Assembly (NCBI GenBank): GCA_014730165.1
Contig: WJIS01000047.1
Coordinates: forward strand, 1 to 50,107
DNA length: 50,107 bases
Direction of reading: 5' to 3'
Source of the DNA: Promethearchaeota archaeon
GTDB lineage: Archaea > Asgardarchaeota > Lokiarchaeia > Sigyniarchaeales > SOKP01
A program made the position numbers and the translations under genes. The notes below the pieces were generated by a model. It made no database searches. It was not told the DNA's origin and worked only from the letters and a program-made list of their open reading frames with translations. Of this stretch, positions 1-50,107 are shown one piece after another; the first letter of the stretch is position 1, and each line of letters begins with the position of its first letter.

Positions 1-192
1 ATCTATAAAAATAACTTTCCCGGTATAGACAATAATATCAAGAAAGCTATAACGATTAGTACATTGATGACCGATATTAAGGAGGAATCTGATGATATTG
101 ATAATGAGACTCAAAAAATCGTTGTTGTCGGTTTAGAGAATACTCTCAATGATCAGATAAATAGAATAAGGCTCAGTTCAATGCTTTTCTAG
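1..192 (+). pseudogene. N-terminal remnant of an Arf/Rag-like GTPase
   Basis: Frame 1 is open from the window edge to a TAG at 190-192. Its 63 residues align with the region around residues 97-155 of the full GTPase encoded at 1419-2660: both have an IYK segment, a helix with KKAI, and the strand before the P-loop (TQKIVVVGL here, TQKIIVVGL there). The P-loop itself is lost: where the intact gene reads GLQLAGKTS, this copy reads GLENTLND, and it stops soon after a recognisable INR. No nucleotide-binding motif follows. The 5' part lies outside the window. I read this as a decaying paralogue; a short functional protein is possible but less likely. Confidence 0.6.
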
Positions 193-239
193 AAATCTAC
201 TTCCTTTGGAACTGATTATAAGTCAGAGAGGTGTGTTCT

Positions 240-1157
240 ATTAGCCAGAGTAAATATATTTCCCAACCAGAATGGAAGGTTTTAGAGGAGCTCAAGGGAT
301 TGGTAAAGAGGGAGCTTAATTATGTAGAAAAGGTAAATTGGAAAGCAGATTTTGCGGTCTCCATTGAAAATAATCATGTTTCCGCGCTTTCGCTTTATGA
401 TTATATGCTTTCAACCCTTCCGGGTTCTATTAAGGAATTTAAACAACTGAAACATCTATTTTTGATGAAGAACCAACTGAAGGAGTTTCCTATTGAAATT
501 ACTCAAATGTATTTTTTAAATTCTTTATATTTGCGCGAAAACCAATTAGTCAAGATACCCGAATCGATAGGAAATCTTACACAGCTTAAAGAATTGGATT
601 TAGGTAGGAATCAATTGGTCAAGATACCCGAATCCATCGGAAATCTTACACAGCTTGAAAAATTTTCTTTAGGAGAGAATCAATTGGTCGAGATACCCGA
701 ATCCATCGGAAATCTTACACAGCTTGAAGAGTTTTCTTTAGGAGAGAATCAATTGATCGAGATACCCGAATCCATCGGAAATCTTACACAGGTTAAAGAT
801 TTTAATTTAGATAGGAATCAATTAGAAGAGGTACCCGCGTCTATCGGGAATCTGAAATCCTTAAAATTCTTAAGGTTAAGTGATAATAATTTAACAGAAA
901 TTCCAAAATCCATCGGAAATTTAAGATCACTTGAATATCTTACGCTTTCCATTAACAAACTGAGATTAATTCCGGAAACCTTGAGAAATCTTACAAACTT
1001 AAAAGAGATTTGGATTACGGGTAATCCTTTAGTGAAGTATCCATACGCGTTAAATGAGTTGCCCAATCTAAAATATATTAAAATAGGTTCGAAGTTAAAT
1101 CAGATATTTGAATCAGAATTCAACGAATTAAGAGCTAAGGGTGTTCAAGAATACTAA
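240..1157 (+). CDS. Leucine-rich-repeat protein, start probably ATT
   Basis: About 305 residues. After an N-terminal segment of roughly 60 residues (WKVLEELKGL, then a helix) come about nine LRRs of 23 residues with the pattern NQLxxIPESIGNLTQLxxLxL, the intracellular plant/Ras-binding type of LRR common in Asgard archaea. Such proteins are protein-interaction scaffolds, often linked to small GTPases, and it sits between a GTPase remnant and an intact GTPase. A GTG at 231 is in frame, but it lies inside a GGTG Shine-Dalgarno (230-233); ATT at 240, six bases after that motif, fits the initiation pattern of other genes here. There is no signal peptide or membrane segment. The partner is unknown. 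Confidence 0.8.
   Translation: MSQSKYISQPEWKVLEELKGLVKRELNYVEKVNWKADFAVSIENNHVSALSLYDYMLSTLPGSIKEFKQLKHLFLMKNQLKEFPIEITQMYFLNSLYLRENQLVKIPESIGNLTQLKELDLGRNQLVKIPESIGNLTQLEKFSLGENQLVEIPESIGNLTQLEEFSLGENQLIEIPESIGNLTQVKDFNLDRNQLEEVPASIGNLKSLKFLRLSDNNLTEIPKSIGNLRSLEYLTLSINKLRLIPETLRNLTNLKEIWITGNPLVKYPYALNELPNLKYIKIGSKLNQIFESEFNELRAKGVQEY
543..818 (+). repeat. Four near-identical 69-bp tandem repeats inside the LRR gene
   Basis: Units begin at 543, 612, 681 and 750, exactly 69 bp (23 codons) apart, each starting CAATT. Units 2 and 3 differ at only three positions by my reading; units 1 and 4 differ at more. The flanking LRRs (from 819 onward) match in protein pattern but not in DNA, so the central units are a recent tandem expansion within an older repeat gene. 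Confidence 0.85.
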
Positions 1158-1418
1158 AATCTACTTTCTTTCTATAATTTCTAAATGTAATCACCTATCG
1201 ACTTTTGAAGTAATAATCGGCTAGTAAATCCTATTTACATTAAGTATGGATAGGAAATCTATTTCAATCGATCATCATTGGATATCTATAACACAATGTA
1301 TTTATTTATCCGAATAAATATATTAATCTTAATTTATCTCAAATAAAATCTAAAATTTTTTTAGGTAAAATAGTTTTATTCTGCTATAAATAAATAATTG
1401 TTAAAGGTGTGAAACGAA

Positions 1419-2660
1419 ATTCCTTCAGATAAAGAAAATTCTACAGGAATAGAAGTCTTCAAGAATTTTTTGGATGAGGAATATTTAGAGAATGATTTAG
1501 CATCGATTGATGAAATATCAGAATTACCAATATCAGCATTTAAATTTTTAGATAAAAAAGAAGCAAGAGTTATTACAGAAATATTCAAAACCTCAAATAT
1601 TAAAGATCTTGGAAAATTAGATAAAAATGAACCTATGAAAAATTATTTTGAGCAAAGTAAATCTAAAAAAAACTCCGATATTTCTCAGGATATTGGGATC
1701 AAATTTGAGATATATAAAAAGAAATATGCTAATCTCGAGGATCATTTGAAAAAGGCTATCATCCTTTCATCTTTATTAATTGAAGTTGAGGGAGAGACCC
1801 AAGTCTTAGATAAGAACACTCAAAAAATCATTGTTGTGGGATTGCAGTTGGCAGGAAAAACTTCAATTATCAATAGGGTTGGGCTCGAGAAAGGAATTGA
1901 AAAATTATCTAATTTAGAGCCAACCAAAGGAGTAAATCGGCAAACTCTTCACAGACCAAATTACGATTTAATTATATGGGATTTTGGTGGGCAAGAGAAG
2001 TACAGAGACAAATATCTTCAAGATCCAGAAAGATACTTTCTCCAAATTGATCTCCTCATCTATGTTATTGATGTTCAAGATTCGGAGAGATTCGATGAAA
2101 CTTTTGAATATTTTGAGAAAATTATTGATATAATCAAGGTTTTAGAGGAAAATCCATATATTCTCATCTTAATTCACAAGTTTGACCCTGATATCGCTGA
2201 CGATCCTAAGATTTTGTTAAATGTTGAATTAGTAAAAGACAAAATAAATGAGATTTTCCGTAAAAAACAATATAACTATGAATATGAAACCTATGCAACC
2301 TCAATTTATTCTACCTTATCTCGAGAACCAAAATTTTCTAAATATGTAAAAGATGTGATCAACGCTCGCTTTTCTTTAACTGATCCCACAATAAGAAAAG
2401 TTGAAGCTCTGGGAAAGACTCTCGAAGAGACTATGAATGCCGTAATAAGATTGTCTGAGAGTTTAACACAGGATCTTAACGAAATAGATGCAAGACTCAA
2501 TGCGATTGAAAGCGGAGCTTTCCATATTGCTCAAAGTGGAGTTCCATTGGAAATAAGATCTTCCGATCAGATTAGAGAATCCAGTGAACTGAACGTACGT
2601 TCTAATGTACTTAACGAGTTGAAGGAGTTATTCGCAAAGAAGAAGAAACTTGATCAATAA
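1419..2660 (+). CDS. Arf/Rag-like GTPase with extra N-terminal and C-terminal domains
   Basis: About 413 residues from an ATT start at 1419 (GGTG at 1406-1409, spacing 9); the first conventional start is TTG 1470, 17 residues later. The N-terminal ~120 residues are helical and may include a helix-hairpin-helix-like stretch. The G domain shows P-loop GLQLAGKTS (141-148), G3 WDFGGQ (187-192) and G4 HKFD (253-256). The HKxD form of G4 and the WDxGGQ form of G3 recall Rag/Gtr and Arf GTPases rather than Ras/Rab. The last ~90 residues form a probable coiled coil (LSESLTQDLNEIDARL) with a Lys-rich tail. It presumably acts as a GTP-dependent switch; cellular role unknown. A paralogue lacking the P-loop lies 360 bp downstream. 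Confidence 0.85.
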   Translation: MPSDKENSTGIEVFKNFLDEEYLENDLASIDEISELPISAFKFLDKKEARVITEIFKTSNIKDLGKLDKNEPMKNYFEQSKSKKNSDISQDIGIKFEIYKKKYANLEDHLKKAIILSSLLIEVEGETQVLDKNTQKIIVVGLQLAGKTSIINRVGLEKGIEKLSNLEPTKGVNRQTLHRPNYDLIIWDFGGQEKYRDKYLQDPERYFLQIDLLIYVIDVQDSERFDETFEYFEKIIDIIKVLEENPYILILIHKFDPDIADDPKILLNVELVKDKINEIFRKKQYNYEYETYATSIYSTLSREPKFSKYVKDVINARFSLTDPTIRKVEALGKTLEETMNAVIRLSESLTQDLNEIDARLNAIESGAFHIAQSGVPLEIRSSDQIRESSELNVRSNVLNELKELFAKKKKLDQ

Positions 2661-2857
2661 AAGGGAAACCTATTTTATGTCCGATTTTTTAAGCCGCTTT
2701 TAAAATAAGAATCTATTCTTTGTCCTATTATTACACTAATTATTAAAATACAAAAGGATAAATACTGTCCATTTTCGAATAACAAAGGTTTAAATACTCT
2801 ATATTGGATTTCAAATTGAAATAAATGTTCCATTAAGGTAATTATATATAATATAAT

Positions 2858-2996
2858 CTATCCAAAAATGAAATACGTTATGAGGAATCCAATAATTCCT
2901 AGAAAACTTCCAAAAATCACATAAGATGCATAATGAACTCCTAGTTGTATTCTAGAATAAGAACAATGAATAGAAGAATAACTATATATGAACACG
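2858..2996 (-). pseudogene. Remnant of a second PAP2 phosphatase gene
   Basis: Read on the minus strand, the frame ending at a TAG (2858-2860) gives YSRIQLGVHYASYVIFGSF and then GIIGFLITYFIFG. This matches residues 156-190 of the intact PAP2 protein at 3763-4509, including the SRxxxxxH part of active-site motif 3; the Asp of that motif is replaced by Tyr. Just upstream the match (hydrophobic ILLFIVLI) continues only in another frame, so there is a frameshift. A premature stop follows FIFG where the intact protein continues. It lies between the two GTPase genes in the same position and orientation as the intact PAP2 relative to its GTPase. Confidence 0.75.
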
Positions 2997-3018
2997 ATAA
3001 TAAACTTAATAAAAATCC

Positions 3019-3747
3019 TTGAGATGTAATATTTTACAAGGTTCTAACTTAGACTTATTAATTTGGGATTTTGGTGGACAAGAGAGATATAGAGATAAGT
3101 ATCTTCAAGACCCGGAGAAATATTTTCTTCAAATTGATCTTCTTATGTATGTTATAGATGTTCAAGATTCCGAAAGATTTGATGATACTTTTGAATATTT
3201 TGATAAAATCATCGAAATTATAGATACACTCGAGGAACATCCTCACATTCTGATATTTATCCACAAATTTGACCCTGACATCGCTGATGATCCAAAAATT
3301 TTGTTGAATGTTGAATTATTAAAAGAAAGGATTAATAAATCCTTCCAGAAAAGAAAAATAACCTTAGAATATGAAACATATGCTACTTCTATTTATTCAA
3401 CCTTTTCTCGAGAACCAGAATTTTCCAAACACGTTAAAGAAGTTATAAATACTCAGTTTTCTTTAACAGATCCTCACATCAGGAAAGTAGAAGCCTTAGG
3501 AAAGACTCTAGAAGAAACTATGAATGCTGTTATAAGATTGTCAGAAAGTTTAACTCAAGATCTTAACGAAATTGACGCAAGGTTAAATGCTATTGAAAGT
3601 GGAGCGTTTCATATTGCTCAGAGTGGAGTTCCATTGGAAATAAGGTCCTCAGATCAAATTCGAGAAACAAGTGAGGGTAATGTAAGGTCGGATGTGCTCA
3701 ATGAATTAAAGGATTTATTTGCTAAAAAAAAGAAGTTAGAACATTAA
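3019..3747 (+). CDS. 5'-truncated GTPase paralogue lacking the P-loop
   Basis: 242 codons from a weak TTG with no Shine-Dalgarno. The sequence begins just before G3 (WDFGGQERY) and then follows the GTPase at 1419-2660 to its end, including G4 HKFD and the C-terminal coiled coil. The N-terminal domain, P-loop and switch I are absent; DNA upstream is the PAP2 remnant, so the truncation arose by rearrangement. The stretch from IRKVEAL to SDQIRE (63 residues) is identical to the paralogue although 27 of 63 codons differ synonymously, so both copies were under strong protein-level selection for a long time. It is either a recently truncated pseudogene or a P-loop-less protein still used as a binding partner. 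Confidence 0.6.
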   Translation: MRCNILQGSNLDLLIWDFGGQERYRDKYLQDPEKYFLQIDLLMYVIDVQDSERFDDTFEYFDKIIEIIDTLEEHPHILIFIHKFDPDIADDPKILLNVELLKERINKSFQKRKITLEYETYATSIYSTFSREPEFSKHVKEVINTQFSLTDPHIRKVEALGKTLEETMNAVIRLSESLTQDLNEIDARLNAIESGAFHIAQSGVPLEIRSSDQIRETSEGNVRSDVLNELKDLFAKKKKLEH

Positions 3748-3762
3748 TTCTGGTATTTAATA

Positions 3763-4509
3763 CTACTTTTTTAAAAGATTATCTTTAATATAGTCAAATA
3801 ACCTTGGAGTTATAATAAGGCTATAGATAAAAATACATATTATAATGTAGCCAATATTTTCAGTAAATAAAGGGTTAATCGTTCGGTATGCTATTTGAAA
3901 TGTTATTAACTTCTCAAAAATCGTGATGATTTCATATATAAAAGGTCCTAGGACTGTATAAGTTATAATGAATCCCAAGATCCCTATAATTCCTCCCATA
4001 ACTACATCAGTCGCAAAATGAACACCTAACTGTATTCTTGAGTATGAAATGAGTATCGCAAGGATTATTAAAATTATTGCCAAGCTATATGAATCTGAAA
4101 GAAATGATATCATTAACGCTTGAGAACACACATTATAGGAATGCCAAGATGGAAAACTTCCAGATGTAGGTTCTTTTTCCAATGCTTCAATCTTTTTAGA
4201 AGATTTGAAGGGACGAATTCTATTAACTTTCTTTTTTATTGGAACAATTATTAGTATTCCAAAAGCAAAGGTCATTCCAATATAGGAGAAATAGATGGGC
4301 TCATACCAGATTAATAAAAAAAAACTAATTAAACATACCCATATCGTTTCTTTTCCACAGAATGACAAATATTTAAGGATTAATGTGATAATTTCGCCGC
4401 CTTTACCGTTATGCTTATGGGATATCCGATAATCCCAGTCGATAATGTTCTCAGTAATTTTTTGATAATCAATCATTTTTTTAAAAAGTAATAGTTCTAG
4501 ATAACCCAA
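3763..4509 (-). CDS. PAP2-family membrane phosphatase
   Basis: 248 residues, about six membrane helices. The three phosphatase motifs are visible: KKKVNRIRP (92-100), PSWH (120-123) and SRIQLGVHFATD (157-168). They supply the catalytic His pair and the phosphate-binding Arg/Lys of type 2 phosphatidic acid or isoprenyl-diphosphate phosphatases; in an archaeon, a polyprenyl- or lipid-phosphate substrate is plausible but not shown. Motif 2 has Trp where Gly is usual (PSGH). Met12 is an alternative start. It converges with the truncated GTPase gene, 15 bp apart, and a decayed copy of it lies at 2858-2996. Confidence 0.85.
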   Translation of the reverse strand: MGYLELLLFKKMIDYQKITENIIDWDYRISHKHNGKGGEIITLILKYLSFCGKETIWVCLISFFLLIWYEPIYFSYIGMTFAFGILIIVPIKKKVNRIRPFKSSKKIEALEKEPTSGSFPSWHSYNVCSQALMISFLSDSYSLAIILIILAILISYSRIQLGVHFATDVVMGGIIGILGFIITYTVLGPFIYEIITIFEKLITFQIAYRTINPLFTENIGYIIICIFIYSLIITPRLFDYIKDNLLKK

Positions 4510-4604
4510 TGTTTAATCGGTTTAGAATTTTGATAATCCTAATTTTAAAATAGGAGTATTAATTAGTATTAAAAGAATTCGAAAGTAATTATAAATAAAA
4601 TAGA

Positions 4605-5024
4605 TTATCCAATTTCTTTACCGCATTCAAGACAAAATTTTTCGTTTGAATTCAAAGCTACGCCGCAATATGAACAATATTTTGGATTATCAACCTTTGA
4701 TTCAATTTCTTTATTGATTTTTCCCTCATCAGCATCAGTTAATTCCAAACTCTGAATCCCCAATCTTGACATCGCACGTTTTAAATCATCTTCATTTAAT
4801 TCTTCTACGGGTTTACTCGTTTTTTTTGCTACCTCATCATAGTCCTCGTTTCTTAATTTTACAACGGAATATGTGCCACCTATTAAAAGCAACGTATAAG
4901 AACCGAAAACTAACCTTCTGGTCCTTCTCCAAACTCCTCTACGGGTTCTACGCACCGAACGCCTCACAGGACGCCTAACTGCTCTTCTAATAGCACGCCT
5001 TCTTCTCATTGGTCTTGGGCTCAT
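4605..5024 (-). CDS. Arg-rich membrane protein with C-terminal zinc ribbon
   Basis: 139 residues. The first ~38 residues are almost all Arg plus Ala/Val/Pro, followed by one hydrophobic segment (about 39-55), a SHOCT-like short helical stretch (EELNEDDLKRAMSRLGI) and a zinc ribbon with two CxxC knuckles (CSYC and CLEC) at the end. A good Shine-Dalgarno (AAGGAG) precedes the ATG. The basic N-terminus could bind nucleic acid or membrane phosphates; the function is not recognised. It is a single gene between the PAP2 and CoA-transferase genes, all on the minus strand, with no overlap. Confidence 0.7.
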   Translation of the reverse strand: MSPRPMRRRRAIRRAVRRPVRRSVRRTRRGVWRRTRRLVFGSYTLLLIGGTYSVVKLRNEDYDEVAKKTSKPVEELNEDDLKRAMSRLGIQSLELTDADEGKINKEIESKVDNPKYCSYCGVALNSNEKFCLECGKEIG

Positions 5025-5250
5025 TTTTTTTTCTCCTTAATTAAATTCACAAAAATTATATTCTTGCTATATTTCATCAAATAAATTATCTAATTTAATT
5101 TCAATTATTCTATTATAATAGAAATTTTTAGCTTATGGGATTTAGATGCGAAAAGCACTATGAATGACGACTTTTCGCTAAATTAATTGATAAGAGCGCA
5201 GTGCTTACTATCTTTGTAAATTAAGTAGAATTCTGATAAATCAGATGTTA

Positions 5251-7152
5251 TTAGAGCGGTTCATTCTCAAAAAAAACTTCATAAAAAAGCTCCTTTTCTC
5301 CTACTTCTGGTGGTGTTATCTTTACTCTCCCCGCTTTCTTAATGATATGGACCGTATTTTTGTTTTGGATATGTATATTTCCGTAAAATCCTTGTATTCC
5401 TTTTTCTTTTGCGATTATGATGAGATGATGGTACAAGAACGAACCGATACCTTTTCCTCTCCAATCTTTTCTTACTAAAAAGCTAAATTCTGCTGTGTTT
5501 GTATTGGGATTGTAATAGTAAGTTGCATTCGCAATCATTTCCTCTGTGCCTATCTCTCCCACAAAAGCACCTATAGAAAAAACCTTGTTATAATCAATAT
5601 TTACTTCACATTGCGTTCTTGAATGGGTAAATTCTTTCTTCACTTGTAAAAATCGTAAATATCTATCTCTTTCATTCAAAGAGTAGTATAAATCCTTCAA
5701 TAAGGGTTCATCAGTGGTTTTAAGAGGTCTTACGATTATTTTTTGTTTTTCTTTTGTTATATATATGGTTTCATATTGTTTCGGATATATACATACATTT
5801 CCCTGATCGTCAATAGGTAAAATTTGGTCAGAATATACATAATGAAGGTTTTTTGCCTCATCCAAAAGTTCTTGCCTAAATTTTGGATGGGCTATCGAAA
5901 TGAGCTCAATTACTCTATCACGAATAGTTTTCCCATGGATATAGGAAACTCCCCATTCAGTGACCACATAATGTATATCTGCCCTTGAGAGTATAACTCC
6001 AGCACCTTCATCAAGATGAGGAACGATACGAGATTCTTTCCCGCCATTCTTGGTTGAAGGTAATGCAATAATCGGTTTCCCTCCCTTAGAATATGCAGCT
6101 CCCCTCATAAAATCAACTGTATCTCCAAAACCAGTATAAAAACTATATCCTTTTGATGCTGTATTTACTTGACCCGTTAAATCAATTTGTAGAGCCGCAT
6201 TGATTGAAATCATATTTTTGTTCATACTAATGAATTTTGGATTACAAACATAATCCGATGGATAAAATTCGATATAGGGATTATTATCTATAAATGAATA
6301 CAAATTTTGGCTTCCTAAAGCAAAACTCGTTATAATTTTCTCCGGATGAAAATTTTTTTTTCTACAAGTGAGAACAGTATTCTCGATCAAGGGAATTATA
6401 TTATCTGTAATAAAATGACTATGCATCCCCAAATCCTTTTTATTTGAAAGGTATTTCAAAATTTCGTTTGGTAAATACCCAAAGCCAATGTGAATTGTCG
6501 ATTTATTCTGAACTAGATTGATAATATTTTTACCAATTTTTTCAATTATAGGGTCTGACACATTTGCTTTATATTCAAATTCTAATAATGCTACGTCATT
6601 ATAAACATAGTAATCAATTTCCTTCATATGAATAAAACTATTACCCAGAGTTCTTGGCATATTAGGATTTATCTCAGCAATTGTTAAATAAGCAGATTGA
6701 GCAATTGGTTTCGCAATATCCACATTTATTCCGAAACTACAAAAACCATATTTATCGGGAGGACTTACTTGGATAAGCGCAACATCAATATATTTACGCC
6801 CGCTCAAAAATAATTCTGGTATTTCGCTAGCATAAATTGGCGTATAATCTGCTTGTCCATTGTTTACTTCTTCACGTAAAGTATCCCCAATAAAAAATGC
6901 ATTATGACGGAATAAATCTTCTCGTTGACCCTCGGGAAAATATTTTTCAGGACCGATTGTAAGAAAATGAATTATCTCCGTATCAATTAAGGATTCGGAA
7001 TGTTTGATCAATTCGCTAGTAAGCGCTTGGGGTTCGGAACATCCAGATCCTATAAAAACTCGATTTCCAGATATGATTTTCCCAATAGCTTCTTGCTTAG
7101 TAATTTCCTTTTGCTGCCACTTCTTCCTCCATTCTATATCAATTAGTTCCAT
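5251..7152 (-). CDS. 4-hydroxybutyrate/acetyl-CoA transferase-like domain fused to GNAT acetyltransferase
   Basis: 633 residues. Residues 1-440 follow the 4-hydroxybutyrate CoA-transferase / acetyl-CoA hydrolase family, with conserved segments such as MPRTLGNSF, GFGYLPNEIL, VDFMRGAAYSKGGKP and SRIVP. Residues 470-633 are a GNAT domain with acetyl-CoA loop RGKGIG (565-570). In characterised members the catalytic Glu lies in a HTEM or HSEM motif; here the aligned segment reads HSHF (244-247), with His246 in place of Glu, so CoA-transfer activity may be lost. It is divergent from acs with a shared 291-bp intergenic region. A regulatory role, acetylating Acs in response to acyl-CoA, is inferred by analogy with bacterial Pat. 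Otherwise it could be a CoA transferase using another nucleophile. Confidence 0.85.
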   Translation of the reverse strand: MELIDIEWRKKWQQKEITKQEAIGKIISGNRVFIGSGCSEPQALTSELIKHSESLIDTEIIHFLTIGPEKYFPEGQREDLFRHNAFFIGDTLREEVNNGQADYTPIYASEIPELFLSGRKYIDVALIQVSPPDKYGFCSFGINVDIAKPIAQSAYLTIAEINPNMPRTLGNSFIHMKEIDYYVYNDVALLEFEYKANVSDPIIEKIGKNIINLVQNKSTIHIGFGYLPNEILKYLSNKKDLGMHSHFITDNIIPLIENTVLTCRKKNFHPEKIITSFALGSQNLYSFIDNNPYIEFYPSDYVCNPKFISMNKNMISINAALQIDLTGQVNTASKGYSFYTGFGDTVDFMRGAAYSKGGKPIIALPSTKNGGKESRIVPHLDEGAGVILSRADIHYVVTEWGVSYIHGKTIRDRVIELISIAHPKFRQELLDEAKNLHYVYSDQILPIDDQGNVCIYPKQYETIYITKEKQKIIVRPLKTTDEPLLKDLYYSLNERDRYLRFLQVKKEFTHSRTQCEVNIDYNKVFSIGAFVGEIGTEEMIANATYYYNPNTNTAEFSFLVRKDWRGKGIGSFLYHHLIIIAKEKGIQGFYGNIHIQNKNTVHIIKKAGRVKITPPEVGEKELFYEVFFENEPL

Positions 7153-7301
7153 ATGGTTTTTATCTAGTTAATTCTGATTTAATCTCTAATAATTATTATA
7201 TATAGTTTTACTGATTTTTATAATTTACAACGAATAATTGTAATAATTTAAAAATAAAAATATTAAAAATTATCGAAACTTAATTTTTTTTAGTTCGGAA
7301 T

Positions 7302-7354
7302 TAATATATATGGTCGTTGCGAACGTAAAAAATAAGAACGATAGTTTTATCGTT
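7302..7354 (+). promoter_or_regulatory. Probable acs promoter with two inverted repeats
   Basis: A TATA-like TTAATATATA lies at 7301-7310. Just downstream are CGTTGCGAACG (7315-7325, 4-bp arms) and a perfect 7-bp inverted repeat AACGATA/TATCGTT with a 4-base gap (7337-7354). Both lie about where transcription should begin for acs (ATG at 7444) and share the element AACG/CGTT, so they look like operator copies for a regulator of the divergent acetate genes. This is inferred from position and symmetry only. Confidence 0.4.
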
Positions 7355-7443
7355 AAAAATCTTTAAAATTTTTAGCGTATTTCAATTATCATATTAGTTC
7401 CAATTAAATTAATTAGGATTAAGAAAAAAATAGTGAATTTTTA

Positions 7444-9417
7444 ATGTCAGAAAAAGAAGAAAAGATGGAGTCAATTCTCACTGAGAATCGTATCTTCAAA
7501 CCAGTAGACTTGAATCCCGAATATGCAAAAACTGGGATGTCGTTCGAAGAATATAAAAAGGAATACAAAAGATCTATTGAAGATATGGAAGGCTTTTGGG
7601 GAGATCAAGCGGACTCACTTGATTGGTTCAAACCTTACAATAAAGTATGGGAAAAAACCGATTTATTCCCTGGTAAATGGTTTGTTGGCGGAAAATTAAA
7701 CGTAAGTTATAACTGTATTGATAGACATATCAAGAATGGAAAAGGTGACCAAGTCGCAATCATTTGGGAAGCGGATGAACCGGGAGAGGTACGAAAATTT
7801 ACCTTCAACGAACTTAAAGAAGAAGTTTGTAAAGTTGCTAATGGAATGAAGAAGTTAGGCATGAAGAAAGGGGATAGAGTGACTATTTGGCTCCCTATGC
7901 TTCCCGAATTAGCAATTATAATGCTCGCTTGTGCTCGTTTAGGGGTGATTCATTCAATAGTATTTGGTGGTTTCTCAAAGGAAGCAGTAAAGGATAGGAT
8001 TGAGGACTCTGATTCTCGATTATTATTCACATCTGATGAAACCTTCAGAGCAGGAAAGACATATCCGAAAATGGCTGATGTGGTACAAATTATTGATGAT
8101 GTTCCAACAATTGAACATGTAATCGTGGTTGAAAGAACTGGAAACGAAGTCCCTCATACTGATAAAGATATTTGGTATAAAGACTTTATCGATGGAATGG
8201 ATACAGAATGCGAATGTGAAGAAATGGATTCGGAAGATACTTTATTCATTCTCTACACAAGTGGAACTACAGGTAAACCAAAAGGTGTAAAACACACTAC
8301 AGCAGGATATCTCTTATATACCTCCTTCACTCATAGAGTAGTCTTTAATTATAAAGAAGGTGATGTTTGGTATTGCACAGCAGATATCGGTTGGATTACT
8401 GGACACAGCTATATTGTTTATGGACCATTAGCAAATGGTGCCACAACTTTGATGTTTGAAAGTGTTCCAACATACCCTGACGTAGATCGCTTCTGGGATA
8501 TTGTAGAAAGACATAAAGTAACTCAGTTTTATACCGCTCCAACTGCGATTCGTGCATTGATGAGATATGGTGAAGAACCAGTTAATAAACATGATTTAAG
8601 TTCATTAAGAGTTCTGGGAACGGTCGGAGAACCAATCAATCCTGAAGCATGGACATGGTATCATAGAGTAATAGGAAAAGAACGATGTCCGATAGTCGAT
8701 ACGTACTGGCAGACTGAAACAGGTGGTTTTATTATGACTCCAATCGCAACTGCTACTCCAACAAAACCTGGTTCATGTTGTTTACCATTCTTGGGAATTA
8801 AGCCTGTCATCTATGATGCTGAAGGAAATGAGATTACGGAGGCTGATGAGGGCGGATACTTCTGTATGGGTCAGCCCTGGCCCGGAATGTTAAGAGATGT
8901 ATGGGGAAATACTGAACGATTTATTTCAACCTATTTGAGCAGATATGAAGGTAATTATTATACCGGAGATGGAGCTCGAATGGACTCTGATGGATATTAT
9001 TGGATTCTCGGAAGACTTGATGATGTTATTAAAGTTTCTGGACATAGAATTGGCACAATGGAAGTAGAATCTGCAATTGTAAGTCATCCGAAGGTTGCTG
9101 AAGCTGCTGTTGCGCCATTCCCTCATAAGATTAAAGGAAATGCGATTTGGGCCTTCGTAACTACGATGGAAGGTGTTGAAGGCACTGAAGAACTACAAAA
9201 GGAAATCATTTTACATGTTCGGGAAGAAATTGGTCCTGTATTCCAACCAGATGTCGTACAATTCGCAGATGCGCTTCCAAAGACACGAAGTGGAAAAATC
9301 ATGCGCAGAATTTTAAAAGCTATTGCTTCAGGAACTGATATAGGGAATACCACAACTCTTGCAGATCCATCAGTTGTCGATGATCTATTAGCAGAAAGAA
9401 AGAAAATGGATGTTTAA
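7444..9417 (+). CDS. acs: Acetyl-CoA synthetase, AMP-forming
   Basis: 657 residues, normal length for the family. It converts acetate, ATP and CoA to acetyl-CoA, AMP and PPi through acetyl-AMP. Visible motifs: P-loop-like YTSGTTGKPKGV (A3), YWQTETGG (A5), the hinge/adenylate-binding YYTGDGARMDSDGYYW and GRLDDVIKVSGHRIG (A7-A8), and the C-terminal PKTRSGKIMRR containing catalytic Lys618. In bacteria that Lys is reversibly acetylated by a GNAT enzyme, which makes the neighbouring GNAT fusion notable. The ATG lies about 110 bases after the predicted start of transcription. It could accept propionate too. Confidence 0.95.
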   Translation: MSEKEEKMESILTENRIFKPVDLNPEYAKTGMSFEEYKKEYKRSIEDMEGFWGDQADSLDWFKPYNKVWEKTDLFPGKWFVGGKLNVSYNCIDRHIKNGKGDQVAIIWEADEPGEVRKFTFNELKEEVCKVANGMKKLGMKKGDRVTIWLPMLPELAIIMLACARLGVIHSIVFGGFSKEAVKDRIEDSDSRLLFTSDETFRAGKTYPKMADVVQIIDDVPTIEHVIVVERTGNEVPHTDKDIWYKDFIDGMDTECECEEMDSEDTLFILYTSGTTGKPKGVKHTTAGYLLYTSFTHRVVFNYKEGDVWYCTADIGWITGHSYIVYGPLANGATTLMFESVPTYPDVDRFWDIVERHKVTQFYTAPTAIRALMRYGEEPVNKHDLSSLRVLGTVGEPINPEAWTWYHRVIGKERCPIVDTYWQTETGGFIMTPIATATPTKPGSCCLPFLGIKPVIYDAEGNEITEADEGGYFCMGQPWPGMLRDVWGNTERFISTYLSRYEGNYYTGDGARMDSDGYYWILGRLDDVIKVSGHRIGTMEVESAIVSHPKVAEAAVAPFPHKIKGNAIWAFVTTMEGVEGTEELQKEIILHVREEIGPVFQPDVVQFADALPKTRSGKIMRRILKAIASGTDIGNTTTLADPSVVDDLLAERKKMDV

Positions 9418-9701
9418 TTTAAACCATCCGATATTTTTTAATTACTTATTTTAATTTTTTTTATTAGTTAATTTAGAATCACAAGTAGATCACTGTCCAG
9501 ATTTGTCCAGGTAGATATCAGCTATGAAGAAACACTTATTATTCTTTAATATCAAAGGTTGAAGACCATTTATCTCTTATCGAATACAAAATTAATATTA
9601 ATAAGGTTAAGATAAATCTGGTTTTCATAATTAGAATAAAAGAGCAAAATATAATAATTGAACTACCATATGAATAAAAGGAAGACTAAACAATTGGTTT
9701 A
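9418..9701. other. Intergenic region after acs
   Basis: 284 bp of AT-rich DNA between acs and the small VapB-like gene, which converge here. I see poly-T stretches suited to termination just after acs (TTAATTTTTTTTATT near 9450) and a short direct repeat GTCCAGATTTGTCCAG near 9495. No open frame with coding character was found. Confidence 0.5.
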
Positions 9702-9866
9702 TTAATACGCTTGCAAGGAAATTTTTTTTTCTTTCTTAAGTTTGACGGAACTAACATTTGAGTCCAGAAGTTTATTAATTACCTCAGTAAACGTATAATT
9801 TTCGCCTTTCAATTCACATAATCGGTTGAAGGTTTCCTCATCAACATACAAATTTCTTAAAGCCAT
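9702..9866 (-). CDS. Small VapB-like (DUF217-type) antitoxin-like protein
   Basis: 54 residues reading MALRNLYVDEETFNRL, then a helix ending TEVINKLLDS, then a Lys-rich tail. The pattern of a short strand, a helix beginning with an acidic residue, then F(S/T)EVI.KLL is that of archaeal VapB/DUF217 antitoxins, which bind DNA as dimers and neutralise PIN-domain toxins. An in-frame ATG 12 bases upstream (9878) is also possible. No PIN toxin gene is adjacent, so it may be an orphan or a plain regulator. A 17-bp palindrome lies just upstream, as expected for autoregulation. Confidence 0.6.
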   Translation of the reverse strand: MALRNLYVDEETFNRLCELKGENYTFTEVINKLLDSNVSSVKLKKEKKISLQAY

Positions 9867-9883
9867 TTTTTTTTGCATCACAT

Positions 9884-9900
9884 CTATATAGATTATATAG
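9884..9900 (-). promoter_or_regulatory. 17-bp palindrome upstream of the VapB-like gene
   Basis: CTATATAGATTATATAG: arms CTATATA and TATATAG around GAT, 18 bp upstream of the ATG at 9866 and close to where transcription would start, with a TATA-like GATATATATAAAT further upstream on the minus strand. The same 17 bases recur near 13986-14002. Candidate operator. Confidence 0.35.
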
Positions 9901-10050
9901 ACTATATCGAGATATTGTAAATATTTATTTATATATATCTAATCCTATTTAAATGTTTAGGTTCTCTTATATCGGATTTAGAACCTAAAACTGATTACTA
10001 AATTATCTCGGAAAATTACACATATTGATTAATTTCACATAGAAAAGAAT

Positions 10051-10320
10051 GTGAAAAATCTCACTAAAATGCAGATTTCATCTAATGAATTTAAACAAAC
10101 TCTTCATTTATTATTAGAGCTACAAAACTTGAAATCGATATTAATAAGTAAGAAAGAGTTAAGATACATTCCTCGCTTATTATCGAATTCACAAAGACCT
10201 GACCGAATGGTTGAAGCACCCCTTGAGGGGTGTAGTTCACAGATAAGAAATATGCTTAATGCTTTATTCAAATTTAATTCTCTTTTCTTAGGCTTAGAGT
10301 GTTGCAAAAGTTTTCAATAA
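10051..10320 (+). CDS. Doubtful small ORF
   Basis: 89 codons from GTG; no recognisable domain and no clear Shine-Dalgarno. The opposite strand is also open over most of it (10104-10307), so coding status is ambiguous. It contains a GC-rich hairpin CACCCC-TTGA-GGGGTG (10217-10232), unusual for this AT-rich DNA, which may instead mark a structured RNA or the remains of a mobile element. Confidence 0.2.
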   Translation: MKNLTKMQISSNEFKQTLHLLLELQNLKSILISKKELRYIPRLLSNSQRPDRMVEAPLEGCSSQIRNMLNALFKFNSLFLGLECCKSFQ

Positions 10321-10548
10321 TACTAAGTTAGTTACAAACTGAGATTAATTCTATAAAAAATAAATATTCAAAAAAATCGTAAGATTAGCTCATTTTTCGC
10401 ATCTGGAAGAGTTATGTTCTAAAGTTCCTAAAGATAATTCAAGACATTCCCAGATTTTAAAAAGATTTAATAAAGTATTACACTACTTAAATAGTAATTA
10501 AAAAATTAAAAATACAACAATTAACTCAATTCTAAACGGTGAAATATC

Positions 10549-11940
10549 ATTTCAGAAACTGAACTAAAATTTAGAAATATAACCGAATATTTTTTCTCAC
10601 CTTTTAATACTTATGTATATTTGAATATAGATGAAATCAGATATGAAGATAATATCCATTTACAAGGAAAAATCATCGAAAAACTAAATGAAATTAATAT
10701 TAAAATAAATTCAAAAGATTATGGCATTAAATGGGGTACGGAAGCTGCCGATAAGCTGAAAATCTCTAAAGGAGTATTTGCCCCTATCTCAAAAGAGGAC
10801 TCCTTCATCATGGGCTATTTGGTGACGGATGCTGAAGATCCGAATTCCCTTCCTATAGAAAAAAGAATTGCAAATCTATTTGAACCTTACTCTCTTAAAT
10901 TTACAAATGTTAAGTTTTATATTCATGCCGCGGGCGTTGCACAATGTAGTGTGCAGGTTGAGATTGAAAGAGAAGAAAAGCTATCAATCGTGCAAATAGA
11001 ACAAGTTTCAGAGGATCTTAACCAACTTTTTAAAGAATTTTTTGAAGAAATCTGTTATCAAATAACTTTAAAATATAATAAGACTGTGAGAGAATTAGAT
11101 GTGCCCATGTTTGACTTAGAGCATCTTCCGGATGTATTGAATATTACTAAAGCAGAGAAGAGTTCAATTATACTTCCGTGGTCTCATAGAATTTATCATA
11201 TTCATGATAAAGCCTTGTTCCAACTTGAAAATCCTGGTGATCCCTTTAAATTCTTACTCACACCTTCAAAAAAAATGGATATAGTTGACTTCTCAATCTA
11301 CGATAATAGATATATCTATTTTGGTTGGGGGCATAGTATTGTATTTACAAAGGATATGGATTCGGGATTTTCACAGACTAATTCTGAACCATACGAGTAT
11401 GTACGCTTAGTAGAAATCGCCCAAGTGAACTGGCGATCAGTAGAAGTGCTCGATGAGATTATGGATACAACTATCACATGGTTTAATTTAAATATTGAGG
11501 ATTTAGACCTTAAGACTATCAAAACTAATATTTATGATATCAGAGACTTTAATTTAGCCATAAAACGCATAATCGATAACTTTAGAAATGTAAAGATAAC
11601 TTTTGATACCGAAAAAAGAAATTTGTTGAGGGAATTACATGAAAGATGGAAGACCGAAGAATTATATGAAAACTTGGATATTAAATTGGATATGATTGAA
11701 GATACTCTTGAAGATCTCTACCAGAGACAAAAAGAGAAAAAAGATGATTCTCTCAATACAATCGTTTTAGCCTTTACTATAATTAGTCTTGTTGATGTAT
11801 TTTCAGCGATATTTGACATTATTTCTACGGATGTCGTTCTTACCTCTATTTTTCAAATAATTGTTCTTATTAGCGGAGTAGTAGCCTTAGGATTACTAAT
11901 TATTCTTTATCTTAGATTGTCAGAGAGAAAGGCTTATTGA
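10549..11940 (+). CDS. Soluble domain plus two C-terminal membrane helices, start probably ATT
   Basis: About 463 residues from ATT 10549, which lies seven bases after GGTG (10538-10541). The first conventional in-frame start is TTG 10621, 24 codons later, although coding character (SETELKFRNITEYFFSPF) extends back to the ATT. A large soluble part of ~390 residues has a predicted coiled-coil stretch (KLDMIEDTLEDLYQRQKEKK) directly before two helices at the C-terminus. The layout recalls CorA or Rmd1/DUF155 proteins, but the CorA GMN motif is absent. The membrane-Nudix protein at 29774-31459 has the same coiled-coil-then-two-helices plan. Function unknown; a membrane-tethered sensor or organiser is conceivable. 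Confidence 0.75.
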   Translation: MSETELKFRNITEYFFSPFNTYVYLNIDEIRYEDNIHLQGKIIEKLNEINIKINSKDYGIKWGTEAADKLKISKGVFAPISKEDSFIMGYLVTDAEDPNSLPIEKRIANLFEPYSLKFTNVKFYIHAAGVAQCSVQVEIEREEKLSIVQIEQVSEDLNQLFKEFFEEICYQITLKYNKTVRELDVPMFDLEHLPDVLNITKAEKSSIILPWSHRIYHIHDKALFQLENPGDPFKFLLTPSKKMDIVDFSIYDNRYIYFGWGHSIVFTKDMDSGFSQTNSEPYEYVRLVEIAQVNWRSVEVLDEIMDTTITWFNLNIEDLDLKTIKTNIYDIRDFNLAIKRIIDNFRNVKITFDTEKRNLLRELHERWKTEELYENLDIKLDMIEDTLEDLYQRQKEKKDDSLNTIVLAFTIISLVDVFSAIFDIISTDVVLTSIFQIIVLISGVVALGLLIILYLRLSERKAY

Positions 11941-12042
11941 TGATATAATAATCAATCAACCTTTTTTTTTCTTTATTTCATTATTTTATCCCTTAATTCT
12001 AATTCATTTATGTTTTAAGCAATTAAGCGTTTTACTTAGTAT

Positions 12043-12984
12043 ATGATAGGTATTGTTGTTGCAATCTTAGCAAATCTCACATTTGTAGGTTCCAATGCGA
12101 TGTTTCGAAAAGTTGAAGATGATGTTTCTCCCGCATTTATTAACATGTTCAGAACAGCAACGGGTTTGCTAACGTTTTTTATTATTGCTCTAGTTTTAGG
12201 GATTTTACCTTTAATGTTCTCTCTTCCATGGACGTTATGGATAATCATTATTATTTCATTCGTGTTTGGACAAGTAATTGGAGATACTTTTTATTTCAAC
12301 GCTCAAAAAGAATTAGGAACCACTAAAACTTTAGCTGTGTCAATGACTTTTCCCTTTTTCACGTTTCTCTTGGATTTAATCTTTCTTGAAAGACCATTTG
12401 ATTTATTCTTAATCCCTTCCGCGGTTCTCATCAGTTTTGGAATCATAATCATCTCAAGATATAAGATTAAACCCGAAATAATAAATAATGAATTACTCAA
12501 GGATCCTAAAGAAAGGATAGAAAATAATCGTGAGAAAAAAGTTCTTCCTACAATATATGCAATTATAGCCTCCTTAGGATGGGCAATAGGTTTAGTGATG
12601 ATAGATTACGGAACCAATGAAATAAACAATATTTTAGCAACAGAAAATCTGAGTTCAATAATAGGAAATTTAATCCGATTTCCATTTGCCTTATTGCTTT
12701 TATCAATAATGGTAAAAGTAGATACAAAAAATTCCAACGACCTAAGTCAAAGAAAAACTTGGAGCTGGTTAATTGTAGCATCACTTATTGGTACATCACT
12801 AGGAATATATTTTTTTACTGAAGCTGCAAGAATTGCTGGAGCATCGGTGATGTCTCTAATATCTACAGCAAATCCTCTCTTTGCCCTTCCCATAAGTTAC
12901 GCTTTAAATCGTGAAAGGATCTCTATAAGAGGGTTTATAGGAGTTATCTTAACAATTGTGGGTGTAGTTCTTATTATTATTTGA
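12043..12984 (+). CDS. EamA/DMT-superfamily transporter
   Basis: 313 residues with about ten hydrophobic helices in two EamA-like halves. The first half starts IGIVVAILANLTFVGSNAMF; the second starts near residue 167 with TIYAIIASLGWAIGL. A charged loop of ~35 residues joins them. The second half contains the typical GASVMSLISTANPLFALP stretch, and the last helix ends at the C-terminus (GVILTIVGVVLIII). DMT proteins export or exchange small metabolites; the substrate cannot be read from sequence. It starts at ATG without a clear Shine-Dalgarno and converges with the hydrolase gene 10 bp away. Confidence 0.85.
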   Translation: MIGIVVAILANLTFVGSNAMFRKVEDDVSPAFINMFRTATGLLTFFIIALVLGILPLMFSLPWTLWIIIIISFVFGQVIGDTFYFNAQKELGTTKTLAVSMTFPFFTFLLDLIFLERPFDLFLIPSAVLISFGIIIISRYKIKPEIINNELLKDPKERIENNREKKVLPTIYAIIASLGWAIGLVMIDYGTNEINNILATENLSSIIGNLIRFPFALLLLSIMVKVDTKNSNDLSQRKTWSWLIVASLIGTSLGIYFFTEAARIAGASVMSLISTANPLFALPISYALNRERISIRGFIGVILTIVGVVLIII

Positions 12985-12994
12985 TTTTTTATTG

Positions 12995-13867
12995 TTACTT
13001 TAAAAATCTCTTAATTATACTTATAATCTCTTCAGGGGCATCTTCTTGGAGGAAGTGTGATGCATCTTCAATTTTATAAACATCTATATCGGAATAGATC
13101 CTCTTCCACCATTCAATCATTTTTTTTGGAAAAATCGGGTCTTTCATTCCCCAGATTAAGATTTTTTCTTTTTCTCCCAATTTGTTAAGATTACTTCTAA
13201 CGTGTTTCATAATCTCTGCACTTGGGTGGTCTTCTCCAACGGGGATATCTTTAGGCCATGCAAATGCGCCGATATAATACTCCTCAACGGGAAAAGGTGC
13301 TTTATATGCGTTTATCATTATTTCTGAGATTTTTTCTTTGTTATAGATTCCTCCTTTAATTACTCCGCCGATGTTCATTATAAACTTTTTATATATCCCT
13401 TTTTCTACCAAAGGAGCATACCAAGGCTTCCTTCCTGCTTTCATTACTCCAACAGAAGTGTTCATTATAACTAATCTGGAAATTCTCTCGGGATGATCAA
13501 CTGCGAAGCCTAGACCTATAGGACCCCCCCAGTCTTGAATCACTAGCGTAATATTATTAAGTTCAAGTCTTAATAATAGTTTTGTCAGATTTTCAACATG
13601 TTCTTCCATAATATATTCTTTATCTTGTGGAACATCACTTTTCCCAAAACCCATTTGATCAGGGGCTATTACTCGATGATTTTGAGATAATGTTTTTATA
13701 AATTTCCTATAAAGAAAACTCCATGTTGGCATTCCATGCACACATACAATAGGATCTCCCTCTCCCTCATCAACATAATGCATATTAAATCCATTAATCT
13801 CTTCATAATGGGGCTTAAATGGATAGGTCCCCTCAAAAGTTTCAACTTTCAAAAAATCTCGTTTCAT
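12995..13867 (-). CDS. Haloalkane-dehalogenase-like alpha/beta hydrolase
   Basis: 290 residues. The features fit the haloalkane dehalogenase branch: oxyanion-hole HGMPTWSFLYR (from His44), nucleophile elbow VIQDWGG with Asp112 as nucleophile and Trp113 as possible halide-binding residue, an acid in GMKDPIF, and the catalytic His in ASHFLQED. A cap domain occupies about residues 140-215. Dehalogenases use an Asp nucleophile, unlike esterases, which use Ser. Many environmental relatives have no known natural substrate, so the actual reaction is open. The gene stands alone and is transcribed toward the DMT transporter. Confidence 0.85.
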   Translation of the reverse strand: MKRDFLKVETFEGTYPFKPHYEEINGFNMHYVDEGEGDPIVCVHGMPTWSFLYRKFIKTLSQNHRVIAPDQMGFGKSDVPQDKEYIMEEHVENLTKLLLRLELNNITLVIQDWGGPIGLGFAVDHPERISRLVIMNTSVGVMKAGRKPWYAPLVEKGIYKKFIMNIGGVIKGGIYNKEKISEIMINAYKAPFPVEEYYIGAFAWPKDIPVGEDHPSAEIMKHVRSNLNKLGEKEKILIWGMKDPIFPKKMIEWWKRIYSDIDVYKIEDASHFLQEDAPEEIISIIKRFLK

Positions 13868-13985
13868 ATTCAGTTATACTTTCTCCAATTATTAAATATT
13901 TTTTATTATAGATAATAGAATTTGTTTAGCCTAATTTAGTTAAAATGAAATTTTAAAAAATTTTGGATTGTTGTAATTAATTTTG

Positions 13986-14002
13986 CTATATAGATTATAT
14001 AG
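13986..14002. promoter_or_regulatory. Second copy of the 17-bp palindrome
   Basis: CTATATAGATTATATAG, identical to the element at 9884-9900. It lies about 120 bp upstream of the hydrolase start (minus strand) and about 140 bp upstream of the small ORF at 14129 (plus strand). Confidence 0.3.
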
Positions 14003-14046
14003 AATATTTTGAAATATTATGAATTTTTTTCTAATTTAACTTAAAA

Positions 14047-14095
14047 AATTGAGATTCTCCTAGGAGAAACGAAAATTGTCTCAATAATAATTCCA
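14047..14095. promoter_or_regulatory. Palindrome upstream of the ABC importer operon
   Basis: A perfect 14-bp palindrome TTCTCCTAGGAGAA (14055-14068) lies inside a wider pair TTGAGA...TCTCAA. It is upstream of a TATA-like TGAATATATAAAAT (about 14117-14130) that would serve the operon beginning at 14129 or 14257, the place for an activator or operator site. The same half-sites occur at 37911-37939. Confidence 0.35.
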
Positions 14096-14128
14096 AGTAA
14101 TTATATTGAAATATATTGAATATATAAA

Positions 14129-14227
14129 ATGAAGAGAATAGTTATTTTTATAATTTTATTTGTAATAGCATTTATAGTGGGTATAATTTTTGCATATCTT
14201 GATCATTATATTAGATCTTTTATATAA
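14129..14227 (+). CDS. Possible 32-residue single-helix membrane peptide
   Basis: ATG to TAA, 32 residues: basic start MKR, a long hydrophobic helix, then YLDHYIRSFI. It sits 29 bp before the binding-protein gene of the ABC operon. The start overlaps a TATA-like element, so this may only be promoter DNA or leader of the operon transcript. If translated it would be a small membrane protein. Confidence 0.3.
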   Translation: MKRIVIFIILFVIAFIVGIIFAYLDHYIRSFI

Positions 14228-14256
14228 AATTCAAATTCAGTTTTGAGATAATCTTT

Positions 14257-15375
14257 ATGAAAACTCAACCAAAAATTAAAAGGAATTACAAGGTAATTAT
14301 TCTCATAGCTCTTATTACTGGATTTATATCTGGATTTGAATTTACAAATATCTTTTTATTAAATGATGATAATGTGACACAAATTACAATCGTTTATAGT
14401 TCTGAAAAGTCCAGTTGGATGACGATTGCTTATACAGATTTTTTAGAAGATTGGAATGCTAAAAATCCAAATCAAAAGATCAGAATTGATATGCATCCTT
14501 ACGGCTCTTCAGATTCAATTATAAGTATATTAAATGGAGAAATCTTCCCTACTATATGGAGTCCAGCAAGCTCGCTCTGGTTACCCTTTCTTAATACAAA
14601 ATGGCAATCATTGAAAAGCAATATTGAACCTATAGTGAATACTTCAGAAACAGTTAAGATTATTTATTCTCCAATAGTTATTGCAACATGGGAGGAATTT
14701 AATAATACTCACGAAATAAATGGACTAGCTGATATAAGAGAATTGAATTTAGATCCTACAGTTAATGTGAAAATGGCACATACTGACCCAAGACTTTCGA
14801 ACTCTGGTTTTATGACTACAATTATGGCGACTTCTGCAGCTTCTGGAATCGATTCTGTAAATTTATCCTTTTCAGATTTGGCCGATCCGAATAATCAACA
14901 ATGGTTAAGAGAATTTGAATCAAGTGCAATTATGTACGGAAAATCTACGGGCTTTTTGAGTAGATATATGAAAACTGGAGGACCAGATGCGTTAAATATT
15001 GTATTCTTATACGAGAATTTAGTTAGGGATATTTCAGCTACTTCTTCTGGTGGAAAAGTAATCGCAATATATCCAGAGGAAGGTACTCTTTATAGCGATC
15101 ATCCTTTTTGCATATTAAACGCAGATTGGGTTAGCCCCGATCAAAAAATTGTAGCAGAATCTTTTCTAAGCTTTTTAAATAAGAGAGATACGGTTGAAAC
15201 AGCTACCGAATTTGGTTTTAGGCCTATTAATTCATCAATACCAATTGATCCAAATATATTCAATTATGAGAATTATGGTATTTCCTATAATTTATCAGTA
15301 CCTGAATTGGAAGTTCCGAATAGTGGAGAAGTATTATTAAAAATACCAGATCTATGGTTATTAACTAAAGCATAA
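14257..15375 (+). CDS. ABC importer substrate-binding protein
   Basis: 372 residues with an N-terminal basic segment and a hydrophobic anchor or signal (residues 12-28) with no lipobox Cys. The mature part resembles SBP_bac_11-type anion-binding proteins: a strand ITIVYSSEKS, a Ser/Gly-rich loop PYGSSDSI, WSPASSLWLP (101-110), HTDPRLSNSG, and a second-lobe strand ending in GFRPI. The family binds oxyanions such as sulfate, tungstate, molybdate or phosphate; the DUF47 gene that ends the operon hints at phosphate, but the ligand is not determined. First substantial gene of a five-gene operon with short gaps. Confidence 0.8.
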   Translation: MKTQPKIKRNYKVIILIALITGFISGFEFTNIFLLNDDNVTQITIVYSSEKSSWMTIAYTDFLEDWNAKNPNQKIRIDMHPYGSSDSIISILNGEIFPTIWSPASSLWLPFLNTKWQSLKSNIEPIVNTSETVKIIYSPIVIATWEEFNNTHEINGLADIRELNLDPTVNVKMAHTDPRLSNSGFMTTIMATSAASGIDSVNLSFSDLADPNNQQWLREFESSAIMYGKSTGFLSRYMKTGGPDALNIVFLYENLVRDISATSSGGKVIAIYPEEGTLYSDHPFCILNADWVSPDQKIVAESFLSFLNKRDTVETATEFGFRPINSSIPIDPNIFNYENYGISYNLSVPELEVPNSGEVLLKIPDLWLLTKA

Positions 15376-15405
15376 ACTCACTATAAAAAAAGATGAGTTT
15401 CAATT

Positions 15406-17082
15406 ATGATGCAAAAAGAAGAATCTGCTGCTGAAAAGCCAAAAACGAAAAAAACAGAACTCTCTCTAACATTAAAAACTGAGAGATACTTTTCAAAACC
15501 AAAATATCGTAAAATATTAGATGGAATTACAATTTCATTTTTTGTTTTAGTAATAATTGGCCCTATTATTAACATCTTTTCTACTATATTATTAAATATT
15601 CCATCAATTTCTCATGATGTATTCAATGATGAATTAATTGGCGCATTACAATGGTATAATATATTAGAATCATTAAGTGTATCGTTCACGATAGCATCTG
15701 TGGCAGTTATATTTGATATAATTATTGCATTGCCAATCTCAATCATTTTGACACGGTATAATTTCCGTGGAAAAAAGTTTTTAGATGCTATTGTTGACCT
15801 CCCTATGGCTGTTCCCACAAGTGCCTTGGGCTTTTCTGTATTATTATTTTGGAGATTATTTGGAATCAATCCGGGCTATACTTTAATAATTTTCGGACAT
15901 ATCGTCTTTACATTCCCATATATAGTAAGAAATATGAAAATAGTACTCGAAAAATCCAGTGTATTGTACGAAGATGCTGCTCGAACTCTAGGAGCACCTG
16001 GTATCACTGTATTTAGGACCATAACACTCCCAATGATGAAGGAAGGAATAATTGCTGGAGCAATTTTAGCATTTACTCGTTCATTAGGAGAAACAGGAGC
16101 AACAATTATTCTTTCAGGACTTGTTGAAACTGCTCCAATCTTGATTGTGGGTTTTAGAAGACAGCTCGAGATACCATCTGCTTCCTTTCTTGCTGGAATT
16201 TTGATCACGGTGTCAATATTACTTCTTTTTTCTATAAAAATTTTTACAAGAAAAGTAAAATTCCCAGTAAAGAGGATATGGCCCGAAACAGAAAAATATC
16301 TCAGTAAGAAGCCATTTCGATATTTTCGCGATGGATTTTCATTAATCGTTCTTTTAATTGTAATATTAATACCTTCTTTCTTTATCATTACTCAAATCAC
16401 TGAAGGAAACCTAGCAGAAGAATTATTTCTCGCTAAGGATTACAAATGGGCATATTTATATACTAGTTTCATAGATTCTATTAGTGTGGGGGTTTTAGCT
16501 GTATTTATTAATCTCATATTTGGGATTCCTCTTGCGATGATTATTACAAAACGGAACTGGGGGAAATTCATTACTATTCTAGATACAATTTTAGATGTTC
16601 CCATTGCCATACCTTCAGCTGCATTAGGATTTGCTATATTTCTTTTTTGGGGCCCTGCTGGTTTGAATTTTTTTCAACCTGGGTTTTATATGATTTTATT
16701 TGTGCATATTTCATTTACTTTTCCATATATGGTACGTCCAATTATTAGTGTATTGGAACAGTCTAATGAGGGCGTTGAAGAGGCAGCAAGAACTTTAGGT
16801 GCCTCAAATATTACAGTATTTCGAAAAATAACGCTCCCAAATATCAAGCAAGGAATAATTGCGGGGAGTATTATGGTTTTCACTCGTTCATTAGGAGAAA
16901 CAGGAGCAACTATAGTTGTAATGGGTCGCGTTAGAACAATACCTGTTTTAATTGTTGACTGGGTAGAAGCAAATGTATTTGCCAGTGCGATATTTGCTAG
17001 TTTGCTAGTGATTTTATTTAGTGCATTTCTGATTTTTTTACTTAGATCAATCCGTAAAAAAGGTGATGTCATAGTTGCCTGA
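15406..17082 (+). CDS. Double-domain ABC importer permease
   Basis: 558 residues holding two fused BPD_transp_1 permease domains, about 12 membrane helices. Each half carries an EAA loop and the following helix: AARTLGAPGITVFRTITLP then TRSLGETGATIIL in the first, AARTLGASNITVFRKITLP then TRSLGETGATIVV in the second. The two halves clearly come from internal duplication. The SLGETGAT segment is typical of sulfate, molybdate, thiamine and ferric-iron permeases. It begins 30 bp after the binding-protein gene and overlaps the first ATPase gene by 8 bp. Two different coupling loops match two different ATPases, consistent with an asymmetric transporter. Confidence 0.9.
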   Translation: MMQKEESAAEKPKTKKTELSLTLKTERYFSKPKYRKILDGITISFFVLVIIGPIINIFSTILLNIPSISHDVFNDELIGALQWYNILESLSVSFTIASVAVIFDIIIALPISIILTRYNFRGKKFLDAIVDLPMAVPTSALGFSVLLFWRLFGINPGYTLIIFGHIVFTFPYIVRNMKIVLEKSSVLYEDAARTLGAPGITVFRTITLPMMKEGIIAGAILAFTRSLGETGATIILSGLVETAPILIVGFRRQLEIPSASFLAGILITVSILLLFSIKIFTRKVKFPVKRIWPETEKYLSKKPFRYFRDGFSLIVLLIVILIPSFFIITQITEGNLAEELFLAKDYKWAYLYTSFIDSISVGVLAVFINLIFGIPLAMIITKRNWGKFITILDTILDVPIAIPSAALGFAIFLFWGPAGLNFFQPGFYMILFVHISFTFPYMVRPIISVLEQSNEGVEEAARTLGASNITVFRKITLPNIKQGIIAGSIMVFTRSLGETGATIVVMGRVRTIPVLIVDWVEANVFASAIFASLLVILFSAFLIFLLRSIRKKGDVIVA

Positions 17083-18220
17083 AATTAAATTAGAAAATAT
17101 TACAAAACATTTTGATGAAGGGAGAGTAGTAGCAGTCGATAACATCTCTTTAGAAATCAAGGATAAAGATTATGTGTTTTTATTAGGTCCTAGTGGATGC
17201 GGAAAAACGACTACTTTAAGAATGATTGCTGGATTAGAAAATCCTACTCAAGGAAAAGTTTCAATCAACAAGAAGAATATGGAAGGAATCCCTCCAGAAG
17301 ATAGAGATATGGGATTTATATTTCAGCATTTTGAAATATTCGATCATTTAACTGTATGGGAAAACGTTACTTTCGGACTTGAAGTGAGGGGTTATGAAGA
17401 TGATTATATAATTGAACAAGCAACTAAAGCACTTAAATTGGTTGATCTATATAAATATTTAGACAAATATCCCTCAATGTTTGGCAACCCGGGCTTACAA
17501 AAATTAGGAATAGCAAGAGCAATTGCTACCGGAGCTAAAATTCTTATCATGGATGAGCCATTAGGATCTTTAGATCCTAAAGTATCGAGAGTTTTCCGTC
17601 ACCAGTTAAGAAATCTGGTAAAAGATCTAGGATTAACTGCTATTCATGTAACACATAATCAATCAGAAGCTATGGCTATAGCTGATAAAATTATTTTGAT
17701 GAGGGCTGGGAAGATTCTTCAAATTGGAACCCCTTATGAAATGTATGAAAATCCAAACAGTATATTTGTTGCAAATTTTCTAGGAGAAATGAATTTTCTA
17801 CAAGGATTTGTTTTAAAAACCCTTGAAGAAGAAAAAATAGAGATTTGGTTAAGATTGGGGGGCCCAAGATTAAACTGTAATAATCCTGAAAATAAATTTA
17901 AATTAGATGATAATATTGTTGTAGCTTTTAGATGTGAGGATGTTTATCTCTTTCCAAAGAATTACAACTTTGAAGATAGTAAATATGACTGGTCAAAAAT
18001 GCAATTTTTTAAGGCAAAGTTAAATGCTTCTAGATTTATTGGCGAAACTAAACGTTTTTATCTAGAACTTGATAATCAAGATAAGTTTGAGTCAATTAAG
18101 TCAGGAACTTTCGAAGAAGATTTCAATATTGGAGAAGAATTAACTATTGCTATTCATCAAGATGATATTCGAGTTTTTAGAATGCCAGAAGATCTATTTA
18201 ATGAACTCTCTTTAACATAA
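17075..18220 (+). CDS. ABC importer ATPase 1, degenerate signature motif
   Basis: 381 residues: a nucleotide-binding domain (1-235) and a C-terminal TOBE-like regulatory part. Walker A GPSGCGKTT (38-46), Q-loop Gln84, Walker B ILIMDE with Asp160 and Glu161, and switch His194 (HVTHNQ) are all intact. The ABC signature is not: where LSGGQ is expected, the sequence reads FGNPG (136-140). It therefore should bind and hydrolyse ATP only together with a partner that supplies a proper signature, which ATPase 2 does. Start TTG 17075 follows AAGGTGATG and overlaps the permease gene. Confidence 0.9.
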   Translation: MPEIKLENITKHFDEGRVVAVDNISLEIKDKDYVFLLGPSGCGKTTTLRMIAGLENPTQGKVSINKKNMEGIPPEDRDMGFIFQHFEIFDHLTVWENVTFGLEVRGYEDDYIIEQATKALKLVDLYKYLDKYPSMFGNPGLQKLGIARAIATGAKILIMDEPLGSLDPKVSRVFRHQLRNLVKDLGLTAIHVTHNQSEAMAIADKIILMRAGKILQIGTPYEMYENPNSIFVANFLGEMNFLQGFVLKTLEEEKIEIWLRLGGPRLNCNNPENKFKLDDNIVVAFRCEDVYLFPKNYNFEDSKYDWSKMQFFKAKLNASRFIGETKRFYLELDNQDKFESIKSGTFEEDFNIGEELTIAIHQDDIRVFRMPEDLFNELSLT

Positions 18221-18237
18221 ACAGATGGTGATACTTT

Positions 18238-19461
18238 ATAGTAAATATTAAACTAATGAATATAACTAAGAAATACGGTAAATTTAAAGCTCTAAGCAAT
18301 ATATCATTAGAAATAAAAGATAAAGAATATTTTATAGTATTAGGACCTACAGGTGCTGGTAAAACTTCGCTTCTTAAAGTGATAGCTGGATTAGTAAGTC
18401 CTGATGAAGGAGAAATACTATTTGACGGAATGCGAATAAACGAAAAACAACCCGGTGAAAGAAACTTAGGTTTTATGTTTGAAAATTATGCCCTTTTTCC
18501 TCATATGAATATAGTGGATAACATTTCTTATAGTAGTCGTGTTCATGCTCGTAATCCAGAATCAACCCAGAAAATAGTTCAACAATTTTTAATGATGACT
18601 CTACTTATGGGTAGAGATGATGCATTACCTAAGGAACTTAGTGGCGGTATGAAGCAGAGAGTTGCATTATCTAGAGCTTTAATGAATCTAGAACAAACTA
18701 AACTATTAATCTTAGATGAACCTTTAAAAGCTTTAGATGCTGGTTTAAGAAATAGTCTTAGACGAGAATTATTAAATATGGCAAAATCTTCAATTTTAGA
18801 CCTAACAGTAATTCATGTTACTAATGATCAACGTGAAGCTATGATGGTTGCAGACCGAATAGCATTGATTAATCAAGGAAAAGTAGTTCAAGTTGGTACA
18901 CCTCATGAAATATATTATCACCCCCGTAATTTATTTGTTGCTTATTTTATGAGCGAAATAAATTATTTTGAAGGTAAATGTGTAAAAAATTCAAAAAGAA
19001 AAGGAGAACTTCACAAAATATCAACAAAAAGTGACAAATTTTTAAAACAAATTCAAGAGGATTCATTACTGCTTCCAATTGATATTGGCATAGATAAAAT
19101 ATTCACTGTATATACCGATCATCAGAAATTTGAAACGATTGATGATGGCGATAATATATTACTTGTAGTAAGAGCTAATCATTTTAAAATTAGGGAAGGA
19201 AATCGATTGAAGGATAAAAAAAATGCATTTATAGGGTTGATTAAGAGAAGAAAATTTATGGGTGTTTTTTATAGATTTGAAGTTTTAGTTAAAATAAATA
19301 ATAAAGAAAAAAGATTAATTATTTCTATCCCCGCCACAACAGAAATACACCAAAAATTCCAAGAAGGTTCAAATGTGACAGTTTATTTCCCAGAGGAATT
19401 GGGAATAATATTTAAACATCCTGGAAAGGATGAAATTAATAGAATTATGAGTTTAGTATGA
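18238..19461 (+). CDS. ABC importer ATPase 2, degenerate Q-loop and H-switch, start probably ATA
   Basis: About 407 residues from ATA 18238, seven bases after GGTG (18227-18230). ATG 18256 is the first conventional start but would cut into the first strand: VNIKLMNITKKYG aligns with PEIKLENITKHF of ATPase 1. Walker A GPTGAGKTS, Walker B LLILDE and a canonical signature LSGGM (134-138) are present, but the Q-loop has Glu82 for Gln (FMFEN) and the switch His is Asn196 (HVTNDQ). These defects complement those of ATPase 1, predicting a heterodimer with one consensus and one degenerate site. TOBE-like C-terminal half. Confidence 0.85.
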   Translation: MVNIKLMNITKKYGKFKALSNISLEIKDKEYFIVLGPTGAGKTSLLKVIAGLVSPDEGEILFDGMRINEKQPGERNLGFMFENYALFPHMNIVDNISYSSRVHARNPESTQKIVQQFLMMTLLMGRDDALPKELSGGMKQRVALSRALMNLEQTKLLILDEPLKALDAGLRNSLRRELLNMAKSSILDLTVIHVTNDQREAMMVADRIALINQGKVVQVGTPHEIYYHPRNLFVAYFMSEINYFEGKCVKNSKRKGELHKISTKSDKFLKQIQEDSLLLPIDIGIDKIFTVYTDHQKFETIDDGDNILLVVRANHFKIREGNRLKDKKNAFIGLIKRRKFMGVFYRFEVLVKINNKEKRLIISIPATTEIHQKFQEGSNVTVYFPEELGIIFKHPGKDEINRIMSLV

Positions 19462-19495
19462 TAAAAAGTAAAAGATTCAAAGGAGGATATAAAAT

Positions 19496-20179
19496 ATGAG
19501 CTCTTTATTTGAATGGTTTAAATCGAGAAATGAAGAAACAGTAATAAATAAAACTTTAATACATATGCAAAAGGTTCTTGAATGTGTTGTTGAATTCCAA
19601 AAAGGGATTTCATTCTTAATTGAGGAAAAAGATATAGATCTCGCTCTCAAAGTTTTTTTCAGAGTCACTGAATTGGAAAATCAAGCAGATTCTATAAGAA
19701 GAAATATATTGAACATGATATCCCAAGCGGAATTATCTTCTACTATTAGGGAGAATTTAATTCATCTTGTAAAAAGAATAGATGATGTTGCTAATGCTAC
19801 TAATGCTGGTGCGCGCATCTTAATATATATGAATCACAATGACTTATTCAGCTTAGATGAAGTAATCCATGAAAAATTAATGGAGATGGCTAAAAAATCG
19901 GTCGATTGCGTGAAGTTATTGAACCAAATGGTTAATCAACTATTAACTGAAGATGAAGAAGAGATTAAAAAAATCGGTGATAAAATTAATGTAATTGAAC
20001 ATGAAATTGATGAAATTCATTTTGGAATTAATAGAATTTTAGTTTTCAATAATATGGAGGTTAATCCATTTAGCGCTATAGAGATTCATAATTGCATTAC
20101 TTTAGTGGAAACTATTAGCGATAATGCAGAAGATGTTGCTGATTATATTGTAATGCTTACAGTCGCTAAGAGATATTGA
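19496..20179 (+). CDS. DUF47 / PhoU-like regulator
   Basis: 227 residues, all-helical, with the PhoU-divergent (DUF47) pattern: repeated acidic and Asn-rich helix motifs such as ELENQADSIRRNI, VKRIDDVANATNAG and ETISDNAEDVADYI, where acidic residues are candidate metal ligands. DUF47 proteins usually accompany Pit-type phosphate transporters and are thought to regulate them. Here the gene follows an ABC importer operon after a strong Shine-Dalgarno (AAAGGAGGA), 34 bp downstream of ATPase 2. It supports phosphate or another oxyanion as substrate, by context only. Confidence 0.85.
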   Translation: MSSLFEWFKSRNEETVINKTLIHMQKVLECVVEFQKGISFLIEEKDIDLALKVFFRVTELENQADSIRRNILNMISQAELSSTIRENLIHLVKRIDDVANATNAGARILIYMNHNDLFSLDEVIHEKLMEMAKKSVDCVKLLNQMVNQLLTEDEEEIKKIGDKINVIEHEIDEIHFGINRILVFNNMEVNPFSAIEIHNCITLVETISDNAEDVADYIVMLTVAKRY

Positions 20180-20290
20180 GGCTAGCAATTCAAGAATATA
20201 TTAATTAAGAACTATTAGTCAATATTAATTAATATTAAACTTAAATTAATTCTAGTTTAATTATTATTATTGCTATATGAACTAAAATAA

Positions 20291-21562
20291 ATGGGATTAA
20301 ATATGGTTAATGAAGATCTTAATGATTATATGTTTAATTTTATAGTAGATATTTGTGATAATATTGGACCAAGAGAGTCGGGTACACAAGCAGAAATTTT
20401 AGCGGGAGATAAAATAGAAGAAGAAATGAAGTCTTTTTGTGATAAGACCTATCAAGAGGAGTATGTGAGTAGTCCAACAGCATTTTTAGGAGGAGTTAGA
20501 TACGGAGCATTTCTAGTACTTGTCTCAATCATATTTTACTGGCTTTCGTTATTAATAGATCTAAATATCATCATCATCTCGAATATTTGGAGTATCATTT
20601 TCTTAGTCCTCGGTATTCTTTTGATTTTGATAACGGTTAGTTATTTTATACTAGAAGTAATGAGATACCATGAATCGTTTGATTTTCTTTTTCCGAAGAA
20701 AAAATCTAAAAATATTATTGGCGAAATTAATCCAACAGATCAAGTTAAAAACACAATAATCTTTTCAGCGCATCATGATTCTGCCTATGAATTCAATTTA
20801 TTCTACTATTTGAAAAGATTTGGGCAAATTACAATAAATATCGGGTATTTAGGCGTTGTAATAGTATTCATAATGTTAATTCTGAAATTCATATTAAACC
20901 TTTTTTCAATCTTTCTAATAGAATTCTTTTTTGTAATGGGTATTGTATTCATATGCCTTACTCCGATTGTTTTCGCTTACATGTTTTTCCACTCCTATAA
21001 TAGTGTGTTGGGCGCTTTTGATAATCTCTCAGGTGTAGCAGTGGTATTAGGAATTGGGAAATTTTTTGCTGAAAACAAATCTAATAACGATGTCTTTCCT
21101 AAAAATACAAAAATATTTTTAATTTCATTTGCTGGAGAAGAAGCGGGTTTAAGAGGAGCAAAACGGTTTGTGAAAGAGCATTATGAACAATTAAAAAATG
21201 ACGAAACTTATGTAATTAACATGGATTCCGTAGCTGATCTGAACAATATTCATTTTTTAGATAAAGAAATATTAATAGGAGCAAAACACTCCCCCGAGAT
21301 CTACTCAGCTCTAAAAAAAGTTTCAGATGAACTCGATATAGAAACATCAATTGCTGCTTTACCCTTTGGCGCTACAGATGCAGCTGTTTTTAGTAAAAAT
21401 GGATTAAAAGCAACCACTATATCTGGGTTGAATCTTGTTGAAGAACTCGCTCCATTTTATCATACTAGAGAGGATACTCCAGATGTTATCGATAAAAAAG
21501 CCCTTGGTAAAGTTGTCGATATATGTGTGAATTATTTCAAGCAGATTGATAATATTCAATAA
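20291..21562 (+). CDS. M28-family metallopeptidase with membrane helices
   Basis: 423 residues. Metal-binding residues of the M28 (aminopeptidase Y/PSMA-like) fold are visible: HHD (161-163), Asp244 in AFDNLSG, the base and ligand Glu pair in AGEEAG (282-286), Asp in NMDS, and His in FYHTREDT. Unusually, about two hydrophobic segments (72-122) precede the first ligand and two more (180-235) lie between the His/Asp and second Asp ligands, so the catalytic domain is threaded through or packed on the membrane. Met5 is an alternative start. It is a single gene; the substrate is unknown. Confidence 0.8.
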   Translation: MGLNMVNEDLNDYMFNFIVDICDNIGPRESGTQAEILAGDKIEEEMKSFCDKTYQEEYVSSPTAFLGGVRYGAFLVLVSIIFYWLSLLIDLNIIIISNIWSIIFLVLGILLILITVSYFILEVMRYHESFDFLFPKKKSKNIIGEINPTDQVKNTIIFSAHHDSAYEFNLFYYLKRFGQITINIGYLGVVIVFIMLILKFILNLFSIFLIEFFFVMGIVFICLTPIVFAYMFFHSYNSVLGAFDNLSGVAVVLGIGKFFAENKSNNDVFPKNTKIFLISFAGEEAGLRGAKRFVKEHYEQLKNDETYVINMDSVADLNNIHFLDKEILIGAKHSPEIYSALKKVSDELDIETSIAALPFGATDAAVFSKNGLKATTISGLNLVEELAPFYHTREDTPDVIDKKALGKVVDICVNYFKQIDNIQ

Positions 21563-21595
21563 AAAAATCAATTTAAGAAATGTAAATCACTAAAA

Positions 21596-21985
21596 TTATA
21601 CTATTTTTTTAATTTTTCTAAGATAATTATCTATTTCCTTTAAGATTGGTTCAATTAAGGAATCATGATCTAATAAAAAAGTCAGAAATAGGCTTTTTTG
21701 CCTAAATTGAGAGATAATGATAGTGCAGTTCTTTAAATGAGTTATTATTTTTTTTACTTCTTTTTCACCAATTGATTCACCTAACCCTTCAGCACTTTTT
21801 AATACACTGGCAATCATTGGAACAAATTCTTTCAAATTAAGCTCTTCCGCTATAGCTTTAGCTAAAAGTCTTCCATCCTTATATGAAAGTAGAACACCTA
21901 ATAAATTCGCCTTAGTTTTTATCTCCTTCATTAATTCGTTTAATCTTTTTTGATCTGGCAAATTAGATCTGGAATGTTTTTCCAT
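21596..21985 (-). CDS. Roadblock/LC7-domain protein
   Basis: 129 residues. A helix is followed by GVLLSYKDGRLLAKA, helix FVPMIASVLKSAEGLGESIG, then strands KNCTIIISQF and SLFLTFLLDHD and a final helix: the alpha-beta-beta-alpha-beta-beta-beta-alpha order of Roadblock/LC7. Such proteins dimerise and serve as platforms or activators for small GTPases (MglB in bacteria, Ragulator and TRAPP-related parts in eukaryotes). It is not adjacent to a GTPase; a Rab-like gene lies 1.8 kb away and a second Roadblock gene at 39912. Confidence 0.75.
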   Translation of the reverse strand: MEKHSRSNLPDQKRLNELMKEIKTKANLLGVLLSYKDGRLLAKAIAEELNLKEFVPMIASVLKSAEGLGESIGEKEVKKIITHLKNCTIIISQFRQKSLFLTFLLDHDSLIEPILKEIDNYLRKIKKIV

Positions 21986-22083
21986 ATATAATATAAAGGA
22001 TCTTATGATTAGTTAAATTAATATGTAAATTCTCAATTCTGATCATCTTCCTTTGAGATAATCTGTAATAAAAGAGTTGATGG

Positions 22084-23298
22084 TTAAAAAGAATGAAATA
22101 ATCCCCCAATACCTCGACGCTTTGTATTTATTGCTTGTCGGATACATAATTCAGCACAACATAGACAAGAAATGCAATTCTTTCTCTGAAAGTGCGGATA
22201 TTCTCCTTTCTCAGATTCTATGGCATTAGCTGGACAATTTTTAGCACACTCTCCACATTTTATACATTTTTCTGCATTCAATCTAGGAACTTTTTTAGTA
22301 ACCCTATAAATAATTCTACTAGTAATATAGGAACTAAGTTTAACCATTCTGCTTCCTGGTATCTTGAACTTTGGTGTTTTCCTCTTTGCCTCCTCCAAAG
22401 AGATCCCAAAGATTTCAATATCCTCAATATCTCCAACACCAATATCACGTTCCCTTAATTGTTTCAGATGAGGAATATAACGCCCCTTAAACTTTCCTAT
22501 TGCCAGTGCTATAGTATCTAGTGCTAATTCATCAGTTCCAACTAGTAAAAGATTCCAATCAACCATTTTTCCCGAAACCGGACCCATTGTTCCTTGCATT
22601 ACACAATCTAAATCATAAATGGTGATTCGATTAGGTTTATTATTAGATATCCATGAATAATTATCTGCTATACATTCACCAAACTCATCAGGAGATTTTC
22701 CTTTTAAATGTAGTTTTGCTTTTAGTCCTCCAGGGATAATCCCCCAATAATTCTTCACAGCACCAGTCATAGATGCTTCCCCGTGAGTTTTAAGTTTCGG
22801 TAAATTAATTATAATATCGCAGTCCTTTATTGGTTTAGAAACATAGTATTCATTAATTCTTTTTCCATTAGGTATAATCTCGGAGCTTGGAACCTCATCG
22901 TCGAAATTTACGAACTTAATACCCTCAGAATCACAGATCTCGAATAAACCTATTTTTTTTGCTATTTCCGTGGCATTCTTCTTAAACTGACCTGGAGAAT
23001 CACCAATTAACACATTTTTCATGGATACTCCTTCATTCTTTAGAAAAGAAATTACTCCTGCTACAAAACTTGGTTGTGTACACGCATTTTCTTTCGCAAT
23101 AAGAAGATTTGGTTTTAATAAAATCTGATTTGAACTATTGAAATTAAAAGAAAGACGCGGTTTAATAAGATTTATTCCATGAGCAACCGCCTCTTCGACA
23201 TTTTCATGCTCACTTATATCTACTATCGCGACTGATGTTTTTTTTCCTTTTGTATTATTCTTTTTCTCATCCATTTTCTCTACCCTTATTTGGAACAT
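22084..23298 (-). CDS. DUF362 protein with two 4Fe-4S ferredoxin motifs
   Basis: 404 residues. The N-terminal part is a DUF362 domain (ILLKPNLL, then GDSPGQ, then IINLPKLKTH with the characteristic Lys-rich loop). The C-terminal ~70 residues form a bacterial-type ferredoxin: CIKCGECAKNCP and CISCLCCAELC, together eight Cys for two [4Fe-4S] clusters. Members of this family are common in anaerobes, and their reaction is not established; an electron-transfer-linked maturation role is likely. Met9 (23274) is an alternative start, with GGGTAGAG before it. The gene stands alone. Confidence 0.85.
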   Translation of the reverse strand: MFQIRVEKMDEKKNNTKGKKTSVAIVDISEHENVEEAVAHGINLIKPRLSFNFNSSNQILLKPNLLIAKENACTQPSFVAGVISFLKNEGVSMKNVLIGDSPGQFKKNATEIAKKIGLFEICDSEGIKFVNFDDEVPSSEIIPNGKRINEYYVSKPIKDCDIIINLPKLKTHGEASMTGAVKNYWGIIPGGLKAKLHLKGKSPDEFGECIADNYSWISNNKPNRITIYDLDCVMQGTMGPVSGKMVDWNLLLVGTDELALDTIALAIGKFKGRYIPHLKQLRERDIGVGDIEDIEIFGISLEEAKRKTPKFKIPGSRMVKLSSYITSRIIYRVTKKVPRLNAEKCIKCGECAKNCPANAIESEKGEYPHFQRKNCISCLCCAELCIRQAINTKRRGIGGLFHSF

Positions 23299-23807
23299 TT
23301 AATATTTCTAAATATTCGTAAAACCATACTATCAGTTTAAAGTCCATTTTATTCGACTGGTTATAGTTTAATGTTTTAATTTATGTTTCTCAAAGATATT
23401 TTGAGAATATTAATTCATCAATTTCAAATTTAATATTTGATTTTTCCTTAAAAATCATTATTAATCTAGGTGTAACTAATTTAAAAATATTATTTTCTCT
23501 ATAAAAAATTTCGTAATCCTATAAGCTCAATATATATTCTATTCTTTAACAAAAATAATCCTTTTAAAAAAGAAGTATCAAATTCCAATACAATATTATT
23601 AATAAAATAAAAAATTTAAGATCCTTAATACATTTCAGTCACTTTAGGTAATAATTCCTATTAAAAAATTGAAAACAATTTATTTTTATAATTCGGTTTT
23701 ATTATCTATATTAGTCTGTATCTATATAAAATGTATTTAGAATATAACAAAAACTATAGCTCTTGAAGTTTCCTGTTATAATGATTAGAATATTGGTGTA
23801 ATTTCAA
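23299..23807. other. 509-bp intergenic region with a short coding-like stretch
   Basis: Very AT-rich region between divergently transcribed genes, holding both promoters. On the minus strand at 23390-23518 there is a 42-codon open stretch (contains RENNIFKLVTPRLIMIF) with plausible amino-acid composition but no ATG, GTG or TTG near its beginning, so it may be a gene fragment. Nothing else was recognised. Confidence 0.3.
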
Positions 23808-24377
23808 ATGACCGCTGACTGTATGTTTAAAATAATTATGTTCGGGGATGGTGGAGTCGGAAAGACCACATTAGTTAATCGCTTCCTTACAGGTATATTT
23901 AAATCGTCAACCAGCATGACCATTGGAGTCGACTTCCATATTAAAAAACTTAACCATCGTGGAAAAAAAGTTTCTTTACAAATTTGGGATTTTGCGGGTG
24001 AAGATAGATTTCGATTTTTATTACCGAGCTATGTAATTGGAGCATCAGGAGGACTTTTTCTATATGACATTACAAGATATACTTCTCTGAAAAGCTTTGA
24101 AGAGTGGTTAACCATATTTCGAAATGGGTATAATATGCAACAACCCGGGAAATCTCTACCGATCTTAATGATTGGAAGTAAATTAGATCTAGCATTTAAA
24201 CGATCTGTTTTTCCCGAACAAGCATCTCAATTAGCTGAAGATCAAAATCTTGCGGGATATTCTGAATGCTCAGCAAAGACAGGAGAAAATGTCGAAGAAG
24301 TTTTTATTGCAATTACGGAAATTATGATGAAAAGAGCAGGTTTAGTTGAAAATAATATACAAAGTAAAATTATTTAG
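23808..24377 (+). CDS. Rab-like small GTPase with Glu at the catalytic Gln position
   Basis: 189 residues, a complete Ras-superfamily G domain: G1 GDGGVGKTT (13-21), G2 Thr in SMTIGVDF, G3 WDFAGEDRF (60-68), G4 GSKLD, G5 ECSAKTG. It is Rab-like in the G3 neighbourhood and the RF segment of switch II. The catalytic Gln of G3 (DxxGQ) is Glu65. There is no C-terminal Cys for prenylation, as usual for Asgard GTPases. Start ATG follows GGTG with nine bases between. The gene stands alone in a gene-poor area. It should act as a GTP/GDP switch; regulators and effectors are unknown. Confidence 0.92.
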   Translation: MTADCMFKIIMFGDGGVGKTTLVNRFLTGIFKSSTSMTIGVDFHIKKLNHRGKKVSLQIWDFAGEDRFRFLLPSYVIGASGGLFLYDITRYTSLKSFEEWLTIFRNGYNMQQPGKSLPILMIGSKLDLAFKRSVFPEQASQLAEDQNLAGYSECSAKTGENVEEVFIAITEIMMKRAGLVENNIQSKII

Positions 24378-25236
24378 TCCTTGTTTGCTTTAGACCTTCA
24401 ATTCATATTTAGATGATTTCTATTTTTTTATCCTATAAATTTTTAAACTGAATACATCAATTCAAGATCTCCACCACAAACCAGATTAATCCGTTTCATT
24501 CTAATAATAATCATTATTTTTATTAGCTCTAATTAAGTCTATATAATGTTCAAGATCCTCTTTTGCCCCAGAAGATAAGAAACAGCATTCTCCTAGATTT
24601 CAATTCAATTATTAATGGAATAATAATATTATTAACTCCGTAATAGATCAAAAAAAGCAACTAAAAAAAAATAACCTGGAAAATCAATCGATAGTCGATT
24701 CTTGTCAATTAGTAATGATCTTTGACAATGTTGACTTAAATTCTATAATATTTCTTTATTAAAGTTCAGCTCAGATTTGATTTAATTAATCGTGATTATT
24801 TCCAAGAGCTTTTTATGAAAACATTAATCTCCTAAATTGTCGGAGAGCTTACACTAAAAAGGGGAGAAATGGTGCTATCTCCCTATAATCGGTTAATCCT
24901 ATTCCAATATCAATATATAAATTCAAATATGACTAAATTCTTTTTCTGGAAAAACAACATAAAATTAAACGGATAAAATTACACAATAATATGATTCTTA
25001 GAATGCAAATAATCAGATAGTTAGCCTTCAGAGAGAATTAATAATGAAACTGATGAATGTTAAGTGGCTAGTGTAATTTCTCGTCTAATAATGATTGTTC
25101 ACAAATTTTTCCTATTCATTCGTAGGTATTATTTCTATATTAACTATATATATTAAGGTATTATTGTGTTCTCAGATGTTTAGACAAAAATCATTCTTTT
25201 ATGTTAGGAAGTATTTTCTAAAAATCTTTAGAAGAA
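24378..25236. other. 859-bp gene-poor region
   Basis: No complete gene seen. It contains a hairpin GGGAGA-N10-TCTCCC near 24862-24883 and the coding-like fragment listed at 24501-24596. The rest is AT-rich without coding character that I can support. Confidence 0.4.
24501..24596 (-). pseudogene. Coding-like C-terminal fragment
   Basis: A 31-codon open stretch ending in TAG gives GECCFLSSGAKEDLEHYIDL and then IRANKNNDYY. The composition is that of a real amphipathic helix, but there is no start codon and a stop precedes it by two codons, so it looks like the tail of a decayed gene. Family not recognised. Confidence 0.3.
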
Positions 25237-25395
25237 TTAATCATTTCGAATCATTATCTTCACGATTTTCTTAAACTGCTCTACATCTCCTTCGTAATAG
25301 GCTTTTTTAAGTTTGGAATAGAATGATTTATCTTCTGGATGGATTTTTCTCTTTTTAATCTTAAAATTGCTTTTGCATACATCTACTTTTGTCAT
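25237..25395 (-). CDS. Small Lys-rich protein, 52 residues
   Basis: ATG to TAA, 52 residues: MTKVDVCKSNFKIKKRKIHP, then a helical region (FYSKLKKAYYEGDVEQFKKI). The composition and the amphipathic helix look like a genuine small protein. No domain recognised and no clear Shine-Dalgarno. It is on the same strand as the small gene at 25593-25787, about 200 bp downstream of it, and might share its transcript. Confidence 0.5.
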   Translation of the reverse strand: MTKVDVCKSNFKIKKRKIHPEDKSFYSKLKKAYYEGDVEQFKKIVKIMIRND

Positions 25396-25592
25396 TTTTT
25401 TCTATTCAATTCTTCTTTTTTACCCCTTTATCCATATAAATCTATTTAACATCCTTCGCTTTTTTTTAGATATAGGTGGTAATAGCTATAAATTATATAA
25501 AAATATACTCAAAGATAACTAGAACTCCCTAAAGGATAGCTCTATATCATAATAAGAAAATAGAGTAGAGGTTAGATCTAAAACAAAAGTTA

Positions 25593-25787
25593 TTAAGACT
25601 CTGTTAAGAAATGAGTTGGATAATCCGTTCTTATTTTTAACTCCCGCTTATATATATTCAGCTGGTTATTAATAAGCTCGAATTGTTTTGGTTGCAGATT
25701 TGAACCATTATCTTCTAAATGTGATTCTAAAATTCTGATCGCTCGTTTCAATTCAGAAATCCGATTTTGGACGACATTTTCCATCAT
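25593..25787 (-). CDS. Small coiled-coil protein, 64 residues
   Basis: 64 residues, mostly helical with heptad-like spacing (RISELKRAIRILESHLEDNG, then QFELINNQLNIYKREL): a likely two-helix hairpin or coiled-coil dimer. A good Shine-Dalgarno GGGTGAG precedes the ATG at suitable distance, which supports real translation. No family recognised and no enzymatic motif. Confidence 0.6.
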   Translation of the reverse strand: MMENVVQNRISELKRAIRILESHLEDNGSNLQPKQFELINNQLNIYKRELKIRTDYPTHFLTES

Positions 25788-26032
25788 TTTATTCTCACCC
25801 TAAACATATAACACTACACTAAAAGAACAAACACAAAATTAAATATAATAGGTGTGTGCAGATTTTTTGAATTTTTTAGTAATGTTTTAGATCTTTATAA
25901 TAATACCTTATTAAACCACGATCTTATTTTTGATAGTGAATGATAACAATTAGAAAGAGATTGAAATGAACTATAGAAAATGAGTGTTAATGGAAATTCA
26001 TACAATTCTAATCTATCAGCAAATTATGCCAA

Positions 26033-26971
26033 TTAAGATTTTCTTGGGTTTTTACCCATAAAAATATCCATAAAGAGTTGGTCTTCGATTACTTTTACTT
26101 TATTAAAGTGTTCGTTTAGAATTGAATTGATCTCCTCTTTTTTTAGCCTTTTTCCGGGAAATTTTCTAATGAAGGTACGTGGGAAGATCTTCGCTAATTT
26201 ATCCTTATCAACGGGGAATTCTTTTAATACTTCTTGGATAATCTTGAAAAACATTCTGGGTCTCTTTGCTTTTTCTTGACTTCTAACGTGAAAAAAAACC
26301 ACTGAATCATTTTTTAATATATCAATACTTTCTTGAATTACATCCTTTAATGGTTTTATAAGCGAATCTCCAAGAATAAACATAATATCGATTGTGTTAG
26401 CCCTTAAACCTAACCTGCTATCAAATAAAATTAGTTCGACCTTAGTATTGTCAAAACTTTTAAACGCATTCTCCGGTAAATTTTTTGGTGCTTGAATATA
26501 AATTCTTATTTTAATATCCAAAGGACCAAAAATACCTCTTATTATTTGTCCTAAAAGGTTATAGGGTATGTTTGGTCCATAAAAATAAATAACTTTTCCT
26601 TCCAATTCATTCGGACCGAACCCAACTTGATTGAGCATTTTTATATTAAATTTAGAAATTGCTTTAATATTTGCTTCCATAATCAATTGAAAAAAAGCAC
26701 TCGCAGAATCAATCAAAAGATTGTAGTATTCTTTTTCTCCTTTATCAGTTAAATATAAGATTTCTTTGTTGGGGCCTTGATCGGATGGAGTTTCTTCACC
26801 AATGACTAATCCATTTTCTTTCATGCTCCGTAAAATTTTGTATAGATACGATGGCTGAGAATTAATCTGTTTTTCTGAGAGAATACTCATTAGATTATAC
26901 CCATGTGTGGGATTATCTTTGAGTATTTCCAAAATCTTGAATTTTATTTTTCCCGATTTATAATAACTCAT
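26033..26971 (-). CDS. PadR-type regulator with a large C-terminal Rossmann-like domain
   Basis: 312 residues. Residues 1-90 are a PadR winged helix (KILEILKDNPTHGYNLMSIL, then SYLYKILRSMKENGLV and a wing ending LTDKGEKEYY). PadR proteins usually end with a short dimerisation helix; here about 200 more residues alternate strands and helices (KVIYFYGP, IKIRIYIQAP, VELILFDSRLGL, DIMFILGDS, SVVFFHVRSQ), like a degraded SAM-methyltransferase or similar Rossmann fold. It could be a ligand-sensing domain. The MacB/LolD-type ABC pair lies directly upstream on the same strand, 80 bp away, so it probably regulates that transporter. Confidence 0.75.
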   Translation of the reverse strand: MSYYKSGKIKFKILEILKDNPTHGYNLMSILSEKQINSQPSYLYKILRSMKENGLVIGEETPSDQGPNKEILYLTDKGEKEYYNLLIDSASAFFQLIMEANIKAISKFNIKMLNQVGFGPNELEGKVIYFYGPNIPYNLLGQIIRGIFGPLDIKIRIYIQAPKNLPENAFKSFDNTKVELILFDSRLGLRANTIDIMFILGDSLIKPLKDVIQESIDILKNDSVVFFHVRSQEKAKRPRMFFKIIQEVLKEFPVDKDKLAKIFPRTFIRKFPGKRLKKEEINSILNEHFNKVKVIEDQLFMDIFMGKNPRKS

Positions 26972-27050
26972 TTTTAACCATATCTTCTGCTTGATTTAAG
27001 AATAATTTAAAAAAAAAAAATTAAATAGATTCAAAAAACAATTTAAATTT

Positions 27051-28301
27051 CTATTCATAACGTAAAGCTTCCACCGGTTCAAGCCTTGCTGCACGCCATG
27101 CTGGATAAAGACCGAAAATTACTGAAACTAGCACACCATAGAATATTGCTAGACCGAACATATCGAGGGTTATTATTGGACTTATTGTACCAAAACCTGG
27201 CACACCACCTCCTCCGAATCCTCCCGTAGGTCCACCACCCGCAGCTCCTCCACTGAGAACTCTCCCAAAAAGACTTGCAAATAAGTATCCCGCTCCAATT
27301 CCCAGTAATGAACCAATTAATCCGATAAATATTGTTTCACACAGAAATATCAGCAGTATTGAACTATTTTTCATGCCAAGAGCCTTTATTATTCCAATTT
27401 CGCGCGTCCGTTCCATCAAAGATACAATCATGATATTCATTATTCCGATTCCAGCAACAATGAGGGAGATTCCCGCAATCCCGCCAAGGAAAACCTCTAT
27501 AGTCCCAAAAGCAGATTGAATGGTATCTAATACAGCTGTGGAAGCTATTACAGATACTTGGTCATTAAAAGCGGTACTGATTGCATCACTTACAGAATTA
27601 ATTGTTGAATCAGCATCATCATCTAATAAAACGATGAAATAACTCACGATTTCAATATTAAATTTATATCTGATAAGATTTGCATGTAAATAGATCCCAT
27701 TATCTGTTGGACCTCCTCCTAAACTTACTCCTCCAATCTCCTCAAGAATAGCAACGACGGAATCATTGTGTGAGACACCACCGAATATACTGGTAATCTC
27801 AATGGGATCATCCAGATCAACTTTTTGATCGATGTTAGATCCCACTACATAATTCGTTGTGCTACTATTAGTAGGAATCCCCCCTTCTTTAGCAACAAAG
27901 CTTGATGGGAAGATATAACTGTAATTATTATAATCCACTCCATACACCGGAAATGCGTTAATCTGGTCATCTCCAAAACTCACATTACAAGTAACCTGGA
28001 GCACAGGCATAGCAAGATCAATATGATCTATTCCTTCAAACACACTCCTATTTTCATAATATAAATTAAATAGCGGATCAGGTTGTTCAAAAGTTCCAGA
28101 TTTCTTAGATACGATTAAGGTATTGGTAGCAAATCCAGATTCAAGCTGTCCTGTGATGGTACTCTCAAATCCATTTCCAAGAGAAGTGAGCGCAACAATC
28201 GCCGCAATTCCGATCAAAACTCCCAATATAGTTAAAAATGACCTCCATTTCTGAGATTTCAATGATCGTCCCGAATATTTTAATATATCAAATATTTTCA
28301 T
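27051..28301 (-). CDS. MacB/FtsX-type ABC permease
   Basis: 416 residues in MacB order: N-terminal helix after a basic start (SGRSLKSQKWRSFLTILGVL), an extracellular MacB_PCD domain (about 45-265), then three helices of the FtsX domain (IAGISLIVAGIGIMNIMIVS; a second near 310; a third near 380) and the ending PAWRAARLEPVEALRYE. A Gly-rich outer loop (GGAAGGGPTGGFGGGG) separates the last two helices. Such proteins act as mechanotransmission exporters or lipoprotein/peptide extruders rather than importers. It overlaps the ATPase gene by 4 bp. Confidence 0.92.
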   Translation of the reverse strand: MKIFDILKYSGRSLKSQKWRSFLTILGVLIGIAAIVALTSLGNGFESTITGQLESGFATNTLIVSKKSGTFEQPDPLFNLYYENRSVFEGIDHIDLAMPVLQVTCNVSFGDDQINAFPVYGVDYNNYSYIFPSSFVAKEGGIPTNSSTTNYVVGSNIDQKVDLDDPIEITSIFGGVSHNDSVVAILEEIGGVSLGGGPTDNGIYLHANLIRYKFNIEIVSYFIVLLDDDADSTINSVSDAISTAFNDQVSVIASTAVLDTIQSAFGTIEVFLGGIAGISLIVAGIGIMNIMIVSLMERTREIGIIKALGMKNSSILLIFLCETIFIGLIGSLLGIGAGYLFASLFGRVLSGGAAGGGPTGGFGGGGVPGFGTISPIITLDMFGLAIFYGVLVSVIFGLYPAWRAARLEPVEALRYE

Positions 28302-29092
28302 GATTTTTCCTCCGAAGCTATTATCTTATTATCATTCAATTTTTGTTTTTTTAATGAATTGGTATTATATCCTATTCTTTCCTTGGGGGGTTTATGATAT
28401 AATTTTCCGTCAACTAGGTATTCAATTCTATCTGAATCCTTAGCAATGAATTGGTCGTGAGTTATCATTATAATTGTACGGCCTTTCTCTTTATTCAATT
28501 GGTTTATTAGTTTCATGATCATATCTCGAGTCTTCGTATCAACATTTCCTGTAGGTTCATCCATTAGAAGATATGTGGGATCCAAGGCTAATGCTCTAGC
28601 TATTGCGACTCTTTGCTGTTGTCCGCCGCTCAATTCATTAGGCGCATGTTTCATTCGGTCTTGTAATCCAACATCGGTAAGTATTTTTTTTACAATTTTT
28701 TTTCTTTCAGAACGAGAGATGTTTTTTACGCTTAAACTTAATTCTACATTCTTAAAAGCCGATATACGGGGAATTAAGTTATAAAACTGAAAAACAAAAC
28801 CGATAGTACGCCTAAGTTCGGCTCTTTTTCTACTGTTTAATTCAGATATATCCTGTCCCGAAATGAACACTTTTCCTTTGGTTGGAACGTCAAGAGCGCC
28901 AATTAAATTTAGTAATGTTGATTTCCCCGAGCCCGAAGGACCTAAAATTGCAACATACTCTCCCTCCTCCACAGAGAAATCAATACCTCTAAGAGCATGA
29001 ACAGGAATTTTACCTTGCATATACGTTTTTTCTACATTTTCAGTTTTGACAACAAATTTCACTTTCAAATCACTTTTTATATAATAAGTCAA
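28298..29092 (-). CDS. LolD/MacB-type ABC ATPase
   Basis: 264 residues with all canonical motifs: Walker A GPSGSGKST, Q-loop FVFQFYNLIPR, signature LSGGQQQR, Walker B YLLMDEPTGNVD and switch His in MITHDQ. The GNVD D-loop and Walker B environment are those of LolD/MacB/FtsE-type ATPases, matching the permease that overlaps its end. The C-terminus has a ~35-residue Lys/Asn-rich extension. First gene of a two-gene operon, possibly followed by the PadR-type regulator. Confidence 0.93.
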   Translation of the reverse strand: MTYYIKSDLKVKFVVKTENVEKTYMQGKIPVHALRGIDFSVEEGEYVAILGPSGSGKSTLLNLIGALDVPTKGKVFISGQDISELNSRKRAELRRTIGFVFQFYNLIPRISAFKNVELSLSVKNISRSERKKIVKKILTDVGLQDRMKHAPNELSGGQQQRVAIARALALDPTYLLMDEPTGNVDTKTRDMIMKLINQLNKEKGRTIIMITHDQFIAKDSDRIEYLVDGKLYHKPPKERIGYNTNSLKKQKLNDNKIIASEEKS

Positions 29093-29329
29093 TATTTCAC
29101 ATTATAATAATAGAAATTGGAATAATATATAAGTGTCTAAGTGTACAATTACTAATGTCCAATATTACACTAGCGTTTATTATGGATTACTAAATTGGAT
29201 TTTTGTTTTAATCGTATTTCATAAGGATCAGATCATATACAATTAACTTATATAGAATTATTTTTATTAATGTAATATAAGAATTCTATTTGAGGTAATA
29301 GAATTCTAAATTATAAGAATATGTAAATT

Positions 29330-29692
29330 ATGCCAGAAGGATTATTAATATTTGAGTGGAATGAAAGAAGCGGAGTCGAAGTCTTAGCTGCTTATCCCAA
29401 TGAGCTTGATACTAAATATACCAATCGAACATTGATTCAAATTTATAATATGGCACAACACACTCGTGAGACAGGTATTTCATGGATGAATACAGATGCT
29501 GTTAATTTACTTTCATTTTATACGGGACCTGAAATGGAGTTTTTTGTTGTTCTTCTGCTGAATATGTTAGAGGATCCGGAAGATTTTGAAGATAAAGTCG
29601 AAGACTTTGCCAGGATTATTATTCGAAATATTGAAAACGAGAAATATAAAGAAATGCTTCCTCATATTTACGAAAAAATATCTAATCATTAA
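29330..29692 (+). CDS. Possible longin-like small protein
   Basis: 120 residues. Predicted order: a strand pair (GLLIFEWNERSGVEVLAAYP), a helix (LIQIYNMAQHT), strands (ISWMNTDAVNLLSFY, MEFFVVLLL) and a long helix (EDKVEDFARIIIRNIE). This resembles the longin/roadblock class of folds (profilin-like core), found in Asgard archaea and used by eukaryotes in trafficking and Rag-GTPase complexes. The assignment rests on fold pattern only, not on sequence motifs. It starts at ATG and stands alone. Confidence 0.5.
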   Translation: MPEGLLIFEWNERSGVEVLAAYPNELDTKYTNRTLIQIYNMAQHTRETGISWMNTDAVNLLSFYTGPEMEFFVVLLLNMLEDPEDFEDKVEDFARIIIRNIENEKYKEMLPHIYEKISNH

Positions 29693-29773
29693 ATCATAAT
29701 GATTTCAGATATTATTTCTGAATCTCAAGGAATACTCAAATTGATGGGAAGAATAATTAGAAAAAAAATAAAA

Positions 29774-31459
29774 TTAGTCAAAAAAGGATTTTCTTTCGAG
29801 AATATCCGAATCTTTTATAATCTCTTTATGATCGAAGGCGAGTGAAATATTCTTTAAATCTTCAATTGGAATAAATTCCGCCGATAAACTGTCTGTTTTT
29901 GCTTTTAATTCATAATTTTTATCAATGATTTTACACAGAAATGCTGTTGAGGCAACCTTACCTCTTGGATCCCGATTAGGATCATCATAGTATCCGATTT
30001 TGTCAACTATTGTAATATCTAAGTTCGTTTCTTCTTTGATCTCCCTTTTTAAGGCATCCTCAGGATGTTCTCCTTTTTGAATAAATCCTCCCGGTAATGC
30101 GTAATGTCCTTGATAAGGAGGAAACCTTCTTTTTACTAATATAATTTTATTTTCTTCGTCGTTTAATATTACTCCATCTACTGTTTTCTTAATTTTACCT
30201 TTATTTATATTAATCTTTACAAGAGCATAATAAATCACAGCACATATAAGAATTGATGATATAATAAGTGCTACGATTCCGTTTAAGAATATAGCCGAAA
30301 AGTCATTTTCTCCAATACTCAGCGCAATCATCGTTAATTCTACCAAGTCTGCAAGGATACCAGCACCTAAGAGAAAATTTAATATATTGAGTGCTTTTTC
30401 AGTTTCTTCTTGATCCTCTTGAACTCTCTTCTGATGAATTTCATTCATAGAATTATAGAGGAGATCAAATTTTTGATTCATTCTCTCTTTAATATTCTTT
30501 AAACCAAACTTGGTGATCAAATGATTTAAGATACTAGTATAATGCTGTCTTCTATTGTAATCTAATTCATTATATATTACGCTTAATGCGTTCTGAATAA
30601 TTCCTCTTAGGAAGCGAAGATTCTTAATTTTCTCCTCTAATTTTGCAGTATCTAATCTTCCCTCGGAATATGTATTTAAAAACAATATATCCAAGGAACT
30701 ATTGATTTCTCGTAATGAAAATATAATTGTCCGTATCTGAGCTGCTGGAGTGACGACATATGGTCTCATATATGATTCGAAAAATCTTTCATAATTCTCA
30801 TCTTCCATATATACAAAAGCGCTATTTCGGTTAATGAAATGAAGTTCAGATAATCGATTTGATAAGTTGTTCTTTACTCTATCTTCATATAAGGTTGGAG
30901 AGTAGTCTTCCCATTGCCCAGAATAAAGAACAGTCCAATATGATAACTCTTTCTTATGTTCCTGTATTGTATTTTTATCCCATTGTATATTTTTTGGATC
31001 TGTTTCTTTAGACGTTGCAAATATGTAAATTGGGCTCTCCAGATCAAGTAGAACTTCATCTTTCATATTTCTAGCTTTTTCCTTGAGTTCTGAAAGTATT
31101 ATATATGGAATTTGCTGTAATAACATTGAATCTATACTTTTCTTTTCCTTCTGATTCTCTTTAAAATATTCAACATGAAATTCAAAATATCCAAGTACAT
31201 CATAGAATTTATCGATATTCTCATTGTAATATGGGAAAATAGAAATGTAGTCTACCCATCTACATTCTATTGAAACATTCTCGGCAAGGTTTACCAGAAC
31301 TTCTGCTATTTCTTCTTTATAAGCATCGGATTTAGTAATATTTGATATTCTTTTTTTTACAATTGTCTCTATTTCATTAGCAATCTCTACTCTATCAATT
31401 AGATTTGAGTTAATAAAGGCACTTATAAACCAAAATTCCTCATTGTAATAAAATTTCAA
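29774..31459 (-). CDS. Membrane protein fused to a Nudix hydrolase
   Basis: 561 residues. About 350 N-terminal soluble, mainly helical residues end in a coiled coil (IHQKRVQEDQEETEKALNIL), followed by two membrane helices (357-378 and 388-412) and a complete C-terminal Nudix domain (about 425-550). The Nudix box (458-480) has G-x5-E464-x7-R472-E473-x-x-E476-E477. The sequence RRFPPYQGHYALPGGF before it is typical of ADP-ribose pyrophosphatase or NrtR-type Nudix proteins. The Nudix domain would face the cytoplasm. Start is TTG after GAGGGA. The same coiled-coil-plus-two-helix plan occurs in the protein at 10549-11940, without Nudix. Substrate unknown. Confidence 0.85.
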   Translation of the reverse strand: MKFYYNEEFWFISAFINSNLIDRVEIANEIETIVKKRISNITKSDAYKEEIAEVLVNLAENVSIECRWVDYISIFPYYNENIDKFYDVLGYFEFHVEYFKENQKEKKSIDSMLLQQIPYIILSELKEKARNMKDEVLLDLESPIYIFATSKETDPKNIQWDKNTIQEHKKELSYWTVLYSGQWEDYSPTLYEDRVKNNLSNRLSELHFINRNSAFVYMEDENYERFFESYMRPYVVTPAAQIRTIIFSLREINSSLDILFLNTYSEGRLDTAKLEEKIKNLRFLRGIIQNALSVIYNELDYNRRQHYTSILNHLITKFGLKNIKERMNQKFDLLYNSMNEIHQKRVQEDQEETEKALNILNFLLGAGILADLVELTMIALSIGENDFSAIFLNGIVALIISSILICAVIYYALVKININKGKIKKTVDGVILNDEENKIILVKRRFPPYQGHYALPGGFIQKGEHPEDALKREIKEETNLDITIVDKIGYYDDPNRDPRGKVASTAFLCKIIDKNYELKAKTDSLSAEFIPIEDLKNISLAFDHKEIIKDSDILERKSFFD

Positions 31460-31626
31460 ATGAATTCCCTCGAGATATAATATTATTAACCTATTAGAAA
31501 TTTTAAGCTAATTTAAAATTTTGTAAAATGTGATGAGCTTTAAAATTAGGACTTAATAAAATAGAAATAATATATCGAAAATAATTCCACTTTATATGAT
31601 GTAAAATTTTAAAGAAGATATAGTAC

Positions 31627-32463
31627 TTAATGGGTGAAAATATCATCTAATGTATCAATAACTAAATCTGGAATCATTTTTACTTCGTTTTTGCTGCAAT
31701 TTTTCTTCAATTCATCAATTTGATGCCGGGTTGCGACTCCAGTTAATACAGCAATAGTTTTTATGTTTGCTCGATTTCCGGCTAATATATCCGTGTTTAA
31801 TCGATCACCAAATATACATGCCTCTTCGGGGGAAAAATCCCGTTCATTTAGAATAGACTCGATTCCGTAGGGATTAGGTTTTCCAAACACTTTTAACGGC
31901 TTTAGATTTGTACACGTTTTAACAGCATTCACCATTACACCGGCTCCGGGCATTAATCGCTCAGATACAGGAAGTGTACTATCTGAATTTGTTGCATAAA
32001 ATTTTGCACCTTTCTCCAAGATATAAAACTGTGCAACAGCTAATTTTTCATAATCAAAGGATCTATCCAACCCGACAACTACAAAATCAATATTCTTTGC
32101 ATCACCTTTATGAATTATTATATGTCCTTGTGCCTCTAATTCCATCTTTAATCCTATCTCTCCAATTATAAATATCTTAGAAACTTTTTTCAATTTGGTA
32201 ATCTCCGAGGCAGTAATGGACGCACTAGTATAAAAATCCTCAAGTTTGCAATCTATTTTGAAACCTGTTAACCTATTAACATACATTTCTCTCGTAGCTG
32301 TGGAATTATTTGAATTATACACAACTTCAATAGAAAGAGCCTTTAATTTTTTAATAATTTCGGCTACATTTGGAATTAAATCATTACCTCGATAAATAAC
32401 CCCATCGAGATCAAAAATTGCTAACTTGAGATGTTTTAATTCTTCGATTATATTATCCGACAT
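31627..32463 (-). CDS. NagD/PGP-type HAD phosphatase
   Basis: 278 residues. HAD motif I FDLDGVIYRG with nucleophile and acid Asp, motif II in VYNSNNS, the IIA-type cap between, motif III Lys in FGKPNPYGIE, and motif IV FGDRLNTDI. This is the p-nitrophenyl-phosphatase / phosphoglycolate-phosphatase (NagD) family, cytoplasmic, acting on small phosphometabolites; the substrate in this organism cannot be fixed. The gene stands alone between the Nudix fusion and the seven-helix proteins, all on the minus strand. Confidence 0.9.
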   Translation of the reverse strand: MSDNIIEELKHLKLAIFDLDGVIYRGNDLIPNVAEIIKKLKALSIEVVYNSNNSTATREMYVNRLTGFKIDCKLEDFYTSASITASEITKLKKVSKIFIIGEIGLKMELEAQGHIIIHKGDAKNIDFVVVGLDRSFDYEKLAVAQFYILEKGAKFYATNSDSTLPVSERLMPGAGVMVNAVKTCTNLKPLKVFGKPNPYGIESILNERDFSPEEACIFGDRLNTDILAGNRANIKTIAVLTGVATRHQIDELKKNCSKNEVKMIPDLVIDTLDDIFTH

Positions 32464-32574
32464 CTGTAATTAAGAAAATAGCTTATCCTTATTATCCTTT
32501 ATTTAAAATAGATTATGCATACTTGAGAAGTAAATAAAAAGATGAAAAATAAGATGTTAATTCGTTTCTATTTC

Positions 32575-33315
32575 TTATTTTTGTTCTATCTGCCTTCCAA
32601 CTCCGAAATATACTAATATGGTACCTGAAATTACTCCGACCAAGCCTATTAGAGACCATATCGTTCGAAATGTCTGATTATTTAGATAATTCGCCGTAAA
32701 AGTACCATACATAAAAATAAACAATACCATTATCCCGATTATAAAAAATCTCCATCTTTTTTTCAATGATGGATCGCCAAAAGAATTATAGATGCTAAAC
32801 GCATAGTATAAAGATGGAAGAGATGTACCAATGAATAAAGTAATCATTAGATATAGATAAAACACGAAATTATATGTTGGTTTCCAATCCGTGGTACTAT
32901 CAATAACTACACCTCCAAAGGGGAGAAATACTAACATAAAAAGGAGAATTAACGCATATATAGAGATTAACATTATTTGTTTATTTCTATCGATTATTTT
33001 TTCCGATTTAATAAGAATCAATTCGAAAATGACGAAAAATATTGGACCTAATGCGATAAAGTAATTTGTAAGGAAATTAAGGATCAATACTACAGATTCT
33101 AGTCCTTCAATTTGAAGCGGAGCATAAATGAAATTTAGAAATAATCCAATACCAACGGAAAAGTAGAATCCACTAAAGATTAGATTCAATCTTTTTTTAT
33201 TTCTCTGTATGGTTCGGATAGCAAGGAAAAAACATAGAGCCATTACTAAACCTTGGATTACATAGACTTGTATAAAGCGCGTGAGATCAAATTGTAATAT
33301 CATTTTAAAAACCAT
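32575..33315 (-). CDS. Seven-helix membrane protein, copy A
   Basis: 246 residues, about seven hydrophobic helices with short loops: helix 1 after FDLTRFIQVYVIQG, a basic loop RNKKRLNLIFSGFYF, helix 4 followed by KSEKIIDRNKQIML, an extracellular-looking segment GGVVIDSTTDWKPTYN, then KKRWRFFIIGI and a GVGRQ ending. Same family as the next gene. The plan recalls the seven-helix sensor modules at the N-terminus of some histidine kinases, but no kinase or other domain follows. Met5 may be the true start. Function unknown. Confidence 0.75.
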   Translation of the reverse strand: MVFKMILQFDLTRFIQVYVIQGLVMALCFFLAIRTIQRNKKRLNLIFSGFYFSVGIGLFLNFIYAPLQIEGLESVVLILNFLTNYFIALGPIFFVIFELILIKSEKIIDRNKQIMLISIYALILLFMLVFLPFGGVVIDSTTDWKPTYNFVFYLYLMITLFIGTSLPSLYYAFSIYNSFGDPSLKKRWRFFIIGIMVLFIFMYGTFTANYLNNQTFRTIWSLIGLVGVISGTILVYFGVGRQIEQK

Positions 33316-33426
33316 ATATTAGTTATGATTGAATAACAGAATTAGTAAAAAACTAATCCTCAAATCATCTTAGTAAAATAGATAATAGAAATATTATTTA
33401 AACATACTTAATTCGTTATTTTAATT

Positions 33427-34134
33427 TTATTTTAATTGCCTACCTACGCCATAATACATCGCATATATATAAAAAAAGATACCTAATAAGGAAATACTTA
33501 ATCCTATAGATATAACAATATTCGTTGTATGATTAGCTATAAACACAAAATCCATATATAATATTAATCCGATAACTCCACCTATAAAAAATTTCCATCT
33601 TCTCTTAATACCATCATCAGTAAATCTGCGATAGATCTTATAACTTGTATATAATATAGGTATAGTTGAGAACAGAGTACTAACAACGATAACATATATT
33701 AAATAGGGAAGATTCCATAATGGAAACCAATCCGTTGATTCATTTATTATCACTCCTCCATCTAAAAATAGGAAGATTTTTAAAAATAAAACAATAGCAT
33801 ACACAACAATTATTAGAAGCTGTTTCGGAGTATTCATATATTTTTCGGACTTCAATAAAATTAAATTAAATATGACAAGGAAGATTGGAGCAAATGCAAC
33901 GCTAAAATTAGTTAAAAAGTCTAAAACGAGAACTATCTCTTCAATAACTATAAATGCAAATATCATATTTAAGATTAAACCGATCGCACTCCACACATAC
34001 ACCATACTAAAGATAATATTTAATCGCTTTTTACTACGCGTTAAAATTTTATATATGATGATTAAACAAAAAAAAAGTAATGCTCCTTGATATATATACA
34101 ACATATAAAATCGATTAGGATCCAAAGCAGTCAT
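33427..34134 (-). CDS. Seven-helix membrane protein, copy B
   Basis: 235 residues, paralogue of copy A in tandem on the same strand, 111 bp apart. Shared landmarks in order: DxxRF.....YQGALL at the first helix, SKKRLNIIFSMVYV, LLKSEKYMNTPKQLL, DGGVIINESTDWFPLWN, KRRWKFFIGGVIG and GVGRQL at the end. Divergence is high outside these positions, so the duplication is old. The strongly kept STDW segment in the presumed outside loop may be a ligand or partner site. Function unknown. Confidence 0.75.
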   Translation of the reverse strand: MTALDPNRFYMLYIYQGALLFFCLIIIYKILTRSKKRLNIIFSMVYVWSAIGLILNMIFAFIVIEEIVLVLDFLTNFSVAFAPIFLVIFNLILLKSEKYMNTPKQLLIIVVYAIVLFLKIFLFLDGGVIINESTDWFPLWNLPYLIYVIVVSTLFSTIPILYTSYKIYRRFTDDGIKRRWKFFIGGVIGLILYMDFVFIANHTTNIVISIGLSISLLGIFFYIYAMYYGVGRQLK

Positions 34135-34257
34135 AATTATCAGTATTAAATTTTTACTTTATTCGCAATAATCTATTAAGTTTATCAAATCAATGATATA
34201 AATTCTTTTCCTTATCTTTTAGACTAATATGTAAAATTTTCTGAATCCTATGATTTT

Positions 34258-35403
34258 TTAGTTAAAGATACCGATAGGGAATCCGATAAAATAAGATAAA
34301 AACCCTAAAACAATAGTTATCATTATTGGATTAAGAATATTATCAGCAATTCTCAAAGGAAAATAGTCTAATAAGAAAAATATGAGCGTTGCTACAAGTG
34401 AGTAAAAAGGCCCTACTGTAAATAATCCTATTAAATATGAACAAGCAATACCAGCGATAAAACCTTCAATTGTTTTAGTTTCCCCTCCGATGCACTCAAC
34501 TTCGTGATTACCAAATCTTCGTCCTACTAAAGCAGCAATAGCATCTGAAAAACAAGCTATTAATAATCCAGAATACACGATCAAGACATCTACCCATCCA
34601 ACTACATAAAGCAAATAGGAAAAGACGGCACCTGTTACTAAATAAATTTGAGGTCCCACAGCGTTATATTCTTTATTTCTCAGAATGGATCTTGTTAGAA
34701 AATTAAACATTGAATATTCTGGACCCCATAAAACTCGAATAAGATCTGAAATAATCATAAAAAAAAGTGCCCCTATTAATCCAAACATGGTAAGGTCAAT
34801 AACAGCTTGGAAATCTCCGAAAGAATATGGATAAACACTCGGATTACCCCAGAAAAACTGATATAAACCTTGAGTTTGATATACAAATGATAAAACAGCA
34901 TCATTGATCAATAAAGTGAGAGGAGGAATGAAAAAAAATCCGAAATAAATTAATATCAATAAAATTCCAGTGAGATGAAAAGATTTTCTAATTACTTCCA
35001 TTTTAAATGAAATCCTCTCTCGATAGGGATCTTTTTTTCTAATTCTTTTTACGTACTTGGTAAGAGACGAATCTGTTTCAGTTATATCTAAATTCCCCTC
35101 GTTTAAGGACATTTTATTAATTTTTCTCGATATAATAAACGCGAAACTAAAAAATATCAATAAACTTATCCCAATCCACCATATCATAAAGCCATTATAG
35201 GGATATAGTAAAAATCCGAAAATTGAATTATAATACCCAAAAATAATGAAAAGAATCACACATATTATCGTTGATAAACTCCCATATCTATTATTTTTAT
35301 AACTTCTCAGAGAGATATAGAACATTAGAAATGCCAGCACGAAAAAAAACAATGTAAATGTCGTATTATAGATACCATCGACAATATCCCAATAATCTGT
35401 CAT
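34258..35403 (-). CDS. Dolichol/phytol-kinase-like membrane protein (SEC59/DGK1 family)
   Basis: 381 residues, about ten membrane helices. The C-terminal half carries the signature of CTP-dependent polyprenol, phytol and diacylglycerol kinases: RKSFHLTGI, then SDAIAALVGRRFG and KTIEGFIAGI. The first ~110 residues add three helices and a charged linker. In archaea such enzymes are proposed to phosphorylate polyprenols or geranylgeraniol for lipid and glycan synthesis; the PAP2 phosphatase at 3763 could act on related substrates. Minus strand, separate from the seven-helix genes by about 120 bp. Confidence 0.8.
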   Translation of the reverse strand: MTDYWDIVDGIYNTTFTLFFFVLAFLMFYISLRSYKNNRYGSLSTIICVILFIIFGYYNSIFGFLLYPYNGFMIWWIGISLLIFFSFAFIISRKINKMSLNEGNLDITETDSSLTKYVKRIRKKDPYRERISFKMEVIRKSFHLTGILLILIYFGFFFIPPLTLLINDAVLSFVYQTQGLYQFFWGNPSVYPYSFGDFQAVIDLTMFGLIGALFFMIISDLIRVLWGPEYSMFNFLTRSILRNKEYNAVGPQIYLVTGAVFSYLLYVVGWVDVLIVYSGLLIACFSDAIAALVGRRFGNHEVECIGGETKTIEGFIAGIACSYLIGLFTVGPFYSLVATLIFFLLDYFPLRIADNILNPIMITIVLGFLSYFIGFPIGIFN

Positions 35404-35510
35404 AGTTTCAAAAGACGATTTTTTTATACAATTCCTATAACTGATATTAATGGTAATAAATAATCAATTAATTATTCTTTGATTTATTTGATTTGTTTAG
35501 GATATGTTCT

Positions 35511-36581
35511 ATGAACAAATTTGAAAAGAAACTTATTCCAAATAATTTAGAATATGTACCATTATATTGTACAGGATTTCCGTATAAGGAATTTCTAAAT
35601 ACCTATGTGAATTTCTATTCTATTGAATCCGATAATAACGACAAGTTAATTCTATATGGAAAAGATTTTTCTTTAATTAAAAATATGGGTTTTGAAGCGT
35701 TTTCATTATGGGATTTTCGACGAAAAAAAACAACTACTCACGCTTCTATACAAAATATTCGGGAATATGTTGATGAGTGGGGTAGAATATATAAGGGAGA
35801 TTGGTATTCTTGGAATGGTGCGTTTTCTGATATAACAATTTTGAACTCTTGGGATAGACTAAAATTACCCACACAAAAGGCAATGAAAAAACTCCATACA
35901 TTCTTGAACTCGATTCCGAAAAATAATAGCGCGATAGTGAGTATTCCAGGCTTATTTGAAAAAACCTGGCAATCTATTGGGTTTATTAAATTTTCAAAAG
36001 CAATCCGTAATCGAGATGATACTTTAATTGATGAAGTGGCTACTTTCTTTCTTGATTACCTAAAAAGACTGACCCAATTATTACATACTAATGGTGCTTT
36101 TTTATTTCTAGTCGCAGATGACCTGGGATACAAAAATAGACTATTTTTACCTAAAAGAGTATGGAATAAATATTTTAAGCAGAAATATAAAGAAATAGTT
36201 GAGTTAATCCATGGAATTGATGGTCGTGTCATTCTTCACTCCGATGGATATATTTCTGAAATGATTCCTACTTTCATCGATATTGGATTTGACGCAGTTC
36301 AATCTCTGGAATCAAATGCCGGAGTTGATATTTTTTCGTTATTTCGTAAAATCGGTAATAAAATTTGTTTTATTGGAAACTTGGATGTTTCCACGCTTCT
36401 TACATATGGCACACCCCGTGAGGTACGGAACTATGTGAGTAATTTATTAAAATCTGCATCCAAATATGATGTTAGACTGGTTGTGTCTCCTACTCAGCAA
36501 CTACATCAACAAGTGCAGATTCAAAACGTTAAGGAGATGATTAGTACCGTTAAAAAATGGAATACGGATAATGGATTTTAA
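35511..36581 (+). CDS. Uroporphyrinogen-decarboxylase-family protein
   Basis: 356 residues from ATG 35511 (a TTG 18 bases upstream lacks support; AGGA precedes the ATG). The TIM-barrel C-terminal half matches URO-D/CmuA/MtaA family landmarks: ADDLGYKNRLFLP, VILHSDGYISEMIPTFIDIG, a barrel strand ending FDAVQSLES, CFIGNLDVS and a final helix. The family includes heme-pathway decarboxylases and corrinoid-dependent methyltransferases. The Cys/His zinc motif of methyltransferases is not evident: HSDG replaces HxCG. So it is probably neither a standard HemE nor a typical MtaA. Function open. Confidence 0.75.
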   Translation: MNKFEKKLIPNNLEYVPLYCTGFPYKEFLNTYVNFYSIESDNNDKLILYGKDFSLIKNMGFEAFSLWDFRRKKTTTHASIQNIREYVDEWGRIYKGDWYSWNGAFSDITILNSWDRLKLPTQKAMKKLHTFLNSIPKNNSAIVSIPGLFEKTWQSIGFIKFSKAIRNRDDTLIDEVATFFLDYLKRLTQLLHTNGAFLFLVADDLGYKNRLFLPKRVWNKYFKQKYKEIVELIHGIDGRVILHSDGYISEMIPTFIDIGFDAVQSLESNAGVDIFSLFRKIGNKICFIGNLDVSTLLTYGTPREVRNYVSNLLKSASKYDVRLVVSPTQQLHQQVQIQNVKEMISTVKKWNTDNGF

Positions 36582-36628
36582 TATGGTATTTCTCAAATAA
36601 AAAAATAACTGAAAACAAAGAAAATTAA

Positions 36629-37249
36629 TTATTCATTCATTAACAGCTTAGTACCACAATAAGAACAAAACTCGACCCCTTTTTTATTGATCTTAGAACC
36701 ACATTCAGGACAATATCGGGGATATTTCATATTTGTAGGGATCCGTTTTAGGATATTTGAAAGCATGTCTTTAAGCAAATTATTAACTTTTTCCGCTTCT
36801 TCATCTTTTTGGTTATCTTCTGAGCTGTTAATATAAATTAAAGAAAGTTCCGTTAGAAAATTCTCTATATATTGCAACTGATCTACAAAATTATCGCTAA
36901 CTTTGGTTTCTATTAGTTTTTTTCCGGCATCAGTGAGCGAATACACACTCTTTAACGGACCTATGGGACTTTTCACTTTTTTGGATTCTAAATACCCATT
37001 TTTCTCAAGCTTAGATAAGATTGGATAAACTGTACCTGAACTAGCTTTCCATGTCTTTGCAAATTGTTCATTAAGTACTCTGATTAAATCATAACCTGAA
37101 ATGGTTTTTAAGTTGAATATTGCCTCTAAAATTGTGAATTCTAACGGAGTTAGCTTCTTCTTTTTGATATTACTAAAGATATTTGTTTCAATGTTTTCCC
37201 GCAACTTCTCTATATCATCCTCAACATCCAGGAATTTATTTAACCACAT
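36629..37249 (-). CDS. PadR-family regulator with C-terminal zinc ribbon
   Basis: 206 residues from ATG 37249, seven bases after GGTG; an ATG-preceding TTG is also in frame. The winged helix includes FTILEAIFNLKTISGYDLIR, SGTVYPILSKLEKNGYLE and a wing ending YSLTDAGKKLI, typical of PadR. A helical dimerisation stretch follows, then a zinc ribbon with CPEC and CSYC knuckles at the end. It lies 12 bp downstream of a 2TM-domain gene, a frequent PadR partner arrangement in which the regulator controls the membrane protein. Confidence 0.85.
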   Translation of the reverse strand: MWLNKFLDVEDDIEKLRENIETNIFSNIKKKKLTPLEFTILEAIFNLKTISGYDLIRVLNEQFAKTWKASSGTVYPILSKLEKNGYLESKKVKSPIGPLKSVYSLTDAGKKLIETKVSDNFVDQLQYIENFLTELSLIYINSSEDNQKDEEAEKVNNLLKDMLSNILKRIPTNMKYPRYCPECGSKINKKGVEFCSYCGTKLLMNE

Positions 37250-37261
37250 CAATTATCACCC

Positions 37262-37792
37262 CTAGTATTGCTCCTTCATCTTTTTTTTGAGTTTCTGCAT
37301 CTCTTTTTCTACTGCTTTTTCCTTTTTCCTTTTCAGAGTTCCTTCCTCGGTTAGGTTAACGGAAAAATACGTTTTGTAGATAATTCCATGAACTAATAAC
37401 GCGGCGCCCCATGAAACCAATGGAAAATATATCCAGTTTAATGCTGCTAAAGTAAGCGCCATAATGTTAGCATTAATTGAGATTAGAAGAGCCATTACGA
37501 ATATATATGCAACTAGATGGAAGATAAAAGCTCGTTTCGCCATTGGAAACACGCCCTTTGCATAAAGTAGATATGCTGTTATATGAAGGCTTAATCCAAT
37601 AAACCATCCGAGAGCGGGGAAAAAAGCCCAAATGTAAGCTGGAAGAGTCATTATGTTTATAATAAACAAGAACGCGTTTATAAAGAAATATATTCCTAGA
37701 TGTACCTTCACACTTAATCGATATTTTACCTTCTGCTCGGCAATTTTTCTTAAACTCTCTTCTGAAAAAGGCATTCCTTCCTTTTCATTCAT
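37262..37792 (-). CDS. Membrane protein with two 2TM-type domains
   Basis: 176 residues from ATG 37792; an upstream TTG (37804) is possible. Four hydrophobic helices form two similar halves, each beginning with a basic residue-rich lead-in and a helix containing H (VKVHLGIYFFINAFLFIIN and AFIFHLVAYIFVMALL), followed by W-containing helices. A Lys/Glu-rich tail closes the protein. It resembles the 2TM domain family (PF13239), associated with sensor proteins, here as a stand-alone protein. Operon partner of the PadR-type regulator. Confidence 0.7.
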   Translation of the reverse strand: MNEKEGMPFSEESLRKIAEQKVKYRLSVKVHLGIYFFINAFLFIINIMTLPAYIWAFFPALGWFIGLSLHITAYLLYAKGVFPMAKRAFIFHLVAYIFVMALLISINANIMALTLAALNWIYFPLVSWGAALLVHGIIYKTYFSVNLTEEGTLKRKKEKAVEKEMQKLKKKMKEQY

Positions 37793-37842
37793 TTTTAATC
37801 TCAAGTCAAATTTTTATTTGTTAATTTAGAAAATGATTTCGT

Positions 37843-37950
37843 GATATATAAAGGTATGTAGGTCCAACAATTGTTACTTGTTGATCAATAGAAAATTACA
37901 AGATTACTTCTTCTCCTAATCCATAGTTTTTTAGGAGAATCTTTTTCTTA
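37843..37950. promoter_or_regulatory. Promoter region and inverted repeats before the 2TM/PadR operon
   Basis: On the minus strand a TATA-like element (plus-strand GATATATAAAGG, about 37843-37854) precedes the 2TM gene. Upstream of it are a palindrome AACAATTGTT (about 37867-37876) and a 9-bp inverted repeat TTCTCCTAA/TTAGGAGAA (37911-37919 and 37931-37939). The repeat may be a regulator site or, for the HxlR gene ending at 38060, a terminator hairpin. Confidence 0.3.
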
Positions 37951-38059
37951 AATTAGTATGGGAACTGAATCATCAAATTATTTTTTCTCACAAAAATAAA
38001 ATCAAAATTTTAATTTAATAAACTACTTTTTTTTTTCCCAAAAAAATTACATCGTATCT

Positions 38060-38428
38060 TCATTTTTCATTTCTTTGAGATGCCCATTTAATTAATGGAA
38101 TCATCAAATCTCTAAGCTCCTTCCCATCCATAGTTAGGGAATATTCAACTCGTGGGGGTATCTCAGCAAAAGCTTCTCTCCTCAGTATTCCTGCTTCTTC
38201 TAGCTCTTTTAATCTGTCAGATAATGTTTTTGGTGTAATTCTTTCTAACCCCTTTATAATCTCATTAAATCTAATTTTCTGATGATTTCCTATAATACTA
38301 ATGATGAGCAATGCCCATTTTTTACTGATTAAATTAATTGTATTTTGAATTGAACAGAGACAAACATCGCTATTTCCAACGATAGTATTGGTACAAGGGA
38401 TATTCTCTTTATTACTTTCCTTTTGAAT
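38060..38428 (-). CDS. HxlR-family regulator with Cys-rich N-terminus, start probably ATT
   Basis: 122 residues from ATT 38428, seven bases after GGTG (38436-38439). Conventional starts begin only at TTG 38311, which lies inside the conserved HxlR core: ISKKWALLIISIIG must be included to match the family's GGKWTLLILREL. Winged-helix landmarks follow: RFNEIIKGLERITPKTLSDR, LKELEEAGIL and PPRVEYSLTMDGKEL. The recovered N-terminus contains Cys12, Cys23 and Cys25; in the related YodB/HypR regulators an N-terminal Cys senses quinones or oxidants. It is divergent from a Cys-rich peptide and a CopD-like gene, its likely targets. Confidence 0.85.
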   Translation of the reverse strand: MQKESNKENIPCTNTIVGNSDVCLCSIQNTINLISKKWALLIISIIGNHQKIRFNEIIKGLERITPKTLSDRLKELEEAGILRREAFAEIPPRVEYSLTMDGKELRDLMIPLIKWASQRNEK

Positions 38429-38554
38429 AGTATATCACCTAATTATTACTTACTATTCTATTTTAAACTTAATCATTTAAATACTTTACTAAATATACTA
38501 AATATGAAAAATATAGTAATTAGAAAAAACAATAACTAAAGGTGATCGAAAAAA
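38429..38554. promoter_or_regulatory. Divergent promoter region of HxlR regulator and Cys-rich peptide
   Basis: 126 bp shared by the two genes, with GGTGA Shine-Dalgarno sequences facing outward at both ends. In the middle are a direct repeat CTAAATATACTAAATAT (about 38493-38509) and the outer inverted pair TTACTA/TAGTAA, suitable as an operator for the HxlR dimer. TATA-like stretches exist for both directions. Confidence 0.4.
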
Positions 38555-38713
38555 ATGTGTGATAATTGTATTCCACTTCGAAATGAAGAAAAAGACGATA
38601 TTAAAGAAAATTGTGGATGCGGATGCTTAGGTGTCTCGCATGACGCTGATGAAAGCATGAATGATGGAAATAACGTTACTAATCAAATTAAACCAATCAA
38701 GATTGAAAAATAG
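38555..38713 (+). CDS. Cys-rich small protein, 52 residues
   Basis: 52 residues: MCDNCIPLRNEEKDDIKENC, followed by GCGCLG and a hydrophilic tail. Five Cys in the first 24 residues (C2, C5, C20, C22, C24) suggest binding of a metal ion or an Fe-S cluster, or a redox role. The Shine-Dalgarno GGTGA (38541-38545) is strong. It lies between the divergent HxlR regulator and a CopD-like membrane protein gene 31 bp downstream, so the three form a probable metal or redox response unit. No known family recognised. Confidence 0.65.
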   Translation: MCDNCIPLRNEEKDDIKENCGCGCLGVSHDADESMNDGNNVTNQIKPIKIEK

Positions 38714-38744
38714 AATATAAATACCTAATAAATGAGATGATAAT

Positions 38745-39209
38745 GTGGAATTGCTAATACTAATAATTGATTGGCTCCATTTATTTGCGACTATTATATG
38801 GATCGGAGCAATGGTAATTTTGATGGTAATTATAATCCCATCTACAAAAGAGATATTAAAGGATGAGTTACTAAATAAACGTTTTTTAAAAGTAATCGGA
38901 AAAAAAATAACACTCTTAGTCAATATCTCCATAATAATTATAATAATCACAGGAATAATTCTTGGAATTCTTATAAACTTGGAATCTGTCAATGATATTG
39001 TAGTTTTGATAGTTAAGCATATCCTTGTATCCATTATGGTGTGTATTCATATAGGTAGAATAATTATAATTGCTCCTCGATTAGAACGAAAGAGTAAGGA
39101 AAATCCTGAAAATAGCTCTTTTAAACGATTACAAAAACTGCAAATGAATCTCGTGTGGATAAACCTGATATTGGGGATCATAATAGTTTTTTTTTCCATA
39201 GTTGTATAA
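38745..39209 (+). CDS. CopD-like four-helix membrane protein
   Basis: 154 residues from GTG 38745, four membrane helices. The first helix carries LHLFATIIWIGAMV, like the HLxAxxxWxGG motif of CopD/DUF4149-type membrane proteins; a second His pair lies in helix 3 (VKHILVSIMVCIHIGR). In CopD-like proteins such His residues bind heme or copper. The gene follows the Cys-rich peptide and probably shares its transcript. Copper, heme or a redox function is inferred from the His positions and neighbours only. Confidence 0.65.
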   Translation: MELLILIIDWLHLFATIIWIGAMVILMVIIIPSTKEILKDELLNKRFLKVIGKKITLLVNISIIIIIITGIILGILINLESVNDIVVLIVKHILVSIMVCIHIGRIIIIAPRLERKSKENPENSSFKRLQKLQMNLVWINLILGIIIVFFSIVV

Positions 39210-39911
39210 TCACGTATCATCTCCAACTTTTTTTTATACTTAAGAAATCTTTTCTTTTTGCTTAAATCTGAGTTATTCTAATTTAGTATAGCAATTTATA
39301 TTATAAAATTAGATATAGAGTAGTTGTTTAAATCAAACTCTGTTTATCATTGATAATGCGAGAAAACTCACCCCTTCACAGTATCGAGTATTTTTATTTT
39401 TTCTTATTTTTACCACGAAACCTTTAAATCTCCTTCTTTAAGGATAAAGGAAAACCGATATAATTGTTGCACCATCATAGCTTCCGCACCTTCGATGGAA
39501 TTAATTTTCTCGTTTAAATAATTATCGGGATTAATAATGAATATTTAGTTATATTGAGAGAACGGATCTCCCTTCACATAGATGGTCGTTTTTCCATCCT
39601 TGAAGCGTATAGTAAGATAATTATTGATGATGTCTTCTTGTTCTCCTACATTTATTAAGAAACTATTATTCTATTAATGTATTTATTTTCTTTAATGGTT
39701 TTTAATCCCAAATATTTTTTCTTACAAAATGAGAATCAAAATTTTGTTTAATAAACTACTAATAGACTCCAATCAAAAAAATTTTTAAGAGATAATAAAA
39801 AATAAATAATATCAATCTAAGTTTAAATATAATAAGTTTTTTATAACAATTATATTTGGAATCATCTTAATTTTTATATATTAATAACAAAACTATTGGA
39901 GACTTTTGTTC
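39210..39911. other. 702-bp region without an intact gene
   Basis: AT-rich DNA between the CopD-like gene and the second Roadblock gene. It contains a decayed minus-strand reading frame (39410-39665, listed separately) and, near 39820-39885, likely promoter sequence for the Roadblock gene. No other feature was recognised. Confidence 0.5.
39410..39665 (-). pseudogene. Decayed gene fragment
   Basis: One reading frame is open except for a TAA at 39545-39547. The part before it reads VGEQEDIINNYLTIRFKDGK and then TTIYVKGDPFSQYN; the part after it includes YLNEKINSIEGAEAMMVQQL and ends KVSW. The YLTIRF-DGKT-IYV-G-PF-Q pattern resembles the short N-terminal module of many Asgard repeat proteins as I remember them. 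There is no start codon and the remainder is missing, so it is probably a leftover of such a gene. Confidence 0.4.
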
Positions 39912-40283
39912 ATGGGAGAAAATACTGGTGAGTCATTGGATGAAATTTTGAAATCCTTGCTTGCGGCTATACCTGAAGTAAAATCCGCGGCTATTGTAAG
40001 TGTTGAGGGATTACCGATTGCGTCAGCACTGCCACAAGGGATTGATGAAACACGGATCGCTGCTATGACTGCCGCAATACTTAGTCTGGGAGAAAGAGCC
40101 GCCCACGAGATGAAGAAGGGCGATTTAGAGCAGATAATGGTCAAAGGAAGCGATGGAATTCTACTGGTTCTTGCCGCTGGACCAAATGCGGTTTTAACTG
40201 TCTCCACCACTAAAGATGTGCGTCTTGGACTAATTTTTCTGGACTGCAAACGAACAACCGAGAAAATTGCAAAATTGATCTAA
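39912..40283 (+). CDS. Roadblock/LC7-domain protein, MglB-like
   Basis: 123 residues from ATG 39912. Clear Roadblock/LC7 signature: helix LDEILKSLLAAIPEVKSAAI, strand hairpin VSVEGLPIASALPQGIDETR, helix IAAMTAAILSLGERAAHEM, strands LEQIMVKGSDGILLVLAAG and AVLTVSTT, and a final helix. These proteins dimerise and bind small Ras-like GTPases. Base composition is higher in GC than the surroundings, as expected for a conserved gene. It stands alone with an upstream AT-rich promoter region. Partner GTPase unknown; candidates in this window are the Arf/Rag-like and Rab-like proteins. Confidence 0.88.
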   Translation: MGENTGESLDEILKSLLAAIPEVKSAAIVSVEGLPIASALPQGIDETRIAAMTAAILSLGERAAHEMKKGDLEQIMVKGSDGILLVLAAGPNAVLTVSTTKDVRLGLIFLDCKRTTEKIAKLI

Positions 40284-40576
40284 AAGAAATAATTAAAATC
40301 TCAAATCTTCTTCTTCCTATTCTTAATTTGTTGGAGTTGTCAAAACAAGAACCTAAATTTTTCCAATACCAATATATTTAATATTATAAAATTTGCAAAT
40401 TTCATTTTAACATTTCACAAATTGATACAAGTACGTTTAACATAATCAATAAGAACTCTCCCATTTTTTATCCTCCTTAAATAAAAATGAAAGAAATTCT
40501 AAAAATTTTCGAAATGTATTTATAAGGATCAATGATAATTAATCTTTGATCTATAAACATTTTTGCGGGGTCCAAA

Positions 40577-40705
40577 ATGTTAAATAAAAAAAAGAATTCC
40601 TCCAGGAGGTGGAGGAATTCCAGGATTCGACCCATTATTAATTTTTGGTATAATTACTATTACATCGTTAATATTGCTAATGAGAAGAAAACGTGTTAAA
40701 TCTTA
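40577..40705 (+). pseudogene. Small membrane-tail ORF split by a run of eight A
   Basis: ATG 40577 begins MLNKK and runs into eight A (40586-40593). In the frame one base later the sequence reads IPPGGGGIPGFDPLLIFG, a hydrophobic helix, then LLMRRKRVKS and a TAA: the Gly/Pro-IPGF-helix-basic-tail pattern of C-terminal anchors on archaeal surface proteins. Removing one A would join both parts into a 38-residue peptide. It may be a remnant of a surface-protein tail or a peptide made through slippage. A 10-bp inverted repeat immediately follows the A run. Confidence 0.4.
40594..40620. repeat. Perfect 10-bp inverted repeat (hairpin)
   Basis: GAATTCCTCC and GGAGGAATTC, separated by AGGAGGT. In RNA this gives a stable 10-bp stem with a 7-base loop, GC-richer than its surroundings. 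It directly follows the eight-A run and also encodes the PPGGGGIP segment of the small ORF. Confidence 0.7.
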
Positions 40706-40885
40706 ATAAATTAAAATCCTTTTTTCTTTTATCTTTATTATTTTTATCCTCACTATTATTAATTCTAAGACCATTGTAAAACCTTTCAGATTCATACTGA
40801 GGAAATCTATACCTATATATAGTAAAAGTTAAAAACTCAAGTTGATATCAATTACTCACAACTAAACATAATATGATGATATAAT

Positions 40886-41599
40886 ATGGTAAAAGGAATT
40901 GAATATGATTATGATGTATTAGAACGACCAACCTTCTCTTATTTACGCGTAAACTTAAAAAAAGGGCAGCAAATTCAATGTGAAGGTGGAACGATGATTT
41001 ATTTTGATCCAACCTTGGAAATCTCTACTAAAAAATCTTCTAAAGGATTTTTCAAATCATTAAAACGTACACTTGCAGGAGAAAAATTCTTTATGAATAC
41101 TTTTGATGCTTTAGATGATGGATATGTCGGTTTAGCACCAGCATTTCCGGGAGATTTAATGCATATACCTATGAAGAAAAATGAAAGCTGGGTTCTTTTT
41201 AGTGGGTGCTTTGTTGCGAGCTCAATACATTTTGATACTCAAACAAACTTTTTAGGATTAAAACGTTCTTTTTTCGGTGGTGAGCGAGCATTTTTTCTCC
41301 AAGTTGATGCTTTGACTGCTCCTGGTGATCTATTTATTGGTGCGATGGGTGCTTTCCATGAAATAACCTTAGCAGATGGACAAATCTTTAATTGTGATAA
41401 TGGACATTTAGTTGCGATGGAAAGTAATGTTTCTTTTGATATAAAAAAAGTGGGGGGGTTGAAATCCACCTTTCTTTCTGGAGAGGGATTAGTTGCCCAG
41501 TTGACCGGTCCAGGTCGAGTCATTATGCAATCTCGAAATCCAAAAGAATTCGCTTTATGGCTTTATAACTTCATGCCTAAACCTTCCAGTAGTTCCTAG
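40886..41599 (+). CDS. AIM24 / TIGR00266 family protein
   Basis: 237 residues of beta-rich AIM24-type fold: QIQCEGGTMIYFDPTLEIST, a KRTLAGEKFF segment, GDLMHIPM, and the second half with LFIGAMGAFHEITLADGQ, VAMESNVSFDI, GEGLVAQLTGPGRVIMQSRN. This family (mitochondrial AIM24 in yeast, many bacterial and archaeal members) has the TRAP-like barrel fold and no assigned biochemical activity. No signal peptide is seen. The stop codon lies inside a terminator hairpin. The gene stands alone. Confidence 0.85.
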   Translation: MVKGIEYDYDVLERPTFSYLRVNLKKGQQIQCEGGTMIYFDPTLEISTKKSSKGFFKSLKRTLAGEKFFMNTFDALDDGYVGLAPAFPGDLMHIPMKKNESWVLFSGCFVASSIHFDTQTNFLGLKRSFFGGERAFFLQVDALTAPGDLFIGAMGAFHEITLADGQIFNCDNGHLVAMESNVSFDIKKVGGLKSTFLSGEGLVAQLTGPGRVIMQSRNPKEFALWLYNFMPKPSSSS

Positions 41600-41627
41600 G
41601 AAGGTTTTTGCCAATTTTTTTTTATTT
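41579..41627 (+). terminator. Hairpin and T-tract terminator overlapping the AIM24-like stop codon
   Basis: AAACCTTCC (41579-41587) pairs with GGAAGGTTT (41599-41607); the loop contains the TAG stop. T-rich tracts follow (GGTTTTTGCC, then nine T near 41615), as in intrinsic terminators and archaeal T-tract termination. Confidence 0.65.
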
Positions 41628-41652
41628 TATTTCGATTATCTCTTTTTTTAAT

Positions 41653-42450
41653 CTATAATAAATTCAATGTGAATTTTTCTTGCGTGGAAAAACTATCAAC
41701 TCCATAAACCTTCAAGATTCTCACATTCATGAAAATGAAAATTGTACTTACTAAAATAGTAGCGATTAATGAGATTTGGTGAGAAGTCACTAGATCATAC
41801 GAAATATGCAATATAATTGTCATTAACAAACTCCCTCTCGATTCATTATAAAGGAAAGTGAATATTATTGAACCCGAAAGCATTAGTGGAAGCATAAATG
41901 ATAAGGCAAATACTAGATCAAAACGATAGAAAAAGGTTGGAAAATGCCAGAACCACCATATAAGTGTTATAATTATAGTGGATCTCAAGGCATTATATTG
42001 AATTTGCAAATATGGAAGAAAAAAGCCACGCCATCCTATCTCTTCAAAAAATCCATATGATAAACTGGGAAGAATGAATATAAATAAGGATAAAAAGTTC
42101 TCTATGGAATTCTGCTCTAAAAAGATAACTAAATTAAAAATACCAAACAACGACTCTAGTATAAGTGATATTAATAGAATTAATATTGGACTAATAGCAA
42201 ATAATAATAATTTTCTTCCCGAATATTTTGAAATTCCCTTCCTCAACATTTTCAAGCTTGATCGTTTATTTAGAATATAAAAGGCTATTACTCCCCCTAT
42301 TGCGGGACCTATAGCTCCCAATGAATGCCATATTTCGAGTTGGATTAAGTTAATTTTTTTATAATAAAGGCATAAAGGAAAAAGGATTGACCATGTAATT
42401 GCGTATGATAAAATAATAAAAATTAAATTTATAGACCATTTATAATTCAT
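41653..42450 (-). CDS. CPBP-family intramembrane metalloprotease
   Basis: 265 residues from ATG 42450, which is preceded by GGTGAAGAACGA; a GTG 42 bases further upstream (42492) is possible but would place this Shine-Dalgarno inside the gene. Eight or so membrane helices with the CPBP (CAAX protease/bacteriocin-processing) motifs: EEIGWRGFF (motif 1, EExxxR), WHFPTFF (motif 2, His), and HISYD (motif 4). The family cleaves peptides within the membrane; eukaryotic Rce1 processes prenylated CAAX proteins, prokaryotic members vary. No CAAX-ending protein is encoded here. Minus strand, just upstream of no clear partner. Confidence 0.85.
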   Translation of the reverse strand: MNYKWSINLIFIILSYAITWSILFPLCLYYKKINLIQLEIWHSLGAIGPAIGGVIAFYILNKRSSLKMLRKGISKYSGRKLLLFAISPILILLISLILESLFGIFNLVIFLEQNSIENFLSLFIFILPSLSYGFFEEIGWRGFFLPYLQIQYNALRSTIIITLIWWFWHFPTFFYRFDLVFALSFMLPLMLSGSIIFTFLYNESRGSLLMTIILHISYDLVTSHQISLIATILVSTIFIFMNVRILKVYGVDSFSTQEKFTLNLL

Positions 42451-42511
42451 TCGTTCTTCACCAGATTTTAAATTTCCAATTTTTATACTCACGATTTATA
42501 ATTTAATAATC

Positions 42512-43114
42512 CTAAATGAAATTTAGAATATAATGATATACATCCTTCCATGAATACACTCTTATTACATTTTTAATGGCAGAATCCTCTATACTCCGAT
42601 TCCATGGTTGATTATAAAGCAAAAGAACTTTCTCTGGATAATCCTTGATTGATAGGGCTAAATATGGATTATCATCAATATAAATATCATAACTGAAATT
42701 AATTTTCTTATTATAAGGTTTATTATCTACTAGAATTAATTTTTCATAATGAATACCTTGAATAATTCCATTCAATTTTAAAGCATCCACTAATGGTTTT
42801 TTATATTCATTCTTCCTCGCAGATACAATATCTGGCTTAAAAATTTTATTTTTATAAATATCTTCAAGATAAACTTTTACTGCTTTATCAATAACCGGAA
42901 TGTCTTTCGAATTTTCATACAATTCATAGAATATTTGAAAAGCTTTTTCTTCTGAGATATTCCAATCTAAAAAGAATTCCCAACTTATTACATCATTTTT
43001 GGTATAATTCGTATCATAACGTTCATTAAATAACTCACAATAACTAATCATTAGATCTAATAAAACTCCATCTACATCCACTGCAAGAGCAACTTCATGT
43101 GAGTTGGTTTTCAT
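42512..43114 (-). CDS. NT5C-type 5'(3')-deoxyribonucleotidase (HAD)
   Basis: 200 residues. HAD motif I VDVDGVLLD near the N-terminus, a helical cap (YCELFNERYDTNYTKNDVIS), motif II in IVSARKNEYKKP, and a motif IV-like YIDDNPYLAL. This order and length match the deoxyribonucleotidase type C family (PF06941), which dephosphorylates nucleoside monophosphates; related proteins in archaea have not been assigned precisely. Two perfect palindromes lie 28-65 bp upstream of the start. Confidence 0.75.
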   Translation of the reverse strand: MKTNSHEVALAVDVDGVLLDLMISYCELFNERYDTNYTKNDVISWEFFLDWNISEEKAFQIFYELYENSKDIPVIDKAVKVYLEDIYKNKIFKPDIVSARKNEYKKPLVDALKLNGIIQGIHYEKLILVDNKPYNKKINFSYDIYIDDNPYLALSIKDYPEKVLLLYNQPWNRSIEDSAIKNVIRVYSWKDVYHYILNFI

Positions 43115-43141
43115 AGTTTAACCATTTGAGCAATTAATAGG

Positions 43142-43179
43142 ATCTAATTAATAATTAGATATGAATTGATCGATCAATT
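43142..43179. promoter_or_regulatory. Two adjacent perfect palindromes upstream of the nucleotidase gene
   Basis: ATCTAATTAATAATTAGAT (43142-43160, arms of 9 around one A) and AATTGATCGATCAATT (43164-43179, 16 bp), three bases apart. They lie 28-65 bp upstream of the nucleotidase ATG on the minus strand, where operators or the TATA region would be. Unusually long perfect symmetry for non-coding DNA here. Confidence 0.45.
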
Positions 43180-43413
43180 AAGATAGAAACTTCAGATCTA
43201 TTAAAAAGATTTGTAGATGTAATAGAGTATATATTCACACTAATATCCCAAACAAATAAAATTATATAGCTCGTTTTTTATATCTTACTTGAGCTTGAAA
43301 AGTATTCGTATAGCAAATAGCAATTTTAATTATCGAAATTTCCAGTTCTGAATAGCATTATCATTAGATAAATAAAAAAACTCAACACGATATAAATTAT
43401 AAATATCCCAAAA

Positions 43414-43740
43414 ATGGTTAAAAAGCTAAGTTTATTAAAACGCCTTTTAAAAGAGGAAACGGAGAAATTAGAAAAATTATTCAGAATTAAGTCCCAAATT
43501 TTAGAAGGAGCTACTGGATTTGATGTTTTATATTATATAGAACAGAATTATGATTTGATTTATGTTTTTGATAAAATCGAAAAATCAATTTTAAAGGAAA
43601 TAGGTAACAACAATATAATTGATGAATCAAGCGAATATTTTGGTAAGGAGATGGTAAAATCTTTGAATTCAACGATATATTCACTCGAATTGGAAATAGA
43701 TTATTTAGAATATCAATTACGGAGAATGACATCTTCATAA
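43414..43740 (+). CDS. Small helical/coiled-coil protein
   Basis: 108 residues, almost entirely helical: LLKRLLKEETEKLEKLF and IYSLELEIDYLEYQLRR flank a shorter helix pair (EQNYDLIYVFDKIEKSIL). It looks like a three-helix or coiled-coil protein; no domain recognised. It begins at ATG after an AT-rich leader and precedes rpo7 by about 200 bp on the same strand, so co-transcription is possible but unproven. Confidence 0.6.
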   Translation: MVKKLSLLKRLLKEETEKLEKLFRIKSQILEGATGFDVLYYIEQNYDLIYVFDKIEKSILKEIGNNNIIDESSEYFGKEMVKSLNSTIYSLELEIDYLEYQLRRMTSS

Positions 43741-43936
43741 ATCCAATATAAAAATGATATATTGATAAATAAGAATCATTTCTTTTAACCTACATAATTA
43801 AATCAAAGAGATACAGATAAATGCTTATTTTTATAATAAATAAATAGGATGAAGTCTCTTAAAACCACAAATTATTAATTTTATAGTTCATTTTTACCTT
43901 TATCTATATTTTTATCCATATTATCGGTGTGTTATT

Positions 43937-44539
43937 ATTTTTAAATTGATTACAATTAAAGGGAAACTGGAAATTCCACCATTCCTTTTTGATCAATCGA
44001 AAGAAGTTTCAGCTCGAATAATCCTTAATGAAGATTATTCTGGAACTATATCAAGAGAATACGGATTTGTTATCGCTGTTGTTGATGTGTTGAACGTATC
44101 TACAGGACAAATTATTCCTGGATCTGCTAATACGTTCCATGAAGTAGAATTTACAATATTAGCTTTCAAACCAACAGTTTCTGAAGTTGTAGAAGGAGAA
44201 ATAGTCGAGATTGTAGATTTTGGAGCCTTTATTCGGTTAGGACCATTAGATGGGCTAGTTCACGTTAGTCAAATTACAGATGATTATATATCCTATGAAC
44301 AAGTAGGAAATCGATTTATAGGAAAAGAAACAGGAAAAATATTGGAAGTTAATGATATAGTAAGAGCAAAAGTGATTGCGGTTTCGCTTGGAGGAGGAAG
44401 AAGCGGAAAGTTAGGGTTATCTATGAGGAGTCCTTATCTCGGTAAAACAGACTGGATTGAAGATGACATTGAAAATTATTACGAAAAAAAGAAAACTAAA
44501 GAAGCAAAGGAAGCCAAAGAAGAAGTAATAGAAGGATAA
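43937..44539 (+). CDS. rpo7: RNA polymerase subunit Rpo7 (RpoE', Rpb7 homologue), start ATT
   Basis: 200 residues. The N-terminal tip domain is followed by an S1 domain (VEGEIVEIVDFGAFIRLGPL, GLVHVSQI, ISLGGGRSGK-like loop, LSMRSPYLGKTDWIE). Rpo7 pairs with Rpo4 to form the stalk of archaeal RNA polymerase. Archaeal Rpo7 begins M-(Y/F)-K-(I/L)-x-x-(I/V). This is matched exactly by ATT TTT AAA TTG ATT ACA ATT at 43937, with GGTG at 43926-43929; the only conventional start nearby, TTG 43946, would remove the conserved MFK. The gene opens the conserved cluster rpo7-spt4-dephospho-CoA kinase-eS24-eS31-kae1-bud32. Confidence 0.95.
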   Translation: MFKLITIKGKLEIPPFLFDQSKEVSARIILNEDYSGTISREYGFVIAVVDVLNVSTGQIIPGSANTFHEVEFTILAFKPTVSEVVEGEIVEIVDFGAFIRLGPLDGLVHVSQITDDYISYEQVGNRFIGKETGKILEVNDIVRAKVIAVSLGGGRSGKLGLSMRSPYLGKTDWIEDDIENYYEKKKTKEAKEAKEEVIEG

Positions 44540-44692
44540 TTATACTCTATGCTAAGTGTCATTCAGATTTAATCAAGGAATAAAAGAAATTTGAAACTGA
44601 AAAACTATTTACCATAAAACTTTTTTCCAATGATATTCTACAAAATATAGAACTCATTAATTAACATTATTATACTACTACAATTGATTATT

Positions 44693-44881
44693 ATGAAGGA
44701 ACAAGCTTGTAAGAATTGTCATTTAATAACAAAACAAGAGCAATTATGTCCGAAATGTAAAACTCACACACTTAGTGATGATTATACCGGAGAGGTTATC
44801 ATAATCAAACCAGATGGCTCAAAAATAGCAGAATATTTGAAGATCCTTTTTCCTGGTAAATATGCACTAAGAGTAAGATAG
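44693..44881 (+). CDS. spt4: Transcription elongation factor Spt4
   Basis: 62 residues from ATG 44693 (a TTG nine bases upstream is less likely). Four-Cys zinc site CKNC and CPKC, followed by GEVIIIKPDGSKIAEYL and LFPGKYALRVR, the standard Spt4/RpoE'' features. It partners Spt5 in the clamp that keeps RNA polymerase processive. The gene follows rpo7 as in most archaea. Confidence 0.93.
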   Translation: MKEQACKNCHLITKQEQLCPKCKTHTLSDDYTGEVIIIKPDGSKIAEYLKILFPGKYALRVR

Positions 44882-44950
44882 AACAAGGCTACATCTTATT
44901 ATTCGATTTTCTAAATTAATTTATTAATTCCTCTCTTATTTATATTTAGT

Positions 44951-45541
44951 ATGAATGATTTACAAATCCCACCAGAAAAACGTCATCTTTTTTCTCAACC
45001 TTTAGATACTCTAATTTCAGGTTCTAGGGATGAAACCATACCGATTTTAGAGAAAAAATTCAAAAAATTAAAAGAATCTGATACAAATTTTAGTTTCTAT
45101 ATTGTTGGGGATATTGTCACTAAGGACTTTTTAGAAAATCTGTTTTTAAGAAAATATGTGAAGCTATGCATAATTGATGGAAAAACTCAAAGGGCTGAAA
45201 TTGATATTAACACTGAAGATTATTTCGATGATATTATTGAGTTTGAAAATCCTAAAGGGAGTATTTCAGAAGAAGTATGGGAATTATTTCAGCAAATTAT
45301 AAACTTGGATAAAAGAGTTTTGATAAATGTTATCTCAGGAGAGGAGGATCTGCTCGTGCTCCCCTTAATATTAAGACTCACATTAAATATAAATGAAAAG
45401 AAATTCATCTTCTATGGTCAACCTCCAATTACAGATTCTAAAAATTCAATTCCAGAAGGAGTAGTAATGGTTGAACTTACAAAAAAAATCCAAAAAACCG
45501 TAAAAAGATTCATTAAGATTATGAATAAAATGGAGAAATAA
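44951..45541 (+). CDS. GTP-dependent dephospho-CoA kinase (DUF359)
   Basis: 196 residues. Landmarks of the archaeal DUF359 family: PLDTLISG, VGDIVTKDF, the central acidic IIDGKTQRAEI, the segment VISGEEDLLVLPLIL, and YGQPP near the end. Members catalyse GTP-dependent phosphorylation of dephospho-CoA, the last step of CoA biosynthesis, and are usually encoded next to spt4 in archaea, as here. The short C-terminal helix ends IKIMNKMEK. Confidence 0.85.
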   Translation: MNDLQIPPEKRHLFSQPLDTLISGSRDETIPILEKKFKKLKESDTNFSFYIVGDIVTKDFLENLFLRKYVKLCIIDGKTQRAEIDINTEDYFDDIIEFENPKGSISEEVWELFQQIINLDKRVLINVISGEEDLLVLPLILRLTLNINEKKFIFYGQPPITDSKNSIPEGVVMVELTKKIQKTVKRFIKIMNKMEK

Positions 45542-45563
45542 TATATTTCATAATTGCTATCCA

Positions 45564-45773
45564 TTAATCTTGCGAGTTTGTTTTATTGTAAACATATAGA
45601 GTTAAGACAATTCCGATAATCCATATTATCAAACTCATAATAAATATTATGTAAAATACTCCAACAATAACACTCTCCAACCAAGCATATATAATAAAGA
45701 ACACAAAGAACATTAAAATCTGAAAAATTAAAAATAATTTTGCTTTTTTGTGATATTTTTCTGGTTCGGACAT
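45564..45773 (-). CDS. Small two-helix membrane protein
   Basis: 69 residues: a charged start MSEPEKYHKKAK, two hydrophobic helices (LIFQILMFFVFFIIYAWLES and the stretch ending IVLTLYVY) and a short polar end. It is on the strand opposite to the surrounding conserved cluster. A second open frame on the same strand (45583-45795) overlaps, but this one has the cleaner charged-helix-helix pattern. No Shine-Dalgarno evident. Confidence 0.5.
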   Translation of the reverse strand: MSEPEKYHKKAKLFLIFQILMFFVFFIIYAWLESVIVGVFYIIFIMSLIIWIIGIVLTLYVYNKTNSQD

Positions 45774-45899
45774 AATTACTAAGAGAAAAATCCAAAATTT
45801 TATTTTTTAGAGTATTTTATTTATTATAACACTTAATTATCTTTAAACTAATACTTATTGATAAAGAAATTCGGTAAAAATAGGAAGATACGATTTAAA

Positions 45900-46253
45900 A
45901 TGACATTTGAAATAGAAATTCTAGAAGAGAAAAAAAACCCATTGATAGATCGAACAGAGCTAAAATTGAAAATTGAGCATTTTGGTGAAGGAACCCCCAA
46001 TCGATTGGAAATTAAGAAGAAAATCTCTGCGTTACAAGGTGCTAAAGAAGAATTCACAATAATTAGAAATATTAAAACTCATTACGGAGGATCATCCGAT
46101 ATAGCAACCGTTCACATATATGAAACACCAGATGATTTGAAATATTTCGAGCCATTTCACATCCAAGTACGAAATCTACCTCAAGAAACTCGATCTGAAG
46201 TTTATAAATTAAAACGAAAAAACCAAAAATATGAACATCTTTTTGGATATTAA
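45900..46253 (+). CDS. rps24e: Ribosomal protein eS24
   Basis: 117 residues from ATG 45900, with AGGAAGA upstream; an upstream TTG in frame would add 14 unusual residues. The sequence has eS24 landmarks: MTFEIEILEEKKNPLIDR, an EFTIIRNIKTHYGGSSDIAT loop, VHIYETPDDLKYFEP, and a basic end. It is part of the archaeal and eukaryotic small subunit, absent in bacteria, and sits 24 bp before the eS31 gene. Confidence 0.93.
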   Translation: MTFEIEILEEKKNPLIDRTELKLKIEHFGEGTPNRLEIKKKISALQGAKEEFTIIRNIKTHYGGSSDIATVHIYETPDDLKYFEPFHIQVRNLPQETRSEVYKLKRKNQKYEHLFGY

Positions 46254-46277
46254 GAAGAATAAGGAGAAAAATTATTC

Positions 46278-46493
46278 ATGACAGATTCCTCAAAATATTA
46301 TAAAATGGAAGGAGATAAATTGATTAGGACAAATCGAACTTGTCCCAAATGTGGACCTTCAGTCTTTATGGCAGATCATTATGATAGATCATCGTGTGGA
46401 CGATGTGGTTATACTGTATTTAAAAGAAAAGGAAAATCGACCTCAACTAGAACTAGACGAAGATCTCCACGAAAAAGATCAAAATCAAAATAA
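46278..46493 (+). CDS. rps27ae: Ribosomal protein eS31 (S27ae)
   Basis: 71 residues. Zinc ribbon with CPKC and CGRC pairs flanking GPSVFMADHYDRSS, as in archaeal S27ae (the ribosomal part of eukaryotic ubiquitin-S27a fusions), followed by an unusually long Arg/Ser/Lys-rich tail of about 22 residues. Shine-Dalgarno AAGGAG. No ubiquitin-like domain is fused here. Probable operon with eS24. Confidence 0.93.
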   Translation: MTDSSKYYKMEGDKLIRTNRTCPKCGPSVFMADHYDRSSCGRCGYTVFKRKGKSTSTRTRRRSPRKRSKSK

Positions 46494-46504
46494 TTTAATC
46501 TTTT

Positions 46505-46528
46505 CCTTCAATTTTTAGAAGGCCATTT
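46505..46528 (+). terminator. Weak hairpin after the eS31 gene
   Basis: CCTTC (46505-46509) and GAAGG (46518-46522) with a T-rich loop, followed by CCATTTTTCT. Modest stem; likely the end of the ribosomal-protein transcript. Confidence 0.4.
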
Positions 46529-46769
46529 TTCTAAGGAGCTTATTTTTTACATAAGTACTAGATATATCTTGATTAATCTTAAAAAACATAAATTTCTCTA
46601 ATTCTAATTAAAGCTCTATGAGATCGTTAAATACACTTGCTGTGATCATACAAACTCAAATATGTTCCAATCTATAGAAGATTATTTCTTTAAAAGCTCA
46701 TTAAATGAATTAAAGTATCTAATTTAATTAAAAATATTAAAAAGTAGAGTAGGAATTAACCAATTTAGA

Positions 46770-47783
46770 ATGAAGAAAAATAGCAAGTATTGTCTAGGAA
46801 TTGAAACTACCGCACATACGTTTGGTGTGGGGATAGTTGATTTCGAAGGAAATGTGTATAGTAGAATTAATGATATTTTCACTCCTGAAAGCGGTGGACT
46901 TCATCCAATGCTTGTAAAAGAACAACATTTAGCTAATTTCCATAAGACAATTTTGAAGGCTTTAAAGGAGGCAAATCTCTCCATACATAATATTAATTTA
47001 GTAGCTTTTAGCCAGAGCCCAGGATTAGGACCTGTGCTAAGAATAGGTGCATTGGTCTCCAGACTTTTATCTCAAAAACTCAATATCCCGATTGTGGGAG
47101 TAAATCATTGTATTGCACATATTGAGATAGGTCGTTTAAAATGTCAAATTGAAGACCCCCTTACTTTATATGTATCCGGTGGAAACACAATCGTTAGTGC
47201 CTTTGAGTCTGGCCGATATCAAATATTTGGAGAGACACTTGATCTAGCGATAGGAAATATGATAGATAGTTTTGCACGCGATGTAGGAATCGCACATCCA
47301 GGCGGTCCAAAAATAGAAAAACTTGCAAAAGAATCTAAACATTATCTATCTTTACCATATAGTGTAAAAGGGATGGATCTTTCATTCTCTGGGTTATATA
47401 CTGCTGCTCGAAGGTTAATTGAATCCAAAGAGTTCAATTCAAAATATAATTTATCCGATGTAGCATTCTCTCTTCAGGAAACAGCATTTGCGATGTTAAC
47501 GGAGGTAACTGAAAGAGCTCTAGCTCATACTCAAAAAAAGGAAGTTCTCTTGACAGGTGGAGTAGCTGCGAATGAAAGATTGCAAGAGATGATTGAATAT
47601 ATAAGTATGGAACATGATGCGCATTTTGAAGTTGTACCTTTACGTTATGCTGGAGATAATGGAGCAATGATCGCGTGGACAGGAGTCTTAAAGTATTTAC
47701 ATAATGGTGAGGATGAAATAAAACATACTATTATTCAACCCAAGCAACGGATGGATAATATTGAAATCCCATGGAGGGAATAA
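46770..47783 (+). CDS. kae1: tRNA threonylcarbamoyltransferase subunit Kae1 (OSGEP/TsaD family)
   Basis: 337 residues with the ASKHA fold: ETTAHTFGVGIVD (phosphate loop), metal-binding HCIAH (113-117), SGGNT, LDLAIGNMIDSFAR, AHPGGPKIE and LTGGVAANERL, then YAGDNGAMIAWTG. It is the catalytic core of the KEOPS complex that makes t6A37 in ANN-decoding tRNAs, together with Bud32, Cgi121 and Pcc1. The Bud32 gene follows one base after the stop codon. The two are separate proteins here, unlike the Kae1-Bud32 fusions of some archaea. Confidence 0.96.
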   Translation: MKKNSKYCLGIETTAHTFGVGIVDFEGNVYSRINDIFTPESGGLHPMLVKEQHLANFHKTILKALKEANLSIHNINLVAFSQSPGLGPVLRIGALVSRLLSQKLNIPIVGVNHCIAHIEIGRLKCQIEDPLTLYVSGGNTIVSAFESGRYQIFGETLDLAIGNMIDSFARDVGIAHPGGPKIEKLAKESKHYLSLPYSVKGMDLSFSGLYTAARRLIESKEFNSKYNLSDVAFSLQETAFAMLTEVTERALAHTQKKEVLLTGGVAANERLQEMIEYISMEHDAHFEVVPLRYAGDNGAMIAWTGVLKYLHNGEDEIKHTIIQPKQRMDNIEIPWRE

Positions 47784-47784
47784 T

Positions 47785-48474
47785 ATGAATCAAGAGCCCA
47801 TGATTTCTAAGGAGAAAGTTATTCAGAAAGGTGCTGAAGCAACTCTCTATTATGGTCATTGGTTTGATAGAGAAGTTATCTTCAAACAAAGAATTTCCAA
47901 AAAATATCGAATAAAGGAAATAGATAAAAGAATACGTGCTATCAGAACATTAAATGAAGCACGTGCCTTAATAAAAGTAAAGAATTATGGTATTAATGTA
48001 CCAATAGTTTATGAAATTGATTATTCTAATTCAACCATCATTATGAGTCATATTACCGGCGATAAATTAAAGAATCTTCTAAGAATCTTAGATAAATCTC
48101 TAATCGTTAAATATATGAGTAAAATTGGAGTCTTTACTGCCCGTTTACATATTAAAGGACATATCCATGGAGATATAACAACCAGCAATATCATAATTAC
48201 TAAGAATAGACAACTTTTTTTCATTGATTTTGGTTTACATGAGTATTCCGATTCTGTGGAGGATAAAAGTGTTGATCTTCATCTATTTAAAAGAGTATTA
48301 ATGTCATCTCACGGAGACATCTATAAATTATGTTTTGAGTCTTTTCTGGAAGGTTATGAATCGGAATATATCCAGAATACTCAAGCGAAGAAAAGTGAAT
48401 GCCAAGAAATATTCAATAATTTTAAGATCATAGAAACTCGAGGAAGGTACGTGAAAAAGGAAGACCGGCAATGA
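47785..48474 (+). CDS. bud32: KEOPS kinase/ATPase Bud32
   Basis: 229 residues from ATG 47785 (an upstream in-frame TTG lies inside kae1). Minimal RIO/piD261-type kinase: glycine-rich KGAEATLYYG, Lys34 in VIFKQR, the insert KKYRIKEIDKRI, catalytic HGDITTSN (129-136 region), metal-binding DFG (148-150) and a KSVDLHLFKRV helix. It supports Kae1 in t6A formation. The usual family length is about 200-230. The typical C-terminal ETRGRYVKK motif is present. Confidence 0.95.
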   Translation: MNQEPMISKEKVIQKGAEATLYYGHWFDREVIFKQRISKKYRIKEIDKRIRAIRTLNEARALIKVKNYGINVPIVYEIDYSNSTIIMSHITGDKLKNLLRILDKSLIVKYMSKIGVFTARLHIKGHIHGDITTSNIIITKNRQLFFIDFGLHEYSDSVEDKSVDLHLFKRVLMSSHGDIYKLCFESFLEGYESEYIQNTQAKKSECQEIFNNFKIIETRGRYVKKEDRQ

Positions 48475-48803
48475 TTACCTCATTAACAAATATTAACAAG
48501 AACATTAATTATTATCCACAGGAATCGTGTATTTTCTTCTTAAATAGGACACACATAATTTTGAAGATAAAATTTTTTTAATTAGATTCTTAAATTGTTT
48601 CACAATTGTTCATAATATTACATGTGATTTGGAGTTCTCTTTAAGTAGTCAACAAATAGAAGAAATTTTAAATACAAGATAATCTTTAATAATTATATAA
48701 TCTAAATATGTGAAATATATAAGGGTATTTAGACATTATTTCATTCTAATTCAATTTAGGTTCATTTCAGTTGTTTTAATCAACGATTTTAGGACAGATT
48801 ACT
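48475..48803. other. 329-bp intergenic region with weak coding-like stretches
   Basis: An ATG overlapping the bud32 stop (ATGA at 48472) opens 36 codons of poor composition. Another open stretch ending at 48680-48682 reads ITCDLEFSLSSQQIEEILNT near its end and looks protein-like, but lacks a start. Either may be gene remains. A TATA-like region precedes the ribbon-helix-helix gene near 48700-48725. Confidence 0.3.
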
Positions 48804-49019
48804 ATGAAAAGAAGTGATAGCGACGAGAAAAAGAAAAAGCCCATGCAGAATATAACAATTAATCTACCAGAAATATATGATGTAAATATACAGAAACTCA
48901 TCAAAATGGGGTTATTATCCAGTAGATCAGAAGCAATTCGCACAGCGGTGCGAGAATACTTACAAAAAGAGTATTCTGTTACTTTAGATTTATTGGATTT
49001 TTTTGATAATAAGGAATAA
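48804..49019 (+). CDS. Ribbon-helix-helix (CopG/NikR-like) DNA-binding protein
   Basis: 71 residues. After a charged N-terminus the sequence NITINLPEIYDVNIQKLIKM, SSRSEAIRTAVREYLQKE shows the ribbon-helix-helix pattern: a strand beginning with alternating polar residues, then two helices with the SRSEAIR turn. Such proteins bind DNA as dimers and often act as regulators or antitoxins. The C-terminal tail ends in acidic residues (DLLDFFDNKE). No toxin gene is adjacent. Confidence 0.85.
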   Translation: MKRSDSDEKKKKPMQNITINLPEIYDVNIQKLIKMGLLSSRSEAIRTAVREYLQKEYSVTLDLLDFFDNKE

Positions 49020-49400
49020 TATAAAAAGACAACTTCCCTTTATCAAATTTTTATTATTTTTTAAAAATATATCGCTAAAATCTTACCTGGATCTTTTAGG
49101 GGTCATAAAATGTTTAGATTTAAAAATACGGAAAAGGATGTATAATCTTAATATTGGACTTAGAAACATCTTTCTTTAGATTTAATGAATAAAGAAAATG
49201 TTTTTATTAAGTTAAATATCTCTGATGAAATGAAAGTACTCAATATGATATTTAGATGTAGGGTTAGGTATCAAGTCTCCTTCGAGAAGCTTACGATTTC
49301 CACATAATTGATGGAGATGATAAAAATTGATTCGGCTTCATATTTCATTAAATATAAATAAAAATGATTTCATTTTAAGTTAAATTTAAGAATATATTTG
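49020..49400. other. 381-bp intergenic region with one small ORF
   Basis: Between the ribbon-helix-helix gene and the beta-helix gene. A 40-codon ATG frame at 49185-49307 (MNKENVFIKLNISDEMKVLN, then more) has plausible composition but no Shine-Dalgarno and no known family, so it is not called a gene. The rest is AT-rich promoter-like DNA. Confidence 0.3.
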
Positions 49401-50107
49401 ATGATAGATTTGAAAAAAAAAATAAAAATCATTTTATCTTTAGGTCTCCTTCTAATTTCATTAAGCGTAATTATATGGAACTTTAATAATGATATAATGG
49501 AAGTTTATGATGAGATACCGCATAATTCACAAGGTTTTGGTATTTATTGGGTTAAAGAGGGAGCTAAAGGAGATGGTACTTCTGAGAGTAGTCCCGCGGG
49601 AAATATTACCTATATATTAAGTAATTATGATATTTCTGATAAAGTTATCAAAGTAAAAGAGGGATTATATGATAAAACCGTGGAAAATTTTGAATTGATT
49701 ATAGACAAAGAAAATGTGACAATTAAGGCAGATGGAAGTCAAAATAATACTATAATTAAGGCTGATGGTGAATATGGCTTTAGAGTACAGAATAATTCGA
49801 TAACTATTGTAGGGTTTACATTTCAAAATTGTAGCACTGCGATTTATATAAATGGAGGTCTTAGCAACCAACTTAGCAATATATCAATAAGGAGCAACAA
49901 ATTCATCAATAACACCGTAGGTATCGCAACTCTTTATGCGGAAAGTTGTATCATAAAAGGGAATGAAATACTCAATTCAACTAGCAATGGAAGTGGAATA
50001 TCGATGTCCCGTTCTAAAGATATAATTATTAATCTAAATAAAATTACTGGATGTTATGATGCTGGTATTAACTTTCGTGCGTCAAATATTCTCATTCAAT
50101 CTAATAA
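49401..50107 (+). CDS. Secreted parallel beta-helix (NosD-like) protein, incomplete
   Basis: Open from ATG 49401 to the end of the window (235 codons, 3' end missing). A signal peptide or anchor (DLKKKIKIILSLGLLLISLS) precedes a linker and a repetitive region of short strands with Asn ladders: NVTIKADGSQNNTIIKADGE, NNSITIVGFTFQNCSTAIYI, SNISIRSNKFINNTVGIATL, CIIKGNEILNSTSNGSGISM, KDIIINLNKITGC. These are PbH1/NosD-type coils of a right-handed parallel beta-helix, as in archaeal cell-surface proteins. Function on the cell surface, possibly adhesion or polysaccharide binding, is inferred. Confidence 0.85.
   Translation, partial: MIDLKKKIKIILSLGLLLISLSVIIWNFNNDIMEVYDEIPHNSQGFGIYWVKEGAKGDGTSESSPAGNITYILSNYDISDKVIKVKEGLYDKTVENFELIIDKENVTIKADGSQNNTIIKADGEYGFRVQNNSITIVGFTFQNCSTAIYINGGLSNQLSNISIRSNKFINNTVGIATLYAESCIIKGNEILNSTSNGSGISMSRSKDIIINLNKITGCYDAGINFRASNILIQSN

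Follow-up and report, generated by a model that had tools for sequence, protein, structure and literature searches.

Isoleucine codons as probable start codons behind a GGTG Shine-Dalgarno motif in rpo7 and other genes of a Lokiarchaeal genome

Where does translation of rpo7 begin when no canonical start codon stands at, or upstream of, the position of its first methionine? The question arises in a 50,107-nucleotide stretch of Lokiarchaeal DNA (the whole of which we call the window), contig C266 of a metagenome assembly, G000, that comprises 4.65 Mb in 392 contigs and is 97.8% complete with 4.9% contamination. The rpo7 frame opens at 43853, after a stop at 43850-43852, and a search of this frame from the stop to 43937 found no ATG, GTG or TTG. 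From 43937 the codons read ATT TTT AAA TTG ATT ACA, preceded by GGTG at 43926-43929 and a spacer of 7 nt, and the first canonical codon past the ATT is the TTG at 43946, which specifies residue 4. The features of the locus are as follows.

43850..43852, + strand: in-frame stop preceding the open rpo7 frame (sequence)
43897..43917, + strand: TATA-like A/T-rich stretch ctttatctatatttttatcc, probable promoter (inferred from sequence)
43926..43929, + strand: GGTG, putative Shine-Dalgarno (SD) motif predicted to pair with CACC of the 16S tail CTGGATCACCTCC (kept with ATT, ATA or ATC starts in relatives)
43930..43936, + strand: spacer of 7 nt (sequence, relatives)
43937..43939, + strand: ATT, predicted start codon of rpo7 in the Met1 column (homology, relatives)
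43937..44539, + strand: rpo7, RNA polymerase subunit Rpo7/RpoE', 200 aa plus stop (ORF, profile and structure matches)
43946..43948, + strand: TTG, the expected choice of a standard gene finder, with three conserved residues lost (sequence)

The product read from the ATT was compared with solved structures and with profile models. Residues 2-177 align with residues 2-179 of the Rpo7 chain 1go3_E, residues 1-178 align with a second solved Rpo7, 7ok0_E, and position 1 of the NCBIfam Rpo7 models TIGR00448 and PRK08563 matches residue 1. The match to TIGR00448 (183.8 bits over residues 1-176, against a cut-off of 124.2) assigns the protein to the Rpo7/RpoE' family, and the domains PF03876 (SHS2, Rpb7-N) and PF00575 (S1) were both found. 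Since these alignments begin at or next to residue 1, ATT 43937 is, on homology, the Met1 position of rpo7. Another in-frame ATT, at 43934, immediately precedes it; this codon is only 4 nt away from GGTG and is not part of the conserved start column, so that both spacing (7 nt) and homology favour 43937. A preliminary description of this DNA had likewise started rpo7 at ATT 43937, 7 nt past GGTG, with no canonical start upstream and a downstream TTG that deletes conserved residues. The coordinates, the Met1 alignment and the empty upstream frame agree with that account, and a start at TTG 43946 would remove three residues.

We read the rpo7 start column in 78 loci, which represent 50 distinct Lokiarchaeal genes. 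The column holds ATG in 28 genes, ATT, ATC or ATA (hereafter ATH, or AUH in the mRNA) in 19, and GTG or TTG in three, and the MFKL/IFKL homology spans it. GGTG lies 6-8 nt upstream, mostly at exactly 7 nt, in 18 of the 19 ATH-started genes, the sole exception being L052, which has an ATA start with GGTT. GGTG is found in none of the 28 ATG-started genes, where GGTA, GGTT or GGTC occurs in 15 and no GGT in 13. The association between GGTG and the choice of ATH or ATG gives a Fisher p of 4e-12, a value that overstates independence because the rows are phylogenetically related. When the 7-nt rpo7 layout was used as a pattern to scan genomes across the phylum, GGTG with ATH was recovered in 20 genomes of the family, including that of the window, and GGTA or GGTC with ATG in 11; the scan found no case in the family of GGTG with ATG, or of GGTA, GGTC or GGTT with ATH. 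The other four matches comprise three apparent chance matches and one distant Rpo7-like start. No relative was found in which an ATG stands elsewhere and the MFKL homology is lost. The proposal of ATT in the preliminary description is thus upheld for rpo7, although the set of codons is wider (AUU, AUA and AUC) and the link to GGTG is almost exclusive. These data also bear on the idea that the ATT is an ATG misread through assembly or sequencing error. G000 is indeed a fragmented and slightly contaminated metagenome assembly, but 19 distinct rpo7 genes, drawn from several genera and from independent studies, have ATH in this column, and GGTG accompanies it in nearly all of them; with ATT and GGTG present in independent assemblies, a read error is excluded at this site and we give the idea a negligible probability overall.

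To place these differences on a phylogeny, a tree was made from the rpo7 proteins with the first four residues left out. About 8-9 switches of the ATH label occur on this tree, at least six of them on well-supported branches. Among independent pairs that differ in the rpo7 codon, GGTG differs in the expected direction in five and in the opposite direction in none, with one tie (sign test p=0.06, the pairs being too few to reach 0.05). One sister pair reads GGTGtatcaaaATT in L075 and GGTAtgctgaaATG in L077. Upstream of rpo7 in L074, GGTG-N7-ATC TTT AAG stands just before ATG TTT AAA, so that the start region looks duplicated, and L078 carries a similar repeat. On its sequence, the L074 duplication resembles an intermediate in the replacement of an old ATH start by a new ATG.

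The wider use of ATH was measured in a sample of 1.36 Mb (29%) of G000 containing 1101 ORFs of at least 100 aa, by counting GGTG sites near ORF starts that lack an in-frame upstream ATG, GTG or TTG. At 7 nt after GGTG, ATH occupies 16 of 32 in-frame codons, compared with 2.3 expected (p=1.2e-11), and the canonical codons at these sites are ATG (4) and TTG (6). In the same 1.36 Mb, the control codons TTA, TAT and AAT total zero at 7 nt, and spacings of 4 nt and 10 nt show no excess of ATH. Over 6-8 nt the counts are ATT 17, ATA 9, ATC 3, ATG 17, TTG 12 and CTG 2, with GTG at zero. The other one-mismatch codons AAG, ACG and AGG, considered as further starts, also score zero at 6-8 nt in this sample and were rejected as unused. 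ATG is spread over 5-11 nt after GGTG, whereas the ATH excess is limited to 6-8 nt, in line with a weak codon depending on the best geometry. No comparable specific ATH excess accompanies GGAGG or AGGT, and that seen with GTGA occurs only in the register overlapping GGTGA. The excess corresponds to approximately 23 genes in 29% of the genome, which by extrapolation suggests approximately 80 AUH-started genes genome-wide, counting those with GGTG only.

The same counts speak to the possibility that the GTG within GGTG is the true start, either with a frameshift or, at a spacing of 6 nt, directly in frame. Every GGTG necessarily contains a GTG, and at 6 nt it is in frame, as in Kae1 (L051) and ThiD (L085). 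However, the enrichment is sharpest at 7 nt rather than 6; at 7 nt the GTG is out of frame, its frame meets stops at differing places in each species with no shared slippery site, and in the 1.36 Mb sample GTG scores zero as a start codon 6-8 nt after GGTG. We consider this explanation hardly credible.

The ATH habit appears patchy, since a 0.33 Mb sample of G064, a genome placed in the same genus and with ATG in rpo7, has ATH at none of 16 sites at 7 nt. Several TTG starts lie 6-8 nt after GGTG in that sample, and with no ATH excess but TTG in its place, start-codon habits evidently vary among close relatives. A homology scan against G064 and the family loci added few ATH cases, namely rpo7 and L125, in which an ATT after GAGGTAATCCAT is aligned with ATG; so small a number fits ATH starts in a few percent of genes. 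The preliminary description had proposed a genome-wide test for enrichment of ATT 6-9 bases after GGTG, and in 29% of the genome ATH is indeed enriched at 6-8 nt, most sharply at 7 nt. Its further suggestion that near-cognate starts are routine in the lineage holds for G000 but needs qualifying, as the habit is patchy and ATG is still the main start.

Five further genes of the window had been said to share the layout of rpo7.

10538..10551, + strand: GGTG, 7 nt, ATT at 10549; 463-aa ORF 10549-11940, with the next canonical codon 24 codons on
18227..18240, + strand: GGTG, 7 nt, ATA at 18238; ABC-transporter ATPase 18238-19461, with an alternative ATG six codons on
38426..38439, - strand: GGTG, 7 nt, ATT at 38428; HxlR-family regulator 38428-38060, with the next canonical codon, a TTG, within the HxlR domain
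230..242, + strand: GGTG, 6 nt, ATT at 240; leucine-rich-repeat ORF, ambiguous since GGTG supplies an in-frame GTG
1406..1421, + strand: GGTG, 9 nt, ATT at 1419; small-GTPase-like ORF, with weaker spacing

ATH follows GGTG in all five, but the exact 7-nt spacing is confined to those at 10549, 18238 and 38428, and the cases at 240 and 1419 are weaker. Elsewhere in the window, an ABC ATPase ORF opens at 17075 with a TTG 9 nt past GGTG, and the next canonical codon comes 33 codons later. Here the same style of SD precedes a UUG start.

Outside the window we looked for genes in which ATH lies 6-8 nt after GGTG and the next canonical codon falls inside the conserved region or very close to its beginning. 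LL-diaminopimelate aminotransferase (DapL, L124) with ATC and a HemK2/MTQ2-type methyltransferase (L087) with ATA are of this kind, and in these two genes and the HxlR regulator the next canonical codon lies 39-52 codons inside. To the same set belong, in G000, a Snf7/ESCRT-III protein (L230) with an ATA start after GGTG and a ubiquitin-conjugating enzyme E2 (UQ_con, L081) with an ATT start after GGTG; the versions of both proteins called by standard methods may be N-terminally truncated. The Spt4 gene, which adjoins rpo7, has ATT at the Spt4 Met column in L052 and L055, with an in-frame GTG three codons upstream as an alternative start. In L008 and L067 an ATT stands 8 nt after GGTG, one codon ahead of the Met column, and no ATG, GTG or TTG was found anywhere in the Spt4 frame. 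It could be argued that AUH in these genes is a sense codon, the real start being a canonical codon downstream (TTG 43946 in rpo7) and the homology upstream of it a relic. TTG is used as a start in G000, with 12 examples at 6-8 nt after GGTG. Such a start would leave unexplained the homology through residue 1 and the conserved GGTG 7 nt before AUH, would cost HxlR, DapL and the methyltransferase their first 39-52 codons, and has no codon to use in the Spt4 ORFs of L008 and L067; we regard it as very unlikely.

If AUH is the start codon, the translation machinery might be expected to carry a matching change. An initiator tRNA with an altered anticodon was considered and rejected: one initiator tRNA gene, which contains GGGCTCATAACCC and reads anticodon CAU, shows A1-U72 and a GGG/CCC stem, both of them archaeal hallmarks. 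The initiator-like anticodon stem pattern also matches a second CAT loop, GGGATCATAACCC, at 5274-5286 of contig C391 of G000. The 16S tail is ordinary (CACCTCC) and complementary to GGTG, so that rpo7 combines a GGTG facing the CACC of this tail at a sharp 7-nt spacing, as in SD-led initiation, with a codon one mismatch from AUG at the Met1 column and no canonical alternative.

The nearness of the putative promoter to the start codon raises a further alternative, in which GGTG or GGTA is mainly a transcription-start or leaderless signal, AUH is reached by a non-SD route and the link between them reflects promoter architecture. A distance of only about 20-40 nt separates the TATA-like stretch from the rpo7 start downstream of it, which would allow very short leaders (a promoter at 43897..43917 would probably give one of only about 10-15 nt), and archaeal mRNAs are often leaderless (PMC7531240). 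On the other hand, AUG is reported to be required for leaderless initiation (PMC5622118), and the 7-nt peak, the match between GGTG and the CACC of the 16S tail, and the recurrence of the layout in many unrelated genes all count against such a signal. The conservation of GGTG likewise argues against leaderless initiation, and this alternative seems to us unlikely.

Taken from sequence data, the start position, the covariation, the genome-wide enrichment and spacing, the normal initiator tRNA and the 16S tail make it highly probable that AUH initiation by ordinary Met-tRNAi, compensated by a well-spaced GGUG SD, operates in rpo7 and in a few percent of genes. Met-tRNAi, with anticodon CAU, would pair with A1 and U2 of AUH and the mismatch at position 3 would be tolerated, the residue inserted presumably being methionine. 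GGUG at exactly 7 nt (6-8 nt) upstream would pair with CACC of the 16S tail, and the resulting helix may keep AUH in the P site long enough to evade rejection by aIF1, with SD strength as the kinetic compensating force and aIF1 as the likely discriminator. On a return to AUG the strong SD would be lost (GGTA or none), such that SD and start codon co-evolve as a compensating pair. At rpo7, GGTG is missing before ATG more strictly than simple compensation predicts; genome-wide, by contrast, GGTG does precede ATG, at 17 sites 6-8 nt away.

aIF1 is the functional analogue of IF3, and its gene (SUI1), present in one copy, itself seems to have a near-cognate start. In G000 the frame opens right after a stop with AAA ATT AAC GAC GAC GAG ATA TGT, and no ATG, GTG or TTG was found in it before the zinc finger and about half of the protein. 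An archaeal aIF1 of known structure begins two residues inside this reading frame. G009 and G010, which also have ATT in rpo7, carry ATT at the same place in aIF1, with second and third codons that vary. The aIF1 ATT is not accompanied by a well-spaced GGTG, as GTGTGAT lies further off than 7 nt. With no GGTG at 7 nt, and with G009 and G010 compared from the ATT codon onward, we hold the ATT start of aIF1 less confidently than that of rpo7, and regard it as firm for G000 only. A 17-codon ORF (L179, 1377-1430, on contig C249 of G000) runs from ATG 1377 to TAA 1428-1430, its stop overlapping the aIF1 ATT (1426-1428) by one base; termination-reinitiation coupling at aIF1 is possible from this arrangement.

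Archaeal starts have been named as AUG, GUG and UUG (PMC6237735, PMC7531240), and in this respect the AUH starts described here depart from published SD-led initiation with aIF1, aIF1A and aIF2, although they share with it a GGUG register, a normal tRNAi and the presence of aIF1. In the aEF1A mRNA of Pyrococcus abyssi this register, GGAGGUGAUUUAAAUG, lies 6-7 nt before the start (PMC6237735), and in Prometheoarchaeum SD motifs are not prevalent at annotated starts (PMC7531240). Across prokaryotes the weak starts GUG and UUG go with stronger SDs (Belinky, Rogozin and Koonin, 2017; PMC5622118), which is the tendency seen here; however, that study describes a weak effect and almost no AUU (one AUG-to-AUU switch in 61,358), whereas AUH is frequent in our data and the link at rpo7 almost all-or-none. 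Within the Asgard archaea, the AtubA tubulin of a Kariarchaeaceae (Heimdall-group) genome was also re-started by homology at an ATT with a plausible ribosome-binding site (PMC13394414, 2026), but this is one gene of another group, called a 'rare ATT start codon', without genome-wide, comparative or SD-covariation analysis.

The closest parallel is bacterial infC, which encodes IF3 and has an AUU start with autocontrol by IF3 (Butler et al., 1987; Brombach and Pon, 1987; cited in PMC9845219). Like infC, the Lokiarchaeal genes use AUU on an SD-led mRNA, and aIF1 is a fidelity factor without a canonical start and with a conserved ATT. In contrast, the bacterial device is rare and confined to a single gene, whereas AUU, AUA and AUC here would serve approximately 80 genes (extrapolated) and show covariation with GGTG; aIF1 and IF3 are not homologues, and autocontrol by aIF1 is hypothetical. 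Because aIF1 is reported to destabilise complexes on non-AUG mRNA (PMC6237735), and in view of the infC parallel, a natural hypothesis is that AUH genes, aIF1 included, are aIF1-sensitive. We tentatively suggest that they might form a translational regulon read by aIF1, which, being AUU-started, would set its own level together with that of dozens of genes. On this still speculative reading, the targets, among them an RNA polymerase subunit, ESCRT-III and a ubiquitin E2, might be held to a set fidelity point. In the literature searched, which did not extend to subscription journals or preprints, we came across no account of archaea that routinely initiate at AUH.

So far AUU starts have counted as curiosities; it would be new for a whole lineage to initiate at all three isoleucine codons, each paired with a precisely spaced SD. 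Gene finders limited to ATG, GTG and TTG truncate or lose AUH-started proteins, so that Lokiarchaeal annotations would be affected generally, and the proteins at risk include the eukaryotic-signature ESCRT-III and E2 as well as transcription subunits. The family also offers a natural experiment on how start-codon recognition is traded off against SD pairing among the closest archaeal relatives of eukaryotes. Furthermore, the aIF1 case turns the feedback idea into a directly testable hypothesis and, if true, the regulon would have evolved independently in archaea, as a counterpart to the IF3/infC loop and to eukaryotic eIF1 autoregulation.
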